From assembly GCA_008375315.1 (NCBI GenBank), contig CP032507.1, positions 1,240,001 through 1,304,000 on the forward strand: DNA of 64,000 bases, in the 5' to 3' direction. Each line of letters opens with the position of its first letter. Position 1 is the first letter of the stretch. This DNA comes from Ectothiorhodospiraceae bacterium BW-2 (GTDB taxonomy: Bacteria > Pseudomonadota > Gammaproteobacteria > Thiohalomonadales > Thiohalomonadaceae). Positions 1 through 64,000 of the stretch are shown piece by piece. A program made the position numbers and the translations under genes. Below the pieces are notes generated by a model, which made no database searches, was not told the DNA's origin, and worked only from the letters and a program-made list of their open reading frames with translations.

Positions 1-402
1 ATTCAGCGTGGTCGTAGCTATATCTATACCACCGCCCTCCCGCCGGCCATCGCTGCCGGACTACGCCAGAGCATCGCCCTCATCGAGAGCGAGGAGGGGG
101 CAATACGACGACAGCAGCTACACCACCACATCGACCATTTTCGTACCCTCTCTCAACAGCTCTCGCTACCGATAAGCGACTCGATGAGCGCCATTCAGCC
201 GCTACTCACCGGTAGCGAAACCAACGCACTCTCTTGGTCGGCCCAGCTACAGCAGCGCGGCTTTTGGGTGAGTGCTATTCGCCCCCCGACCGTTCCCGAA
301 GGGGGAAGCCGCCTGCGTATCACCCTCTCAGCTAGCCACACCACCGCCGACATCGAGGCGCTGGTAGCGGCTCTAGCAGAGACGATAACTCCATACATTT
401 AA
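1..402 (+). CDS. bioF: 8-amino-7-oxononanoate synthase, C-terminal part
   Basis: The frame is open from base 1 to a TAA at 400-402, so only the last 133 codons are in the window. BioF is the PLP enzyme that condenses pimeloyl-ACP with alanine in biotin synthesis. The visible part has the 'SYIYTTALPPA' segment that follows the PLP-lysine region and the C-terminal 'RLRITLSASHT' motif of the alpha-oxoamine synthase family. The catalytic lysine lies upstream of the window. bioH follows after 23 bases and then bioC and bioD, the usual gammaproteobacterial order, which supports the call. Confidence 0.9.
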   Translation: MQRGRSYIYTTALPPAIAAGLRQSIALIESEEGAIRRQQLHHHIDHFRTLSQQLSLPISDSMSAIQPLLTGSETNALSWSAQLQQRGFWVSAIRPPTVPEGGSRLRITLSASHTTADIEALVAALAETITPYI

Positions 403-425
403 TTAAAGAGCCTGTCACAGTTACT

Positions 426-1181
426 ATGTCATCCCCTCACCTTCCCAATTTAGTCCTCATTCACGGCTGGGGCACCCACAGCGGTATTTGGCATACCCTA
501 AAGCCCAGACTTGAGCCCCACTATCGGCTCCATCTGCTCGATCTGCCCGGCTATGGCCCCCAGCAGGGTTGGCAAGGGGCGTGGAGTCTCGACAGTATGG
601 TCGCCTATATCGCCGACAATGTACCACCACAGAGTATCTGGTGCGGCTGGTCATTAGGGGGGATGATCGCGCTGCACGCCGCCGCCTCCGGCCTCGAACT
701 GCAACAGGTGGTGGTCTGTGGCACCACTCCCTGTTTCTGTGAGCGCTACGACTGGCCGCACGGCCTCTCAGAGGAGACGCTAAAGCTCTTCTACCACGAG
801 CTACAACAGCATCCTCACGCCACACTGCTCCGTTTTCTGGCACTTCAGACCCAAGGTTCGGAGCAGGCACAGCAGGAGCTCCGTTTTCTGCGCCAGCAGA
901 TATCGCGCTATAGCGAACCCTCGACCGCCGTACTTACGGCAGGGTTATCTATTCTGCTTCACGACGATCTGCGCCCCTATCTGGAGGATATCCGCTGCCC
1001 GGTTAGCGCCATTCACGGCGAGCGGGATCGCCTCGCACCGGCCTCCGCCTTAGATCAGTGGCTAGCCCCCCTGCCCCAAAGCCACTACCAGCTAATCAAA
1101 GGGGCTGGACACGCCCCATTTCTCTCCCATCCGCAGCAGTTTAGCCAACTGCTACAACAACACCTGATCCCATCTAAATAG
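426..1181 (+). CDS. bioH: Pimeloyl-ACP methyl ester carboxylesterase BioH
   Basis: An alpha/beta hydrolase of 251 residues, close to the usual BioH length. BioH removes the methyl ester from pimeloyl-ACP methyl ester, which ends the BioC-started pimelate phase. Visible: the oxyanion-region 'HGWG' near residue 13, the nucleophile elbow G-W-S-L-G-G with Ser near 76, an Asp in 'GERDRLAP' and the catalytic His in 'GAGHAPF' near 228. It lies between bioF and bioC, with a 6-base gap to bioC. The context makes BioH much more likely than another hydrolase. Confidence 0.93.
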   Translation: MSSPHLPNLVLIHGWGTHSGIWHTLKPRLEPHYRLHLLDLPGYGPQQGWQGAWSLDSMVAYIADNVPPQSIWCGWSLGGMIALHAAASGLELQQVVVCGTTPCFCERYDWPHGLSEETLKLFYHELQQHPHATLLRFLALQTQGSEQAQQELRFLRQQISRYSEPSTAVLTAGLSILLHDDLRPYLEDIRCPVSAIHGERDRLAPASALDQWLAPLPQSHYQLIKGAGHAPFLSHPQQFSQLLQQHLIPSK

Positions 1182-1187
1182 ATCCCT

Positions 1188-2069
1188 ATGACCCCCTCCT
1201 CCCCCCTATTTGATAGAACCGCCCTAAAGGCAGCCTTTAACCGCGCAGCGAGTCGCTATAGTCAACACGCATGGATTCAGCGACTCATTGGGGAACGACT
1301 ACTGGAGCGACTACCACTATTTCGTATCACTCCGCAGCGAGTGGTCGATCTCGGCTGTGGCAGTGGTCAGATGGGCTTCGCCGCCGCTGACCACTACCCC
1401 GATGCCCAGCTATGGCTGTGCGATCTCGCCCACGGTATGGTTAAACAGGCGCAGCAAGAGCTAGCAGATAGCGCCAAACAGCGCTACCACTTCGTGACCG
1501 CCGATGCCGAACAGCTCCCCATAGCGACCGCCTCGATCGATCTTATCCTCTCCAATCTAACCCTACAGTGGTGTCAGCAACTACCGCAGCTCTTTAACGA
1601 ACTAGTTCGCACTCTCAAACCCGGTGGGCTACTGCTATTTACCACACTCGGCCCCGACACCCTCAAAGAGCTACGCCAGAGCTGGCAGCAGATCGACAAT
1701 CTCCCCCATGTTACCCCCTTTATCGATATGCACCTTATCGGCGATGCGATGCAGCAGGCGGGGCTAGCCGATGTGGTGGTCGATAGGGAGCAGCTCACCT
1801 TGACCTACCCTGAACTGCACCAACTGCTAGAGGATATTCGCCTCATCGGCGCCACCAACCACCTACAGCAGCGGCGGCGCCAGCTAACCGCCCCTAGCCG
1901 ATTTAGAGAGCTACATAGCGCCTACGAACACTATCGTCGTGCCGACAATACCCTCCCCGCTACCTACGAGGTGATCTATGGCCACGCTTGGAAACGAGAG
2001 CCCTCGCCAGCTACCACCGAACCGACGCCGTTCCACTTCAACCTTGAGCAGCTAAGGCCTTTTCGGTGA
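1188..2069 (+). CDS. bioC: Malonyl-ACP O-methyltransferase BioC
   Basis: A class I SAM-dependent methyltransferase of 293 residues. BioC methylates malonyl-ACP so that fatty acid synthesis can build the pimeloyl chain. The SAM-binding motif I is 'VVDLGCGSGQ' near residues 52-61, followed by 'DLAHGMV' and the motif 'DLILSNLTLQW', which is typical of BioC. The N-terminal 'FNRAASRYSQHAWIQ' is also a BioC hallmark. The stop codon overlaps the GTG start of bioD by 4 bases, so the two are probably translationally coupled. Confidence 0.94.
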   Translation: MTPSSPLFDRTALKAAFNRAASRYSQHAWIQRLIGERLLERLPLFRITPQRVVDLGCGSGQMGFAAADHYPDAQLWLCDLAHGMVKQAQQELADSAKQRYHFVTADAEQLPIATASIDLILSNLTLQWCQQLPQLFNELVRTLKPGGLLLFTTLGPDTLKELRQSWQQIDNLPHVTPFIDMHLIGDAMQQAGLADVVVDREQLTLTYPELHQLLEDIRLIGATNHLQQRRRQLTAPSRFRELHSAYEHYRRADNTLPATYEVIYGHAWKREPSPATTEPTPFHFNLEQLRPFR

Positions 2070-2776
2070 GTAGAGCGCTCTTTATCACCGGCACCGATAC
2101 CGATGTCGGCAAAACGTGGGTTAGCTGCGGCGTGATGGTCGCGGCAAGAGCTAGCTTTAAGAGTATCGCCGCCATGAAACCTATCGCTAGCGGCTGTCAG
2201 CGCAGCGAGTCGGGACTACAAAACCGCGATGCACAACAGCTACAGCGGCTGACTACCCCTCCCCTTCGCTATGAGCAGATTAACCCCTATGCGTTTGAAC
2301 CGGCGATCGCTCCCCATATCGCCGCCGCCGCAGCGGGAGTCGAGATCGATCTCACCCTGCTACAGCGCCACTATCAACAGCGATTACAGAGCCACCAACT
2401 GACCATTATCGAGGGCGCCGGCGGCTGGCTAGTCCCTCTCAATCGCCACCACACCGTCGCCGATATGGCACAACAGTGGCAACTGCCGGTGATTTTAGTG
2501 GTGGGGCTACGCTTAGGGTGTCTCAACCATGCACTACTCACCGCAACGGCGATAAGCGCCAGCGGCTGCCCGTTCTTAGGCTGGATTGGCAACCCAATTG
2601 AGCCTAACATGGCGGCCATGGCGGCTAACATCGAGACGCTAATGCAGTGGTTACCCTCCCCCTGCCTAGGGATCACCCCCCACTTAAACCGGTTTGATCC
2701 CGAACAGATCGCAGCGGCAATCGACTGGCCAGAAATTGAAAAGCGGCTTCAACAGACCCACCCTCATTCGCAATGA
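2066..2776 (+). CDS. bioD: ATP-dependent dethiobiotin synthetase BioD
   Basis: Catalyses ATP-dependent ureido ring closure of 7,8-diaminopelargonate to dethiobiotin. The N-terminus carries the P-loop 'GTDTDVGKT' near residues 9-17. 'MKPIASG' with the substrate-contacting lysine and 'IIEGAGGWLVPL' follow, all as in the BioD family. The length of 236 residues is normal. The start is a GTG overlapping the bioC stop. The operon seems to end here, because folK follows after 57 bases. bioA and bioB are not in the window. Confidence 0.93.
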   Translation: MSRALFITGTDTDVGKTWVSCGVMVAARASFKSIAAMKPIASGCQRSESGLQNRDAQQLQRLTTPPLRYEQINPYAFEPAIAPHIAAAAAGVEIDLTLLQRHYQQRLQSHQLTIIEGAGGWLVPLNRHHTVADMAQQWQLPVILVVGLRLGCLNHALLTATAISASGCPFLGWIGNPIEPNMAAMAANIETLMQWLPSPCLGITPHLNRFDPEQIAAAIDWPEIEKRLQQTHPHSQ

Positions 2777-2833
2777 CTCTCCGTCTCCTTCCACCCGACT
2801 CAAGAGTAATTAACAGAGCAACTAGTTAACGAC

Positions 2834-3268
2834 ATGGCAACAGAACAGGGCTATTTTATCGGTATCGGCAGCAATATCGATCCAGAAAAGAATATTCAGC
2901 GAGCGCTAACGCTGCTGCAACAGCGCTTTGGCACTATCGAATTAAGCCCCCTCCAGTGGACCGAGCCGGTGGGAATGACAAGCCGCGCCCCGTTTATTAA
3001 TGGCGTACTCTATCTGGAGAGCAGCAGCGACAGCGCGACTCTAAAACAGCAGCTCAATCAGATTGAGATCGAACTTGGTCGAGATCGCACCGATCCTGAA
3101 CGAAAAATCAAAGATCGCCCTATCGATCTCGATATCCTTCTCGCCAGACCGATTGGTACGGCGGTAACCGCCGCCGACACCCCTCAAGAGAGCTATCTAC
3201 AACGCCCGTTTCAACAGCTCATCGCGACCCTTAACCCCCCCCCGGGCACACCTTTCGATCCACCATAG
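2834..3268 (+). CDS. folK: Hydroxymethyldihydropteridine diphosphokinase (FolK-like)
   Basis: Transfers pyrophosphate from ATP to 6-hydroxymethyl-dihydropterin in folate synthesis. The 144 residues show the family start 'YFIGIGSNIDPEKNIQRAL' and the ATP/Mg signature 'KDRPIDLDILL' near residues 95-105. It is slightly shorter than E. coli FolK (159), with a proline-rich C-terminus. Many gammaproteobacteria have two FolK-like proteins and this could be the second type, because no folate gene is beside it. The first 57 bases upstream show no clear promoter, so readthrough from bioD is possible. Confidence 0.85.
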   Translation: MATEQGYFIGIGSNIDPEKNIQRALTLLQQRFGTIELSPLQWTEPVGMTSRAPFINGVLYLESSSDSATLKQQLNQIEIELGRDRTDPERKIKDRPIDLDILLARPIGTAVTAADTPQESYLQRPFQQLIATLNPPPGTPFDPP

Positions 3269-3345
3269 AGCCCTAACCCATGACCAACGACGACTTCATT
3301 CTATCCACGCGCTAGCGGATGAGATCAGAGCGTTAATCAAACAAC

Positions 3346-4482
3346 CTAACTCTTTAAAAGCTCAACTCTATCGAGTCTCTCCCACGGCAGATCGACATCT
3401 TCCCGTCCAAAGTGGCCATAGGCGGCGGTGGCGCGGTAGATCGGCTGAATCAGATCCAGCATCCGCAACATACCGACCGGACGCAGATCAAAGTGTTCAC
3501 GCACCCGCTGTTCGATCTCACTATCGGCGAGTTTACCAGTGCCGAAAGTTTCGATGCTAATTGAGGTCGGCTCGGCGACCCCGATAGCGTAACTAATCTG
3601 AATTTCACACCGATCGGCTAACCCTGCGGCAACGATATTTTTGGCCACATAGCGACCGGCATAAGCGGCTGAACGATCAACTTTAGAGGGATCTTTGCCC
3701 GAAAAGGCTCCCCCCCCATGCCGTGCCATACCGCCATAGGTATCGACAATAATTTTGCGCCCAGTTAAACCGCAGTCGCCGACCGGGCCGCCAATCACAA
3801 ACCGTCCGGTCGGGTTGATAAAGTATTTAGTTCCGCTATCGAGCCACTCGGCGGGTAGTACCGGCTTGATAATCTCCTCCATCACCGCCTCGTGCAGATC
3901 CGCCTCGCTAATGTCGGGGTTATGTTGGGTAGAGAGCACGACCGCATCGATACCCACCGGTTTTCCAGCCTCGTAGCGGAAGGTAACTTGGCTTTTGGCA
4001 TCGGGGCGCAGCCAGTTCAGCTGCCCCTGCTTGCGAACTTCAGCCTGTTTGGCGACTAGCCGATGGGCGTAGGTAATCGGTGCCGGCATTAGCACTTCGG
4101 TCTCGTTACTCGCATAGCCGAACATCAGCCCCTGATCACCGGCCCCCTGATCTTCGGCTCGCTCTCGATCCACCCCCATGGCGATATCGGGTGACTGTTT
4201 GCCCAAGGCATTAATGACCGCGCAGGAGGCCCAGTCGAACCCCATCTCGGAGCTGTTGTAGCCGATCTCCTTTATCGTCTGCCGAATCACCTCCTCATAC
4301 TCAATGTGGGCGGTGGTAGTGATCTCGCCGGCGACAATCACCATGCCGGTCTTCACTAGCGTTTCGCAAGCGACCCGAGCGTGTTTATCTGCGGTTAAAA
4401 TGGCATCTAAAATCGCATCAGATACCTGATCGGCAACTTTGTCAGGATGGCCTTCTGAGACCGATTCAGAGGTGAATAACAT
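3346..4482 (-). CDS. metK: S-adenosylmethionine synthetase
   Basis: Makes SAM from methionine and ATP. The N-terminus '[18 protein letters not shown]' and the internal motifs '[12 protein letters not shown]' and '[19 protein letters not shown]' are the classic MetK signatures. The length of 378 residues is typical. The gene lies 60 bases downstream of the ugd stop on the same strand. The upstream AGGAG-like sequence ('AAAAGGAGTATAT') places the start. I saw no SAM riboswitch in the short gap before it. Confidence 0.97.
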
Positions 4483-4542
4483 AGATATATACTCCTTTTC
4501 TATTAAGGTATAGGTGTTTAGTGGTAACTGGTTAGATTAAGA

Positions 4543-5754
4543 TTAATCATTGCCAAATAGATCCCGAGAGTAGATCTTATCGCTCACATCGGCTATCTCA
4601 TCTGTGATACGATTAGCAACAATGACATCTGCGAGTTGTTTGAATTGGGAGATATCGTTAACGACTTTAGAGTGAAAAAACGCCGCCTCATCGAGTACCG
4701 GCTCATAGATGATCACCTCGATCCCTTTGGCTTTAATCCGTTTCATAATTCCCTGAATACTAGAGGCTCTAAAGTTATCCGATCCGGCCTTCATCACTAA
4801 GCGATAGATGCCGACTACCGGAGTATGACCTATTTTGTGATCCCCTTCGGGGGTGAGTAGCAGCGGTTCAATCCGTTTGATAATAGAGGCGGCGATAAAA
4901 TCTTTCCGGGTGTTGTTGGCCTCGACAATCGCATGAATCAGATTTTGCGGTACATCACGATAGTTGGCTAATAGCTGCTTGGTATCTTTAGGCAGGCAGT
5001 AGCCCCCATAGCCAAAGCTGGGGTTATTGTAGTGGTTGCCGATACGGGGGTCGAGACTCACGCCATCGATAATCTGCCGCGTATCGAGCTCGTGGGTCGC
5101 CGCATAGGTATCGAGCTCATTAAAGTAGGCGACCCGCATCGCCAGATAGGTGTTGGCGAAGAGTTTAATCGCCTCAGCTTCGGTGCTATTGGTAAATAGG
5201 GTGGGGATCTCTTGTTTAATCGCCCCCTGCTTGAGCAGATTAGCGAAGGTTTCGGCTCGCGCAGAGCACTCCCCCACAATAATCCGACTCGGGTGGAGAT
5301 TATCGTAGAGCGCCCGCCCTTCGCGCAAAAATTCGGGGCTAAAGATAAGGTTATCGGTATTAAAGCGCTCTTTTGTCTTAGCCGTATAACCGACCGGAAT
5401 CGTCGATTTAATCACCATCACTGCGCTGGGGTTATAGATCAGAACGCTCTCTATGACCTGCTCAATACTTTGAGTATTAAAGTAGTTAGTTTCGGGATCG
5501 TAGTCGGTGGGAGTGGCGATAATTACCCACTCGGCACCCGAGTAGGCCTCGGCACTATCGAGTGTGGCGCGAAAATTGAGCGCTTTGTGCTGTAAAAACT
5601 GCTCAATTTCGCTATCTTCAATCGGAGAGAGTCTCTGATTGAGCAGCTCGACCTTCTCCTTCACGATGTCGAGGCAGACCACTTCGTTATGTTGCGCTAG
5701 CAATACACCATTCGATAGTCCTACATAGCCAGTACCGGCAATTGCGATCTTCAT
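4543..5754 (-). CDS. ugd: UDP-glucose 6-dehydrogenase
   Basis: NAD-dependent two-step oxidation of UDP-glucose to UDP-glucuronate, a precursor of acidic polysaccharides. It has an N-terminal Rossmann motif 'GTGYVG' (residues 7-12), the central dimerisation domain and the catalytic cysteine in '[10 protein letters not shown]' near residue 250. The C-terminal domain includes '[17 protein letters not shown]'. At 403 residues it matches the short E. coli-type Ugd. It lies 56 bases after the YjbH-like gene on the same strand, which suggests a shared role in surface polysaccharide. Confidence 0.93.
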
Positions 5755-5810
5755 AGTCAGTTACCTATCCAAATACCAAGTAGAGAGAAAACTTGTGGCC
5801 AGCCCAACCG

Positions 5811-7967
5811 TTATCGCGCTCCATAACGCCAGTAGGCGTCGCGCATACGGTGAATATTAGCACGAATATAGTCGTAGCTCAGGCGGTCGTGATTAAAGTA
5901 GCTCGACTCCAGAGTGTGGGTCATGGTCGGTTCGATGGCCAGTAGCGGGCGGTGGGTATTGGTACCGTCATCTAAGATAGTCGTCTGCAGCCCCAGATCG
6001 AGGCGGCTACTGCCACGAATTTTTAGATAGTCGTTATGCCAAGAGCGACGGCTCCCTAGTGGAATGCCGAAGGCCATTCCCGCCGCCTGCTCATACTCAT
6101 TCTCTTTAAAGAAGAGCAGCATACGGTTATCGCCCATATAGCGCATTAGCTCTAACTTAATCCCCTGATCTTGATAGAGAAACTGCCCCCCAGTCAGCTC
6201 CAGTGAGGTGTTGTGCCACGGTAGCGCCAGACGGTAGGCGAGCAGCCAGAGATCGCCGCTCTCCCCCGGCCAGTAGCCAAAGGGGGAGTCCCACTTATCG
6301 AGATAGGGTTTAAAGTAGCCTAAATTGAGCCGCAGCCGATGGTGACCACTCTCAGAGAGCCACATCGTTTCGTTATACACCGTTTTAAAGTCACGAAACC
6401 AGCGACCGATGCTGGTCATATTGTAGATATTGTCACTAAACCGAAGCGTCTGGTGCAACATCAGTTCGCGTACCCCGCTCCAGAGGCGGAAACGGTGGTA
6501 AAAGGTACGCGGTTCAAAGTTACGCGAATGGTAGAGCGGAGTCTCGGCCTGTAGTGCCGCCACCGCCCCCCCCCAGAGCGGTTGTGACAGGGTCGCCCGC
6601 AGCGAGGCGGCCACATCATACTCCCCCACTTCGGTGCCGATAAAGTAGATCAGCCCCGGTGAGAGCTCTAGGTCGGTCAGACGGCGACCTAGTAGCTCAC
6701 TCTGCCGCCACTCGACCTGCTCATACCAGCGATCATCGGGGGCGGTCACTTTAACGGTGTCAAAGATCGGCGGCTGCTCTGAGCAGCGAGCCCCACGACA
6801 GCCGGTCATATTAAGGTAGTCGCGGTAGTCGTTCAGACGAATACGCACATCCCACAGCGCAATACCGTTCCGCTTCAGTCGCACCTTGAGCCAGTAGAAG
6901 GGTAGCCGCTCATCCTGAGCAATCACCCCGAGTAGCACCCCTAAGCCATCAAGGGCGTTACGATCAAAGATCTGATCTTCATACTCAACCGCCAGTAGCT
7001 GCTGCTTTAGAGAGCCGGTGCGTAACTGTCCGAAGCCGAGCTGGCGTAGCTGCTGCTCGACAACAGCGAGCGCCTCATCTAGTGTCAGACTCTCAGGCGG
7101 GGAGGAGGGGAGGGGCTGCGTCGAGATAGCCTCGCTCTCATGCAGTAGCTCATCGCGCATCTTTTGCGTCGCGATCCAATCCTGATCCCCCACCCCCATC
7201 GGCACCTTGAGTGAAGCGGCCAGCACACTCTCATCGGCTGACCCACCAAAAGAGCGCGACGCCGCCACTCCCAAACTGCCCCAAGAGAGCAGCTCAGCCG
7301 GCGTAGCCAGCTTCACCCCCACACTCTGCTGGTGCGGCTCATGCTCCCCAATCAGGCCAAGCCACGGCATCGGCTGCCAGCGCAGGCCGGCAAAGAGCCC
7401 TCGCGTCTCTCGCGGCAAGATACGGTAGTTTCGGTGGCGATAGCCTAAGCTCAACTGCCAATCGCTCCAGCTCTGGGTGGCGACCAGATATTCGTTTTGA
7501 AAGTTAGTTGCCAAACCGGCAAAATCCTCCACCCCAATCGCAAGGCGGGGCAGTCTCATCCACCCCTCTGGTAACGGTAGCTGCCACTTTAAATTCCCGG
7601 CGATATCGTTGGTGTTTCTATCCTCATTCCAATTGAATTGGTCGCTCCACGAACCGGGGGCGTCGGTGCCGGTGGCTAGATAGCGCACCGTATGACGCCC
7701 CCCCAGCTCAAAATGGGGCCAAAGACCGATAGAGAACATTAAGTTACGACCAGCGACTAGGGGATTGGTGCCGCTCCCCCCCTCTAGGGCGTTATACTGG
7801 TTAGTGAACTGAGCCTCAAACTCACCCGTTGGGGTCACTTCGGCGGTCGGGAGGTTTAACAGTCCGCTATAGCCGTGAAACGATAGATCTGCCTGAGCTC
7901 GCGGCAACATCACCATCATCAGCAGCAGCAGAGTTAGCGCGATAGAGTTAGTCATAGGAGCGGTCAT
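5811..7967 (-). CDS. YjbH-like outer-membrane polysaccharide biosynthesis protein
   Basis: 718 residues with a signal peptide (hydrophobic 'ALTLLLLMMVMLPRAQA', cleavage near residue 26). The mature start 'FHGYSGLLNLPTAEVTPTGEFEAQFTN' and the later beta-rich, aromatic-rich repeats fit the YjbH/DUF940 family of outer-membrane barrels encoded with exopolysaccharide genes in enterobacteria and vibrios. Members are linked to export or modification of a polysaccharide; the exact activity is not settled. ugd follows on the same strand. The 107 bases between this start and the pgpA stop contain a small inverted repeat (CCCC-AG-CGGGG) and nothing else that I could identify. Confidence 0.8.
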   Translation of the reverse strand: MTAPMTNSIALTLLLLMMVMLPRAQADLSFHGYSGLLNLPTAEVTPTGEFEAQFTNQYNALEGGSGTNPLVAGRNLMFSIGLWPHFELGGRHTVRYLATGTDAPGSWSDQFNWNEDRNTNDIAGNLKWQLPLPEGWMRLPRLAIGVEDFAGLATNFQNEYLVATQSWSDWQLSLGYRHRNYRILPRETRGLFAGLRWQPMPWLGLIGEHEPHQQSVGVKLATPAELLSWGSLGVAASRSFGGSADESVLAASLKVPMGVGDQDWIATQKMRDELLHESEAISTQPLPSSPPESLTLDEALAVVEQQLRQLGFGQLRTGSLKQQLLAVEYEDQIFDRNALDGLGVLLGVIAQDERLPFYWLKVRLKRNGIALWDVRIRLNDYRDYLNMTGCRGARCSEQPPIFDTVKVTAPDDRWYEQVEWRQSELLGRRLTDLELSPGLIYFIGTEVGEYDVAASLRATLSQPLWGGAVAALQAETPLYHSRNFEPRTFYHRFRLWSGVRELMLHQTLRFSDNIYNMTSIGRWFRDFKTVYNETMWLSESGHHRLRLNLGYFKPYLDKWDSPFGYWPGESGDLWLLAYRLALPWHNTSLELTGGQFLYQDQGIKLELMRYMGDNRMLLFFKENEYEQAAGMAFGIPLGSRRSWHNDYLKIRGSSRLDLGLQTTILDDGTNTHRPLLAIEPTMTHTLESSYFNHDRLSYDYIRANIHRMRDAYWRYGAR

Positions 7968-8074
7968 AATGTTAAGTACAAAGTGTCAGTTATATCGAAT
8001 CGAGGTGGGCGGTACGGCGTCAGTTTACCCCAGCGGGGGAGAATATTGAATCTCTCTTTACCCAAACTCCCCCT

Positions 8075-8515
8075 CTAACCCATAACGCTAGCGGCAGTCT
8101 GCAGTAGCGCTAAGGCCACCAAGCCGGCGACAATATCATCCGCCATAATGCCCACCCCCCCTAGTAGATGGCGATCTAGCCAGCTAATCGGCCACGGTTT
8201 GAGAATATCGAGTAGCCGAAAGAGTAACAGAGCGACCAGCAACCACCCCCAGTGCGGCGGCAACCACAGCAAGGTAATCCAGAGGCCGACAAATTCATCC
8301 CAAACAATCGCCGGGTGATCGTGCACCCCTAGCCGTTTAGCCGCCTGATGGCAGATAAAAACGCCGGCCACCGCCGCCCCCAACACCAACCAAGGGTAGA
8401 GGGTCGGGAGGGTATAGATCATCAAAAAATAGAGCGGTAGCGCCGCCAGCGTGCCAAAGGTTCCAGGTGCCTTAGGAGCCAACCCCGACCCAAAGCCGAG
8501 CGCGAGTAGCACCAC
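8075..8515 (-). CDS. pgpA: Phosphatidylglycerophosphatase A
   Basis: Membrane phosphatase converting phosphatidylglycerophosphate to phosphatidylglycerol. The motif 'GFGSGLAPKAPGTFGTLAA' near the N-terminus and 'HDHPAIVWDEFVGLWI' with the acidic residues of the active site are family signatures. Three or four hydrophobic segments are visible. The listed start is a GTG without a Shine-Dalgarno. The frame stays open upstream to an ATT at 8566, eight bases after a good GGAGG and overlapping the thiL stop. That start would add 17 residues and bring the length to that of other PgpA proteins. It is the last gene of the rib-nusB-thiL run. Confidence 0.92.
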   Translation of the reverse strand: MVLLALGFGSGLAPKAPGTFGTLAALPLYFLMIYTLPTLYPWLVLGAAVAGVFICHQAAKRLGVHDHPAIVWDEFVGLWITLLWLPPHWGWLLVALLLFRLLDILKPWPISWLDRHLLGGVGIMADDIVAGLVALALLQTAASVMG

Positions 8516-8558
8516 CGGATCTCGTAGCGCCGCGGGGGAGATGGGCTGATCGTTGCTT

Positions 8559-9527
8559 TCAGAAATGGCGATACCCTCCAGCAGCGACTATCGTCGCCAC
8601 TCGACTCCCCCCCTGCCACCAACTGACTCCCTGCGCCGGTGCCACAATCTCACCAATAGCAGTCAGCGCCAGCCCTAACCTATCGGCTAACTGCGCTATA
8701 TTGGGCGTTAACTCAGCAGCGGCGCTAAAACAGAGCTCATAGTCGTCGCCTCCATTAAACCAGTCGGTCAGACTCGCACCCGACCACTGTTGCAACGCCA
8801 CGGATCTAGGCAGCTGACCGATATCGACCTTAGCACCAACGCCACTTAGGCGGCAGAGGTGGCCTAAATCGGCCGCCAAACCATCAGAGATATCGATAGC
8901 CGCAGAGGCTAACCCTGCGAGCGCTAGACCCGCCTCCACCCGAGGGGTTGGGCAGGTCAGTCGCTCAATGAGCTGCTGCTGCCAAGGTTCGCTGCGCTGC
9001 TGCTGCTGCCAGAGGGTTAAGCCGGCGGCAGCATCGCCAATCGTGCCGGTGAGATAGAGAGTATCGCCCACTTTAGCGCCACTGCGCCGCAGCGCCCTCT
9101 CGGCCACGACGGTGCCGAGCGCCTGAATCGTCACCGCCAATCTATCGCCTCGCACAGTATCGCCACCAATGAGGGCGACCTGGTACCGCTGCGCCAGCCT
9201 AAGCATCGCCTCAGCAAAGGGAGCCAAAAAGTGCTCATCGGCCCTAGGTAGGGTCAACGAGAGGGTAAACCAGCGTGGTCTCGCCCCCATCGCCGCAAGA
9301 TCGCTTAAATTGACCGCTAGCGCTTTATGGCCGATAGTTGCTGCGGTGGCATCTTCGGGGAAGTGGACTCCCGCAATGAGGGTATCGGTGGTCACGACCA
9401 GCGCCTCTGCCGATGGGACGGCCACCAGTGCACCATCATCGCCGATACCGAGTAGTGGTCGATTCTCCCCCTCTATCTGCGGGGCAAAATAGCGCTCTAT
9501 TAGCGCAAACTCATTGAGTTGAGTCAA
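8559..9527 (-). CDS. thiL: Thiamine-monophosphate kinase
   Basis: Phosphorylates thiamine monophosphate to the active cofactor thiamine diphosphate. The N-terminal 'IGDDGALV' metal/ATP-binding motif, 'HFPEDATAATIGHKALAVNLSD' and 'GGDTVRGD' are characteristic of ThiL and the wider PurM-like kinase family, and 'DISDGLAADL' follows. The 322 residues are normal. The ATG overlaps the nusB stop by four bases, so translation is probably coupled. Gene order nusB-thiL-pgpA is widely conserved in Gammaproteobacteria. Confidence 0.95.
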   Translation of the reverse strand: MTQLNEFALIERYFAPQIEGENRPLLGIGDDGALVAVPSAEALVVTTDTLIAGVHFPEDATAATIGHKALAVNLSDLAAMGARPRWFTLSLTLPRADEHFLAPFAEAMLRLAQRYQVALIGGDTVRGDRLAVTIQALGTVVAERALRRSGAKVGDTLYLTGTIGDAAAGLTLWQQQQRSEPWQQQLIERLTCPTPRVEAGLALAGLASAAIDISDGLAADLGHLCRLSGVGAKVDIGQLPRSVALQQWSGASLTDWFNGGDDYELCFSAAAELTPNIAQLADRLGLALTAIGEIVAPAQGVSWWQGGSRVATIVAAGGYRHF

Positions 9528-9973
9528 CGGCGCTGCCCTGCTGCCACCTCATCGGCTCGCACCTGTTGAGCTAGTTTATGCAGTACCCCATTCACATAAC
9601 GATGTCCCTGCTCGGCACCGTAGATTTTAGCTAGTTCGACCGCCTCACTAATCGCAACCCGATAGGGGAGCTCGGGGCAGTAGAGTAACTCAAACAGCCC
9701 AATGCGCAGCGCCGCGAGCTCGACCGGATCGAGAGTGGCAACATCGCGATCCAGCAGCGGCTGGCATAGATCATCGAGCTGCCTGATATTGGCCGGAATC
9801 TCATGTAACAGTCGGCTAAACAGCTCCGGATTGACACTATTGAGCTGCCCATCCTCCAAAAACTGGCGCTCAATCGTCGCCAAATCACTCCCAGAGAGCT
9901 GCCACTGATAGAGCGCCTGTAGCGCCCGATGACGCGCCTCGCGCTTACGATTAGGTTTAACTTTTTTAACCAT
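9524..9973 (-). CDS. nusB: Transcription antitermination factor NusB
   Basis: An all-helical RNA-binding protein that, with NusE (S10), binds boxA in rRNA leaders. The 149 residues begin with a basic stretch followed by 'ARHRALQALYQWQLSG', and 'AISEAVELAKIYGAEQGHRYVNGVLHKL' near the C-terminus is diagnostic. The start overlaps the ribH stop by one base (TAATG), and the stop overlaps thiL. The ribH-nusB pairing is standard. Confidence 0.95.
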   Translation of the reverse strand: MVKKVKPNRKREARHRALQALYQWQLSGSDLATIERQFLEDGQLNSVNPELFSRLLHEIPANIRQLDDLCQPLLDRDVATLDPVELAALRIGLFELLYCPELPYRVAISEAVELAKIYGAEQGHRYVNGVLHKLAQQVRADEVAAGQRR

Positions 9974-10452
9974 TAACCCAAATGACGCAGTAGATTGACC
10001 ATCTCTATCGCCGATAGCGTCGCCTCTACCCCCTTATTGCCCGCTTTGGTACCAGAGCGCTCGATCGCCTGCTCAATGGTATCGACAGTTAAGACACCGA
10101 AAGCGACCGGAATTTGGTGGGTAAGCGAGACGGTAGCTAGCCCCTTGGTACACTCACTAGCGACATACTCAAAGTGGGGCGTGCCGCCACGAATCACCGC
10201 GCCGAGGGCGATAATGGCATCCACCTCCCCCCGTCTTGCCACCTTTTCGACCACTAAGGGGATCTCAAACGCCCCTGGGGCACGAATAATCGTCAAATCC
10301 TCCTCCGCCGCACCGTGGCGCTTAAGGGTATCTAGCGCCCCTTCGAGCAGATGCTCGACCACAAAACTGTTAAATCGTCCGACCACCAAGGCAAATTTGG
10401 CCCCATTGATGGTCAACTCCCCCTCTAGGGTCTTAATGGCTGTTTGCATCAT
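9973..10452 (-). CDS. ribH: 6,7-dimethyl-8-ribityllumazine synthase
   Basis: Condenses ribityl-aminouracil with dihydroxybutanone phosphate to lumazine, the penultimate step to riboflavin. Visible motifs are '[19 protein letters not shown]', 'APGAFEIPL' and '[15 protein letters not shown]', which line the active site, plus the catalytic-His region. The length of 159 residues is normal. Two adjacent ATGs (10452 and 10449) could start it. Only 5 bases separate it from the upstream ribBA stop. Confidence 0.95.
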
Positions 10453-10457
10453 ATTAG

Positions 10458-11576
10458 TTACTCTTCACTACTCCAAACATACTCAGTCACTTCCAATCCA
10501 AAACCGGAGAGGGCGTGCATCTTCTTCGGCGCACTCATCACCCGCATCTGTTTCACCCCCTGATCGAGCAGAATTTGTGCACCGATACCATAGGTAAATA
10601 GATCTTCGGTATAACGGGTCGGGGGCGGAGGCTCGCCACGATCGTCATCGGCATAACTCTCCACTTGGGCAATGAGATCATCGGCCGACTCGTGCTGACG
10701 CAGAATCACCACAATCCCCCTCCCCTCACTCTCGATTTGGCTCAACACACTCTTAAGCGGCCAGCCGCAGTGGCCGCGCCGGTTGCCAAACAGATCACAA
10801 AGGGTGTTTTGTACATGTACCCGCACCAGTACCGACTCCTCTGGCGAGATATCACCCTTAATGAGCGCAAAGTGGGCCTGCTGATTCACCTCGCTCTGAT
10901 AGACCGCCAGCCGAAAATCGCCGTATGCGGTCGGCATCGCACACTCACTAATGCGTCTGACCGAGGGCTCGTTATGGAGTCGATAGTGAATTAGATCGGC
11001 CACCGTGCCAATCTTTAGCTGATGCTCTTTAGCAAACAGCTCTAAATCGGGACGACGCGCCATGGTGCCATCCTCGTTTAAAATTTCGACAATAACCGCC
11101 GCCGGCTCCATACCGGCCAGACGAGCTAAATCGCAGCCCGCCTCGGTATGGCCAGCCCGATTGAGCACCCCACCCGGCTGCGCCATGAGCGGAAAGATGT
11201 GCCCCGGCTGCACAATATCGGCCGGCCCCGCCGCTGCGGCGACGGCGGCTTGAATCGTCTGTGCTCGATCTGAGGCCGAAATACCGGTAGTCACCCCCTC
11301 AGCCGCCTCGATACTAACGGTAAAGTTAGTCCCGTGAGCATCGTTAGTCGTACTGACCATTAGCGGTAGATTGAGTTGCCTACAGCGCTCTCGCGTTAAG
11401 GTCAGGCAGATAAGACCGCGCCCATATTTGGCCATAAAGTTAATATCTGTCGCCTGACAACAGGAGGCGGCCATAATGAGATCGCCCTCATTTTCGCGAT
11501 CCTCATCATCCATCAGGATCACCATCTTTCCTTGACGAATATCTTCGATAATCTCTTCAATGGTATTAAGTTGCAT
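10458..11576 (-). CDS. ribBA: Dihydroxybutanone-phosphate synthase with degenerate GTP cyclohydrolase II domain
   Basis: The N-terminal ~200 residues are RibB: '[15 protein letters not shown]' holds the acidic Mg-binding residues and '[11 protein letters not shown]' and 'RAGHTEA' follow. RibB converts ribulose-5-phosphate to the four-carbon riboflavin precursor. The C-terminal ~170 residues align with GTP cyclohydrolase II, but the zinc-binding cysteines are missing: the usual H-S-E-C is H-V-Q-N and the R-x-C-D-C-G segment reads R-R-G-H-C-G. The second domain is therefore probably not a cyclohydrolase (the 'RibBX' type). A separate RibA would be needed elsewhere. The gap to ribE is 21 bases. 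Confidence 0.93.
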
Positions 11577-11597
11577 AGATACCCTGTTAAGTTAACT

Positions 11598-12260
11598 CTA
11601 GGGGCGCCAATAACCATTGGTCGCCAAAAATGCCTCTGTCATAGAGGCTTTATTGTCAGTAACCTCCGTCGATGGATAGAGCAGCCGCTCCAGATAGCGG
11701 GCCACCAGATCGACCTCAATATTGACCCAGGAGCCACTACGAAGCCTATTTAGCGTCGTCTCGGCGGCGGTGTGAGGAACAATATTGAGGCTAAAGCTCG
11801 CCGTATCGACCCCAGTGACCGTTAAACTAGCGCCATCGATCGCCACCGACCCTTTCGGTGCTAAATAGCGCAAAATATCGCCTTGAGCGCCAACTCTCAG
11901 CCGCTGCGAACGGCCATCGGCCTCGATCGATAGCACCTCGCCGACGCCATCGACATGACCACTGACTAAATGGCCCCCTAAGCGGGTTGAGAGGGTGAGC
12001 GCCTGCTCCAAATTGACCGCATCGCCGCTCTTTAATCGCCCTAAAGTGGTATGGTGCAGCGTCTCGGCCGAAATATCGGCCTCGAACTGCCCCTGCCCTA
12101 ACCGCTCCACGGTCAGGCAGACGCCGTTAACCGCGACACTGTCACCTAACCGCAGTAGAGTCGCGTCGATACGACCTGTCGCGATGGTAAAGCGGCGATC
12201 TCTACCGCTAGACTCCACCGCCAACAGCCGCCCTACTGTCTCGATAATGCCGGTAAACAT
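11598..12260 (-). CDS. ribE: Riboflavin synthase alpha chain
   Basis: Dismutates two lumazines to riboflavin. The 220 residues begin with the invariant 'MFTGIIETVG' and contain two lumazine-binding repeats, each with a 'LGDSVAVNGVCLTV' / 'KGSVAIDGASLTV' segment. 'GGHLVSGHVDGVG' is also typical. The C-terminus after 'VDLVARYLERLL' is slightly extended. It starts one base after the ribD stop codon, inside the riboflavin run. Confidence 0.95.
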   Translation of the reverse strand: MFTGIIETVGRLLAVESSGRDRRFTIATGRIDATLLRLGDSVAVNGVCLTVERLGQGQFEADISAETLHHTTLGRLKSGDAVNLEQALTLSTRLGGHLVSGHVDGVGEVLSIEADGRSQRLRVGAQGDILRYLAPKGSVAIDGASLTVTGVDTASFSLNIVPHTAAETTLNRLRSGSWVNIEVDLVARYLERLLYPSTEVTDNKASMTEAFLATNGYWRP

Positions 12261-12261
12261 G

Positions 12262-13353
12262 CTAGCGACTCGGTTTAGGGCGTAGTGTCAGCCGCCAGTC
12301 GTGGCCAAGCGGACGAATATCGACCAGCTCAAGCTCAATCGCCTGCGCCAGTTCGGTTAGCTCTGGCAGATGAAACAGCCCCCGAGCGCTATTTCCCAGC
12401 AGTTTCGGGGCCATATAGATCACCAGCTCATCCATAAATCCGCCAACTAACATCGAACCGGCCAGCGTCGCCCCCGCCTCTAGGTGGATCTCGTTACACT
12501 CCCGCTCGGCCAACTGGTGTAGTAAACCGGCTAAATCGATCACATCGACCACTCCTGACGGTAGATAGAGAATCTCCGCCCCCTGCTGTTGCAATGGCAG
12601 ATAGGCCTCACTCTCTTGACTCGTCGTCGCAATGACTACCCTCGCCCCTGGCTGCAAAATGTTGGCATTAACCGGGGTGCTTAGATGGGGATCGAGTACC
12701 ACCCGCAGCGGTTGGCGGCTTACCCCTTCAAGACGAACATTCAGGCGCGGGTTATCCGCCAAAATAGTACCAATACCGGTCATCATCGCCGAACTGCGTG
12801 CCCGCAGCCGCTGCCCATCGAGCCGCGCCGCCTCAGCGGTGATCCACTGACTCTCACCCGAGGCCATCGCGGTACGGCCATCCAGACTCATCGCCAGTTT
12901 ACCACGAACCCACGGCAGAGCACTGCGGTGGCGTTTAAAGAAGCCGGGATTCAGCGCCTCTGCCTGCGACTGCAAGACCCCACTCACCACCTCAATGCCT
13001 GCCTGCTGTAGCCGCTGCAACCCTCTGCCCGCGACCTGCGGATTAGGATCTTCGCTAGCGACAACGACCCGAGCCACACCCGCCGCGATTAGGGCGTCAC
13101 AGCAGGGAGGGGTACGGCCATGATGGGCACACGGCTCTAGGGTGACATAGGCACTTGCCCCTGTCGCCTGCCCTTTAGCGCGATTTAGCGCCACGATCTC
13201 AGCGTGTGGGCCACCGGCACTATGGTGCCACCCCTCGGCGATAATCTGCCCCGCTTTAGCCAATACCGCCCCGACCCGAGGGTTCGGATCGGTGCTATAG
13301 AGCCCCTTTTGCGCTAGCTGAAGTGCCCGAGCCATTAACGCCTGCTCGTTCAT
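12262..13353 (-). CDS. ribD: Bifunctional pyrimidine deaminase/reductase RibD
   Basis: Carries out the second and third steps of riboflavin synthesis. The N-terminal deaminase domain has the zinc motif 'HAEIVAL' followed by 'PCAHHGRTPPCCDAL'. The C-terminal domain (from about residue 145, 'PWVRGKLAMSLDGRTAM') is the NADPH-dependent reductase. Length 363 is normal. It starts three bases after nrdR. No FMN riboswitch was recognised in the run. Confidence 0.95.
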   Translation of the reverse strand: MNEQALMARALQLAQKGLYSTDPNPRVGAVLAKAGQIIAEGWHHSAGGPHAEIVALNRAKGQATGASAYVTLEPCAHHGRTPPCCDALIAAGVARVVVASEDPNPQVAGRGLQRLQQAGIEVVSGVLQSQAEALNPGFFKRHRSALPWVRGKLAMSLDGRTAMASGESQWITAEAARLDGQRLRARSSAMMTGIGTILADNPRLNVRLEGVSRQPLRVVLDPHLSTPVNANILQPGARVVIATTSQESEAYLPLQQQGAEILYLPSGVVDVIDLAGLLHQLAERECNEIHLEAGATLAGSMLVGGFMDELVIYMAPKLLGNSARGLFHLPELTELAQAIELELVDIRPLGHDWRLTLRPKPSR

Positions 13354-13356
13354 CAG

Positions 13357-13833
13357 CTACAGCTCTGCACCCGTGTCAGTCTGCTGCTGCATTCGTTCAA
13401 TCTCCTCTCGAAAGGCGTTTACATCTTTAAAGCGACGATAGACTGAGGCAAAGCGGACATAGGCCACCTCATCGAGCTGCCGTAGCTGCTCCATGACCCA
13501 CTCACCAATTTGGCGCGACGGAATCTCCCGTTCGGCTTGATTACGAATCTGCTGTCGAATCTGTTTAATCGCGGCATCGATATCATCACCGGCCACCGGT
13601 CGCTTCTCCAGCGCCCGCATCATGCCGCTATAGAGCTTCTGCTCATCGAAAACTACCCGCTCGCCACTGTTTTTCACCACTAGCGGCATCTCCATCTCAG
13701 CCACCTCAAAGGTGGTAAAGCGTTCGCCACATCCACTACAGCTACGCCGCCGCCGTACCGAATCGCCCTCGCAGCTCAGGCGTGAATCGACCACTTTGGT
13801 ATCGGCACGGTGGCAGAAGGGGCAGTGCATCAC
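13357..13833 (-). CDS. nrdR: Transcriptional repressor NrdR
   Basis: Zinc-ribbon plus ATP-cone repressor of ribonucleotide reductase genes. The zinc ribbon has '[15 protein letters not shown]' and 'CSGCGERF' in the first 40 residues and the ATP-cone starts at about residue 49 ('[17 protein letters not shown]'). 158 residues, normal. It sits 25 bases after glyA and just before ribD, as in many gammaproteobacteria. No NrdR-box was sought beyond its own promoter region. Confidence 0.96.
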
Positions 13834-13858
13834 AGCGACTCACAACCACGCTCTGGGG

Positions 13859-15112
13859 CTATTCGTACACCGGTAGGCGCGAACAGATGTCGGTGACCTT
13901 CGCTCTGACAGCCTCAATCCCCGCCGCTTCGCCACCAGCGTCAATAATGTCACACATCCAGCCCGCTAGCGCTATCGAATCGTCGCGAGTAAAACCGCGA
14001 GTGGTGATCGCCGGTGTACCGATGCGAATGCCTGAGGTGACAAACGGCGACTGCGGATCGTTTGGCACGGCGTTTTTATTGACGGTAATGTGGGCCTCTC
14101 CTAACCAGCGATCGACCTCTTTACCAGTGAGCTGCTGCTTAATAAAGCTCACCAAAAAGAGGTGGTTATCGGTACCGCCTGAGATGACCTCATAACCGCG
14201 CTGCATAAACACCTCTGCCATCGCGCGGGCGTTATCGATCACCTGCTGCTGGTAGTGCTTAAACTCCGGCTGCAGCGCCTCTTTAAATGCCACCGCTTTA
14301 GCGGCAATCACATGCATCAGCGGCCCACCTTGGGTGCCGGGAAAGATAGTGGAGTTTAGTTTTTTCTCTAACTCCGGATTGGCTTTGGCCAGAATAATCC
14401 CCCCGCGCGGCCCTCGTAGTGTCTTATGGGTGGTCGAGGTAGTCACATCGGCAATCTGTACCGGATTCGGATAGAGCCCTGCCGCGACTAGCCCCGAAAC
14501 ATGGGCCATATCGACCAGTAGCCACGCCCCGACACTATCGGCGATATCACGAAAGCGCTGCCAGTCAACCACGCGCGAGTAGGCTGAAAAGCCGGCCACA
14601 ATCATCTTTGGCTGATGCCTCTTAGCTAGCTGCGCCACTTGATCGTAATCTATCTCGCCACTTGTCTCATTCAGACCATACTGCACCGCATGGTAAATTT
14701 TACCGGAGAAGTTCACTTTGGAGCCGTGGGTCAGGTGGCCGCCATGGGCTAAAGACATCCCTAGCACCGTCTCCCCCGGCTGTAGCAGCGCCATATAGAC
14801 CGCCGCATTAGCTTGGGAGCCCGAATGGGGCTGCACATTGGCGTAGTCGGCACCAAAGAGCTGCTTTACCCGCTCTAACGCTAGCTCTTCGGCACGATCA
14901 ACATAGTCACAGCCGCCGTAGTAGCGCTTGCGGGGATAGCCTTCGGCATATTTGTTGGTTAGGACCGAACCTTGCGCCTCCATCACCGCCGGACTGGCGT
15001 AGTTTTCTGACGCGATGAGTTCAATATGCTCCTCTTGACGACGACTCTCCTCATCCATGACCTGCCAAAGCTCCGGATCAAGGCTACTTAGGGTGACATT
15101 TCTATCAAACAA
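13859..15112 (-). CDS. glyA: Serine hydroxymethyltransferase
   Basis: PLP enzyme converting serine and tetrahydrofolate to glycine and methylene-tetrahydrofolate. '[20 protein letters not shown]' at the N-terminus and the PLP-lysine motif '[16 protein letters not shown]' near residue 230 are diagnostic. Length 417 is normal. An 'AGGAGAT' lies just before the start. It is first in the run that continues into nrdR and the riboflavin genes. A terminator lies about 80 bases upstream and separates it from the preceding secreted-protein gene. Confidence 0.97.
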
Positions 15113-15189
15113 AATTAGATCTCCTCAAGGTGGTACAGGGTGGCACAGCCCAACGGGCCGCTAGGGTACCCTAAAGTGGCTGGCGCTAC

Positions 15190-15216
15190 AAAGAAAAAAG
15201 CCCCATACCGGGGCTC
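15190..15216 (-). terminator. Rho-independent terminator upstream of glyA
   Basis: Read on the minus strand this is GAGCCCC-GGTAT-GGGGCTTTTTTC: a 6-7 bp G+C stem, a short loop and a run of six T. It lies about 150 bases after the stop of the secreted unknown gene (15369) and about 80 bases before glyA. It probably ends transcription of that gene, although attenuation of glyA cannot be excluded. A second hairpin of six C/G pairs at about 15335-15350 has no T run. Confidence 0.75.
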
Positions 15217-15368
15217 TATTATTCAAGTTCCGTTTTATTTGTCTGAAAATTCAGATTCCTTTCGGGCATCAAATGTCCTCTTTTTCTCTCCTCCCCCTCT
15301 GTTTTGGATTTTTTTTGTAACCTAAAAGATAGTTACCCCCCAACGGGGGGCAGCGGCAAAGCCAACAC

Positions 15369-16313
15369 TTACTCCCAATAGTCCTGTTTCACCTCACCAC
15401 CGGCGACGCCAATCAGTACCCGCCGTGCGGCCTCAGGCGACTCGACGATATTCATAAAGCTATTCTCCCCCATCATCGATAGTTCGGGAAAGTTAATCGC
15501 AATCCTAAAACGGTAGTAGAGTGAGTAGATCTTGCCATCGCCATTAACCAAAATCTCAACCGGCAGGTGGGCGGTTGCCTTAAGCGGGTTAAAGTCGATC
15601 TGTCTCATAATGAAGTCGTCACTCATTAACTCAGAACCGCCACGGCTAAGATCCATATCGACCCCGAAGATAGTCTGATCTTTGCCCGGAATATCGAGTC
15701 GATAGACCTTATGCGCCCCTCCAAGACCTTGGTTGAGATTGTTTTCAACGATCTTAACCGCATCGCTATAGCTACCTTGCTCTGCGAGAAAGTGTTGAGC
15801 TATCGCGTCAAACTCCTCCATACCAAACATATATTTGTAGCTGCGCAGCTTACGGGTACTGAGCGCTTGATTCGATCCGAACTGCTCCTCCGCCCCCAAA
15901 ATTGAGTTAAGCTGTGCGGTCACCCCCTTCACCACCTCTTCCGACTTCTCATCCATCCGATAGACATGAAAGCTATAGACAGGATTGCTGTAGCTGATCT
16001 GAATCACCCCCTCTACCTCAGTCATGCCGATTCGAACCATCGCCCCATAGCCGCCAAACTCCGATTTAGCCGCCACCTGCAGCAGCTCTGGATGGGTAAT
16101 CACCACCACTCGCGCACCATTGTAGGGGGAGTAGCTCGCTAAAATTTTGTAATTTCCGGCGGCTAGTTTCTGTTTCACCTCCGATTCGATTTTGGTTAGA
16201 TCGCCATTGGTTGTATAGGCTAAATAGAACGGTTTGTACTTCTCTCGGGCAGCGTGGGCAGCCGATACGGTCAGAATAGACAGCAGTAGCAGCCAACATA
16301 GTCTTCTTAGCAT
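15369..16313 (-). CDS. Exported protein of unknown function
   Basis: I do not recognise the gene with confidence. The start is set at 16313 because GGAGGAG lies six bases upstream of that ATG; an earlier in-frame ATG at 16346 has no such site. The protein (314 residues) begins with a clear signal peptide ('LRRLCWLLLLSILTVSAAHA'). The first ~110 mature residues ('EVKQKLAAGNYKILASYSPYNGARVVVITHPEL') loosely resemble a DUF302-type fold, which is inference only. No lipobox or membrane segment follows, so it is probably periplasmic. It has its own sigma70-like promoter and terminator, so it is monocistronic. Confidence 0.7.
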   Translation of the reverse strand: MLRRLCWLLLLSILTVSAAHAAREKYKPFYLAYTTNGDLTKIESEVKQKLAAGNYKILASYSPYNGARVVVITHPELLQVAAKSEFGGYGAMVRIGMTEVEGVIQISYSNPVYSFHVYRMDEKSEEVVKGVTAQLNSILGAEEQFGSNQALSTRKLRSYKYMFGMEEFDAIAQHFLAEQGSYSDAVKIVENNLNQGLGGAHKVYRLDIPGKDQTIFGVDMDLSRGGSELMSDDFIMRQIDFNPLKATAHLPVEILVNGDGKIYSLYYRFRIAINFPELSMMGENSFMNIVESPEAARRVLIGVAGGEVKQDYWE

Positions 16314-16367
16314 GAGTTCTCCTCCTTTTTTCCAGCGCTCAATCATCCGTAGCGCTCTTTAGGCAGC

Positions 16368-16397
16368 ACAATACTTGCTTATTGATCCGCTTGTCAA
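16368..16397 (-). promoter_or_regulatory. Sigma70-like promoter of the exported-protein gene
   Basis: On the minus strand, TTGACA (16397-16392) and TATTGT (16373-16368) are separated by 18 bases. They lie 55 bases upstream of the chosen start at 16313. The -35 is a perfect consensus and the -10 matches at four of six positions. Confidence 0.6.
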
Positions 16398-16464
16398 TCA
16401 ATTTTTTTATGTAAGTTAATGAAAATATTATAGTTAATTAATATACTAATGCTAGGTTAATCAC

Positions 16465-16490
16465 GCTCGTGCGGCCCCTGCTGCACGAGC
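16465..16490. other. Hairpin after the giant gene
   Basis: Perfect 8-bp inverted repeat GCTCGTGC/GCACGAGC with a 10-base loop, 14 bases downstream of the giant gene's stop. It lacks a T run on either strand, so it is at best a weak terminator or an mRNA 3'-end stabiliser. Confidence 0.5.
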
Positions 16491-16503
16491 TATTTGCGAT
16501 CTG

Positions 16504-19500
16504 TTACACCAACCCAACCGGTACAACGGTTAACTCATCATCGACTAACAATCCGACCCCACTACCGGCTGTATAGTAGCTATAACTCTGACCACCGAAG
16601 GTATAGTTATCAGTCGAATCGAGCCACTGCTGGCTTAAGTTGAGAGTATCGGTTGCCGTACCCTCAATCACCATGTGGGCACTATGCGAAATGGTCGCAT
16701 CGTCAATAATCTGCTGCACCCCATCGCTCATCTGCAACACATCCTCTAAGCGTAAGCCAGTGGTAGCAGCGCTATTGCCAAGGGTGTCGCCACCATCCAT
16801 CTGAATCTTCTCAATCCCCTCCACCCTCGTCCGAATCGCTTGGGTATCGAGCACTACCGTGCCGCCATCTAGCAGTAGCGTGTCGAAACCGTTGCCGCCC
16901 TCCAGACGGGTAATGTTGGGGCTGACCAGCTTGAATAGATCGTTACCAGAACCGCCATAGGCGATGCTCCAATCAGGGTGAACACTAATCTCGTCATCCC
17001 CCGCCCCTGCAACCACATGCATCCCCGTTAACATATCATTCGAGGCGCTCCCTAGCGTATCGACCCGCGCTAAAAAATCGCCACCGTAGATAACATGGAG
17101 TTCGGCGCTAGCGTAGTCACCGTTGACATTGCCGCCGATCACCAGATCGCTAAAGCCGTCGCCATTGAGATCGCCACCGGCGTGGGCATCACCCACAGCC
17201 CCCCCCTCGCCGCTAATCACAAAGCCCTCCACGCCAGAGAACAGATCCGAACTTTGGACGGCGTTATAGTCCCCCCCTCCCTTTCCAAAGACGATATAAC
17301 TATCACTATAGTCACCAGAACCAGCACCGAAGGCGATATCATCAAAGCCATCACCGTTAATATCCCCAACCCCGTTAAGGGTGGTGATGGTATGATAGCC
17401 ATCGCCGATAATCTCAAAACCGACGCTTGTCCCATAGCCCATATTGAAATCAGCAATAGAGACACTGCTAATGGTTGGGTGGCCAAACACCACATAGATT
17501 CGATTAAGAGCGCTATCGACTAGACCAAAATCGGCATAGCCATCGCCATTCACATCACCGAGCGCCGCCACTGGGCCGCTGAGATCGTTATCCTGTAAGC
17601 TGGTAATCTCAAACCCACGATCACTCGATAAAGTTGCCAGATCAAGGCTACTTCCGTTAGCGCTACCGAAGATTAGGTGGGCGTTATTGCTATCGCCGTT
17701 AATGAGCATATCATCGAAGCCATCGCCGTTAATATCGCCAACGATGGTGACATTAGCTCCAGTGCTGACAGCCGATTGCGAATCGCTGCGAATGAGATAT
17801 CCCCCCACTCCCGCTGCGATATCTGAGCCGCTGATAGCGTTATTGTCGCTATTTTTGCCATAGACGACAAAGACGCCACGACTACCAAAAGCATCAATAA
17901 AATTAGAGCCAAGCAGCAGATCAGCTAGCCCATCGCCGTTAACATCGCCACCACCGCCAAGAGTCATCACGCCACTTTGGTAGTTAAAACCGCTCAACTG
18001 CAAGCCGCGTGCCCCGAGATTACTCAGTTCGAGCGGGGCAATCGTATCACTTGCACCAAAGATGATGAAGGCATCAAGGCTAGCATTGTCGTTGACGACT
18101 AGATCGGCAAAGCCGTCACCATTAAAGTCGCCTAAAGTGCGCAGCGTCTCACCGCTATAGCTACCTGCCGCACTGCCGTGGATGGCGAACCCCTGCGTGG
18201 AGCTCAAGCCGTTATAGAGATCAATCGTCTCCCCCGTAGGTGAGCCATAGATCACCCAGGTGGTGCCAGCTGCCTCTGAGTTACTAACCAGATAGTCAAC
18301 ATAGCCATCGCCGTTAATATCAGCTACCGCGACCTCTCTGCCCAGAGTGCCTATGGTCGCCGAGTCGTGAAGATAGCTGACCTTCAGGGTATCCGGTAGC
18401 GGACGCACGCCCTCCCCCTTCAACATACCAGCATCAAGCATCACCTCGCGATAGAGAAGATCGACCGTACCGAGACTACTCAATTCGCCATCACTAAGGG
18501 TGTAAGTAAAGCTGATAGGATTGTTGATGAGTTTAACTTCAATAGGATAGTAGGAGAGATCTGTCAACGGTGTAGGCACATTGAGAACCCAGTACTCCCC
18601 ATCGACAGTCAAATAGCCATCTCCCTTACGATAGAGGGTATCGTCGAGCGCGACAACCAGTGTCTCGCTGCCGCTACGCTGTATCGTCCCCATCACGGTC
18701 GGCGTGAGCGAGCTGCTGTCATAGGTGCTAATCGTCACCCCCGGCATCGCCTCAACGCTAATCAAGAGCTCGCTGCTAGTTGCATCGCTCAGGCCATCGG
18801 CCACCACCTCCACCTCATACGCCCCCGATGGGAGAGGGGTCGCGCCGCTAAGATCGAGCTTCCAGAGCGTATCATTCAGGGTCAACTCCGGCGCAACGCC
18901 CAGCGTATAGGTCACTGCGTTAACGGTAACCGATAGCGCCGTCGTACCTAAGGGCGTACTCCCCATAAGAATCGGGGTTGTGTCGCTGGTATTATGAACC
19001 ACCACCGTTGGTAGCTCGCTAAGGAAAGTATTAATCATCAGCCACGATAGATCCATTGCGCTGTAACTGCTCGGCACGGTGGTGCTCAAGTTAATCCAGT
19101 TACCCTCAAGAGTGATGTTACCGCTGGTAGAGCTAGGGGCTTCAATGGTGAGCATCGCGGCCCCCTCCGGATCGCTGTCGTTAGCGAGTAGTGTGGCGGT
19201 ATCGATCTTCAGTGTCGTGTTGAGAAAGGGGATCAGGTTCAACCTATCACTCTGCGCGATGGGCGCTTCGTTAATGTCATTCACCTCAATGCTCAGAGTC
19301 AACGAGTCACTCAATGGAGTGCTACTATCATCTGTCACAACAATATCGACGCTATAGCTGCTCTGAGTCTCATAGTCGGCGCTAGCGTTGAGGGTCAGCT
19401 CGCCGGTTAAGCTATCGATAGTCAATGCGCTAGCATCAGTGCCTGCTATGCTATAGGTGAGCGCAGAGGCGCTATCTGCATCTGTGGCGGTAGCGGTGTA

Positions 19501-22500
19501 AACCACAGTGCTAATGTCGCTATTTTCATCGACGCTGGCACTGCTACCACTGGTTATGATGGGAGCGTCGTCAACCGAATGGATGGTGAGATCGATCTGC
19601 TGTGTCGTTGTACCACCCAAGTCATCGGTGACAGTGACGGTGAAGCTGTCACTACCAAAATAGTCGGCATTAGGGGTATAACTCCAGAGGCCACTGGCAG
19701 GATCGATGGTCGCGCTGCCATTACTGGCACTGCTTGTCACAGCAAAGAGGTTACCGCTAGTCAGCCCATCAATGTCGTTGGCACTTAGGGTACCGGTGAT
19801 GGGGCTGGCTCCATCCTCATCGCCGCTGCCAGTTAGGTCGCCGCTAAAGGTGGCGCCATCATCAATGGGATTGACCGTTACCACAATCAGTTGAGTGGTG
19901 GTACCGCCCAAATCATCGGTGATGGTGACGGTGAAGTCATCACTGCCAAAATAGTCGGCATTAGGGGTATAACTCCAGAGGCCACTGGCAGAATCGATGG
20001 TCGCGCTGCCGTTAACGCCATCGGTAGTCAGCGCAAAGTAGCTACCATCGTTCAGGCCTTCACTATCACTAGCGATCAGAACGCCGCTAATCGGTACTAG
20101 AGCATCTTCATCACCCTCGCCTGTCATATCACCACTAACGATCGCCATATCGTCAAGCGGGATAATCGTTAGCATGACTGCGGCCTCTGCTGTGCCGCCA
20201 TTACCATCGCTAATTTGGTAGATAAAGCTATCCGTGCCATTGTAGTTAGCATCGGGGGTGTAGCTAAAGCTGCCATCGCTATGGAGGGTCAATAGGCCGT
20301 GGGCAGCCTCGGCTATCGGGGTGGTGTTAACGCTTAAAATATCTCCGCTATCTACATCGCTATCGTTCAGCAGCAGGTCATCAACGGTGACTATCGTTGT
20401 CAAAGTCTCATCTTCGTTGAGAGTATAGCTATCGCCGAGCGCCGTTGGGGCATCGTTGACATCGGTCACCACCACTTCGGTGGTCGCGGTGCCACTGGAG
20501 TAGGCTGTGGTACCGCCATTGAGGCTCACATCGGTGAGTTCTCCTGCATTTAAGCCATCAGTTTGATCCCAGCTATGGAAGGTAACGGTCGCGCTCTCGC
20601 CATTGGCTTGATCGGGTTCGTAGCGTAGATAGTCTCTCTCCGTCAGCAATAGCGCGGCGGTGCTGCTTAAATGGGTCGGTAGCAGGCTCCAACTTGTTCC
20701 TAAATCGGTGGAGTAGCTCCAAACGCCATTGCCGGTTGACCCTATCACGGCGATACCACGAGGCTCTAGAGCACCATCGGGCTCATCATAGACAGCATTG
20801 GCAAAAAAGGTCGCTACCTCCATGGAGAGGGTGGAGATATCCTCCTCTATGGTGGTGGTGTGGCTGCCGGAGAGTCGTGGGGCGTCGTTTAGGTTGCTGA
20901 CTGCGGCGGTGATATTCGACTCCACACTCTCGAAGGTGCCGTGGTCATCGAGGTAGCTCCCTTTGGCTTTAATTTGCTGTCCCACTTCGCTTTGGGTCAT
21001 GACTAGCGTATTGCCACTGGCTATCAGGTTCCAGCTGCTGCCGCCATCACTGCTACCATACCAGTCGTAGTTGGGAGAGAGACTGAGGCCATCGGCGTCA
21101 GTCACTGTGTCGATGATGGTCAAGGTATCCCCCTGTTGTGGGGTCTCGTTTTCAAGCGTCAGGTTACCCGCAGGCAGGTCGTTAGTAGGGGTCACGGTAA
21201 TAGCGACGGTCGCGCTGGCGCTCTGGCCATCGCTGTCGGTGACGGTGTAGCTAAAGCTGTCGGAGCCATTGTAGTTGGCATCCGGGGTGTAGTCGTAGCT
21301 GCCGTCGCTGTTAAATACCAGGCTGCCGTGGGCAACATCGGTTGCAAGGGCAAAGCTAGCGGGAAGTTCGCCTAGGGTGTCGTTGGTCGCTACGCTGTCG
21401 CTATGGCTGCTATCTTCTTCAAGGGTGATGCTATCGTCTAGCGCGGTTAGGGGCGGTGAGGTGGGGGTCACGGTAATAGCGACGGTCGCGCTGGCGCTCT
21501 GGCCATCGCTGTCGGTGACGGTGTAGCTAAAGCTGTCGGAGCCATTGTAGTTGGCATCCGGGGTGTAGTCGTAGCTGCCGTCGCTGTTAAATACCAGGCT
21601 GCCATGGGCAACATCGGTTGCAAGGGCAAAGCTAGCGGGAAGTTCGCCTAGGGTGTCGTTGGTCGCTACGCTGTCGCTATGGCTGCTATCTTCTTCAAGG
21701 GTGATGCTATCGTCTAGCGCGGTTAGGGGCGGTGAGGTGGGGGTCACGGTAATAGCGACGGTCGCGCTGGCGCTCTGGCCATCGCTGTCGGTGACGGTGT
21801 AGCTAAAGCTGTCACTGCCGTTAAAGTCTGGAGTCGGGGTGTAGTCGTAGCTGCCGTCGCTGTTAAATACTAGGCTGCCGTGGGCAACATCGGTTGCAAG
21901 GGCAAAGCTGGCGGGAAGTTCGCCTAGGGTGTCGTTGGTCGCTACGCTGTCGCTATGGCTGCTATCTTCTTCAAGGGTGATGCTATCGTCTAGCGCGGTT
22001 AGGGGCGGTGAGGTGGGGGTCACGGTAATAGCGACGGTCGCGCTGGCGCTCTGGCCATCGCTGTCGGTGACGGTGTAGCTAAAGCTGTCACTGCCGTTAA
22101 AGTCTGGAGTCGGGGTGTAGTCGTAGCTGCCGTCGCTGTTAAATACTAGGCTGCCGTGGGCAACATCGGTTGCAAGGGCAAAGCTGGCGGGAAGTTCGCC
22201 TAGGGTGTCGTTGGTCGCTACGCTGTCGCTATGGCTGCTATCTTCTTCAAGGGTGATGCTATCGTCTAGCGCGGTTAGGGGCGGTGAGGTGGGGGTCACA
22301 GTAATAGTGACGGTCGCGCTGGCGCTCTGGCCATCGCTGTCGGTGACGGTGTAGCTAAAGCTGTCGGAGCCATTGTAGTTGGCATCTGGGGTGTAGTCGT
22401 AGCTGCCGTCGCTGTTAAATACCAAGCTGCCGTGGGCAACATCGGTTGCAAGGGCAAAGCTGGCGGGAAGTTCGCCTAGGGTGTCGTTGGTCGCTACGCT

Positions 22501-25500
22501 GTCGCTATGGCTGCTATCTTCTTCAAGGGTGATGCTATCGTCTAGCGCGGTTAGGGGCGGTGAGGTGGGGGTCACGGTAATAGCGACGGTCGCGCTGGCG
22601 CTCTGGCCATCGCTGTCGGTGACGGTGTAGCTAAAGCTGTCACTGCCGTTAAAGTCTGGAGTCGGGGTGTAGTCGTAGCTGCCGTCGCTGTTAAATACCA
22701 AGCTGCCGTGGGCAACATCGGTTGCAAGGGCAAAGCTAGCGGGAAGTTCGCCTAGGGTGTCGTTGGTCGCTACGCTGTCGCTATGGCTGCTATCTTCTTC
22801 AAGGGTGATGCTATCGTCTAGCGCGGTTAGGGGCGGTGAGGTGGGGGTCACAGTAATAGTGACGGTCGCGCTGGCGCTCTGGCCATCGCTGTCGGTGACG
22901 GTGTAGCTAAAGCTGTCGGAGCCATTGTAGTTGGCATCTGGGGTGTAGTCGTAGCTGCCGTCGCTGTTAAATACCAAGCTGCCGTGGGCAACATCGGTTG
23001 CAAGGGCAAAGCTGGCGGGAAGTTCGCCTAGGGTGTCGTTGGTCGCTACGCTGTCGCTATGGCTGCTATCTTCTTCAAGGGTGATGCTATCGTCTAGCGC
23101 GGTTAGGGGCGGTGAGGTGGGGGTCACGGTAATAGTGACGGTCGCGCTGGCGCTCTGGCCATCGCTGTCGGTGACGGTGTAGCTAAAGCTGTCGGAGCCA
23201 TTGTAGTTGGCATCCGGGGTGTAGTCGTAGCTGCCGTCGCTGTTAAATACCAAGCTGCCGTGGGCAACATCGGTTGCAAGGGCAAAGCTGGCGGGAAGTT
23301 CGCCTAGGGTGTCGTTGGTCGCTACGCTGTCGCTATGGCTGCTATCTTCTTCAAGGGTGATGCTATCGTCTAGCGCGGTTAGGGGCGGTGAGGTGGGGGT
23401 CACAGTAATAGTGACGGTCGCGCTGGCGCTCTGGCCATCGCTGTCGGTGACGGTGTAGCTAAAGCTGTCGGAGCCATTGTAGTTGGCATCCGGGGTGTAG
23501 TCGTAGCTGCCGTCGCTGTTAAATACCAAGCTGCCGTGGGCAACATCGGTTGCAAGGGCAAAGCTGGCGGGAAGTTCGCCTAGGGTGTCGTTGGTCGCTA
23601 CGCTGTCGCTATGGCTGCTATCTTCTTCAAGGGTGATGCTATCGTCTAGCGCGGTTAGGGGCGGTGAGGTGGGGGTCACAGTAATAGTGACGGTCGCGCT
23701 GGCGCTCTGGCCATCGCTGTCGGTGACGGTGTAGCTAAAGCTGTCGGAGCCATTGTAGTTGGCATCCGGGGTGTAGTCGTAGCTGCCGTCGCTGTTAAAT
23801 ACCAAGCTGCCGTGGGCAACATCGGTTGCAAGGGCAAAGCTAGCGGGAAGTTCACCTAGGGTGTCGTTGGTCGCTACGCTGTCGCTGTGGCTGCTATCTT
23901 CTTCAAGGGTGATGCTATCGTCTAGCGCGGTTAGGGGCGGTGAGGTGGGGGTCACGGTAATAGCGACGGTCGCGCTGGCGCTCTGGCCATCGCTGTCGGT
24001 GACGGTGTAGCTAAAGCTGTCACTGCCGTTAAAGTCTGGAGTCGGGGTGTAGTCGTAGCTGCCGTCGCTGTTAAATACCAGGCTGCCATGGGCAACATCG
24101 GTTGCAAGGGCAAAGCTAGCGGGAAGTTCACCTAGGGTGTCGTTGGTCGCTACGCTGTCGCTATGGCTGCTATCTTCATCGACGGTGACTTTATCTTCAA
24201 CGGCGATGAGAGCAGGCGAGGTCGGCGTAACAGTGATGACTGCGGTCGCTTGAGCAGTCCCACCATTGCCATCGCTAATTTGGTAGGTAAAGCTATCCGT
24301 GCCATTAAAGTTGGCATTCGGGCTATAGCTGAAGCTGCCATCGCTATTCAGTATCAAGATACCGTGAGCAACATCGGTCACCGGAGTGGTATTGACGATA
24401 AGGGTATCAAGATCGATGTCGCTGTCGTTTTGTAGCAGGTCGTTACTGCCCGCTACTGTGATAAGAACACTATCTTCTTGCACGCTATAGCTATCTACAA
24501 CAGCAATGGGGATATCATTAATCGGTTCAATCGTCAGGGTAAACGGTTGGGTAACTATCGTGGTGCCATCGGAGACGGCAATCTCAATCACTTCACTGCC
24601 CCCCGCCGTCGGTGTGCCGCTGAGTAACGCAGTACCATCACCATTATCGGTAAGAGTCAACCAGTCGGGCTTGGTGACGCTGCTGACAACGAGCGTGGTG
24701 TGGTTATCGACATCGCTGACGCTGATTGCATATTGGTAGCTTTGATCCTCTATGGCGCTGGCTATCGGAGTGGAATCAAACTGTGGCGCTTGGTTACTCC
24801 CCTCTAGGGTTAGGGTAAGCGTTGCAGTAGCATTCAGATCGTGTGAGTTGGCTATTTGATAGCTGAAGCTATCGATGAGTTGCTCCCCTTCTGCCAGAGC
24901 TCTTACTGTTTCGGTCACGGTAAGTCGGTAGAGAAAGTCGCCACTGCTGTTAATAACAATATCGCCATAAGCGCCACTCACCACCTGCTCTATCAAGGTG
25001 TCATTACCATTAATGGCGGTCACAGTGAGGGTTGCCCCTTGGGGATCGCTATCGTTGCTAAGAAGGTTACCGGTGGTAATATCTGCGGTAGTGGTTAGCA
25101 GATCGTCAGTGGCAACGGGTGGTTTTGTGGCAACCGGTGTGATAGCCACTAGGTTAGATTGCGCCGCTGACACAGCCTGCTCGACGCCGCTTAGGTCGCC
25201 GGCAGCCATGGCGGTGTAAAAATCATCCCCCATACCGTCTGCGTAGCTACTCATGGCCGTTGAGATGGTCGCGGTGTCTATCTCTCCGGCTTCGAAGCTC
25301 TGATAGAGGATCACGGCGCTATCTACGGCATTACCGACCACTTGGTTCAGCTCTTCAGAGGTGAAACCCTCTAGGAGGGTAGCTAGTTCGCCCTTTTCGG
25401 CTACTTTTTGCAGCACTGAGGAGACCGCTTGCATGGCAAATTGGGTCGAGTCGCTGTCGCCGCTAGTGACTTTCTCACTCACTAGAGACCAGAGTTTGGT

Positions 25501-28185
25501 CGCGCTGGCTTCAAGGGCGTCCTCGTTCTGGTCAAAGTCATCGGCGGTGAGCTGTTCTGGGGTGCGTCCGCCGAGCAGTGACTGTAGCGCACTCTCGCTC
25601 ATGCCGGAGGCCTTTAGGGTCGAAAAGATCGAGATAGTTACCGTTTCTGTCGGGTTGGTCGGGGCAATAGCGCTTAACGCGCCACTGAAGGGGGTACCGG
25701 AGACTGTGTCGGTGCCCCCAGTCACAACGAGTTGTAGGGTATTGCCTAGTGTATTCACTCCACTGGTGACTACACTGCTCTCGGCGGTAGTTAGGCTAAA
25801 GTTGTAACTGCCGTCACTATGGGTTGTGGTTGAGGGATCGCTATCTGAAAGCCTACCGTCGCCATCAAAATCGTAAAAGACGATCGCGTCCGCTAGTAGC
25901 CCTTTGGCGGCTATACCGGAGGTATTGATCAGCTCAGGCTCAGGATCAGGCTCAGGTTCTGGCTCAGGTTCTGGCTCAGGCTCAGGCTCAGGTTCTGGCT
26001 CAGGTTCTGGCTCAGGTTCTGGCTCAGGTTCTGGCTCAGGTTCTGGCTCAGGTTCTGGCTCAGGTTCTGGCTCAGGTTCTGGCTCAGGTTCTGGCTCAGG
26101 TTCTGGCTCAGGTTCTGGCTCAGGTTCTGGCTCAGGTTCTGGCTCAGGTTCTGGCTCAGGTTCTGGCTCAGGTTCTGGCTCAGGTTCTGGCTCAGGTTCT
26201 GGCTCAGGTTCCGGCTCAGGTTCCGGCTCAGGTTCTGGTTCAGCCACAGTTGAACCTTGGGAGAAGTCCTGCTCTGAAGCTAGGTTACCGTCGCTATTGG
26301 GGACTGTTTGGTTCGGTTCGCTGTTCGTTTCGGTCTCTGAAGTCGGGTCGTTACTGGTGGTGTTATCACCGTTTGGGGTATCGGTCGAGGCTTCCCCGTT
26401 CGATTCACTCTCCCACGGCTGTTCCGATTGCAGGGTGTCGAGCTGTGTCGCTTGAAACCCCTCTCTCCCCTCTAGCTCGGAGGTCGGCATCGCTGGGCCG
26501 CTGTCGGTTCCGCCATTTGATGAGGTGTCGTTCTGTTGGCTCTCTGCCCCCCCCTCCTCTACGGTTGTGTTGGAGAGACCTTCGTTGTCAGTCTCGCTAC
26601 CGTTCTCTGTTGTCGGAGCTCTCTCTAAATCCGGGGCAGGTTCGGTGGTCGGCTCTGATTCCGATTCTGATCCTGATACTGATTCTGATTCTGATTCAAT
26701 TTGTGGCTCTGACTCCTCTGTAGCGGCTGTCTCTAATGCCTCTTCGGATTCGCTTTCAGGTGCTGATTCTGGCTCTGGTTCAGGCTCTAGTTCAGACTCT
26801 GGTTCAGGCTCTGGTTCAGGCTCTGGTTCAGGCTCTGGTTCAGGCTCTGGTTCAGGCTCTGGTTCAGGCTCTGGTTCAGGCTCTGGTTCAGGCTCTGGTT
26901 CAGGCTCTGGTTCAGGCTCTGGTTCAGGCTCTGGTTCAGGCTCTGGTTCAGACTCTGGTTCAGACTCTGGTTCAGGCTCTGGTTCAGACTCTGGTTCAGA
27001 CTCTGGTTCAGACTCTGGTTCAGACTCTGGTTCAGGCTCAGGCTCAGGCTCTGGTTCAGGCTCTGGTTCTGCTTCCTCTTCCGGTTCGGTTTCGGGCTCT
27101 TCTGCCTCGCTCTCCTCGTCTTCTCCCCCTTTTTCATCCCCTTGGGGCTCCTGCTCCTCTCCCTTCTCCTCCGTTTGGCTCTGTTCTGTCGCCTCTTCTG
27201 CCTTCGAGGGTTCAGCGGCCTGCTCTTGCTGCTCCTGTTCGTTGGTAGGGTTGGCTGCTTGTCCGGTGATCTGGTTACTCACTCCAGACGAAAAGAGGGT
27301 CTGAAATAGCTGTAGGGTATTTTGGTCGGCTTGAAAGATATTGGAGACTCCGCTATCAAGCGTTACTACGGTACCGGTGCCGCTATCTAGCAGTGTCACT
27401 AGGCCATCACCATTCAGGTCGGTAATATCTATCACGCCGTCATGGTGAATAAAGGTGGCCTCGCCACTGTCGGGATCGACCTTACCCTCTAGGGAGCTGC
27501 CGCGCACTCCAGCTATCGCAACTGGGGTGGTGATGGTGGTGTGTTTGTAACCGGGTTTGAGGGTACCGATTTTGCCGCTGGTATAGCGAAATGCGCCATG
27601 AATAACCCCGATTTCGACCTTAACTTCGGTTGTCTCGGGACGGTAGATATACTCATCTAGGGTGGTACGGGTCGATCTGCCGAGGGTGTATTGTGTGCCA
27701 TCTATGAACTCAATTTTGGCCGTCCCATCAGCGCCGCTAATAATTTGGTCGCCTTTGTAGATATCGCTTCCCGCTTGCAGCGTCACCTCACTGCCGTCGA
27801 GACGAATCGCTTTCACTTGACCATCCATTTCAGTGATGCTGCCGATCTTGTCGGCGTGGGGTGGAGTGTTTGGGCCTGCGATCTGCCACGCCTCTCGCTG
27901 CCCTCCTACTAAGGCATTGACCATCGCTGGGGTGAGTGAAGCCCCGCTCGGCGTGGTTAATAGGGGCGGGGTCGGGGTGGCAAAGTAGCCCTCTATCGTC
28001 TGCACGGTAGCGTCGGCGATACGAATCACCAAATCAATCCCCACCTGGTGATAGCTCCCTTGCAGCAGCAGCGAGGCGTCGGCTAAAGTCACTACCGTGA
28101 CGCCCTCCATACCCTCTCGCTCAGCTAAAGGCTCGCTCTGCTGCCCTAATTGCGGTAGATTCTCTTCTCTGTTTATGCTGCGCAT
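16504..28185 (-). CDS. Giant FecR/cadherin-like/FG-GAP repeat surface protein
   Basis: 3893 residues, one frame. Order: an N-terminal retention-like region (1-110); a FecR-like domain (about 112-290, with '[22 protein letters not shown]'); two Glu-Pro-rich low-complexity tracts (about 371-474 and 647-751) around an acidic Ser/Thr region; a Ca-binding-like '[13 protein letters not shown]' segment near 770; assorted cadherin-like/Ig-like repeats; eleven near-identical 92-residue repeats (about 1320-2331); more cadherin-like repeats; seven FG-GAP repeats of 'D-x-NGDG-x-x-D' type (about 3295-3730); and a C-terminal segment with RTX-like 'GAGDDEI' and 'YGGSGNDLF'. There is no Sec signal peptide. 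By family this is most likely a type I secreted adhesin or biofilm protein. No ABC exporter is adjacent; a TolC gene lies 31 kb away. Confidence 0.88.
21191..24226 (-). repeat. Eleven tandem 276-bp coding repeats
   Basis: The motif GTCAC(G/A)GTAATAG recurs at 21191, 21467, 21743, 22019, 22295, 22571, 22847, 23123, 23399, 23675 and 23951, an exact 276-base step (92 codons). Units differ at few positions, mostly the choice between '[12 protein letters not shown]' and '[12 protein letters not shown]' and between ATVAITVT and ATVTITVT. The two variants are interspersed. This near-identity at DNA level points to recent expansion or gene conversion within the giant gene. Confidence 0.95.
25931..26244 (-). 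repeat. 12-bp microsatellite encoding (Glu-Pro)n, C-terminal tract
   Basis: About 26 copies of the plus-strand unit GGCTCAGGTTCT, coding for an alternating Glu-Pro run on the minus strand. The unit length is a multiple of three, so copy-number change keeps the frame. Confidence 0.95.
26763..27072 (-). repeat. 12-bp microsatellite encoding (Glu-Pro/Ser)n, N-terminal tract
   Basis: About 25 copies of the plus-strand unit GGCTCTGGTTCA with GACTCTGGTTCA variants that give Ser in place of Pro. The wobble pattern differs from the other tract (TCT/TCA swapped), so the two tracts expanded separately rather than one being a recent copy of the other. Confidence 0.93.
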
Positions 28186-28440
28186 CGACCCATACCTTCC
28201 TCAACCCCCCCGCGACGGAGGCCTGTTAATCCAATGTGTTAATGTTAAGAGTATCCGGCTCAATCGGCTCTCAGCCGGCAGGAACAGAGCCTCTCGACCG
28301 CTACAAGTTATACGCGGTGAGCGCTAAAATCAAACCCTCAGCGCTAATTTCACTCCACCCCATTTCCCCTTTTGCTACACTATACGCCACAATGACGAAC
28401 AACAGTCAAACCGAGTTCACAAAATAGGGCCAAAGCCACT

Positions 28441-30864
28441 GTGCATAAGATGAAAGTTCTTGTGATTGATTATGTAAAGCTGTTTCAGCGGATAATCGCC
28501 ACGCTGTTCGATGACGAAGGGCTAATCGCTGTCGCTTGCAACAGCCGTGACGAGGCGCTACGGCTACTACAGCAGCAACACTTTGCCTTTATCTGTATCT
28601 CCATGCACCTGCAAGATGGCAATGGTGTGGAGCTCTGTCGCCAAATTCGCACCCTTGAGAGCTATCGCTATGTGCCCATTATCCTCTTTACCTCCGAAAC
28701 CTCGTCTGAGTTACAACATCAGGCACTCTCAGCCGGCATTACCGATATTTTTCAGAAACAGGCCGATTTAACTGAACTTACCGCCTACATTAAACGCTTC
28801 ACGCTCCAGTACCAACCCCTTAACGGCCATGTTCTCTACATTGAAGATAACAAGGCGCTCCGGCTAACCACCCTGAAGCTGCTACGAGATAAGGGGCTCT
28901 CGGTTGATAGCTTTACCACCGCCGAGCAGGCGTGGCGTGCCTTTAACAGCAAGCGCTACGATCTGGTCATTACCGATATTGTTCTCGCCGGCAAGATGAG
29001 CGGAATCTCGTTGGTGAACAAAATTCGCCGCCTTAATGATAGTCGTGGCGATGTGTCGATTCTGGCCATGAGCGGCTTTGACGATATATCGCGCCGCATT
29101 GAGCTGTTTCATCTCGGGGTGAACGACTATGTCATTAAACCGATTGTCGCCGATGAGTTTTTGTCGCGCATTCGCTATCTAGTGGGTGCCTCAAGGGCGG
29201 TATCGCACCAGGTCAATATGATTAGCGATATGTTTGACCAGAGCCACGATGCGATTTTAGTCCTCAACCACCGCCATGAGATTATCGACGCGAACAGCGC
29301 CGCAGGTGAGCTCACCGGCTATGCTGCCGCAGAGCTGCTCAACCAGCCGCTACAACAACTCTTTGCCGCCCCGTTCGATGGTAATATGGTGCCAACAAGC
29401 ACCCTGCCCTACTGGAGCGGCGAGGTAAAACTGCGCCAAAAACAGGGCTCCACCCTACCGGCCCACCTCATTCTCTACACCCTAAAGAACAGCTCAGGGG
29501 TGATGCACCAACACATCACTATAATGCAAGATCTGCGCCAACAGAGGGCAGCTGAGGCACAAATTGAGTATCTTGAGAGCCACGACGCGCTCACCGGTCT
29601 GTTTAATCGCCACTCGTTCGATCAACATCTACAACAGCTACTACAGCGCGATCACTCCCAGATAACCCCCGTAGCGCTCCTCTGGTTCCGACTGCTCCAT
29701 CTGGAGGAGGTTAACCACACCCTCGGCTATCAGACCGGCGATAAAATTCTGATTCGCATCGCCAACCGTATCAAAAATGGGATCGGCTCTAGTGGCACGG
29801 TCTATCGTATTACCGGAGAGGAGTTTGCCACCCTCCACAGCCGCAATATCGATCCTAACTGGCTACAGCAGCAGGGGGCGGCGATCCTCAGCACCATCGA
29901 AGAGCCACTCTATCTCGAACAGGAGCGAGTCCATTTAAGCGCCATTTGCGGTATCTCGACCTACCCCGATCTGGCTCGTAACCAAGGTGAGCTCATTGCC
30001 CAGGCCGAAGCGGCGATGCACTATGCCCGCAGTAGCCATACCCAGCCGGTACAGCTCGCCTCACCGGAGCTAAGTCAGGCGATTCAGCGCCGCCACCAAA
30101 TTACCACCGCACTCAGTGAGGCGATCGAGGCAGAGCAGCTCTATCTACTCTACCAGCCCCAGTTCGGCCTAACCGAGCAGCAGCAGCCCCATATTATCGG
30201 CATTGAGGCGTTAGTACGCTGGCAACATCCGCAGCTAGGGCTTATCTCTCCCGATGAGTTTATCCCCATCGCCGAAGAGCGCCATCTGATGGTCAGCCTA
30301 GGTGAGTGGATTATCGAATACGCGCTCCACGACCACCGCCAGATTTTGGCCCATGCGGGGCGTCCCATACGGCTATCGATCAACATCTCACCGCTACAGC
30401 TACTACAGGAGAACTTTGCAAAGCAGTTTCTCGCCACACTCACTCGGCACACTATCGCCCCTGACTTAATTGAGGTAGAGGTTACCGAGGGAACCTTTAT
30501 TGAAGATGCCGAACAGGTTATTCTACAGCTCAACCAGTTGCGGCAGCAGCGAGTCAGCGTTGCACTAGACGACTTCGGCACCGGCTACTCCAGTTTGGCC
30601 TATCTAAAAAATCTCCCCATCGACTGCCTAAAAATTGATCGCAGCTTTGTAGAAGATTTAACCTCGGATAGAGATAATCAGGCGGTAGTATTAAGCGCCA
30701 TCGATCTGGCCAAACATTTTAATTTGCGTATTATTGCCGAAGGGATTGAGCTAAAAGAGCAGGCGTTCTATCTACAGCAGCACCACTGCCATGAGTTTCA
30801 GGGCTACTGCTTTAGCCGTCCGATACCGCTTAATGAGCTACTACCGCGACTAGATCCCAACTAA
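28441..30864 (+). CDS. REC-REC-PAS-GGDEF-EAL protein, likely c-di-GMP phosphodiesterase
   Basis: 807 residues. The first receiver domain (4-120) is degenerate: the phospho-acceptor Asp position reads Ser ('[13 protein letters not shown]') and one acidic-pocket Asp is missing. The second (about 128-250) has Asp ('[10 protein letters not shown]') and Lys ('VIKP') in place. A PAS domain follows (about 265-370), then a GGDEF domain whose signature reads 'ITGEEF', so cyclase activity is unlikely. The EAL domain (about 555-800) is intact: 'EALVRW', 'EVTEG', '[13 protein letters not shown]', 'DRSFV', 'AEGIE'. The start is GTG 28441 or ATG 28450; neither has a strong ribosome site. The gene is divergent from the giant surface-protein gene across 255 bases, so it may control that protein through c-di-GMP (inference). 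Confidence 0.9.
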
Positions 30865-30914
30865 CCATTCACTATTCACCATTCACACAACCTAAACGAG
30901 AGCGAACCATACCG

Positions 30915-31304
30915 ATGCCACTACAACCTAGCCGAGAACTGGAGACCTTTGTCAACCCGATGCCGGAGCGCGACTATACGATCCGAATCGATATTCCCGA
31001 ATTTACCTGCCTCTGCCCCAAAACCGGACAGCCCGATTTTGCAACCTTGCAGATAGAGTATGTCGCTGATCTTAGCTGCATTGAGCTTAAAGCACTAAAA
31101 GTCTATATCTGGTCCTACCGCGAAGAGGGGGCGTTTCATGAACAGATAACCAACCAAATTTTGACCGATCTAGTCGAGGCGTGTCAGCCCCGTTTTATGC
31201 GCCTCACCGCTAAATTTAATGTTCGCGGGGGGATCTATACCACCGTTATCGCCGAACATAGCGCCCCGAACTGGCAACCACCACAGCCTGTTACCCTCCC
31301 CTAA
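30915..31304 (+). CDS. queF: NADPH-dependent 7-cyano-7-deazaguanine reductase QueF
   Basis: Reduces preQ0 to preQ1 in queuosine synthesis. The 129 residues place it in the short, single-domain QueF class. The catalytic cysteine is in 'CPKTGQPDF' near residue 36, and the substrate-binding '[22 protein letters not shown]' follows (usual consensus E(S/L)K-S-x-K...Y). No other queuosine gene is nearby. Confidence 0.93.
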
Positions 31305-31319
31305 ACACTGGAGACTCCC

Positions 31320-32066
31320 ATGCCATTTTTCCACGGCCCCCGCTATCTGCTCAAAGGGCTACAGCTAGTTGTTCAGCCGGGCATCCGCCCCTATGTCATT
31401 CTGCCGCTTATAATCAATCTGCTGCTCTTTATTGGCGGCACTTGGCTAGCGATGAGCCAGTTAGAGGGGGTGATTAGTCAATGGCTTAGCGGACTGCCCA
31501 CCTGGTTACAGTGGCTAGAGGGCCTGCTATGGCTACTAGCACTGGCGGTGGTGCTAGTGCTGCTCTACTTTACCCTCACCCTCGTCGGTACCCTCATTGC
31601 GGCCCCCTTTCACGCCCTACTCTCGGCGGCCGTTGAACGCCACTACCGCCGAACCCTTGAGGGTGAGGAGCTGGAGCGGCCAATATGGCAAGAGCTTCCC
31701 CATCTGTTGCTAGAGGAGTGGCGCAAACTGCGCTACTACCTCGCCCGAGCGATTCCGCTACTGCTACTAATGTTCATTCCCGGTCTCGCCCTCATCGCCT
31801 CACCGCTCTGGTTTCTCTTTACCGCTTGGATGGTGGGATTGACCTATCTGGCCTACCCGTTCGATAACCACCATACCCCCTTTGCTCAACAGCGACACTC
31901 GCTAGGCAATAGACGCTCTAGCTGTTTCAGCTACGGTCTCACCACTCTACTAGCCACCCTGATTCCCGGCATCAACTTTCTGATTATGCCCATTGCCGTC
32001 GCTGGGGCCACAGCGCTCTGGTTAGAGCAGATAGCGCCACAACAGGAGGAAGAGGATGTCGCTTAA
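31320..32066 (+). CDS. cysZ: CysZ/EI24-family membrane protein
   Basis: 248 residues with four to five hydrophobic segments and the family pattern 'GPRYLLKGLQLVVQPGIRPYVILPLIINLLLF' at the N-terminus. CysZ is an inner-membrane sulfate transport protein. 'AAPFHALLSAAVE' and 'YPFDNHHTPFAQQR' are also conserved in the family. cysG lies 5 kb downstream but not in the same transcript. The last codons overlap the next gene by 11 bases. Confidence 0.85.
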   Translation: MPFFHGPRYLLKGLQLVVQPGIRPYVILPLIINLLLFIGGTWLAMSQLEGVISQWLSGLPTWLQWLEGLLWLLALAVVLVLLYFTLTLVGTLIAAPFHALLSAAVERHYRRTLEGEELERPIWQELPHLLLEEWRKLRYYLARAIPLLLLMFIPGLALIASPLWFLFTAWMVGLTYLAYPFDNHHTPFAQQRHSLGNRRSSCFSYGLTTLLATLIPGINFLIMPIAVAGATALWLEQIAPQQEEEDVA

Positions 32067-32523
32067 AAAAGAGATTCTGCTAGTCGAGGATGATCTGCTC
32101 CAGATCGACACCATTCGAGCCATTATTCATACCCTCCCCTCTATCGATAAATTGACCGTACTGCAAAGCGGAGAGGAGGCGCTCGCTTATCTGCTCCCAG
32201 CGCAGCCCCATCAACCCCAATTAGAGTCCCTCCCTAACCTGCTACTGCTCGATCTTAATCTGCCTAACCTAAGCGGTCTGGAGGTGCTAAAACAGCTACG
32301 CCAACACTCCCGCACCGAGCTACTACCGATTGTGATGTTCACCGCTAGTGGTGATGAGGCGTGTCGTGCCGAAGCCTACCGTCTAGGAGTGAACAGCTTT
32401 GTACTCAAACCGGTCGATATAGAGCAGTTTACCCGCGCAGTCGCCCACATGGCGATCTACTGGACTGCCGTTAATGAGAGTGATAACGATGACCAAACTC
32501 AAGGGCCGCTAGTGGTGTTATAA
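32056..32523 (+). CDS. Single-domain response regulator
   Basis: 155 residues, a stand-alone receiver domain of the Rcp1/phytochrome-associated type. 'LVEDD' near residue 10, the phospho-acceptor Asp in 'LLLLDLNLPNLSGLEVL', a Thr/Ser in 'MFTASGDE' and Lys in 'VLKPVD' are all present. No output domain, so it acts by protein contact. It overlaps the cysZ 3' end, and no histidine kinase is beside it. The facing gene is a REC-hemerythrin protein. Confidence 0.85.
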   Translation: MSLKKEILLVEDDLLQIDTIRAIIHTLPSIDKLTVLQSGEEALAYLLPAQPHQPQLESLPNLLLLDLNLPNLSGLEVLKQLRQHSRTELLPIVMFTASGDEACRAEAYRLGVNSFVLKPVDIEQFTRAVAHMAIYWTAVNESDNDDQTQGPLVVL

Positions 32524-32526
32524 CCC

Positions 32527-33321
32527 CTAATCGAGTCGCAACAACTGCTTCTGTAACTGAGCAATAAAGTCAAGAAAGTGGTAGTCGTGGCCTAGCTCAT
32601 TTAGAAGCGACAGTAGCGGCAGTTTCAGCAACGGCACCTCGCCTCCCGCTATCGCGGCACGAGTCTGCGTGGTTAGAGTTCGAAAGTGGTTCAAAATAAT
32701 CTGATGCGCCTGCAGATGCTGGCGCAGTTCGGGGTAGTTATGGTTGACCATAAACCCCTCCTCAAAATGGAAGTGGCGCTGCAACACCTGCCCAAACTCG
32801 CCTAGATCCTGCAATAACTGAGCCCTCATCGGCCGCCGTGTAAGAGCCGTCTGTAGCTGTGCGAAGAGTCTGAATAGCTGCTGATGCTCTAGCTCAATCT
32901 GCTGCAGGTAGTTATCGATCACCACACCTAACTGCCGGTGAACAGTGTGTATAAATCGCTTTGGATCAAACGGCTTTAGCATAATAGCGGCAATCTGCTG
33001 CTTAATGAGCTGCTCACTGTCGTAGCGATTGAGCACCGAAGTCAACACCATTAGGGCCGTGCGTGGATAGCTCTGCTTGACATGGGCGACAAAGTCGAGC
33101 ATATCGATATTAAATGGGTTATCGACTAGCAAGACATCGAGATCGATAATAATGACATCACTATAGTCGCTCTGATTCATACCCGACCAAGCATTATCGA
33201 TCAATCGATAGTGAGTCAGACGAAACAGATCGCTGCGTAACATATTGGTTAGCAACATCGAATCGACAGGATTGCTCTCAACCAGAGTGATGGAGAAGTA
33301 TCGTCCCATATTAAAGTGCAA
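32527..33321 (-). CDS. Receiver-like domain fused to hemerythrin
   Basis: 264 residues. The first ~130 look like a receiver domain ('ITLVESNPVDSMLL', 'VIIIDLDVLLVDNP', 'IAAIMLKPFDPKRF'), with the phospho-acceptor Asp probably kept. The C-terminal ~130 are hemerythrin-like with 'EHQQLFRLF', 'HFHFEEGFM' and 'HLQAHQIIL', the His/Glu ligands of a di-iron site. The last motif ('GHDYHFLDF') does not have the usual H-x4-D spacing, so metal binding should not be assumed. Hemerythrins bind oxygen or nitric oxide, so this is probably an O2- or redox-responsive signalling protein. It converges with the response regulator gene, 4 bases apart. Confidence 0.78.
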   Translation of the reverse strand: MHFNMGRYFSITLVESNPVDSMLLTNMLRSDLFRLTHYRLIDNAWSGMNQSDYSDVIIIDLDVLLVDNPFNIDMLDFVAHVKQSYPRTALMVLTSVLNRYDSEQLIKQQIAAIMLKPFDPKRFIHTVHRQLGVVIDNYLQQIELEHQQLFRLFAQLQTALTRRPMRAQLLQDLGEFGQVLQRHFHFEEGFMVNHNYPELRQHLQAHQIILNHFRTLTTQTRAAIAGGEVPLLKLPLLSLLNELGHDYHFLDFIAQLQKQLLRLD

Positions 33322-33393
33322 TGGCTAGCTGTTCATTGCTCTTGCTTTCCCCCCTCCAACCTCCCCCAGCGGGGGAGGGTCGGGGTGAACTTC

Positions 33394-33798
33394 TCAATTA
33401 TTCTTAGCGCCTTGGGCAACCCACTGACTCAGCGTGACAATCTCCTGCTCAGTCATCGGCTCCTTACCGTGCGGCATAGTGATTGACGGGTCGGCCTTCC
33501 CCTCAATCAGACGGTTCAGGGTACTGCTTACCGGACTCCCCGGCTCGACAATCTTGCCAAATTTAGTCCCCTTCATCAGCTCATCGTAGCTAGATAGCGC
33601 TAACCCGCTCTCCTGATAGCCACTACCTGCAGGGGGAGTATGACACTCAACGCAATTTTTCTGCAAAATGGGCATCACATCGCTCTTAAAACTTATCTCG
33701 CGCGGCGCATCACTGCCACAACCGGCCACCATCAACGAGCCACAGAGCGCTGCACCGGCAGCCATCACACCATACTTTGTCATCATTTCATTCCTCAA
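33394..33798 (-). CDS. c-type cytochrome lipoprotein
   Basis: 134 residues. The N-terminus is a lipoprotein signal ('MVAGC' lipobox with Cys near 27). One heme-binding motif C-V-E-C-H lies near residue 50, and a distal 'TMPHG' supplies the candidate Met ligand. The pattern 'DVMPILQKNCVECH' matches the PSCyt1-like cytochrome family. It is probably a periplasm-facing, membrane-anchored electron carrier; its partner is unknown. The start at MRNEMM could instead be the internal ATG five codons later. Confidence 0.85.
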   Translation of the reverse strand: MRNEMMTKYGVMAAGAALCGSLMVAGCGSDAPREISFKSDVMPILQKNCVECHTPPAGSGYQESGLALSSYDELMKGTKFGKIVEPGSPVSSTLNRLIEGKADPSITMPHGKEPMTEQEIVTLSQWVAQGAKNN

Positions 33799-33998
33799 TT
33801 AATCGGGGTTAGCAGTTATTTTGCGCCCATTATCGCCGTTATTGGCCACAGAGACAAATCTCAACCGCCAATTTATCTCTCCCAAGCTACCACCGTGGCG
33901 AGGGTTTGGTTAAAATCGGCCTCAATTTTCACCCCATGACGGTCGATTAACACTCAACAGACCTTAAACTCAATCGGACAACCCACCGGAATCCTGCT

Positions 33999-34535
33999 AT
34001 GAGCCATCCCTCATTTTACGCCGAAGATGCGTTTGCCTATGTCAAAATCTACAATGAATTGGTGATTAAAAATATAGAGCAAATTAATGATTACAAAGAC
34101 GATTTTGAGAAAAGATATTGGGACGGCAACACCGAAGATCACTTCTACTACATCCGTTTACGCGCCATTGAGCATGCCCTAGACTACAAAGCGACCGGCA
34201 AATCCCCCACCGGCATGGTCATGTTGAACAAAGATACAGCCAATATCAAAGATCTGAACGAAAAGGCGTGGGTCAACCAGCATGCCAAAATGGAGATGCG
34301 CATCAAAGAGCTCGATCAAGAGAAGAAGGAGCTAAACGGCAATATCGCCAAATACGAAAAGCTGCTCAAAGAGAGCCACAGCCGTGAAGATGAGCTAAAA
34401 AACGAAGTCCGACGCCGCGACCGCGCCCTGCGGGAGGCGAAAACCCAAAAAATTAACCTCCAAGGGGTCTATACCATGATCTTCGCGATCATGCTGACCA
34501 TTATCCTCCTGCTCAGCTGGGATAAATTCGGTTAA
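33999..34535 (+). CDS. Tail-anchored coiled-coil protein of unknown function
   Basis: 178 residues, unrecognised. The N-terminal third is acidic and aromatic-rich ('FYAEDAFAYVKIYNELVIKNIEQ'). Residues about 85-150 are a highly charged coiled coil ('MRIKELDQEKKELNGNIAKYEKLLKES'). The C-terminus is a single membrane segment ('TMIFAIMLTIILLLSW') followed by only 'DKFG'. The topology suggests an inner-membrane tail anchor with the bulk in the cytoplasm. Flanked by the cytochrome gene (divergent) and gor. Confidence 0.7.
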   Translation: MSHPSFYAEDAFAYVKIYNELVIKNIEQINDYKDDFEKRYWDGNTEDHFYYIRLRAIEHALDYKATGKSPTGMVMLNKDTANIKDLNEKAWVNQHAKMEMRIKELDQEKKELNGNIAKYEKLLKESHSREDELKNEVRRRDRALREAKTQKINLQGVYTMIFAIMLTIILLLSWDKFG

Positions 34536-34572
34536 CCCCGAGCGGCCCTCTAACTCAGCCTAGAACTACCAA

Positions 34573-34600
34573 TTGACACCCTCCGTTAGTCTGCTACCAT
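34573..34600 (+). promoter_or_regulatory. Sigma70-like promoter of the gor operon
   Basis: Perfect TTGACA at 34573-34578, 16 bases, then TACCAT at 34595-34600, about 50 bases before the gor start. It probably drives gor and the overlapping carbonic anhydrase gene. Confidence 0.55.
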
Positions 34601-34649
34601 CTCCCCCCTGCACCTATCTCTCTAACCCCACCTGCACGGAGCCCTCGGC

Positions 34650-35999
34650 ATGAGCAAACACTACGATCTTCTAGCCATTGGTGGCGGCAGCGGTGGCCTC
34701 TCGGCCGCCGAACGCGCCGCTCTCTACGGAAAGACCACCGCAGTGGTCGAAATGGGCCGCATCGGCGGCACCTGCGTTAATGTCGGCTGCGTACCTAAAA
34801 AAGTGATGTGGAATGCAGCCACCATCGCCCACGCCCTCCACGACGCGAAAGGATATGGCTTTGATCTCACCCTCAACGGCTTTAGTTGGCCCGATTTGGT
34901 ACAAAAGCGGGAAAACTACATTAACGGCATTAACGACTGGTACGGCAACTATCTAAAAGATTCCAATATCGACTGGCTCCGTGGTCAGGCGCGATTTATC
35001 GACAGCCGTACCGTTGAGGTCAATGGCCAACACTACAGCGCCGATCATATTGTCATCGCCCCCGGAAGCTACCCCTCGATCCCCGATATCCCCGGTGCCG
35101 ACCACGGCATCACCTCAGATGGCTTTTTTGCGCTGCAACAGCAACCGAAACGGGTCGCCATCGTCGGTGCCGGCTATATTGCAGTCGAGCTAGCGGGGTT
35201 ACTTAACGCACTCGGCAGCGAGGTCGATCTCCTGCTAAGACGGCAGCACTTTTTAGGCAACTTCGATGCGATGCTGCGCGAAACCCTCATGGAGGAGATG
35301 GTTAACGATGGCGTCAACATTCTGCCCAATATCGCCCTTGAGCGGGTTGAAAAGGGGCAGGAGGGTCTATTAACCCTCTACGCCCAAAACGGGCACCAAA
35401 TAGGGGGCTTTGACACCCTCATTTGGGCCATCGGTCGCCAACCTAACAGTGAGGCGCTCAATTTAGCTGCCGCAGGTATCGAGACCGACAGCAACGGCTA
35501 TATTCCGACCGATCGCTACCAGAACACCCATGTAAGTCACATCTATGCGGTCGGTGATGTCACCGGCAGAGCACAGCTTACCCCCGTGGCCATCGCCGCT
35601 GCGCGGCGGCTAAGCGACCGGCTATTTAACCACCAGCCCGAACGCCATCTCGACTACGACAATATCCCCACGGTCATGTTTAGCCACCCCCCTATCGGCA
35701 CGATAGGTCTCACCGAGGGCGAAGCGCGGGAGCGCCACGGCGATGCGGTTAAGATCTACCAAACCCGCTTTACGCCGATGTATAGCGCCATCACCGAACG
35801 CCAGCCGCGTACCGCGATGAAACTGGTCTGTGTCGGTGCCAAAGAGCGAGTGGTCGGCTGCCATATCATTGGCCATGGGGTCGATGAGATGTTACAAGGC
35901 TTCGCGGTAGCGATTAAAATGGGGGCCACTAAAAGCGATCTCGATAATACCGTCGCAATCCACCCTACCAGTAGCGAAGAGCTGGTGACCCTGCGATGA
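34650..35999 (+). CDS. gor: Glutathione-disulfide reductase
   Basis: FAD/NADPH flavoprotein reducing oxidised glutathione. FAD motif '[14 protein letters not shown]' (residues 10-23), redox cysteines in '[13 protein letters not shown]', NADPH motif '[12 protein letters not shown]', second FAD motif 'IYAVGDVTG' and the C-terminal active-site 'HPTSSEE'. The absence of the Ala/Val-rich mercuric-reductase N-domain and the HPTSSEE end favour Gor over other family members. 449 residues. The stop overlaps the next ATG by four bases. Confidence 0.94.
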
Positions 36000-36529
36000 G
36001 CCACACCCTACGCCCCTTTCGCGGCACTCTGCCGACCATCGGCGAGCGCAGCTATATCGATCCGATGGCAACCGTTATCGGCGATGTCATCATCGGCCAC
36101 GACTGCTCTATCTGGCCGATGGTCTCAATTCGCGCTGATGTGAACCATATTCGTATCGGCCACCGTACCAATATTCAGGACGGCTCGGTACTCCATGTCA
36201 CCCACGCCCACTCTGCCGCCCCGCCGGAGGGGTTTAGGTTAACTATTGGCGATGAGGTCACCGTCGGCCACAACGCCACCCTGCATGGCTGCACTATCCA
36301 CAATCGGGTACTGGTCGGCATGGGCTCTACCGTACTCGATGGCGCGGTACTGGAGGAGGGGGTGCTGCTCGGTGCCGGCAGCTTAGTACCGCCTGGAAAG
36401 GTGCTGACAGGCGGCTATCTTTGGGTCGGCGCACCGGCCAAAAAGTATCGGCCACTGACCGAGGCCGAACAGCAGTGGCTCGCCTACTCGGCGCAGCACT
36501 ACTGTGAACTAAAAAACGACTATCTATAA
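35996..36529 (+). CDS. Gamma carbonic anhydrase family protein (YrdA-type)
   Basis: 177 residues, left-handed beta-helix of hexapeptide repeats ('[29 protein letters not shown]'). The zinc ligands His are visible in 'DGSVLHVTH' and '[12 protein letters not shown]'. Related proteins bind zinc but often lack measurable carbonic anhydrase activity, so the enzymatic role is uncertain. Translationally coupled to gor by an ATGA overlap, an unusual but visible pairing. Confidence 0.88.
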
Positions 36530-36554
36530 GTGACTCTAACCTAATGGAAACGGC

Positions 36555-37961
36555 ATGGATTTTTTACCCATTTTTCTGAATATGGCGAGCCGCCAGGCTC
36601 TGGTTGTCGGTGGCGGCGATGTCGCAACCCGTAAAGTCGCCCTGCTACTCGAAGCCGGCAGCCGCGTCACAGTGGTCAGCCCCCGCTTTACTGAGGCGAT
36701 GGCGCAGATGGCCGAAGATAATCGGGTCACACTCATTAAAAATCCATTTGACGAGAGCCACCTACAGCAGTGCGATCTAGTCTTCGCCGCGACCAATGAT
36801 GCCCAGATTAACCAAAAGATCGCCACCCTCGCTACCGCAGCCCATATTCCGGTCAATGTGGTCGATAACCCCGATAGCGGCAGCTTTATTATGCCCTCAA
36901 TCATTGATCGCTCCCCGGTACAGATTGCCATCTCGACCGGTGGTGCCTCGCCGGTATTGGCGCGACTGCTGCGTTCACGACTCGAATCGACCCTCCCCGC
37001 CGCCTATGGCCGACTCGCGACCTTGGTAGAGAGGTTTCGGGAGCAGGTTAAGGGCCGGTTTGAGTCGGTCAACCAGCGACGCCACTTCTGGGAAGGAGTC
37101 CTGCAAGGCGAGGTCGCCGAGCAGATATTTGCCGGCAAGGAGGAGCAGGCCGAGGCGACACTCCGCGAGGCGATTGAGACGGGAGATACGCTCCCTGCCG
37201 GCGAAGTCTATCTCGTCGGTGGCGGGCCGGGCGATCCCGATCTACTCACCTTTCGCGCCCTAAGATTGATGCAGCAGGCCGATGTCATCGTCCACGACAG
37301 ACTCATCTCGACCGAAGTACTCGAACTGACCCGCCGCGACGCCCAACGCATCTATGTCGGCAAAGAGCGCAACCACCACAGTGTCCCGCAAGATCAGATT
37401 AACCAACTGTTAGTCGATCTCGCCAAACAGGGGCGGCGCGTCTGCCGGCTTAAGGGGGGCGATCCGTTTGTCTTTGGTCGCGGCGGCGAAGAGATTGAGA
37501 CCCTCGCCGCCCACGGCGTCAATTTTCAGGTCGTTCCCGGCATTACCGCCGCTCTCGGCACCTCCGCCTATGCCGGTATCCCCCTAACCCACCGCGACTA
37601 CTCTCAGTCGGCCATCTTTGTCACCGGACACCTAAAAGATGGCACCATGAACCTCAACTGGCCGGCACTAGCCCAACCCAACCAGACCGTAGTCTTCTAT
37701 ATGGGGCTCAAGGGGCTGCCGATTCTCTGCCAACAGCTACAGCAGCACGGCCTAGCGAGCGACACCCCGATTGCCCTAGTACAGCAGGCCACCACCCCAA
37801 GACAGCGCCAATTTACCGGCACCCTAGCGACAATGGCCGAGATCATAGCCCACGAAGAGGTACTGCCGCCGACGCTAATTATTGTCGGCCATGTGGTCAA
37901 ACTGCACGATAAACTGGCTTGGTTTCGCTCGCAGATGATGCGTGAACGCAACGAGAAGTGA
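36555..37961 (+). CDS. cysG: Siroheme synthase (CysG)
   Basis: 468 residues, the three-activity fusion. The N-terminal CysG-A domain begins 'MDFLPIFLNMASRQALVVGGGDVATRK' (NAD-binding, precorrin-2 dehydrogenase/ferrochelatase). The C-terminal domain from about residue 215 is SAM-dependent uroporphyrinogen-III methyltransferase, with 'VYLVGGGPGDPDLLTFRAL', 'GDPFVFGRGGEE' and 'PGITAALG'. Siroheme serves sulfite and nitrite reductases; none is in the window. Confidence 0.95.
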   Translation: MDFLPIFLNMASRQALVVGGGDVATRKVALLLEAGSRVTVVSPRFTEAMAQMAEDNRVTLIKNPFDESHLQQCDLVFAATNDAQINQKIATLATAAHIPVNVVDNPDSGSFIMPSIIDRSPVQIAISTGGASPVLARLLRSRLESTLPAAYGRLATLVERFREQVKGRFESVNQRRHFWEGVLQGEVAEQIFAGKEEQAEATLREAIETGDTLPAGEVYLVGGGPGDPDLLTFRALRLMQQADVIVHDRLISTEVLELTRRDAQRIYVGKERNHHSVPQDQINQLLVDLAKQGRRVCRLKGGDPFVFGRGGEEIETLAAHGVNFQVVPGITAALGTSAYAGIPLTHRDYSQSAIFVTGHLKDGTMNLNWPALAQPNQTVVFYMGLKGLPILCQQLQQHGLASDTPIALVQQATTPRQRQFTGTLATMAEIIAHEEVLPPTLIIVGHVVKLHDKLAWFRSQMMRERNEK

Positions 37962-38000
37962 AACCGGCCCTCATTTGAAACCGAAGGAGCAATTAACAGC

Positions 38001-39428
38001 ATGAGCGATACCGCCCAATCTAACCGTACCGCCAACATTATCAAACTCGGTGTTATCCCCGCCATTGCGATTCTAGTTGCGTTTCTGTTCATTAACAGCG
38101 CTTGGTTTCAGACCGATGCCGGCTACACCTATGTCTATCAAAACAACATCTCTGGCCAACTCTCGGTCTATACCGAACCGGGTATCCACTTTCGCCTGCC
38201 CGGCTTCTCTCGCGTGACTGAGTATAAACAGGTAATGACCCTCTCCTTCGGCCACCCCGATAGCGATATTACCACCCGCCAGCTCGATGCTATCGGCGTC
38301 CGCTTTGCCGACACCTATACCGGCACCATTCCAGCCACCTTCCGCTTTAAACTCTCTCCCAATCCGGAGAAGCTGATGCAGATGCATCGTGAGTTTCGTA
38401 ACTTTGAGAATCTCGTCGATTCGATGCTAGTTAAAAACGCCCGCAATGTCACCGTCATTACCGCGACCCAATATACCGGCGAGGAGTTTTTTCAGGGGGG
38501 ATTAAACCAGTTTAAGGCCAAAATGGAGGATCAGCTACGCAACGGCATCTATATTACCGAACGCAAACAGGTGGAGATAGAGCAGACCGATCTCGCCCCG
38601 GTCGGCATGGATCAGGACGACTCAACCAAACTGCGCCGCACCCAACAGCTAGTCTGGAAAACGGTACCGCTATTAAATGACGACGGCACCTTGCAACGCC
38701 AAGTCAACCCGCTAGATCAGTATGGCATTCAGGTAACCCAGGTCACCGTAGGCGATCCAATGCCGGAGCCGCAACTCAACACACTCCTAACCGACAAAAA
38801 ACGGCTAGTCGCCGAACGCATCAAGACCATTCAGGAGCAGGAGACCGCCAAAGCGCAAGCTAAAACCGAGCAGCTAAAGAAAGAGATTGAGCGCACCCGT
38901 GCCGTACAAGATGCCCAGCGCGTTAAAGAGCTAGCGATTATCGCCCAACAAAAAGAGGTCGAAATCGCCAAGCAGATCGCAGAAAGGGAGCGGGTCGAAC
39001 AGCAGAAACTCAAAGATCTAGCGGTCATTCAAAAACAGAAGGAGCTAGAGATTGCCGAAGCGAACCGCAATATTCAAAAGGCCAACGCCGAGTCGGCCAA
39101 ATTTGAGGCCGAAGCGATCTTAGCCAAAGGGAACGCCGAGGCGACGATTATCGCCGCCAAATATACCGCCTATGGTGCCAATAAAGAGGTCTATTTAGCT
39201 GAAATTAATCGCGATATTGCCGCCGAGCTCTACCAAAATCTGCGCCACTTTAAGATCGAGATGCCAACTAACTATGTCGCCGGCAGCGGTAGTGGTGCCG
39301 GCCACTCACTTAACACCAATCTCGACATTATCTCCGCCTTTGCCGCCATGGGGCTGATGCAGCAGTTGCAACCGGAGCCTACCCCCCCCAAATCCCCCTC
39401 TACCCCACCGATCATTCCGCTTCAATAA
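38001..39428 (+). CDS. SPFH/band 7 domain membrane protein
   Basis: 475 residues. One N-terminal membrane segment (about 13-33, 'IIKLGVIPAIAILVAFLFI') and an SPFH domain (about 40-260; 'VYQNNISGQLSVYTEPGIHFRLPGF') are followed by a long charged coiled coil (about 275-370; 'KAQAKTEQLKKEIERTRAVQ') and an alanine-rich 'AEAILAKGNAEATIIAAKYTAYG' segment typical of flotillin/HflC relatives. The C-terminus is proline-rich. Such proteins form large membrane-domain assemblies; the partner is unknown. A good ribosome site 'AAGGAG' precedes the start. Co-directional with the redox genes downstream. Confidence 0.85.
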   Translation: MSDTAQSNRTANIIKLGVIPAIAILVAFLFINSAWFQTDAGYTYVYQNNISGQLSVYTEPGIHFRLPGFSRVTEYKQVMTLSFGHPDSDITTRQLDAIGVRFADTYTGTIPATFRFKLSPNPEKLMQMHREFRNFENLVDSMLVKNARNVTVITATQYTGEEFFQGGLNQFKAKMEDQLRNGIYITERKQVEIEQTDLAPVGMDQDDSTKLRRTQQLVWKTVPLLNDDGTLQRQVNPLDQYGIQVTQVTVGDPMPEPQLNTLLTDKKRLVAERIKTIQEQETAKAQAKTEQLKKEIERTRAVQDAQRVKELAIIAQQKEVEIAKQIAERERVEQQKLKDLAVIQKQKELEIAEANRNIQKANAESAKFEAEAILAKGNAEATIIAAKYTAYGANKEVYLAEINRDIAAELYQNLRHFKIEMPTNYVAGSGSGAGHSLNTNLDIISAFAAMGLMQQLQPEPTPPKSPSTPPIIPLQ

Positions 39429-39450
39429 GCTAGTTAAAGGAGCCTTAACC

Positions 39451-39720
39451 ATGTCTCAACCGCGCGTTAAAATCTACAGCACCGGCACCTGCCCGATCTG
39501 CGATAAAACTAAAGCCCTGCTCTCTAAGTGGGAGATCCCCTACCATGAAGCGCGGGTCGATATCGATCGTGAGCAGCTAAAGCAGATGTTAGAGCAGACT
39601 AACCACGCCCGCTCAGTGCCACAAATAGTGATCGATGATCGCTGGATTGGCGGCTTTAGCGAACTCACAGAGCTGCACATGGAGGGAGAGCTGGATCATC
39701 TAGTCGCACCCGACGCCTGA
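39451..39720 (+). CDS. Glutaredoxin
   Basis: 89 residues with the redox motif C-P-I-C near residue 14, the cis-proline segment 'SVPQIVID' and 'WIGGFSEL' (the GSH-binding 'GG-D/E' motif). Class I dithiol glutaredoxin fold. Follows the SPFH gene by 22 bases with AAAGGAG before the ATG. The neighbouring thioredoxin and the glutathione reductase upstream make a small thiol-redox cluster. Confidence 0.88.
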   Translation: MSQPRVKIYSTGTCPICDKTKALLSKWEIPYHEARVDIDREQLKQMLEQTNHARSVPQIVIDDRWIGGFSELTELHMEGELDHLVAPDA

Positions 39721-39737
39721 TCTACCCGATACCCGCC

Positions 39738-39983
39738 ATGAAAGAGCCAAGTTACAGCAAATGGCCGCTAAGAATCCGTGTCTATCAGGGCCACTGGTCG
39801 ATTACCTACCACGAACAGAGCGGCAAACTACTGCATGTGATGAATGCGGCTAGCCAGATTGAAGCCTTTCGCGCTGCCGATAAGCTCTCCAACCTCTACC
39901 ACTATGATGGTGAAGTGCTACTGCAGAGTGATACCGAAAATCAGCTAGTCAACATCCATAAAATTATGCATTTTCGTGACTAA
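39738..39983 (+). CDS. Small conserved-looking protein of unknown function
   Basis: 81 residues, not recognised. It is rich in aromatic and charged residues ('SKWPLRIRVYQGHWSITYHE'), has no Cys, no signal peptide and no membrane segment. It fits exactly between glutaredoxin (17 bases) and the thioredoxin gene (26 bases) on the same strand, which argues that it is a real gene of this transcript. Confidence 0.6.
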   Translation: MKEPSYSKWPLRIRVYQGHWSITYHEQSGKLLHVMNAASQIEAFRAADKLSNLYHYDGEVLLQSDTENQLVNIHKIMHFRD

Positions 39984-40009
39984 CACAAACCGTAAGGAGA
40001 GAGAGCTAG

Positions 40010-40828
40010 ATGAGTCAACTTATCGATGTGAACGCCAGTAACTTTCAACAGATCGTTATCGAAGGCTCTGCCGACCACTATGTCGTCGTCGATTTTTGGG
40101 CACCTTGGTGTAACCCCTGTAAAGTTCTCAAACCGCTACTAGAGCAGCTCGCCCCAGAGTATGGCTATACCCTAGCCAAAATAGATACCGAGCAGGAGCA
40201 GCAGCTAGCGGCCGAACATGGCATTCGCGGCATTCCCGATGTGCGGCTCTACTATAACGGCCAGCTCGTTGATAACTTCTCAGGCGCCTTGCCCGAGAGT
40301 GAGATTCGCGCCTTCTTAGAAAAATATATGCGCTCGGCACTTGGCCGTGAGCTCGACACTCTCAACACGCTAGCACAGAGCGGCGATATAGTCGCTGCCA
40401 AAGCTGGATATGAGGCGTTGATGGCTAAACATCCGCACCATAGTGCGCTTAAACTCGATGTCGCCCGCTTCCTGTTTGAACAGGGCGAGACCGATGAGGG
40501 CACTGAACTCCTCTCCGCCATCAAAATGGGCGATGATCACTACGATGCTGCCCAAAATCTACTCACCATGAGCCACTTTAACCGCGCCTGCCAACAACGA
40601 GATAGTGCCGCAGCGGGGGTAGCTAGCCACTACGCCGAAGGGGCCTGTGCCGCACTCGATGGCGACTACTCAACCGCCCTAGCCAGCTTCCTAAAAGTGG
40701 TGCAACTCGATAAAAACTACCAAGATCAAGCCGGTCGCAAAGCGATGCTAGTTATCTTTGGGCTCTTAGGCAGCGACGATCCGATGGTAAAACAGTACCA
40801 GCGCAAATTAGCGATGTTTATGAATTGA
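40010..40828 (+). CDS. CnoX-like thioredoxin with TPR C-terminus
   Basis: 272 residues. The first ~105 are a thioredoxin fold with W-A-P-W-C-N-P-C-K near residue 35 and cis-Pro 'GIRGIPDVRLY'. The rest is the TPR-like YbbN/CnoX domain ('ALGRELDTLNTLAQSGDIVAAKAGYEAL'). CnoX proteins are holdases linked to protein folding under oxidative stress. Unlike E. coli CnoX, both active-site cysteines are present, so redox activity is likely. A strong 'AAGGAGAGAGA' ribosome site precedes it. Confidence 0.87.
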   Translation: MSQLIDVNASNFQQIVIEGSADHYVVVDFWAPWCNPCKVLKPLLEQLAPEYGYTLAKIDTEQEQQLAAEHGIRGIPDVRLYYNGQLVDNFSGALPESEIRAFLEKYMRSALGRELDTLNTLAQSGDIVAAKAGYEALMAKHPHHSALKLDVARFLFEQGETDEGTELLSAIKMGDDHYDAAQNLLTMSHFNRACQQRDSAAAGVASHYAEGACAALDGDYSTALASFLKVVQLDKNYQDQAGRKAMLVIFGLLGSDDPMVKQYQRKLAMFMN

Positions 40829-40835
40829 GCAACAG

Positions 40836-41861
40836 GTGAGACCGCTACCCTGGATCCTATTGCTGCTGACCACCCCACTCATCGCCGCCCCTCCTGCCGG
40901 TAAAGAGCGCCCTCCCACACCAGTAGAGGTGGTTGAGACAACCTTGCAGCAGCCGACAGAGCGCTATACCCTCTACGGTAAGGTGGTGGCACTGCAACAG
41001 AGTCGGCTCATCGCTCCGGTGGCGGCCCGACTAGAACAGCTCACCCCGCAGGAGGGGGAGAGGCTCTCACCGGGGGCGCTTATCGCCCGCTTCGATACCA
41101 CAGCCATTGAGAGTGACATCGCCACCACCCGCGGACGATTAGAGCAGGCCGAGGTGAATCTAAAACGGCAACAGCAGTTAGCACAGAGTAAAATCGCCAG
41201 CGAAGAGCAGGTTCTAGCCGCCCGCACCGAGGTGACGATTCAGCAGCAGACTCTTGCCGCTCTGCGCCACCGGTTAGCACTCCACCGCGTGACCGCCCCC
41301 TTTGCCTCACAGGTGACACAACGGCTACAGGAGCCGGGGAGCTGGATCAGTAGCGGCACGCCCCTACTAGAGCTTATCGCCACCGAGAGCTTAGTCGCCC
41401 GCCTCACCCTGCCCCTCCCCCTACTACAGCAGCTACAGCCGGCCCACCCGCTAACGCTACGCCGTCTTAATGGCACCACGCTCACCACGACACTCAAACA
41501 GAGCTACCCTCTGATAGTCTCTGGAGAGTTACTGCCACACATCGATCTCACCCTGCCGCCGACCACCCCTCCCTACCAATTGGGGGAGTGGCTAGAGGCG
41601 ACACTAGAGTTACAACACCCCCCGCAACTCATGGTACCGCTCAACGCCCTGCAAAACGATTTAGAGGGGAGCTACCTCTATCTAGTCGATAGCGACAACA
41701 GGGTCGAGCGGCGCAGCGTCACCATCGGCCAACTCCTCTCGGCGGGAGCGACCATTATCGCTGGGTTAGAGGGGGGGGAGCGGGTCATCGTCTCCGGCCT
41801 CTCCTCGTTAGCACCAAAGCGGCCGGTCTCGATTAGCCGCACCCTAACGCAACCCCACTAA
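40836..41861 (+). CDS. RND efflux periplasmic adaptor (HlyD/AcrA family)
   Basis: 341 residues with an N-terminal signal peptide ('LPWILLLLTTPLIAAPPAG'), start GTG after 'AACAG'. The barrel-sandwich half motifs ('VVALQQSRLIAPVAARLEQL' and 'LALHRVTAPFASQVTQRL') flank a coiled-coil hairpin of 'LEQAEVNLKRQQQLAQSK' type. Membrane fusion partner of the RND pump encoded 23 bases downstream. The start is seven bases after the cnoX-like stop. No regulator gene is adjacent; the substrate is unknown. Confidence 0.88.
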   Translation: MRPLPWILLLLTTPLIAAPPAGKERPPTPVEVVETTLQQPTERYTLYGKVVALQQSRLIAPVAARLEQLTPQEGERLSPGALIARFDTTAIESDIATTRGRLEQAEVNLKRQQQLAQSKIASEEQVLAARTEVTIQQQTLAALRHRLALHRVTAPFASQVTQRLQEPGSWISSGTPLLELIATESLVARLTLPLPLLQQLQPAHPLTLRRLNGTTLTTTLKQSYPLIVSGELLPHIDLTLPPTTPPYQLGEWLEATLELQHPPQLMVPLNALQNDLEGSYLYLVDSDNRVERRSVTIGQLLSAGATIIAGLEGGERVIVSGLSSLAPKRPVSISRTLTQPH

Positions 41862-41884
41862 ACCACACGACTCTATACTATACA

Positions 41885-44800
41885 ATGGCCACAGCAACAG
41901 GCTCCGGTCTCACCCGCTGGTCGGTTTACCACCCAGTTGGGGTCTCCATGTTGGCGCTAACCATCTTGGTACTCGGTTGGTTCGGCTTCGATCGACTGGC
42001 GATCGATCTACTGCCACAGATTATCTACCCTGAGATCAGCATTCGCGTCTCCACCGAAGCGAGTACGCCGGTCGAAATTGAGGATAAGATTACCCGCCAA
42101 CTCGAAGAGCAGCTAGCGATTACCGAAGGGGTTATCTCAATGAGCTCCGACACCAGCAACAGCCGTAGCGCCATCGATCTCACCTTCCCCTACGAATACG
42201 ATATTGATATCGCCCTGCGTGACGCTAGCACCCGCCTCGATCGCGCCAAGCGCTTCCTACCCGATGAGGCGGAACAGCCGATCATCTTTAAGCGCGATCC
42301 CTCCCAAATCGCCGTCGCCGAACTGATTATTAGCAGCCCGACCCGACCAACTGCCGAGCTACGCCACTGGGTGGAGTATCAATTGTCGCGCCACTTTTTA
42401 ACCATTCCCGGGGTGGCCTCGACCGAAATCGGCGGCGGCGGCGAGCGGCGCATCACTATCCTCCCCGACCCGCTCAAACTACTCCACTACCAACTCACAC
42501 TCGATGAGCTAACTGAGGCGATAACTAGCGCCAACCGACAGCAGTCAACCGGCGTCATCCGCTTTAGCAACTTTGAGATAGAGAGCTATATTAACAACCG
42601 CTTCACCTCCCTCGAACAGCTACGCCAGCTCCCCATCCCACTCGGCAACCAGCAAAGCGTGGCTCTCGCAGAGCTCGCCCAAATCTGGCCCGGGGGGAGC
42701 GAAGAGCGCATCAAAGTACGGCTCAATGGCGAATCGGGGATTAAGCTCTCCATTCAAAAGCTGCCGCTAGCCAATAGTGTCGCCGTCGTCGATGGCGTGC
42801 GCGCTAAACTCACCGACCTGCGCCAGCAGGGGCTCTTTGCTGACGATATTCGCATCGATTTTATCCAGGAGCAGGGGAGCTTTGTCGCTGCCGCCATCCA
42901 TAGCACCCAAATGGCCGGCATGAGCGCGATTCTATTGGCGATGTCGATTATCTATCTCTTTTTAGGCGACTGGCGTCGAACCCTCATCATCGGCACCGCG
43001 ATTCCGTTTGCAATGATGATCACCTTTATCCTCATGGCTAGCAGCGGTCTAAGTCTCAATATTATGACCCTAGGCGGTCTGGCGCTCGGTGTTGGACTAC
43101 TGCTCGATAATACCATTGTGATGTTAGAGAATATCCACCGCCACCAACAAGATCCGAAGGGGAACAAGCAGCAGAAGGCGGCGCTAGCAGCCGCTGAGAT
43201 TCAGAGTGCAATCGTCGCCTCGACCTCGACCAACCTGGCGGCGCTGCTACCGTTTCTACTCATCGGCGGCCTGATAGGGCTGCTGTTTCGGGAGCTCATT
43301 TTAACCATTACCGCCGCCCTACTCGCCTCGCTACTCCTCTCCTTAACCCTCGTACCGGCACTCTCTAGCCAGATGCACAGCCGTAGCTCAGCCCACCGGC
43401 TACAGCAGCTCTTTAACGCCTTCATGGCCCTATTACAAAACGGTTATAGCGCCCTGCTACGCGCCCTACTTCGGTTAAAGACGCTGCAACTACTCTTCAT
43501 CGCTGCCCTGCTAGCTGGCATGTGGTTGGCGGTACCTCGGCTAATGGGCGGTATTGAGCAGTTTCTTCCCGCCATCGATAACGGCGATGTGGTGATTAGC
43601 ATTAGCTCCGATCCCGGCACCTCACTGGCCGATATGGATGCGATGGTAAGCCAAATCGAAGCTAAATTAGCTCAAGATCACCATGTCGCCACCCAAGGGG
43701 TCGTGGTGGGCGGCTTTATCTTTGGCCGCACCACCATTGAGCGCTCTAACCGCAGCTTCTTCAATGTCACCCTACTCCCCCGCGCCGAACGGCCACTGAC
43801 AGTCGAACAGTGGGTCGATCAATTTAACCAAGCGCTTAAAGGGCTCGATTTAACCGGCTTTCGGATACGGGTCTTTGCCCGCGGGATTCGCGGCATTCGG
43901 CTCGGCGGTGGCGATGAAGATCTCACCTTGCGCATTCAGGGCGATAACCTCGATACCCTAGCCACTCTAGCGCTAAAACTAAGTAGCGAGTTAGCTAATA
44001 ACATTGAGGGGCTGAGTAATATCGGCCATAGCGTTGAAGATAGACTACAACAGATAGAGATTCAGCCCGATCTAGCCGCACTGCAACGCTTCGGCATTGC
44101 CGTCGATGAGCTCAATCAGACCATTCGCGACGCCCTACAGGGGCGACGGGCCGGCGATCTTCTCAGCGGTCAATATCCGATAGAGATGGAGCTACGCCTC
44201 ACCCCACCACAACAGGTCGATTTAGAGCTATTGCAAAATCTGGTCGTAGGCCAAATCGAACAGACCCCCCTCTATCTCCACCAGGTCGCTCAACTAGGGC
44301 TAACCACCATGGCCGCCGAAATTTTGCACGATAACCAGCAGCGAGTGGTTGAGGTCACCGCCGCCATTCGTGGCGATGTTAACCAAGATCGGCTCTATCA
44401 ACAGCTCGATGAGCTCATGACCACTCTAGAATTGCCCGAAGGCTACACTATCTATGAGTCGGGAGCTCGTGAGGAGATTGAGCAGAGCCAGCAGCGGGGG
44501 CAGGTACTAGTGCTATTAGCGATCTTTTTAGTCTTTGTGGTGATGGCAGTACAGTACGAATCGCTTCGTAACCCGATCATTATTCTACTAGCCATCCCGT
44601 TTGCCCTACTCGGCGTTGCGGGCGGGCTAGAGCTGTTTGCGATGCCACTCTCGATGCCGGTGATTTTGGGCACCATTATGCTCACCGGTATTGTGGTTAA
44701 TAACGCCATCTTATTAGTCGAATATTTTGAAATCGGCCATCGACAGGGGCTTAGCAAACAGGAGGCGATTTTAGAGGCGGCTCGCCTGCGACTGCGACCG

Positions 44801-45031
44801 ATATTAATGACCACCCTTACCACCGTTCTAGGTATGCTACCGCTAGCGCTCAATCAGGGCTCAGGAGCGGAGATGTTACAACCACTCGCCACGACACTCA
44901 TTAGTGGACTCACCACCTCGTTACCGGTAACACTAATGCTCATTCCGTTAATCTACCACTATTTAGGGAGAGAGCACTTAACAGCCACAAGCGACTTAGC
45001 GCCTGGGAGAGGCGATGCTCGATTGTCGTGA
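41885..45031 (+). CDS. RND-family efflux transporter, inner-membrane subunit
   Basis: 1048 residues with the two large periplasmic loops and 12 membrane segments of RND pumps. N-terminus 'WSVYHPVGVSMLALTILVLGWFGFDRLAIDLLPQI' is typical. 'GGLALGVGLLLDNTIVMLENIHRH' in TM4 carries the proton-relay Asp, and 'GTIMLTGIVVNNAILLVEY' lies in TM10-11. It pairs with the adaptor gene upstream. TolC-like outer-membrane partner is encoded at 59.4-60.6 kb, but no link is shown. Confidence 0.92.
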   Translation: MATATGSGLTRWSVYHPVGVSMLALTILVLGWFGFDRLAIDLLPQIIYPEISIRVSTEASTPVEIEDKITRQLEEQLAITEGVISMSSDTSNSRSAIDLTFPYEYDIDIALRDASTRLDRAKRFLPDEAEQPIIFKRDPSQIAVAELIISSPTRPTAELRHWVEYQLSRHFLTIPGVASTEIGGGGERRITILPDPLKLLHYQLTLDELTEAITSANRQQSTGVIRFSNFEIESYINNRFTSLEQLRQLPIPLGNQQSVALAELAQIWPGGSEERIKVRLNGESGIKLSIQKLPLANSVAVVDGVRAKLTDLRQQGLFADDIRIDFIQEQGSFVAAAIHSTQMAGMSAILLAMSIIYLFLGDWRRTLIIGTAIPFAMMITFILMASSGLSLNIMTLGGLALGVGLLLDNTIVMLENIHRHQQDPKGNKQQKAALAAAEIQSAIVASTSTNLAALLPFLLIGGLIGLLFRELILTITAALLASLLLSLTLVPALSSQMHSRSSAHRLQQLFNAFMALLQNGYSALLRALLRLKTLQLLFIAALLAGMWLAVPRLMGGIEQFLPAIDNGDVVISISSDPGTSLADMDAMVSQIEAKLAQDHHVATQGVVVGGFIFGRTTIERSNRSFFNVTLLPRAERPLTVEQWVDQFNQALKGLDLTGFRIRVFARGIRGIRLGGGDEDLTLRIQGDNLDTLATLALKLSSELANNIEGLSNIGHSVEDRLQQIEIQPDLAALQRFGIAVDELNQTIRDALQGRRAGDLLSGQYPIEMELRLTPPQQVDLELLQNLVVGQIEQTPLYLHQVAQLGLTTMAAEILHDNQQRVVEVTAAIRGDVNQDRLYQQLDELMTTLELPEGYTIYESGAREEIEQSQQRGQVLVLLAIFLVFVVMAVQYESLRNPIIILLAIPFALLGVAGGLELFAMPLSMPVILGTIMLTGIVVNNAILLVEYFEIGHRQGLSKQEAILEAARLRLRPILMTTLTTVLGMLPLALNQGSGAEMLQPLATTLISGLTTSLPVTLMLIPLIYHYLGREHLTATSDLAPGRGDARLS

Positions 45032-45045
45032 AATAGCCGACTAAC

Positions 45046-45119
45046 AGGTGGACTCCAACTCCCTCTGACGGTAGTATTAGGGCCGATTCCGTTAATCGAC
45101 CACTCTGTTTAGGTAAGGA
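45046..45119 (+). pseudogene. Remnant of a second RND gene 3' end
   Basis: About 70 bases after the RND stop, one frame reads 'QLPLTVVLGPIPLIDHSV' then TAG. This aligns with the end of the preceding gene, 'SLPVTLMLIPLIYHYLG', and the DNA shares ATTCCGTTAATC-GACCACT with two or three substitutions. It looks like the degenerate tail of a paralogous or duplicated copy. Confidence 0.5.
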
Positions 45120-45131
45120 GCAAAAACCAAC

Positions 45132-45862
45132 ATGAAAAGTCAACTACTAACATTTCAAAACAATCTGTTACAAAAAATGACCCTAGTTGTCATCCTACTT
45201 TGGCTAACACCGCTCTCGGCAGAGATGTTAGTCAGCCCGATTCGGGTCGATTTGGACGAAAACAGCCGTGTCGCCTCGGTTACGATTAATAATACCAGTG
45301 ACGGTTCCAGAACCTATCTATTAGACTGGGTTGAAAAGAATATGAATAGTAGCGGTGTGTATAGTACACTTCGCGGTGATGCAAAACCGAACTACAATAG
45401 TGCCCAAAGATGGCTGCGGGTCTCACCACGACGGATTACTGTACCGGCTAACTCCAACCAAAGCGTGCGGGTACAGTTTCAGCCTTCGGCTAATATGCAG
45501 CCGGGTGAATACCGTACCCATCTGCTGTTTAAAGTCCAAAGCGATATCTCTGAACCCACTTCAGTCTCAACCATGGAGAACGCCGAGGGGCTGCAGTTCC
45601 AACTGAATATGCAGATGTCGGTCTCCATTCCGGTTGTGGTTAACTACCGCACTCCGCCACCACAGGTAGCAATTAGCGAAATTAAGACCGTGCCACAAGC
45701 GGTTACCGAGCGCTACAACACTTTGGAGTTACAGCTAGAGCGCAGTGGTATAGCGGGCAGCCATGGCGATATTGTCGTCGAAATGCAACGCAGCCGAGAT
45801 ACCCCGATAGAGCGGATCGGCTTTTACGAAAATGTCGCCGTCTTTGCCGATATGCCCAGTCG
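45132..45862 (+). pseudogene. Truncated fimbrial/pili assembly chaperone
   Basis: Periplasmic chaperone of the PapD-like family with a signal peptide ('MTLVVILLWLTPLSAEM', residues about 16-32). Two Ig-like domains are visible: 'VSPIRVDLDENSRVASVTINNTSDG', 'LRVSPRRITVPANSNQSVRVQF' and 'SIPVVVNYRTPPP'. The domain homology stops at 'VAVFADMPSRS', where the final strand region of the second domain should continue. The frame then runs for about 45 residues of unrelated sequence to a stop at 45998. Beyond 45862 another frame belongs to a methyltransferase fragment, so the 3' end has been lost to a deletion or recombination. No usher or pilin gene is nearby. Confidence 0.82.
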
Positions 45863-46471
45863 AAGTATAACCAGTTCGATACGATCTATCATGAGCACTT
45901 CTCCTACTTATCGTTACAAACCGTCAGTCAGATTTTCCAGAGTGTTGGATTACGCATTTGGGATGTCGAACAGTTATCAACCCACGGTGGCAGCCTGAGA
46001 ATCTATGGTTGCCACGATGAAGATAAGCGTGCAACGACAGTTGCGGTAAACGAACTGTTAGCACAAGAGATCCAAAGTAGCTTACAGCAAGTCACTACCT
46101 ATACCCAATTTCAACAGAACGCAGATCGGGTAAAAAATGAGCTGCTACAGTTTCTAATTGAACAGAAAGGGGCAGGTAAAACGGTTGCGGCTTATGGGGC
46201 TGCGGCAAAAGGCAATACTCTGTTAAACTATGGTGGTGTAAAGCCCGATTTACTCCCGTTTGTCTGCGATGCAGCCCAAGCTAAACAGGGTAAATATATG
46301 CCAGGAAGCCACATACCCATTTTAGCGCCAGAGGCGATTCAGCAAGCAAAGCCCGATTTTATTCTGATTTTGCCGTGGAACATTGCTCCGGAAGTACAAA
46401 AACAGCTAACCTACATTCGTGAATGGGGTGGAAAGTTTGTGGTAGCGGTGCCGAGCTTAACGATCGTGTAA
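45863..46471 (+). pseudogene. C-methyltransferase, 3' fragment
   Basis: A frame out of step with the chaperone reads 'KYNQFDTIYHEHFSYLSL' and runs to a TAA at 46469. 'FDTIYHEHFSYLS' is a strong motif of sugar-nucleotide C-methyltransferases. The downstream part matches the C-terminal domain of that family ('VAAYGAAAKGNTLLNYGGV', 'QGKYMPGSHIPI', 'FILILPWNIAPEV', 'WGGKFVVAVPSL'). The SAM-binding half and start codon are absent. Its product family makes branched deoxysugars for O-antigen or related glycans. Confidence 0.85.
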
Positions 46472-46495
46472 CAAAACTATCTCGCAAGGATTACA

Positions 46496-47854
46496 GTGAA
46501 ACAGCGTTGGACACTACAATTTGAAAGTTTAGGTCGTATCGATCGAGGTGAGATTACTCTCGCCCCTATGATGATCTTTACCGGTCAGAACAACACCGGA
46601 AAAAGTTATGTTATGGCTCTGCTGTGGGGCGTCATCGCATTAGGGCGCGAGTTATTTCCGGAAGATGTTCCTGAAAACACAGCCTACCAACGCTGTGATG
46701 AGTGGCTATCAGAAAAAATTGGTCAAGGTGTCCCTATTGATGAGGCGATTGCCAATATGTTTATCGCTTGGTTTAGTGAATCGCTAAATCAACACCGAGG
46801 CAAGCTCACTGATGCACTCTTTGGAGAGGGTCAGGTTCCGCTTAAAAGTCTGCGTATAAAAGATTATCAGCGCACGGTTCCGCTGAAATTACGCTGGGAT
46901 GAAGGACAACGGGATTCAACTTCGCGTTTCTCTGCAGGCAAAGATTATGTCCGTTTTCCATTAAATGAAAAAAAAATCGGCAAGGCTGCCCGCTATCGTA
47001 TGATTCGCTATCTTACCTGGAAGCTGGTAATGGACGACCTGAGTGCGCCACTGTTTCCGCCAACACAGCCATTTGGTGCTGCGCCACGGGGGGAGATCCT
47101 CTATCTGCCCGCAGCGCGTACCGGTTTTATGTTAATGCGTAAAACATTAGCAACTGCCACGATGGGCATTGCTAGTCTGCCGGGAGCAGAACACGCCATG
47201 CCACTTATTTTGCCTGTCCGACGATTTTTACAACGACTATTTGGTCTCAGTTTCCATGAAAAAGGGACGCATTCCGATGTGGCGGATAGAATCGAGCAGG
47301 AGATTGTGATGGGCACCATTCGACCCGATGGTGCGCCGCTGCCAGACTACCAATATAGTCCTGTTAACCAAACAGATCTGAACCTGCCGATATGGCTTAC
47401 CTCTTCCATGGTGACAGAGCTAGCGCCTCTACTCATTTTTTTGCGCAGCCGTGAGGATTTCAGAACCCTGCTGATTGAAGAACCAGAAGCGCATCTGCAC
47501 CCTGAGGCGCAGATTGTACTTGCCAAGGCACTGATTCAACTTGTTAACGCAGGCCTACCGGTTTGGCTCACCACTCATGGTGATAATTTCTTGCAACAGC
47601 TAAGTAATCAGGTTAAGGCATCCTCACTCAATAACGCACAAAGAGGAGAGCACGGATACCAGAAAGAGGAGTGTATCAAACCCGATGATGTGAGGGGCTA
47701 CTATTTTGCTGTCAGCGATGCACACCATAAAACGGGTATTACACCCTTAAGCATCTCCCTAGATGGCATTGCGGCAACCTCATTTAATGAAACGCTGATT
47801 CGCCTGAGTCAGCAGACGCTCTCAATTAACGCAGCGATCGATGCGACTCAATGA
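46496..47854 (+). CDS. AAA15/OLD-like ATPase of a candidate two-gene system
   Basis: 452 residues, GTG start after 'AAGGATTACA'. Walker A is 'GQNNTGKS' (residues 30-37), an SMC/OLD-like P-loop at the end of an N-terminal 'FESLGRIDRGEITLAPMMIFTG' lobe. The signature and Walker B are combined in 'LLIEEPEAHLHPEAQ' near 325, and an H-loop 'TTHGDN' lies near 359. There is no TOPRIM domain as in true OLD nucleases. The middle (about 60-290) is unrecognised. The stop overlaps the next gene by four bases (ATGA). The pair sits inside a broken sugar-gene cluster and its base composition is lower in G+C than the core. Many ABC-type ATPases paired with a nuclease act in phage defence, which is the inferred role here. 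Confidence 0.8.
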   Translation: MKQRWTLQFESLGRIDRGEITLAPMMIFTGQNNTGKSYVMALLWGVIALGRELFPEDVPENTAYQRCDEWLSEKIGQGVPIDEAIANMFIAWFSESLNQHRGKLTDALFGEGQVPLKSLRIKDYQRTVPLKLRWDEGQRDSTSRFSAGKDYVRFPLNEKKIGKAARYRMIRYLTWKLVMDDLSAPLFPPTQPFGAAPRGEILYLPAARTGFMLMRKTLATATMGIASLPGAEHAMPLILPVRRFLQRLFGLSFHEKGTHSDVADRIEQEIVMGTIRPDGAPLPDYQYSPVNQTDLNLPIWLTSSMVTELAPLLIFLRSREDFRTLLIEEPEAHLHPEAQIVLAKALIQLVNAGLPVWLTTHGDNFLQQLSNQVKASSLNNAQRGEHGYQKEECIKPDDVRGYYFAVSDAHHKTGITPLSISLDGIAATSFNETLIRLSQQTLSINAAIDATQ

Positions 47855-48390
47855 AAACTGAACGCTTTCAGAAAGAGGCTTGGTCACAAGGACGGCAGCT
47901 TAAGGCTATTGAAAAAGCGAATGATGGCTTCGCTGAGATGACGCTCAACCTGAAAACGAGGGGGGTATTGTTCCAGTACTCGCCTAATACTTCGTTCATT
48001 TTCAGTAACCCGAAAAGAGCGGATGGGATTCTGTTTCAGCAGGAAGAGGGAGGGCGTTGGGGAATCACGCTGATTGAGCTAAAAAAGCAGGTAAAATCTA
48101 AAGAGTGGAGCAAGATAAAGCAGCAGTGGCACGGTGCATGGCTGCACGCAAAAGCGATTGCCGGAGTGCTGGAGATAACCCTTTCTGGTAAGGTACAATG
48201 TGTTATCGGTTATCAAACTGAAAAGTTAGGGCAGAATAGTACGGATCCGGTTCTAATCAAAACAGATAGGGCGACACAAAATGGCTGTCATGAATGGAGC
48301 GAAAAATATGCTGAAATTGATGAGGTTGGGACTGTCGCCTTTGTTTCAGTACAGTTGGATGCAAATGGTTTTGGTGAGGTGACATTATGA
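47851..48390 (+). CDS. Candidate PD-(D/E)XK nuclease partner of the ATPase
   Basis: 179 residues, not recognised as a named family. A possible nuclease core is visible: Asp58 in 'KRADGILFQQ', then Glu76-Leu-Lys78 in 'ITLIELKKQ', which is the D-...-E-x-K layout of the PD-(D/E)XK fold. Basic residues follow ('KSKEWSKIKQQW'). The ATG overlaps the ATPase stop (ATGA), so the two are coupled. The assignment rests on the motif and the context only. Confidence 0.6.
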   Translation: MKTERFQKEAWSQGRQLKAIEKANDGFAEMTLNLKTRGVLFQYSPNTSFIFSNPKRADGILFQQEEGGRWGITLIELKKQVKSKEWSKIKQQWHGAWLHAKAIAGVLEITLSGKVQCVIGYQTEKLGQNSTDPVLIKTDRATQNGCHEWSEKYAEIDEVGTVAFVSVQLDANGFGEVTL

Positions 48391-48638
48391 AGCCAAGAAT
48401 TCTCTATACTAAGCCTTCGATTACAGAGCTTGAAGTTAAATATGCTACTGATGCAGCAGCGAATGGCTGGGGCGATCAATGTTATGCCTATATCAATCGC
48501 TTTGAAGGATTGGAGAGGATGCAGATTTTTAATGTAACCGGTAAAGTGGAGCAGTCGGGGATATTTGTAGGTGAGTATGAATGTATGAATTCTAGAATTT
48601 TCCAAATTCCTATTACAGATTCCGGTGTCTATAATTAA
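48387..48638 (+). pseudogene. DegT/DnrJ-type aminotransferase 5' fragment
   Basis: The first ~40 residues ('LYTKPSITELEVKYATDAAANG' to 'YINRFEG') match the start of DegT/DnrJ/EryC1 sugar aminotransferases. From about residue 42 the sequence departs from the family and ends 40 residues later without any PLP region, so this is a 5' remnant joined to other DNA. The new tail ('IFNVTGKVEQSGIFVGEYECMNSRIFQIPITDSGVYN') is unidentified. The ORF overlaps the end of the nuclease candidate by four bases, so it could be mistaken for a third subunit of that system. Confidence 0.72.
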
Positions 48639-49054
48639 GATTTAATTATGCGAATTTTACTGACAGGCGCAACCGGCTTTATAGGTCGTTATATTGTACA
48701 AGAGTTACAACAGCAAGCGATCGACTTTGTCACTCTTGGCAGGAGTAATCCAGATAGATACAGAAATCACATTACAGCTGATCTATTAGCAACATCCGAC
48801 TTTGCCGATATTGTCAAAACAGCTCAGGCAACACATCTAATCCATTTAGCATGGTATGCCGAACATGGAAAGTATTGGTCATCGCCACTTAACTTAGATT
48901 GGATGCAGGCTACAACACGATTAGTCGAAGCGTTTTGAGAACATGGCGGAGAACATATTACTGTTTCGGGTACCTGTGCTGAGTATGATTGGAGTTATGG
49001 CTATTGTGACGAAGAGTTAACCCCAACCAATCCAAGTACAGTTTATGGTATTGC

Positions 49055-49062
49055 TAAAGATG
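49055..49062 (+). repeat. MITE target-site duplication, left copy
   Basis: TAAAGATG at 49055-49062, identical to the right copy at 49323-49330; possibly nine bases if the preceding C is counted. Confidence 0.85.
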
Positions 49063-49322
49063 GGCCTTGTTCATCTCTTCGTCAGCTCCCCTCCACCCCC
49101 TTCCCTCTGGGAAAGGCGGAGAGGGAAGGCGAGGGAATCATGCCTCATGAGGGTGACGAGACGATGAACAAGACCCGGGTTTCGTAGGGGCGGGTTTGAA
49201 ACCCGCCCCTACACGCCGTGGATTACCGGAAGAGATGGTCGTTTAAAAAGCACGGTTTGAATCACACTTGGTTGGAGGGGCATAATAGAAACCGCAAGCT
49301 TGACGGAACGATGAACAAGGCC
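49063..49322 (+). mobile_element. 260-bp MITE-like element
   Basis: Starts GGCCTTGTTCATC and ends GATGAACAAGGCC, a perfect 13-bp terminal inverted repeat that extends to about 18 of 21 bp. Flanking bases are TAAAGATG on both sides. No ORF of note. An additional copy of the terminal motif lies inside at 49154-49176, and a perfect 29-base palindrome (14-bp arms, odd centre) lies at 49184-49212. Non-autonomous DNA transposon by structure; the driving transposase is not in the window. Confidence 0.88.
49184..49212. repeat. 29-base perfect palindrome inside the MITE
   Basis: GTAGGGGCGGGTTT-G-AAACCCGCCCCTAC, 14-bp arms around one base. The GTAGGGGCGGG core resembles the right arm of the palindrome at 51316-51336, so it may be a REP-like repeat family of this genome. 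Confidence 0.75.
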
Positions 49323-49330
49323 TAAAGATG
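49323..49330 (+). repeat. MITE target-site duplication, right copy
   Basis: TAAAGATG directly follows the terminal GGCC of the element. Joining either copy to the other side re-creates the epimerase reading frame. Confidence 0.85.
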
Positions 49331-49755
49331 CAACCAGACAGTTAATCAAAATTATCTGTAACAAGCATAATGTACCGTTAGCATGGGGACTAGTCTTTTT
49401 CCCGTATGGTAAGGGGGAACCAGAAACCCGGTTAATCCCATCATTATTTTCTGTATTTCGCAATGAAAAAAAACCATTTGGAGTTAACGCTAATAGCTAT
49501 CGCGATTTTTTGCATGTATCCGATGTAGCACACGCATTCTTAATACTGGCAAAAAAAAATACAGCGGGTATAATTAATATTAGCTCTGGTGAACCATTGA
49601 TAATAAGAGAAGTGGTTGAGTTAATTGCCGATATGCATCAGAGTAAATCTGATAAAATTTTAAAGCTAACTACGCCCCTGAGTGTCAAGATACCCTGAGA
49701 CCACCCCTGATGAGAAATGAATGTAGAATCAGGGGGGCAACAGAGGAGATACACG

Positions 49756-50160
49756 ATGCCCAAAGATACTACCGTTTTACCCTCCAACGAGGTTACCGAC
49801 CCCGATGAAGAGAAGCGCTCCTACCGCAAATTTAGTGAGGAAGAGAAGCTTCGGATCCTAGCAGAAGCAGAGCAGTGCAAGGAGCCGGGTCAGCTAGGCG
49901 AGCTGCTGCGCAAAGAGCAGATCTACAGCTCCCATCTGACCAAATGGCGCCGACAACTGCAAGCACAGGGGCAGGCTGGCCTGAAAGGGAAACAGAGTGG
50001 TCGCAAACCGAGCCTAGACAAGCGAGATAAGGAGATAGAGCGTTTAAAGAAGGAAATTCAGCGTCTTAGCCAACGGTTACAGCAGACCGAAGGGGTGATT
50101 GCGCTCCAAAAAAAAGCCTTCAGCTTATTGGAGCAGATGAACACAGAGATAAGCTTATGA
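49756..50160 (+). CDS. IS3-family transposase OrfA (helix-turn-helix)
   Basis: Start chosen at the ATG of 'MPKDTTVLPS' because 'GAGGAG' lies about eight bases upstream; an earlier in-frame ATG at 49717 lacks one. 134 residues: 'YRKFSEEEKLRILAEAEQC' and 'SSHLTKWRRQLQ' form the DNA-binding helix-turn-helix, and a coiled coil ('EIERLKKEIQRLSQRLQQTEG') follows for dimerisation. Overlaps orfB by four bases. Confidence 0.88.
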   Translation: MPKDTTVLPSNEVTDPDEEKRSYRKFSEEEKLRILAEAEQCKEPGQLGELLRKEQIYSSHLTKWRRQLQAQGQAGLKGKQSGRKPSLDKRDKEIERLKKEIQRLSQRLQQTEGVIALQKKAFSLLEQMNTEISL

Positions 50161-51206
50161 GATTAGTTGAAAAAGAGTGCCCCAGTTCGGTGAGCATAAG
50201 AGCCGCTTGCGATAGCCTAGCGCTCTCGCGTGCAGGCTACTACCGCCGACAGGCTCCGGTTGTCTCCCCCCGAGCGAGCCTTCCAAGACCCGTCGCAGCC
50301 AATGCGCTGAGTGAGGCAGAGAGGCAAGCCGTTCTGGGGCTTTTGAACAGCGAACGATTCTATGACCAACCTCCGGCAGAGATCTATGCTAGCCTGCTGG
50401 ATGAAGGGAAATATTACTGTTCAATCAGTACGATGTATCGGATCCTTCGTGCTAATCAACAGACGGGAGAGCGGCGAGCTCAAAAACCGGCCAAATCACA
50501 CGCTATCCCCCGATTACGGGCGACCCGACCGAATGAGGTTTGGACATGGGATATCACTAAGCTTCCCACCACAGAGCAGGGTAACTTCTTGAATCTCTAT
50601 GTGGTGATGGATCTCTACAGCCGTTTTATTGTGGCTTGGATGGTCTCAAGGAAGGAGAATAGTGAGCTCTCCAAGCTGTTAATCAGTGACGCAGCGGCTC
50701 GCTATCGGGTCGCGCTCAGTGGCTTAACACTGCATCAGGATAGAGGTGTGCCGATGACCGCCAGAGGCTATCTCGACTTGATGGCCGAACTGGGGATCAC
50801 CTGCTCCCACAGCCGTCCACGAGTCAGTAACGACAATCCGTTTAGCGAGAGTCAATTTAAAACACTCAAGCAACAACCCGATTATCCTCAACGATTGACA
50901 GGAGTTGACCATGCCAGAATATGGTTTAGTGACTATGTTGACTGGTACTGTTTCCACCACCACCATCGAGGGATTGCGTGGTTCACTCCAGAGCAGGTAT
51001 TTACCGGTCGTTACAAGGAGGTTAGCGAGCAGCGTGAACAGGCGCTGAAGCAGGCCTATCAGCAGCATCCGAAACGCTTTATTCATGGTGAGCCCAAGGT
51101 TAAGCAACCCCCTACTGAGGTATGGATTAACCCCGCTCTACCGGAGGAGGGGGTGGGGTCGCTGGAGGTCAACTATCCAACCCTGAATAGAGCGAAGGAG
51201 AGATGA
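50157..51206 (+). CDS. IS3-family transposase OrfB (DDE integrase core)
   Basis: 349 residues of the rve-type integrase fold. The catalytic residues are visible as Asp in 'WTWDITKLP', Asp in 'LHQDRGVPMT' and Glu in 'NPFSESQFKTL', the DDE triad. The HTH-21-like N-terminus 'SIRAACDSLALSRAGYYRR' precedes it. Intact and probably able to move; it may be made by programmed frameshift or by reinitiation at the ATGA. Confidence 0.9.
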   Translation: MRLVEKECPSSVSIRAACDSLALSRAGYYRRQAPVVSPRASLPRPVAANALSEAERQAVLGLLNSERFYDQPPAEIYASLLDEGKYYCSISTMYRILRANQQTGERRAQKPAKSHAIPRLRATRPNEVWTWDITKLPTTEQGNFLNLYVVMDLYSRFIVAWMVSRKENSELSKLLISDAAARYRVALSGLTLHQDRGVPMTARGYLDLMAELGITCSHSRPRVSNDNPFSESQFKTLKQQPDYPQRLTGVDHARIWFSDYVDWYCFHHHHRGIAWFTPEQVFTGRYKEVSEQREQALKQAYQQHPKRFIHGEPKVKQPPTEVWINPALPEEGVGSLEVNYPTLNRAKER

Positions 51207-51273
51207 GTGACGGTGCCGCTAGTGGGTCTATCGTCGATGGCTTTAGCCGGTTGTGGTGGCTGAATGACAGAGC

Positions 51274-51336
51274 GTTATCCATAGCCCGCCCCCCGGAGAC
51301 CCCCTTATTATCGTAGGGGGGCGGGCTGTGGGTAAC
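51274..51336. repeat. Imperfect 21-bp inverted repeat in the IS tail
   Basis: GTTATCCATAGCCCGCCCCCC at 51274-51294 pairs with 51316-51336 at 19 of 21 positions around a 21-base spacer. It lies within the otherwise empty 351 bases between orfB and the right IS end. Confidence 0.7.
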
Positions 51337-51557
51337 GCGGTGCAGGAGGGAGGTTCCTAGATTAGGGGTTGCAGTTCGCCTTGCAGCTCCCCCTTGCTGA
51401 AGGGCTTGGCTCTTGCGGCAAAGGGCCATGAGGGTCATGTTCGCTCCTTGTTGCGTCATGACTCAACATAGGCGAAATTTGCCGGTGAGGGCAGTGGCAA
51501 TCACCGGCTAGATTTAGAGCTTTATTTTTTTAACAACTGGTCTCAAATTGCTTGACA

Positions 51558-51596
51558 GCTTCCGCCGGTCGGCGTTTGTTCGTTCAAGTCGCTCAT
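51558..51596 (-). pseudogene. Intron-encoded protein, first 13 codons
   Basis: ATG at 51596 after AGGAGGAG. Thirteen codons of the maturase/reverse transcriptase start, then the IS right end, which supplies TGTCAAGCAATTTGA and closes the frame four codons later. Confidence 0.75.
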
Positions 51597-52113
51597 GGCT
51601 CCTCCTTTATCTAAATGTTCGGCCCTTCACCTTGTCCTGCCCATTACAGCAGGCGTTTGGCTACTATGGCCTCTGCTGACTTCTGCTTAATCTCCTCATC
51701 GGTTGCCCCATGAGGCGCTATCGCTTTCCATCTATTTGCTCTCCCTTCGTCGATGGATTCAAAGGGGCCGAGATTGATAAACCTGAACCTCAACAGGTCT
51801 TTTCACGATCGCTTGTTAAGCAGACCTCCCCGGATAAGAACATGAACTTTCTCTGCACTGCTGCATCATTTACGTTGTCCGTTAGATCACACGGCTTCGA
51901 TGTCTTGTGCCATCTCGCCTCCAGAATACGCCTCAGATGATGTTCTTGTTCATCAGCTCGCAGTTTTGCGGCCGGCTTCCTTCAGACCTCTCCTCGCGGA
52001 TTAGCCCTTGCCTTTCGCTAGTAGTTATCGTCTTTTCACTCCTCAGTGAATAACGGTGACCTTCCTACAGAGGACTTTCACCTCATTAGCTCATACCCAT
52101 GCCGGGCGTACAC
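51558..52113 (-). mobile_element. Group II intron, 5' part, truncated by the IS
   Basis: On the minus strand it begins with GTGTACGCCCGGCATGGG and continues with 'GGTGAAAGTCCTC', 'CTAGCGAAAGGCAAGGGC', 'GGCACAAGACATCG' and 'CATGGGGCAACCG', all conserved domain I-IV sequence of bacterial group II introns. An AGGAGGAG ribosome site and the ATG of the intron-encoded reverse transcriptase follow at 51596. Only its first 13 codons ('MSDLNEQTPTGGS') remain before the IS. A six-base exon-binding sequence match supports site-specific insertion. The 3' part with domains V-VI is absent from the window. Confidence 0.88.
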
Positions 52114-52221
52114 AATGATTTGCACATCATCCCTATTTAAACGAGTTACAGTTTGAACTGCCTCAATGCAGTAGCGTTGACGGTTTCTGGTTGGAATAAC
52201 AATAGTATATTTATAGCTCAC
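52114..52221 (-). pseudogene. Family 2 glycosyltransferase, first 36 codons
   Basis: GTG start at 52221 after AAAGGGGGC. The 36 codons begin 'SYKYTIVIPTRNRQRYCIEA' and continue to 'DDVQII'. 'YTIVIPTRNR' with a following 'VQIIV' is a hallmark of GT2 enzymes. The gene is interrupted exactly at the group II intron 5' end (after ATCATT), and the rest is not in the window. It probably belonged to the same polysaccharide cluster as the other broken genes. Confidence 0.72.
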
Positions 52222-52307
52222 ATTAGCCCCCTTTTAGTAAAAACATCAAAAATAGCCCATCGACTCTATCACCAGTTTAAACAGTCACTCCAGCTAGATG
52301 ATAGACT

Positions 52308-52787
52308 CTACTCTTTAGCATAATCTTTAAACAGATCTACGACAATCGGCCTATGCCAAATATAGAACCAAAAAATAAAATCAAGCAGCAGCACAATTAA
52401 CATCAGCGTGCCACTATTTTTATGCAGCAGATGGTCAACACGAAAAAATTGCACCGCAACCATCAAAAAATGTATCGCGTAGGCCCACAGAAGTATCACC
52501 CGTCCATGAGACCAGACAGTAAGCCACAATAGACGAGTCGTTTTATGCCGAAAAATCCACGCAACGATTAGCGGTACTAGCAGCAAGTTAGGCAACAGAA
52601 GCCAGACCTCAATCACTTCACGAAAAATTTCGTGGCCAGAACCGGCTAAGCGGCTCGGCCCATAGGCTAAAAATACCAAAATCAGATCTTTAATGCCAAA
52701 AAGCATCGCCATCATGACCATGATCGGCATCTTCAGCCGAAAATTTTTATCATAGGCATCAAACGAGTATATCCTCGAAGCAGCCAT
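52308..52787 (-). CDS. Inner-membrane protein, DUF2919-like
   Basis: 159 residues from the ATG at 52787, chosen because GAGAGGAGAGAGG precedes it; the ORF runs 12 codons further upstream. Four hydrophobic segments are visible ('MVMMAMLFGIKDLILVFLAY', 'VWLLLPNLLLVPLIVAWIF', 'VILLWAYAIHFLMVAVQFF', 'GTLMLIVLLLDFIFWFYIW'). The N-terminal 'YDKNFRLKMP' and the overall topology fit the YfeZ/DUF2919 family. No function is known for the family. Confidence 0.7.
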   Translation of the reverse strand: MAASRIYSFDAYDKNFRLKMPIMVMMAMLFGIKDLILVFLAYGPSRLAGSGHEIFREVIEVWLLLPNLLLVPLIVAWIFRHKTTRLLWLTVWSHGRVILLWAYAIHFLMVAVQFFRVDHLLHKNSGTLMLIVLLLDFIFWFYIWHRPIVVDLFKDYAKE

Positions 52788-52962
52788 CCTCTCTCCTCTC
52801 CTACGCGACAGTACACACCTCACTTACACTATCGACATTCTACCCGAAGTTCTGAATCCTATCTATAATACCGCAACCAAGGGTAGCCGCAACCGCCAAG
52901 CTGTAGCATAATACGACCCACTCTCTTTTAGACCCAAGCCAAAGGAGCATTTAACCGCTACC

Positions 52963-53568
52963 GTGCTGAAAGTTACCTCTCTGATTCTCCTCCTCGCTCT
53001 TCTAGGCGGCTGCGCCACCGCTCCCCCTAAGCATATCGACAACGCTTGCGAAATTTTTCGCGAAAAATCGGGGTGGTATAGCGATGCCTCGGATGTCTCC
53101 GAACGCTATGGCGTACCGATTCAAATTCAGCTCGCCTTTGTGCGCCAAGAGTCAGCCTTTTTACACGACGCCCGCCCTGAACGGGAGCGTCTGCTCGGTT
53201 TTATCCCCTGGTTTCGCCCCTCTAGCGCCTATGGCTATGCCCAAATTAAAGATGAGACATGGGAGTGGTATCGTGATAAAACTGGCCGCTACGGCGATGA
53301 TCGGGACGACTTTGGCGATGCAGTTAACTTTATCGGCTGGTATGTCGACCTCTCCCATAAAACTCTGGGGATATCGAAGTGGGATGCCTATAAACAGTAT
53401 CTCGCCTACCACGAGGGGCATACCGGTTATAAGCGCAAAAGCTATCTCAAAAAGCCGTGGCTGATAAAAGTGGCTCGCAAGGTCAAAAGTAGCGCCGGTC
53501 GCTACGGTGCGCAGTTAAAGCAGTGTGCCGGTGAATTTGATCGCGGCCCGTGGTGGTGGCCGTTTTAG
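52963..53568 (+). CDS. Lytic-transglycosylase-like lipoprotein
   Basis: 201 residues, GTG start. Lipoprotein signal with lipobox L-G-G-C near residue 16. A SLT-like domain follows: 'YGVPIQIQLAFVRQESAF' contains the putative catalytic Glu, and 'SAYGYAQIKDETWEWYR' matches the second conserved motif. 'YLAYHEGHTGYKRKSY' is also conserved in this family. Probably cuts peptidoglycan or anchors in the outer membrane. Stand-alone gene. Confidence 0.82.
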   Translation: MLKVTSLILLLALLGGCATAPPKHIDNACEIFREKSGWYSDASDVSERYGVPIQIQLAFVRQESAFLHDARPERERLLGFIPWFRPSSAYGYAQIKDETWEWYRDKTGRYGDDRDDFGDAVNFIGWYVDLSHKTLGISKWDAYKQYLAYHEGHTGYKRKSYLKKPWLIKVARKVKSSAGRYGAQLKQCAGEFDRGPWWWPF

Positions 53569-53617
53569 GTGGATTGAGAAAGAGGAGAGGGGCAACAGTG
53601 CCCCACTGATCGACACC

Positions 53618-53922
53618 TACCGCCAAACCACACTCAACTTAGCCAGCCGCCGCAACAGCGTACTCTCCCCCCAGTGCGGCTTTGAGTCACACCAGCTTAA
53701 ACGATAGGACGGCACCCATAGCTGTTTAAACAGTAGCCGCGCCTCAGCTCTGGCTAGCATCGAGCCGACACAGCCATGAAAACCGAACCCAAAAACCTCT
53801 GCGCCGCCTTAGGTAACCCACTGATAGAAGCGGTATCGGCTCCAGACTTCGTTACGATAGATAATGTGTGGTGCGACAGGGTTCTGCTCCAATAGCGCCC
53901 GTACTCTATCAATCAATAATCG
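53618..53922 (-). pseudogene. Cytochrome P450, C-terminal remnant
   Basis: One minus-strand frame of 101 codons with one internal stop (TAA at 53811-53809). It reads 'RVRALLEQNPVAPHIIYRNE', typical of the P450 region before the heme loop. After the stop comes 'FGFGFHGCVGSMLARAEARLL', which matches the heme-ligand signature F-G-x-G-x-H-x-C-x-G. The oxygen-binding and ExxR parts are missing. The fragment overlaps the 3' end of the DUF3782-type gene by ten bases. No ferredoxin or other P450 partner is nearby. Confidence 0.72.
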
Positions 53923-54644
53923 TCAATGCACTTCTCTACCGATTGCGCCTCTGCGGTGACATCTTCTGGCTGACCGTAAACCTCAATCCCGAGTCGTTTA
54001 GCCACTTCCAAGGCTCGTGAGTCGATCATCGGTGAGATCATCAGCATCCGCGTCACCGGACGCTGATGCTGCTTCTCAAAAAAGCGTGCTTTGCGCTCAA
54101 AGATATACATCGCCGCCTTATCGCAGGACGATTTCAACTCACAGATAATCGTCATTCCATTTCTAATCACCACATCCATCTCGACCTGATCGGGACGACC
54201 AAAGACCATCCCCTCATGGTCATACTCATTGACATTGAGTACTTCAACCTCAAAGCTATCTTGCAAAATCGCCGCTAGAGCATTACGAAACGAGCGCTCT
54301 GACCGCAGGCCCCAACGAGAACCAAGCGCACCGATAGCGCGTTCATGAAACTTTTGTATGCGACGGTTCTCCTCCATTTGGACATTCCACTTTCGATTCT
54401 GCTCCTCCCACTTTCGATTTTGCTCCCTCCTCTCCTCCTCCCACTTGCGGTCCCACTCCTGCCGCTCCTGCCGCAGTTCATTAATTAACCGGCCAATACG
54501 ATCATCGACATAGTCTTTACTAGCAAAATCCCTTTTCGCGATCTCCATAATATAGTCGCGCAGTGCCGGATCGTACTGCAGGATCTCCGGCAGGTGACGC
54601 CGAATCGTTTCGATCATCATCGACTCATTAATTATCTCGCTCAT
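53913..54644 (-). CDS. DUF3782-type PD-(D/E)XK nuclease family protein
   Basis: 243 residues from the ATG at 54644, eleven bases after GAGGAG; a GTG five codons earlier is also possible. The N-terminal third is helical. A very charged coiled coil with WE/RK repeats ('RKWEEERREQNRKWEEQNRK') spans about 65-95. The C-terminal half holds a nuclease-like core with 'QVEMDVVIRNGMTIICELKSS' (D-...-E-L-K). The arrangement is that of the DUF3782 family found in many copies in some sulfur bacteria and cyanobacteria. Its role is unknown and it may be linked to mobile DNA. Confidence 0.8.
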   Translation of the reverse strand: MSEIINESMMIETIRRHLPEILQYDPALRDYIMEIAKRDFASKDYVDDRIGRLINELRQERQEWDRKWEEERREQNRKWEEQNRKWNVQMEENRRIQKFHERAIGALGSRWGLRSERSFRNALAAILQDSFEVEVLNVNEYDHEGMVFGRPDQVEMDVVIRNGMTIICELKSSCDKAAMYIFERKARFFEKQHQRPVTRMLMISPMIDSRALEVAKRLGIEVYGQPEDVTAEAQSVEKCIDDY

Positions 54645-54699
54645 AACTCGTTCCACTCCTCAGTTTAGCTCAAATTGGAAGCGACAATAGTCATGCTAT

Positions 54700-54960
54700 A
54701 GTCACCATGACATCGCTACGGTTAGCGACGATATCAATATCGACCCCGCTAGCTATTGTCACCCCCGGTGACTACCGTCTATAGCGTTGCACTCCCCTCA
54801 CGCAGCCCATCACCCACTCGCTGCACGACCACCTCTTTGCTAGTCTCACCGGCTGCAAATGAGACAGTTCCGCTAGTCGTGTTGGCAACAGAGTCGGCCG
54901 CCTCTTTTTCTTTAACGCGGCTCGCTCCTACCTCTTTTATAATCGACTCTGGCCGCATCC
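54700..54960 (-). pseudogene. Calx-beta domain remnant
   Basis: The minus strand reads 'GTVSFAAGETSKEVVVQRVGD' and 'GLREGSATL' then a stop, a clear Calx-beta strand pattern. Past the stop only scattered pieces ('GVDIDIVANRSDVMVTIA') remain. Probably debris of a large adhesin-like gene such as the one at 16.5-28.2 kb, though not a copy of its repeats. Confidence 0.6.
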
Positions 54961-54974
54961 CCAGCGTGAAAGTC

Positions 54975-55091
54975 CTAACAGGGTGATATAGTGACTCGGC
55001 CTGTCATGGACAGCATCGCTTCAGCGACTCGCACTAAACGACGCGGATCTGTTTTTCCTAATTCGTAGCTTAAACAGGTTAACAGTAGCAT
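54975..55091 (-). pseudogene. Transposase N-terminal fragment
   Basis: 38 codons from an ATG at 55091 to a TAG. The sequence 'KTDPRRLVRVAEAMLSMTGR' matches the N-terminal region of IS701/IS4-like DDE transposases (usual form 'KTD-RR-RL-E-MLAMTGRVTML'). It ends where the family would continue 'MLG-SRW', so it is a 5' remnant. Confidence 0.62.
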
Positions 55092-55192
55092 AATGTCTGG
55101 CATGGGCTGGGGCTCCGGTGTTCGCTTACTGTTTCGTCACTTAAGCTTATCACCTTAGCCCCTTGCCCTCCTCAATTTTTTAAATCAAAAAC

Positions 55193-55603
55193 ATGCCGCT
55201 AAAAAATTTTCAATTCAAAGATCACCAGCTACTTTGGTCAGCATTAGTAGCCCCTATTCCGCTCTGGCTGCTGCTCGCCCCGTTTAGTGAGCCGCCGCTA
55301 ACGCCGTTGTGGCTACTGTTATTGGTCGCACCGGTGGTCGAGGAGCTCGCTTTTCGTGGAGCGATACAGGGCTATCTACTCCAGCAGCGCTGGGGTGGAC
55401 ACCGCTGCGGCTATCTTAGCTATGCGAATTTGGTGACGGCGTTACTATTTGCGCTGCTCCACCTCTACGCCCAGCCTAGCTTGTGGGCGCTGCTCACCTT
55501 TGTGCCCGGGCTGATCTTTGGGGCGGTGCGGGAGCGCTATCGCACGGTTATCCCAGCCATTGCGCTACACAGCTACTATAACGGCGGGTTACTTCTGCTC
55601 TAA
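55193..55603 (+). CDS. Small CPBP-family intramembrane protease
   Basis: 136 residues, unusually short for the family. Motifs present: E-E-L-A-F-R-G (residues about 52-58, EExxFR), 'LLFALLHLYAQ' with a catalytic His, and 'HSYYNG' (HxxxN) at the C-terminus. Four hydrophobic stretches. The compact size resembles the sorting-associated glutamic proteases that act with short C-terminal sorting signals, but I see no such substrate gene nearby. An alternative is a truncated CAAX protease. Confidence 0.75.
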   Translation: MPLKNFQFKDHQLLWSALVAPIPLWLLLAPFSEPPLTPLWLLLLVAPVVEELAFRGAIQGYLLQQRWGGHRCGYLSYANLVTALLFALLHLYAQPSLWALLTFVPGLIFGAVRERYRTVIPAIALHSYYNGGLLLL

Positions 55604-55615
55604 GTTTCGCCTCTA

Positions 55616-55643
55616 TTCACCCTTGCGCCAGTTGTTTTATACT
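55616..55643 (+). promoter_or_regulatory. Possible promoter of the GspE/PilB-like gene
   Basis: TTCACC (55616-55621), 16 bases, TATACT (55638-55643), about 107 bases before the GTG start. The -10 is good and the -35 weak. Confidence 0.35.
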
Positions 55644-55750
55644 GGGGGGGTGGCGCTTGGGTCTATGGGCTTAGGTGTGTCGCTTTAACTGTTAAGGAGA
55701 TTTAGCATTCCCTCCCCTACCCTACCTCTCCCGACTGGGATCTAAACCGC

Positions 55751-57553
55751 GTGTCACAGCACCCTCCTACCTATCTCACCCTCGCTTGGTTACTTGAGGC
55801 GCTAGAGAGCGATGGCCTGATTACCTCCCTACAGCGGCTCGATTTGGTGCCGACCGGGGAGCACGCCACCCACTCCCTACAGACCCACCCTTTAATCACA
55901 CTAGGCGAACGACAGTGGCGCCATGCCCAGAGCCCAACTGTCGTGCTGACGACGGAGTATCTCTGTCAGTGGCTCGCTAAACGAGCTGGTATCGGCTATC
56001 GCCGTATCGATCCATTAAAAATTGATGTCGCCCGAGTCACCACGCAGGTCTCAGAGGCTTATGCCAACCGCCACCATATTCTGCCGCTACAGATTAGTGA
56101 CCATGAGCTGGTTGTTGCCACCGCCGAGCCGTTTCAACTACAGTGGGTGGAGGAGTTGGAGCCGATTTTGCAAAAGTCGGTGGTGGCGGTGCTGGTCAAT
56201 CCAGTCGATCTTAACCGCTATCTGCACGACTTCTACCACTTAAGCCACTCGATTAAGGGGGCTGAAGAGCACCAAAATCGGAACCGCTACGGTAAGTTGC
56301 GTGATCTAGAGCAGCTAATGGAGCTGGGAAAATCGGGTCAGGTCGATACCAATAGCCGCCATGTGGTCAATATTGTTGACTGGCTGCTACAGTACGCCTT
56401 TGAGCAACGCGCTAGCGATATTCACCTCGAACCGCGACGCGAGGAGGGGATAGTTCGCTTTCGTATCGATGGCCAGCTACAGACCGTTTACGCCATGCCG
56501 ATGCAGATTGTGACCACGATTACCAGTCGTATTAAAATTTTGGCTCGTATGGATGTGGCGGAGAAGCGCCGCCCCCAAGATGGCCGTATTAAGAGCCGTA
56601 CCCGCAACGGTAGTGAGTTCGAGATGCGTCTCTCGACCATGCCAACCGCCTTTGGCGAAAAGCTGGTAATGCGAATTTTTAATCCACAGCTAATGCTTAA
56701 GTCGTTTACTGAGCTCGGCTTCTCAGTCGAGCTACAGCAGCAGTGGCAACAGCTATTAGCCCAGCAAAACGGTATTATTCTGGTCACCGGCCCTACCGGC
56801 TCAGGTAAGACGACCACCCTCTACTCTAGCTTAAAACAGTTAGCCACTTCGGAAATTAACCTCTGTACAGTTGAAGATCCGATTGAGACGATTGTCAACG
56901 AATTTAACCAGATGCAGGTAGCACCCGAGATTGGTATCACCTTCGCCACCGGTATTCGCACCCTCATGCGCCAAGATCCCGACATTATTATGGTCGGTGA
57001 GATCCGTGATCAGGAGACAGCGGAGATGGCCGCCCAAGCCGCTCTTACCGGCCATCTTGTCCTCTCGACGCTACATACTAACGACTCGGTCTCGGCCATT
57101 ATTCGTCTCACCGATATCGGCCTGCCAGCCTACCAAATTAAGGCCAGCTTACGAGGGGTGCTCGCCCAGCGGCTACTCAGAACCCTCTGCCCCCACTGTA
57201 AGAGTAGGGCGCAGCTACCGCAAGGGCTATGGCAGTCACTCACCACCCCTTGGCGGGTCAAACCGCCAGCAGAGATCTTTACCGCCCAAGGGTGTCATGA
57301 GTGTCGCAACACCGGCTACCATGGCCGTACCGCTATCTACGAAATGCTGCCGATCGATGAGCTGTTAGCTCGACTTATCACCGATCAGGCCGATTTAAAA
57401 GCGCTACGGCTACAGGCCTATAAGCAGGGACTACAGCCCCTCGCCCTCTCTGCCGCCCGCCTGCTCGCCTCAGGCCTCACCAGTGGTGAGGAGATTATGC
57501 GCATCCTCCCCGGTATGGCTCTGCCCCAGGCTGCCCCGAGATTAGCCCAATAA
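55751..57553 (+). CDS. GspE/PilB-type secretion ATPase
   Basis: 600 residues. N-terminal GspE_N-like domains ('GIGYRRIDPLKIDVARVTTQVSE', 'YANRHHILPLQISDHELVVATAEP') are followed by the ATPase core with 'RASDIHLEPR', Walker A 'GPTGSGKTTT' near 355, Asp box 'TVEDPIE', Walker B 'DIIMVGEIRD', His box 'GHLVLSTLHTNDSVSAI', and a tetracysteine zinc site (C-P-H-C and C-H-E-C). It powers type II secretion or type IV pili. No other gsp or pil gene is beside it, so I cannot choose between these; GTG start. Confidence 0.88.
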   Translation: MSQHPPTYLTLAWLLEALESDGLITSLQRLDLVPTGEHATHSLQTHPLITLGERQWRHAQSPTVVLTTEYLCQWLAKRAGIGYRRIDPLKIDVARVTTQVSEAYANRHHILPLQISDHELVVATAEPFQLQWVEELEPILQKSVVAVLVNPVDLNRYLHDFYHLSHSIKGAEEHQNRNRYGKLRDLEQLMELGKSGQVDTNSRHVVNIVDWLLQYAFEQRASDIHLEPRREEGIVRFRIDGQLQTVYAMPMQIVTTITSRIKILARMDVAEKRRPQDGRIKSRTRNGSEFEMRLSTMPTAFGEKLVMRIFNPQLMLKSFTELGFSVELQQQWQQLLAQQNGIILVTGPTGSGKTTTLYSSLKQLATSEINLCTVEDPIETIVNEFNQMQVAPEIGITFATGIRTLMRQDPDIIMVGEIRDQETAEMAAQAALTGHLVLSTLHTNDSVSAIIRLTDIGLPAYQIKASLRGVLAQRLLRTLCPHCKSRAQLPQGLWQSLTTPWRVKPPAEIFTAQGCHECRNTGYHGRTAIYEMLPIDELLARLITDQADLKALRLQAYKQGLQPLALSAARLLASGLTSGEEIMRILPGMALPQAAPRLAQ

Positions 57554-57673
57554 TCTCTGCTCAACGCCATTCCCCCCCCTCTCTAGTTGTGCTATGCTCC
57601 ATCGCAGTCGCTCTCTGAACCCTAAAGCGGCCTTAAAATTTCAAAAACCTGAACAACCAACGAGGTGACCCTT

Positions 57674-58237
57674 ATGTTACGACTCGCCTATCCACTGATG
57701 ATTCTCTCACTGCTGTTGGCCACCGTAGCGGCCTATGCAACCCCCTCCGAACGGAGTCAAAACCCAGCGCTAGTACTGCAACAGGGGATTGAGACCCTTG
57801 CTAACCCCCCCCAAAGCTCACCTATGGAGCTACAGCGCTATCTGGAACAGCATCTTGTCCCCTATTTCGACTTCGAAGCCATGGCGCGCCAAGTGGCCGG
57901 CCCACTCTATCGTCGCCTAAACCCCACACAGCGCGACTACCTGCGCAAGCTGCTCCAAAATGAGGTGCTAACGACGGTAGCCAAGGGGCTTAACCAGTAT
58001 CGCGATAGCGAAATTCGCTACTACCCAGCCGCTCGCCACCACGGCAATCAGGTGCTGCTGCGGGCAGAGCTAAACTATCCGAACCAGCCCAGATCGCTAC
58101 AACTCGCGTTTCGACTGCACAACGGCCCCCAAGGGTGGCGCGTGGTCGATGTGATTGCCAACGGCCTGAGCGCGGTCAGCCACTACCGCTATCAGTATCA
58201 GAATCGGATGCGCCCCGGGCCAAGCTATAGCTACTAA
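57674..58237 (+). CDS. MlaC-like phospholipid transport protein
   Basis: 187 residues from the ATG at 57674, which has GAGGTG six bases upstream. Signal peptide 'LRLAYPLMILSLLLATVAAYA'. The body ('LEQHLVPYFDFEAMARQVAG', 'LNPTQRDYLRKLLQNEVLTT' and 'WRVVDVIANGLSAVSHYR') matches MlaC/Ttg2D, the periplasmic shuttle of the Mla system. The other mla genes are not in the window. Confidence 0.85.
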   Translation: MLRLAYPLMILSLLLATVAAYATPSERSQNPALVLQQGIETLANPPQSSPMELQRYLEQHLVPYFDFEAMARQVAGPLYRRLNPTQRDYLRKLLQNEVLTTVAKGLNQYRDSEIRYYPAARHHGNQVLLRAELNYPNQPRSLQLAFRLHNGPQGWRVVDVIANGLSAVSHYRYQYQNRMRPGPSYSY

Positions 58238-58254
58238 TTAGCCTCCGATTTACC

Positions 58255-58818
58255 ATGACAGCCGCCGATTCGACGACGCCTCGCCCCTCCTCCGCTCTCC
58301 GCCCTGATCTCGATTGGAGTCAGGTGCGTGAGACGGTCTCACTGCTCAATGTTGCCGCCCACCAGATCGAGTGGAGCTTGACCGATAGCGATGAGTCGAT
58401 CAATACCCTCAGCGAATCGTTTACCACCATGGTCAACGAAGCCTCGCAGATTAAGCAGATGGTACAGCACGATAACCCGCAGCAGAGCGAGGCGATTATC
58501 TCTGCGGCTAACGATATTGAGCAGCGGATGCACCAAGCGATTATCGCCTTTCAGTTCTACGATCGGCTAACTCAACGAATGAACCACCTTGCCAGTAGTC
58601 TAAGGCTATTGAGTGAGCTGGTGAATGACGCCTCCCGACTCTATAATCCGGGGGAGTGGCACCAGCTAATCGAGGCGATTCGGCAGCGATATACCACCGA
58701 ATCTGATCGAGCCATGTTCGATGCTATCCTCTCCGGTCTCTCGCTCGATGAGGCGATTAGCTGCTACATTCGCTCTCAGGCAGAGGACAGTCAAGAGGAT
58801 GATATCGAACTGTTTTAG
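58255..58818 (+). CDS. CheZ-like helical protein
   Basis: 187 residues, all-helical. The segment 'IIAFQFYDRLTQRMNHLASSL' resembles the conserved helix of CheZ-like phosphatases with 'QDLTGQ', and 'SESFTTMVNEASQIKQMV' resembles a methyl-accepting protein. No catalytic Asp/Gln pair can be assigned. It could dephosphorylate one of the response regulators, but this is inference. It starts 18 bases after the mlaC-like gene. Confidence 0.6.
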   Translation: MTAADSTTPRPSSALRPDLDWSQVRETVSLLNVAAHQIEWSLTDSDESINTLSESFTTMVNEASQIKQMVQHDNPQQSEAIISAANDIEQRMHQAIIAFQFYDRLTQRMNHLASSLRLLSELVNDASRLYNPGEWHQLIEAIRQRYTTESDRAMFDAILSGLSLDEAISCYIRSQAEDSQEDDIELF

Positions 58819-58822
58819 CGAT

Positions 58823-59347
58823 CTACCGAACTAAAATACCCCGCCGCTCCGCCATCGCCCGTCCCATCTTCTCCAACTCCCGTTGACCGAAGATATGTTG
58901 CGCCATATCGAGCAGCTCTTCGTTTTCATAAGCGACATGCTCGCGCTGCACTTGAATAAACTCACGACACTGTGCCAAGAAGGGTTGCCACTCTTTGATT
59001 AAGTTAGGGCGCTGTATTTGTGGCCCGATTTGTGCCCAGAGCGCCTCTAGCTGCTGGTGCTCCTTTTTACAGCGATGGACTCTATCGGCCAGTTTGAGCG
59101 ATTGGCGTGCTAGCGACACAAAGAGCTGCTGCTCCTCATCTTGGTGGTGCTCGGGTGCGCTTTTGTGAAAATATTTGTAGATTTTTTGCGCCGTGGTCAT
59201 GGTCGCCATATCGATCTTATCACCATTGAGCTCTGTCAGTAGCTGCTCTAGCAGTTCACAGTGGTGGAGGATCTTATCGTGGCAGGTGCGTAGCAGCGCT
59301 AGCGGTTGGGTAAAGTCGGGAGCTATCTCAGGAAAGGGGGAACTCAT
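58823..59347 (-). CDS. Hemerythrin-domain protein
   Basis: 174 residues, one four-helix bundle. Metal-ligand positions: 'CHDKILHHCELLEQLL', 'EHHQDEEQQLF' (H-x3-E region), 'CKKEHQQLEALW' and 'EHVAYENEELL'. This is the hemerythrin HHE-cation-binding type. Probably senses or buffers iron, oxygen or nitric oxide. It is convergent with the CheZ-like gene (four bases apart). Confidence 0.78.
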   Translation of the reverse strand: MSSPFPEIAPDFTQPLALLRTCHDKILHHCELLEQLLTELNGDKIDMATMTTAQKIYKYFHKSAPEHHQDEEQQLFVSLARQSLKLADRVHRCKKEHQQLEALWAQIGPQIQRPNLIKEWQPFLAQCREFIQVQREHVAYENEELLDMAQHIFGQRELEKMGRAMAERRGILVR

Positions 59348-59367
59348 TGGGCTAATCTCCGGTTCAC

Positions 59368-60648
59368 TTACTGTAACAGCCGGTTAATTTGGACTAAATC
59401 CTCCTGTTGCAATACCCCTGCGGCCTGTTTTAGCCCCAAATTGGCTAAAATTAGATCGTAACGCGCTTTGGTATAGTCTCGCTGAGCGCTAAAGCGATCT
59501 TTTTGTGAGTTAAGTAGATCGACTAAAGTTCGGGTGCCGACATGTAGGCCGGTTTCGGTCGCTTTAAGCGCCGTCTCCGCCGATGAGAGCGCCTGTTTCC
59601 GTGCCTTAACCAGCTCAATCGCAGTCTCGATCCCTAACCAAGCTGAGCGCACCGAACGGATGGTTGAGCGTTGCAGTCGCACTAAATTTGCCTCCGCCTG
59701 CTGCTGCTGGTAGCGTAGCTCTGCGACCATAGAGTCGGTTAAACCACCCGTATAGAGCGGCCAGTTAAGCTGCACTCCAAGCGATTGAGTGGTGGCATCG
59801 GCGTTGTGATTATTGAGTGAACGGGCCAGCCGTGCGGTTAGATCGACACTAGGAGCATCGCCCGCTTCAGCCTGCTCTATGGCAGTTTGTAAAATATCGA
59901 TCTGCGCCTGCTGTAGCGCCAGTTCAAGATTGTGCTCTAAAGCCTGCGCAATCCACGGCTCGACCCCCACCGGCTCAGGTAGGATGAGGGGTAGCTCCTG
60001 CTGTAGTGTCGCTAGCTCGCCCATGGAGCGATTAATGATCTCCCGTAGCGCTTCGCGACTACTATCGAGTGCCGCCCGCGAGGAGAGTAACTGCGCCGAG
60101 GCTAAGTCGAAACGGGCCTGCGCCTCATAGACATCGGTAATCGGTGACATACCGACATCGAACCGCTGTTTGGTCTGATTCAGTTGTAGTTCAATCGCTT
60201 TAAGCTCCTGTTGCGACAGGGTGAGGCTATCTTGCGCCGCCAGAACATCAAAATAGGCACTGGCCACCCGCTGAATCAGCGCCTGCTGCGCCTGACGATA
60301 CTGTAGTTCGCTAGCGATAATCTCCGCCTCGACCTGATCCATCCGTTTGAGTACCGGTTTATGGTAGAGCGGCTGCTGTACCACTAACGCGCCGGTTTGA
60401 CCCAAATTGTCGCCTTGGAGCGAGTGGTCACTGTAGTCGATAGAGGCCGAGGCTGCCACCGTCGGCATCACCGCCGCTCTGGCCTGATTGCGCTGTTCGG
60501 TTTGAGCTAGCAGCCCCAATCGAGCCGCCTCAAGCTGCCTATCCTGCTCTTTGGCGGTTTGGTAGATCTGGAGTAGATCGTCAGCCCACAAGAGTGAGGG
60601 GGCTAACGACAGTAACAAAATAGATAGCGATAAAATAGGATAACGCAT
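59368..60648 (-). CDS. tolC: TolC-family outer-membrane channel
   Basis: 426 residues with signal peptide ('LSILLLSLAPSLLWA') and the duplicated structure of TolC. Markers are 'DLLQIYQTAKEQDRQLEAARLGLLAQ' near the start, 'ITDVYEAQARFDLASAQLLSSR' in the first half and 'GTRTLVDLLNSQKDRFSAQRDYTKARYDLILANL' in the second. TolC serves type I secretion and RND efflux, both possible users here (the giant surface protein and the RND pump). 20 bases before the hemerythrin gene. Confidence 0.92.
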   Translation of the reverse strand: MRYPILSLSILLLSLAPSLLWADDLLQIYQTAKEQDRQLEAARLGLLAQTEQRNQARAAVMPTVAASASIDYSDHSLQGDNLGQTGALVVQQPLYHKPVLKRMDQVEAEIIASELQYRQAQQALIQRVASAYFDVLAAQDSLTLSQQELKAIELQLNQTKQRFDVGMSPITDVYEAQARFDLASAQLLSSRAALDSSREALREIINRSMGELATLQQELPLILPEPVGVEPWIAQALEHNLELALQQAQIDILQTAIEQAEAGDAPSVDLTARLARSLNNHNADATTQSLGVQLNWPLYTGGLTDSMVAELRYQQQQAEANLVRLQRSTIRSVRSAWLGIETAIELVKARKQALSSAETALKATETGLHVGTRTLVDLLNSQKDRFSAQRDYTKARYDLILANLGLKQAAGVLQQEDLVQINRLLQ

Positions 60649-60686
60649 GCGCTTTATTTAGCTCCGGTTCAGATTGATAGAGGCCA

Positions 60687-61352
60687 CTACAGGCTAAATT
60701 GACGCCTAAAGGAGAAGTTTTGCAACGGCGGCAGTTGCGTCTCAAATAGCTCCTGCTGCTGCCAGTTCACCGCACTGGTGCGCTCAATTCGTAGCGCCTG
60801 CATAGCGACTCCCTCACCGACAACCACAAAGAGCCGTCCGTTAGGAGATAGGTTATCGAGTAGCTGTTGCGGTAGCTGCGGCAGTGAGCCGGTCACCAAG
60901 ATCGCCTCATAGAGCTCCCCCTTCGGACTCCAACCATGGCCGCCATCGCCCGTGTGGAGGGTCACATTGATAATCGCCTCCCGCTGTAGATTCTCTCGCG
61001 CCAGCTCGGTCAGCTCCGGCACTAGCTCCACACCAGTGACATGGCGAGCAAGACGAGCGGCAAGCGCCATCAGGTAGCCACTACCACTGCCGATAACCAG
61101 CACCGAGTCGCTATCTCTTAGTGAGACGCTCTGCACCATGTGAGCCTCAATCCGAGGGGGCAGCATGGTAGCACCGTACCCTAGCGGAATGGCGCAGTCA
61201 CTATAGGCGACTGCGCGATAGTTTTCGGGGACAAAATTGTCTCGCGCTAGCGAATCGATCGCCTCTAGGACACGATCATCGTGCAGGTTCCAAGGGCGAA
61301 TCTGTTGCAGCACCATGTTGTGCCGCGCCTGTTGCAGGTTCATATCGGACAT
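60687..61352 (-). CDS. pcm: Protein-L-isoaspartate O-methyltransferase
   Basis: Repairs isoaspartyl residues. The start is placed at the ATG of 'MSDMNLQQARHNMVLQQIRPW' (61352), eight bases after GGGGA. The frame runs upstream to 61622, but a perfect TATAAT -10 at 61398-61393 inside that extension argues against a longer protein. 221 residues. Motifs 'FVPENYRAVAYSDCAIPLGYG', 'VLVIGSGSGYLMALAARL' (SAM site; usual E-I-G-T-G-S-G) and 'VVVGEG' follow. One alternative start (61415) would give a signal-peptide-like N-terminus; without a ribosome site I prefer the short form. Confidence 0.86.
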   Translation of the reverse strand: MSDMNLQQARHNMVLQQIRPWNLHDDRVLEAIDSLARDNFVPENYRAVAYSDCAIPLGYGATMLPPRIEAHMVQSVSLRDSDSVLVIGSGSGYLMALAARLARHVTGVELVPELTELARENLQREAIINVTLHTGDGGHGWSPKGELYEAILVTGSLPQLPQQLLDNLSPNGRLFVVVGEGVAMQALRIERTSAVNWQQQELFETQLPPLQNFSFRRQFSL

Positions 61353-61473
61353 GTTGGCGTTCCCCAAGCTCAATACGGGTAGTGAAAGCGCCATTATAGC
61401 GATAAATCGTGCCATCAGATACCATTCACTGTCATAGAAAGCTGGCAATTTCCACCAGTCGCCCCGATAATAG

Positions 61474-63429
<1,956 letters not shown>

Positions 63430-63438
63430 TCAAAGAGC

Positions 63439-63636
63439 ATGGGCTGCTGGGGATGTCCTCACGAATTTGAAGGGAAGTGCCAACGAGTGGAGAATCGCCC
63501 CTGCGATCCTGGCATGAAGGGGTGTGTTCTCTTCGGCCGCTTTGTCTTTAGTAACGAGACCAAAAACCGCCCCGGCGGTCCGAGAGGTCGCGATAAAAAC
63601 GGCAAACGCATTGAGCAAGATGAGAGTCACCGTTAA
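63439..63636 (+). CDS. Small cysteine-rich protein of unknown function
   Basis: 65 residues. Five cysteines are spread over the first 30 residues (C3, C6, C14, C22, C29: 'GCWGCPHEFEGKC', 'NRPCDPGMKGCVLF'), with a basic tail. The pattern suggests a metal or iron-sulfur site. The ATG lies ten bases after thiC in the same direction, with no ribosome site visible other than CAAAGAG. It might be a ThiC accessory protein, but this is inference. Confidence 0.6.
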   Translation: MGCWGCPHEFEGKCQRVENRPCDPGMKGCVLFGRFVFSNETKNRPGGPRGRDKNGKRIEQDESHR

Positions 63637-63705
63637 TCTAAGCCCCCCTGCCCGCCTCGCCTATATCAACGACTCACCTTAATGAAACCTCTGGAGACGA
63701 CACCT

Positions 63706-64000
63706 GTGTCAAACAAGCCACTCTTAATCGGATTACTCCTTCTACCAACGCTATCCCCCCCACTCCACGCCGAGAGCTGGCAAGAGCTACTCGGCACTGC
63801 GCAAAAAATTCTCACCCAACCCCAACTCGAAGAGGCGGCCACAGCGGCACTCTCCCAATCGGAGATGGCGACCGCTATGAAAGAGGCGCTCGCTAGCGGT
63901 GTCGAATCGGCCATCACGACCCTAGGGCAGCCAGACGGCTTTTTAGGTAACGCCTTGGTCAAAATTCCCATGCCACCCTCATTAGCCTCAGTCGAACAGC
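63706..64000 (+). CDS. DUF4197 family protein, N-terminal part
   Basis: The frame is open to the right edge. GTG start after GGAGACGACACCT; an ATG at 63682 is possible but has no ribosome site. It has a signal peptide ('LLIGLLLLPTLSPPLHA'). The mature sequence 'ATAMKEALASGVESAITTLG' and 'PDGFLGNALVKIPMP' matches the DUF4197 family of periplasmic proteins. Function unknown. Confidence 0.85.
   Translation, partial: MSNKPLLIGLLLLPTLSPPLHAESWQELLGTAQKILTQPQLEEAATAALSQSEMATAMKEALASGVESAITTLGQPDGFLGNALVKIPMPPSLASVEQ

Follow-up and report, generated by a model that had tools for sequence, protein, structure and literature searches.

An ATPase gene overlapping a putative nuclease gene in Ectothiorhodospiraceae bacterium BW-2 looks like a divergent relative of the PD-T4-4 and WonAB anti-phage pairs

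What does an ATPase gene that overlaps a small putative nuclease gene do between fragments of sugar genes, and does such a pair belong to a defence system that has already been described? We addressed this question for a locus of Ectothiorhodospiraceae bacterium BW-2, lying in a stretch of 64,000 nt (CP032507.1, positions 1,240,001-1,304,000, forward strand) that is called the window throughout. The first-pass annotation of this DNA had described two genes joined by an ATGA overlap, the second encoding 179 residues, and both open reading frames were found just so:

46496 to 47854, forward strand: A, an OLD/AAA15-type ABC ATPase of 452 aa with a GTG start (ORF calls, Pfam, PADLOC, model)
47851 to 48390, forward strand: B, a putative PD-(D/E)XK nuclease of 179 aa with an ATG start (ORF call, invariant residues, predicted fold)
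47851 to 47854, forward strand: ATGA, in which the stop codon of A overlaps the start codon of B (sequence)

The GTG start of A is backed by homologues that open with the same WTL-type segment, and the ATGA suggests that translation of A and B is coupled. Taken together, A and B look like a divergent relative of the PD-T4-4 and WonAB anti-phage pairs. The ATPase carries the following elements:

within A, forward strand: Walker A, GQNNTGKS, with K36 (sequence)
within A, forward strand: Walker B region, IEEPEAHLH, with E329 (sequence)
within A, forward strand: H-loop, T360-H361 (sequence)
within A, forward strand: predicted C-terminal helix, residues 429-451 (model)

The OLD/AAA15 layout previously assigned to A was confirmed, as GQNNTGKS, EEPEAHLHPE and THGDN are all present and Pfam returned AAA_15 (2.7e-16) and AAA_21 (4.5e-7). 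The THGDN element stands for the window protein but not for seven other aligned A proteins, which have THSD, not THGD. Among 83 PADLOC families, PD-T4-4_A was the best match to A (6.9e-33), followed at lower ranks by PDC-M47A (5e-23), NsnB (7.2e-19) and AriA (4.4e-18), and nothing close to the cut-offs was obtained for A or B in NCBIfam. Neither protein showed a TOPRIM or HNH domain up to E 1 (Pfam, NCBIfam). That A lacks TOPRIM had been proposed before, and it agrees with the absence of space for such a domain, because the model of the 452 aa finishes in the ABC fold and the helix at 429-451. This model (mean pLDDT 88) matched the SMC, Rad50 and PtuA heads among solved structures (Z 13-15); by sequence, the nearest solved protein was an OLD-family endonuclease (6p74, 5e-9), with further matches to other AAA ATPases, including retron PtuA, and to AriA.

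Establishing whether A and B travel together beyond the window is essential to reading them as one module. A 5-row ATPase alignment searched against genome_contigs gave at least 596 candidate stretches and at least 234 confirmed loci, of which the best 80 were taken further. The gene adjoining A was extracted, a first rule (longest ORF) yielding one in 73/80 loci, and an iterative profile seeded with the ten closest B proteins took in 66 of the 73. As controls, 1188 other ORFs of the same loci were offered to the B profile and 4 joined it, all of them the true gene at the A end (L065, L092, L099, and L104), where the longest-ORF rule had chosen another frame or none. Adding these 4 to the 66 recruited, a B-family gene adjoins A in 70 of the 80 best loci, so that the pair, which we had been advised to seek in other genomes, is present there. 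A contig end lies beside A in 6/80 (L068, L084, L085, L098, L110, and L126), and 4/80 were left unclassified (L077, E 0.0055; L091; L107, E 0.037; L127). There is one real exception on viral contigs, L016, whose close ATPase is followed by no B-like ORF, and a second copy in the genome of L060 (L176:628-2561) has its ATPase gene in pieces and B as an intact ORF.

The ATPase query brought most of the family. With B alone as query, no relative was found in genome_contigs by peptide pattern or in plasmids, a 3-row B alignment found none in viral contigs, and 398 genomes gave two matches besides the host. In the viral ATPase set, several of the 30 loci inspected (of 41) have longer ATPases followed by a helicase and look Gabija-like by eye.

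The nearest relatives of the window pair, defined by B homology, make up a clade from which we drew 18 pairs, the window counted, although counts over these pairs are not fully independent because L056 and L166 are nearly one locus. L055-L060 came from the genome_contigs ATPase search and L007 and L008 from the 398-genome search; further clade loci are L014, L166-L168, and L170-L175. Left outside the 18-pair set were L015 and L169 (copies of L014), L172 (A cut at the stretch end), L176, and L016. Two of the relatives belong to Synergistaceae (L055 and L056, 54% and 51% in A), one to Thauera terpenica (L057, 38% in A) and one to Faecalicatena (L058, 35% in A), while L059 is from Sorangium and L060 from Rhodospirillales. 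FastTree, run on 106 ATPases, placed the 18 pairs in one split (support 0.988) and four PD-T4-4/PDC-M47-type ATPases in another (support 1.0), and it grouped the window ATPase with L055, L056, L166, and L167 (support 1.0). A and B therefore agree, since the ATPases of a set chosen by B homology nonetheless fall together in one split. For the 18 pairs, the distance matrix of A correlated with that of B at r 0.81, with 0/10000 permutations as high, which shows co-inheritance, not contact. Across the 18 pairs, 27 positions of A are invariant, including G30, G35, K36, E329, H335, and H361.

The B clade is rare in the genome samples. It occurred in 3/398 genomes of the host phylum including the host (single-sequence search), 1/369 of the host class, that is, the host alone (3-row profile), 5/185 of the L056 phylum with L055 and L056 counted, 1/349 of the L057 order, namely the L057 genome itself, and 7/299 of the L058 family with L058 counted.

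The D58...E76-x-K78 motif noted earlier in B is present and invariant, all three residues being kept in 18/18 pairs; E21 (17/18), W86 (16/18), and Q92 (14/18) are also conserved. In a wider B alignment, D58 and E76 were found in 21/21 sequences and K78 was nearly invariant. Up to E 1, B matched no Pfam family and neither the PD-T4-4_B nor the PDC-M47B model of PADLOC, and searching PDB sequences with the B alignment yielded nothing below E 0.17. Identification as Cas6e was considered and dropped as weak (0.0063 in PADLOC; 0.024 in NCBIfam, 15 bits vs a cut-off of 45.2). An AlphaFold2 model made with 21 aligned B proteins (mean pLDDT 78.7, pTM 0.73) predicts a core of strands 59-64 and 70-81, helix 83-107, and strand 111-124, mostly at pLDDT >85, where D58 lies at the head of one strand and the following strand bears E76 and K78. 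Foldseek against the PDB placed HamA of Hachiman first (E 0.11, not significant). The best VIA-align row (Z 5.0) is Rpb5, which we take to be no nuclease; by our own assignment, the 50 VIA-align matches listed comprise 33 PD-(D/E)XK nucleases (presumably including HamA, Shedu, NucC, Avs4, and Card1), 8 rows of the Rpb5 subunit, and 9 unrelated proteins. Given the mean pLDDT, the lack of any Foldseek match below 0.1 and Rpb5 as top Z, the fold is assigned mainly from the motif and the core order. Checking the predicted structure thus gave a divided answer: the core order is of the PD-(D/E)XK type, but the structural matches are weak (Z <=5.0, Foldseek E 0.11), and the model agrees with a PD-(D/E)XK-like core without proving it. 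The earlier proposal that A, having no nuclease domain, may have B as its nuclease partner appears largely supported. Of the two outcomes named beforehand as speaking against it, a B fold unlike PD-(D/E)XK and ATPase homologues that never adjoin a B gene, neither was observed, weak as the fold match is.

The flanks of the pair offer a view of how it may have arrived. They are, as had been reported, sugar-gene fragments (C-methyltransferase, DegT, epimerase) and mobile DNA, here a two-ORF insertion sequence recognised by eye:

45900 to 46471, forward strand: 3' fragment of a sugar C-methyltransferase gene, reaching somewhat further upstream (97% to intact copy)
48387 to 48518, forward strand: 5' fragment of a DegT/DnrJ/EryC1 aminotransferase gene, 44 codons (93% to Peteryoungia desertarenae)
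48648 to 49698, forward strand: NAD-dependent epimerase gene in pieces (ORFs, Pfam)

Besides these sugar genes and mobile DNA, the identified neighbours of the pair in the window include an efflux transporter. The methyltransferase fragment matches a second genomic place (97% over 454/482 queried bases), where the gene is intact (about G000:C1:2282619) and where the stretch inspected beyond it lacks both the pair and DegT. The C-methyltransferase homologue of Peteryoungia desertarenae, on which Pfam found Methyltransf_14, has ...PELKIV at its C-terminus, and its stop codon runs into the start of DegT by 4 bases (ATCGTATGAAGCC). In the window, the methyltransferase ends in ...PSLTIV with TAA at 46469-46471, A starts after 24 further bases, and it is the TGA of B that shares bases with the ATG of DegT (TTATGAAGCC). 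Comparison of the Peteryoungia overlap with these window ends places the pair exactly at the methyltransferase-DegT junction, as if it had been inserted between the methyltransferase and aminotransferase genes. The ORF at 48387-48638 was rejected as a third component because it opens with the first 44 aa of the DegT aminotransferase.

Several other elements were observed in the window and the host genome. The epimerase gene is interrupted by a 261-bp element (window 49062-49322) with 22-nt terminal inverted repeats (86% complementary) and a 7-bp flanking duplication, TAAAGAT (49055-49061 and 49323-49329), which looks like a miniature inverted-repeat element. Matches spanning about 240 bases or more of it lie at eight other places in the genome, and partial matches are far more numerous. 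It contains the palindrome GTAGGGGCGGGTTT/AAACCCGCCCCTAC, and this palindromic core recurs at G000:C1:3668047-3670738 in an array-like manner, at intervals of about 147 and 205 bases. The window also encodes, at 16504-28185 on the reverse strand, a 3893-aa protein with bacterial Ig and cadherin repeats and FecR and FG-GAP matches. Elsewhere, the host has a second pair (G000:C1:1009698-1011643; L146:1199-3144) whose genes overlap by four bases and match PDC-M47A (2.4e-210) and PDC-M47B (1.2e-75). A third host defence module with an OLD-type ATPase is a complete-looking NsnA-NsnB-NsnC set (G000:C1:2207535-2210373; L147:36-2874; 5.1e-109, 8.4e-78, and 4.8e-60), which adjoins an insertion-sequence ORF that also occurs in the window.

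The first-pass annotation had regarded the position of the pair as typical of defence genes, and among the relatives a defence-type setting was indeed seen, with L168 and L058 inside defence operons and L167 beside one. The L168 run consists of a DUF499 ATPase (4.3e-86), a HepT-like gene, a DUF1156 methylase (3.7e-279), A, B, and a PLD helicase (2.9e-239), so that methylase and helicase directly flank the pair. At L058, the pair lies between two C5 methylases and, on the other side, one unclassified gene followed by two type II restriction-enzyme genes, and downstream of L167, on the opposite strand, are a BrxHI/PLD-type helicase and an HmaB-like methylase. Other relatives have polysaccharide genes nearby: NTP transferase, DegT, and epimerase genes at L056/L166; a WecB-type epimerase, Wzy_C, and glycosyltransferases at L057; RgpF, ALGX, and a weak glycosyltransferase at L170 (Pfam), where L170:3623-3979 had no Pfam match; and Bac_transf, NTP transferase, and acyltransferase at L174 (Pfam). 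At L172, a Pfam-confirmed glycosyltransferase is >6 kb away. By eye, the neighbours of L055, L059, L060, L149, L150, L169, L171, L172, L173, and L175 are housekeeping, phage-like, or unclassified.

A polysaccharide-gene search of 84 loci (window not included), run mainly with queries taken from the positive loci, matched L056, L057, and, more weakly, L064. A Pfam scan of 114 flanking ORFs from 17 clade loci vs 118 from 17 random controls, which counted family members rather than loci and omitted ORFs >4500 bases or beyond 6 kb (e.g., RgpF of L170), gave no clear polysaccharide excess. Among the 25 commonest families listed, glycosyltransferases had 2 members in the clade vs 2 in the controls, and sugar nucleotidyltransferases had 2 in the clade and none listed for the controls. 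Enrichment of the clade near polysaccharide genes remains a lead. We found no paper joining O-antigen with defence islands in the searchable, largely open-access journal literature.

We read A and B as a two-gene anti-phage module of the kind that couples an OLD-ABC ATPase to a PD-(D/E)XK nuclease, presumably working as WonAB does (probability of roughly 85%). By analogy, A most likely detects infection and then permits B to cleave nucleic acid, upon which phage growth would stop. The WonAB mechanism is carried over to the window pair because of the shared design: A would form a head-to-head dimer of the ABC type around ATP, hold B on its C-terminal extension, and sense infection; an ATP-dependent change in A would then license B, and B would cut nucleic acid so that the infection aborts. 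In the accessible text of PMC12137116, both WonAB genes are required, and ATPase mutants and WonB K71A give no defence. Weighing against the main reading, most other clade loci have neighbours without an evident defence link, L016 lacks B, and L176 has a broken A.

A tentative alternative overlaps with this reading and differs in the substrate of B, which would be a DNA nuclease serving as restriction backup on phage DNA, with A as a sensor of DNA ends or structures like Rad50/PtuA. The structural rows of A (SMC, Rad50, PtuA) and of B (presumably mostly DNA nucleases) point in this direction, as do the relatives inside DNA restriction operons and the interpretation, in the accessible part of PMC12839542, that these dyads serve BREX-type systems as a backup effector. 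However, the structure rows of B are weak, and WonB toxicity spares genomic DNA and resembles translation arrest (PMC12137116, accessible text); there, rRNA or tRNA is the suspected WonB target since translation halts and the genomic DNA persists. As overproduced WonB blocks translation and causes no loss of genomic DNA, we lean, by analogy, slightly towards RNA cleavage with translation arrest over DNA restriction.

It seems unlikely that the clade is a separate, unnamed dyad subtype with its own trigger, its own substrate, and its own nuclease, marked by the invariant D, E, and K and the nearly invariant E21 and W86, and that it lodges repeatedly in surface-polysaccharide operons. If true, variation of the receptor and abortive defence inside the cell may pass on together as a single cassette, since surface-polysaccharide loci shape phage receptors. 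We find it improbable that the two form a toxin-antitoxin pair in which A merely neutralises B: a small protein with nuclease residues, tightly coupled behind an ATPase gene, would suit this, but WonB is toxic only with active WonA, which excludes simple sequestration for WonAB (PMC12137116, accessible text). Very improbable, finally, is a role outside defence, in which the pair serves the surface-polysaccharide locus or is mere cargo travelling with it, as the window, L056/L166, L057, L170, and L174 lying among polysaccharide genes would suggest, but other clade members sit in restriction operons or among unrelated genes and the 17 clade loci showed no clear glycosyltransferase excess over the 17 controls.

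Under the main reading of an anti-phage module, the defence class gains 1) a clade with members in Synergistota, the family of the Faecalicatena genome, and several proteobacterial and other genomes, 2) in B, a nuclease candidate that the family libraries tried fail to recognise, and 3) defined pairs and residues for asking whether RNA or DNA is cut and what the ATPase senses.

How the pair relates to known systems can be stated on both of its sides. The ATPase has intact Walker A, Walker B, and H-loop motifs and no TOPRIM, and its partner is a small adjoining protein with D...(D/E)xK in 18/18 pairs. PARIS (AriA/AriB), Gabija, Septu (PtuAB), and OLD share an OLD/AAA15-type ATPase with the window pair, but their nucleases are TOPRIM or HNH, domains found in neither A nor B of the window. 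To our knowledge, two examples of the present class have been tested, PD-T4-4 and WonAB.

PD-T4-4 (PMC9519451, accessible text) and the PADLOC candidate system PDC-M47 likewise consist of an OLD-type ATPase followed by a protein of about 185-210 aa with a D...(D/E)xK...Q core, and a PD(D/E)XK nuclease domain is tabulated for PD-T4-4 in the accessible part of PMC10952713. In contrast, B of the window matches neither of their B models, and the ATPases fall in separate splits (0.988 and 1.0). Identity between the window pair and the PD-T4-4 examples L009-L012 is 11-18% in B and 21-23% in A; the A-adjoining proteins of the latter were recognised by PADLOC PD-T4-4_B (L010, 5e-107; L011, 2e-94; L012, 5e-81; L009, 1e-12). 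Profile comparison of the B clade with five PD-T4-4_B/PDC-M47B-type partners (L009-L012 plus L146) gave E 1.8e-5 and probability 78, with D, (D/E)xK, and Q among the 51 aligned columns. No significant alignment with the B clade was obtained for seven shorter partners of 139-168 aa (hhalign, E 0.013, probability 3), yet iterative profiles connected them to it.

WonAB, compared by description only from the accessible text of PMC12137116, shares an OLD-ABC ATPase with ABC motifs, a small PD-(D/E)xK protein, and a C-terminal extension on the ATPase, which is predicted in the window A; it differs in size, WonB being 16.1 kDa vs 179 aa for B. We looked for WonAB among nine shorter-partner loci and rejected this placement, as the residue numbering disagreed with the positions given for WonA. 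The "OLD-ABC ATPase + novel REase" operons of Krishnan et al. 2020, described in the accessible parts of PMC12137116 and PMC12409358 and compared by that description only, have the same two-gene design as the window pair, and are said to contain all detected WonAB homologues (PMC12137116). The 2026 BREX survey (PMC12839542, accessible part) reports OLD-ABC ATPases paired with HNH, PD-(D/E)XK, or PIN nucleases in 594 taxa and treats the trio of DUF499, methylase, and helicase as a BREX-related system; L168 looks like such a case, whereas no such run surrounds the window pair, which is by itself between sugar genes. The first-pass annotation had suggested an undescribed module, and this claim is not supported, because dyads of an OLD-ABC ATPase and a PD-(D/E)XK nuclease are already published (PMC12137116 and PMC12839542, accessible parts) and A is nearest to PD-T4-4_A (6.9e-33). 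The window pair is therefore a divergent addition to a published kind, and its novelty is modest.
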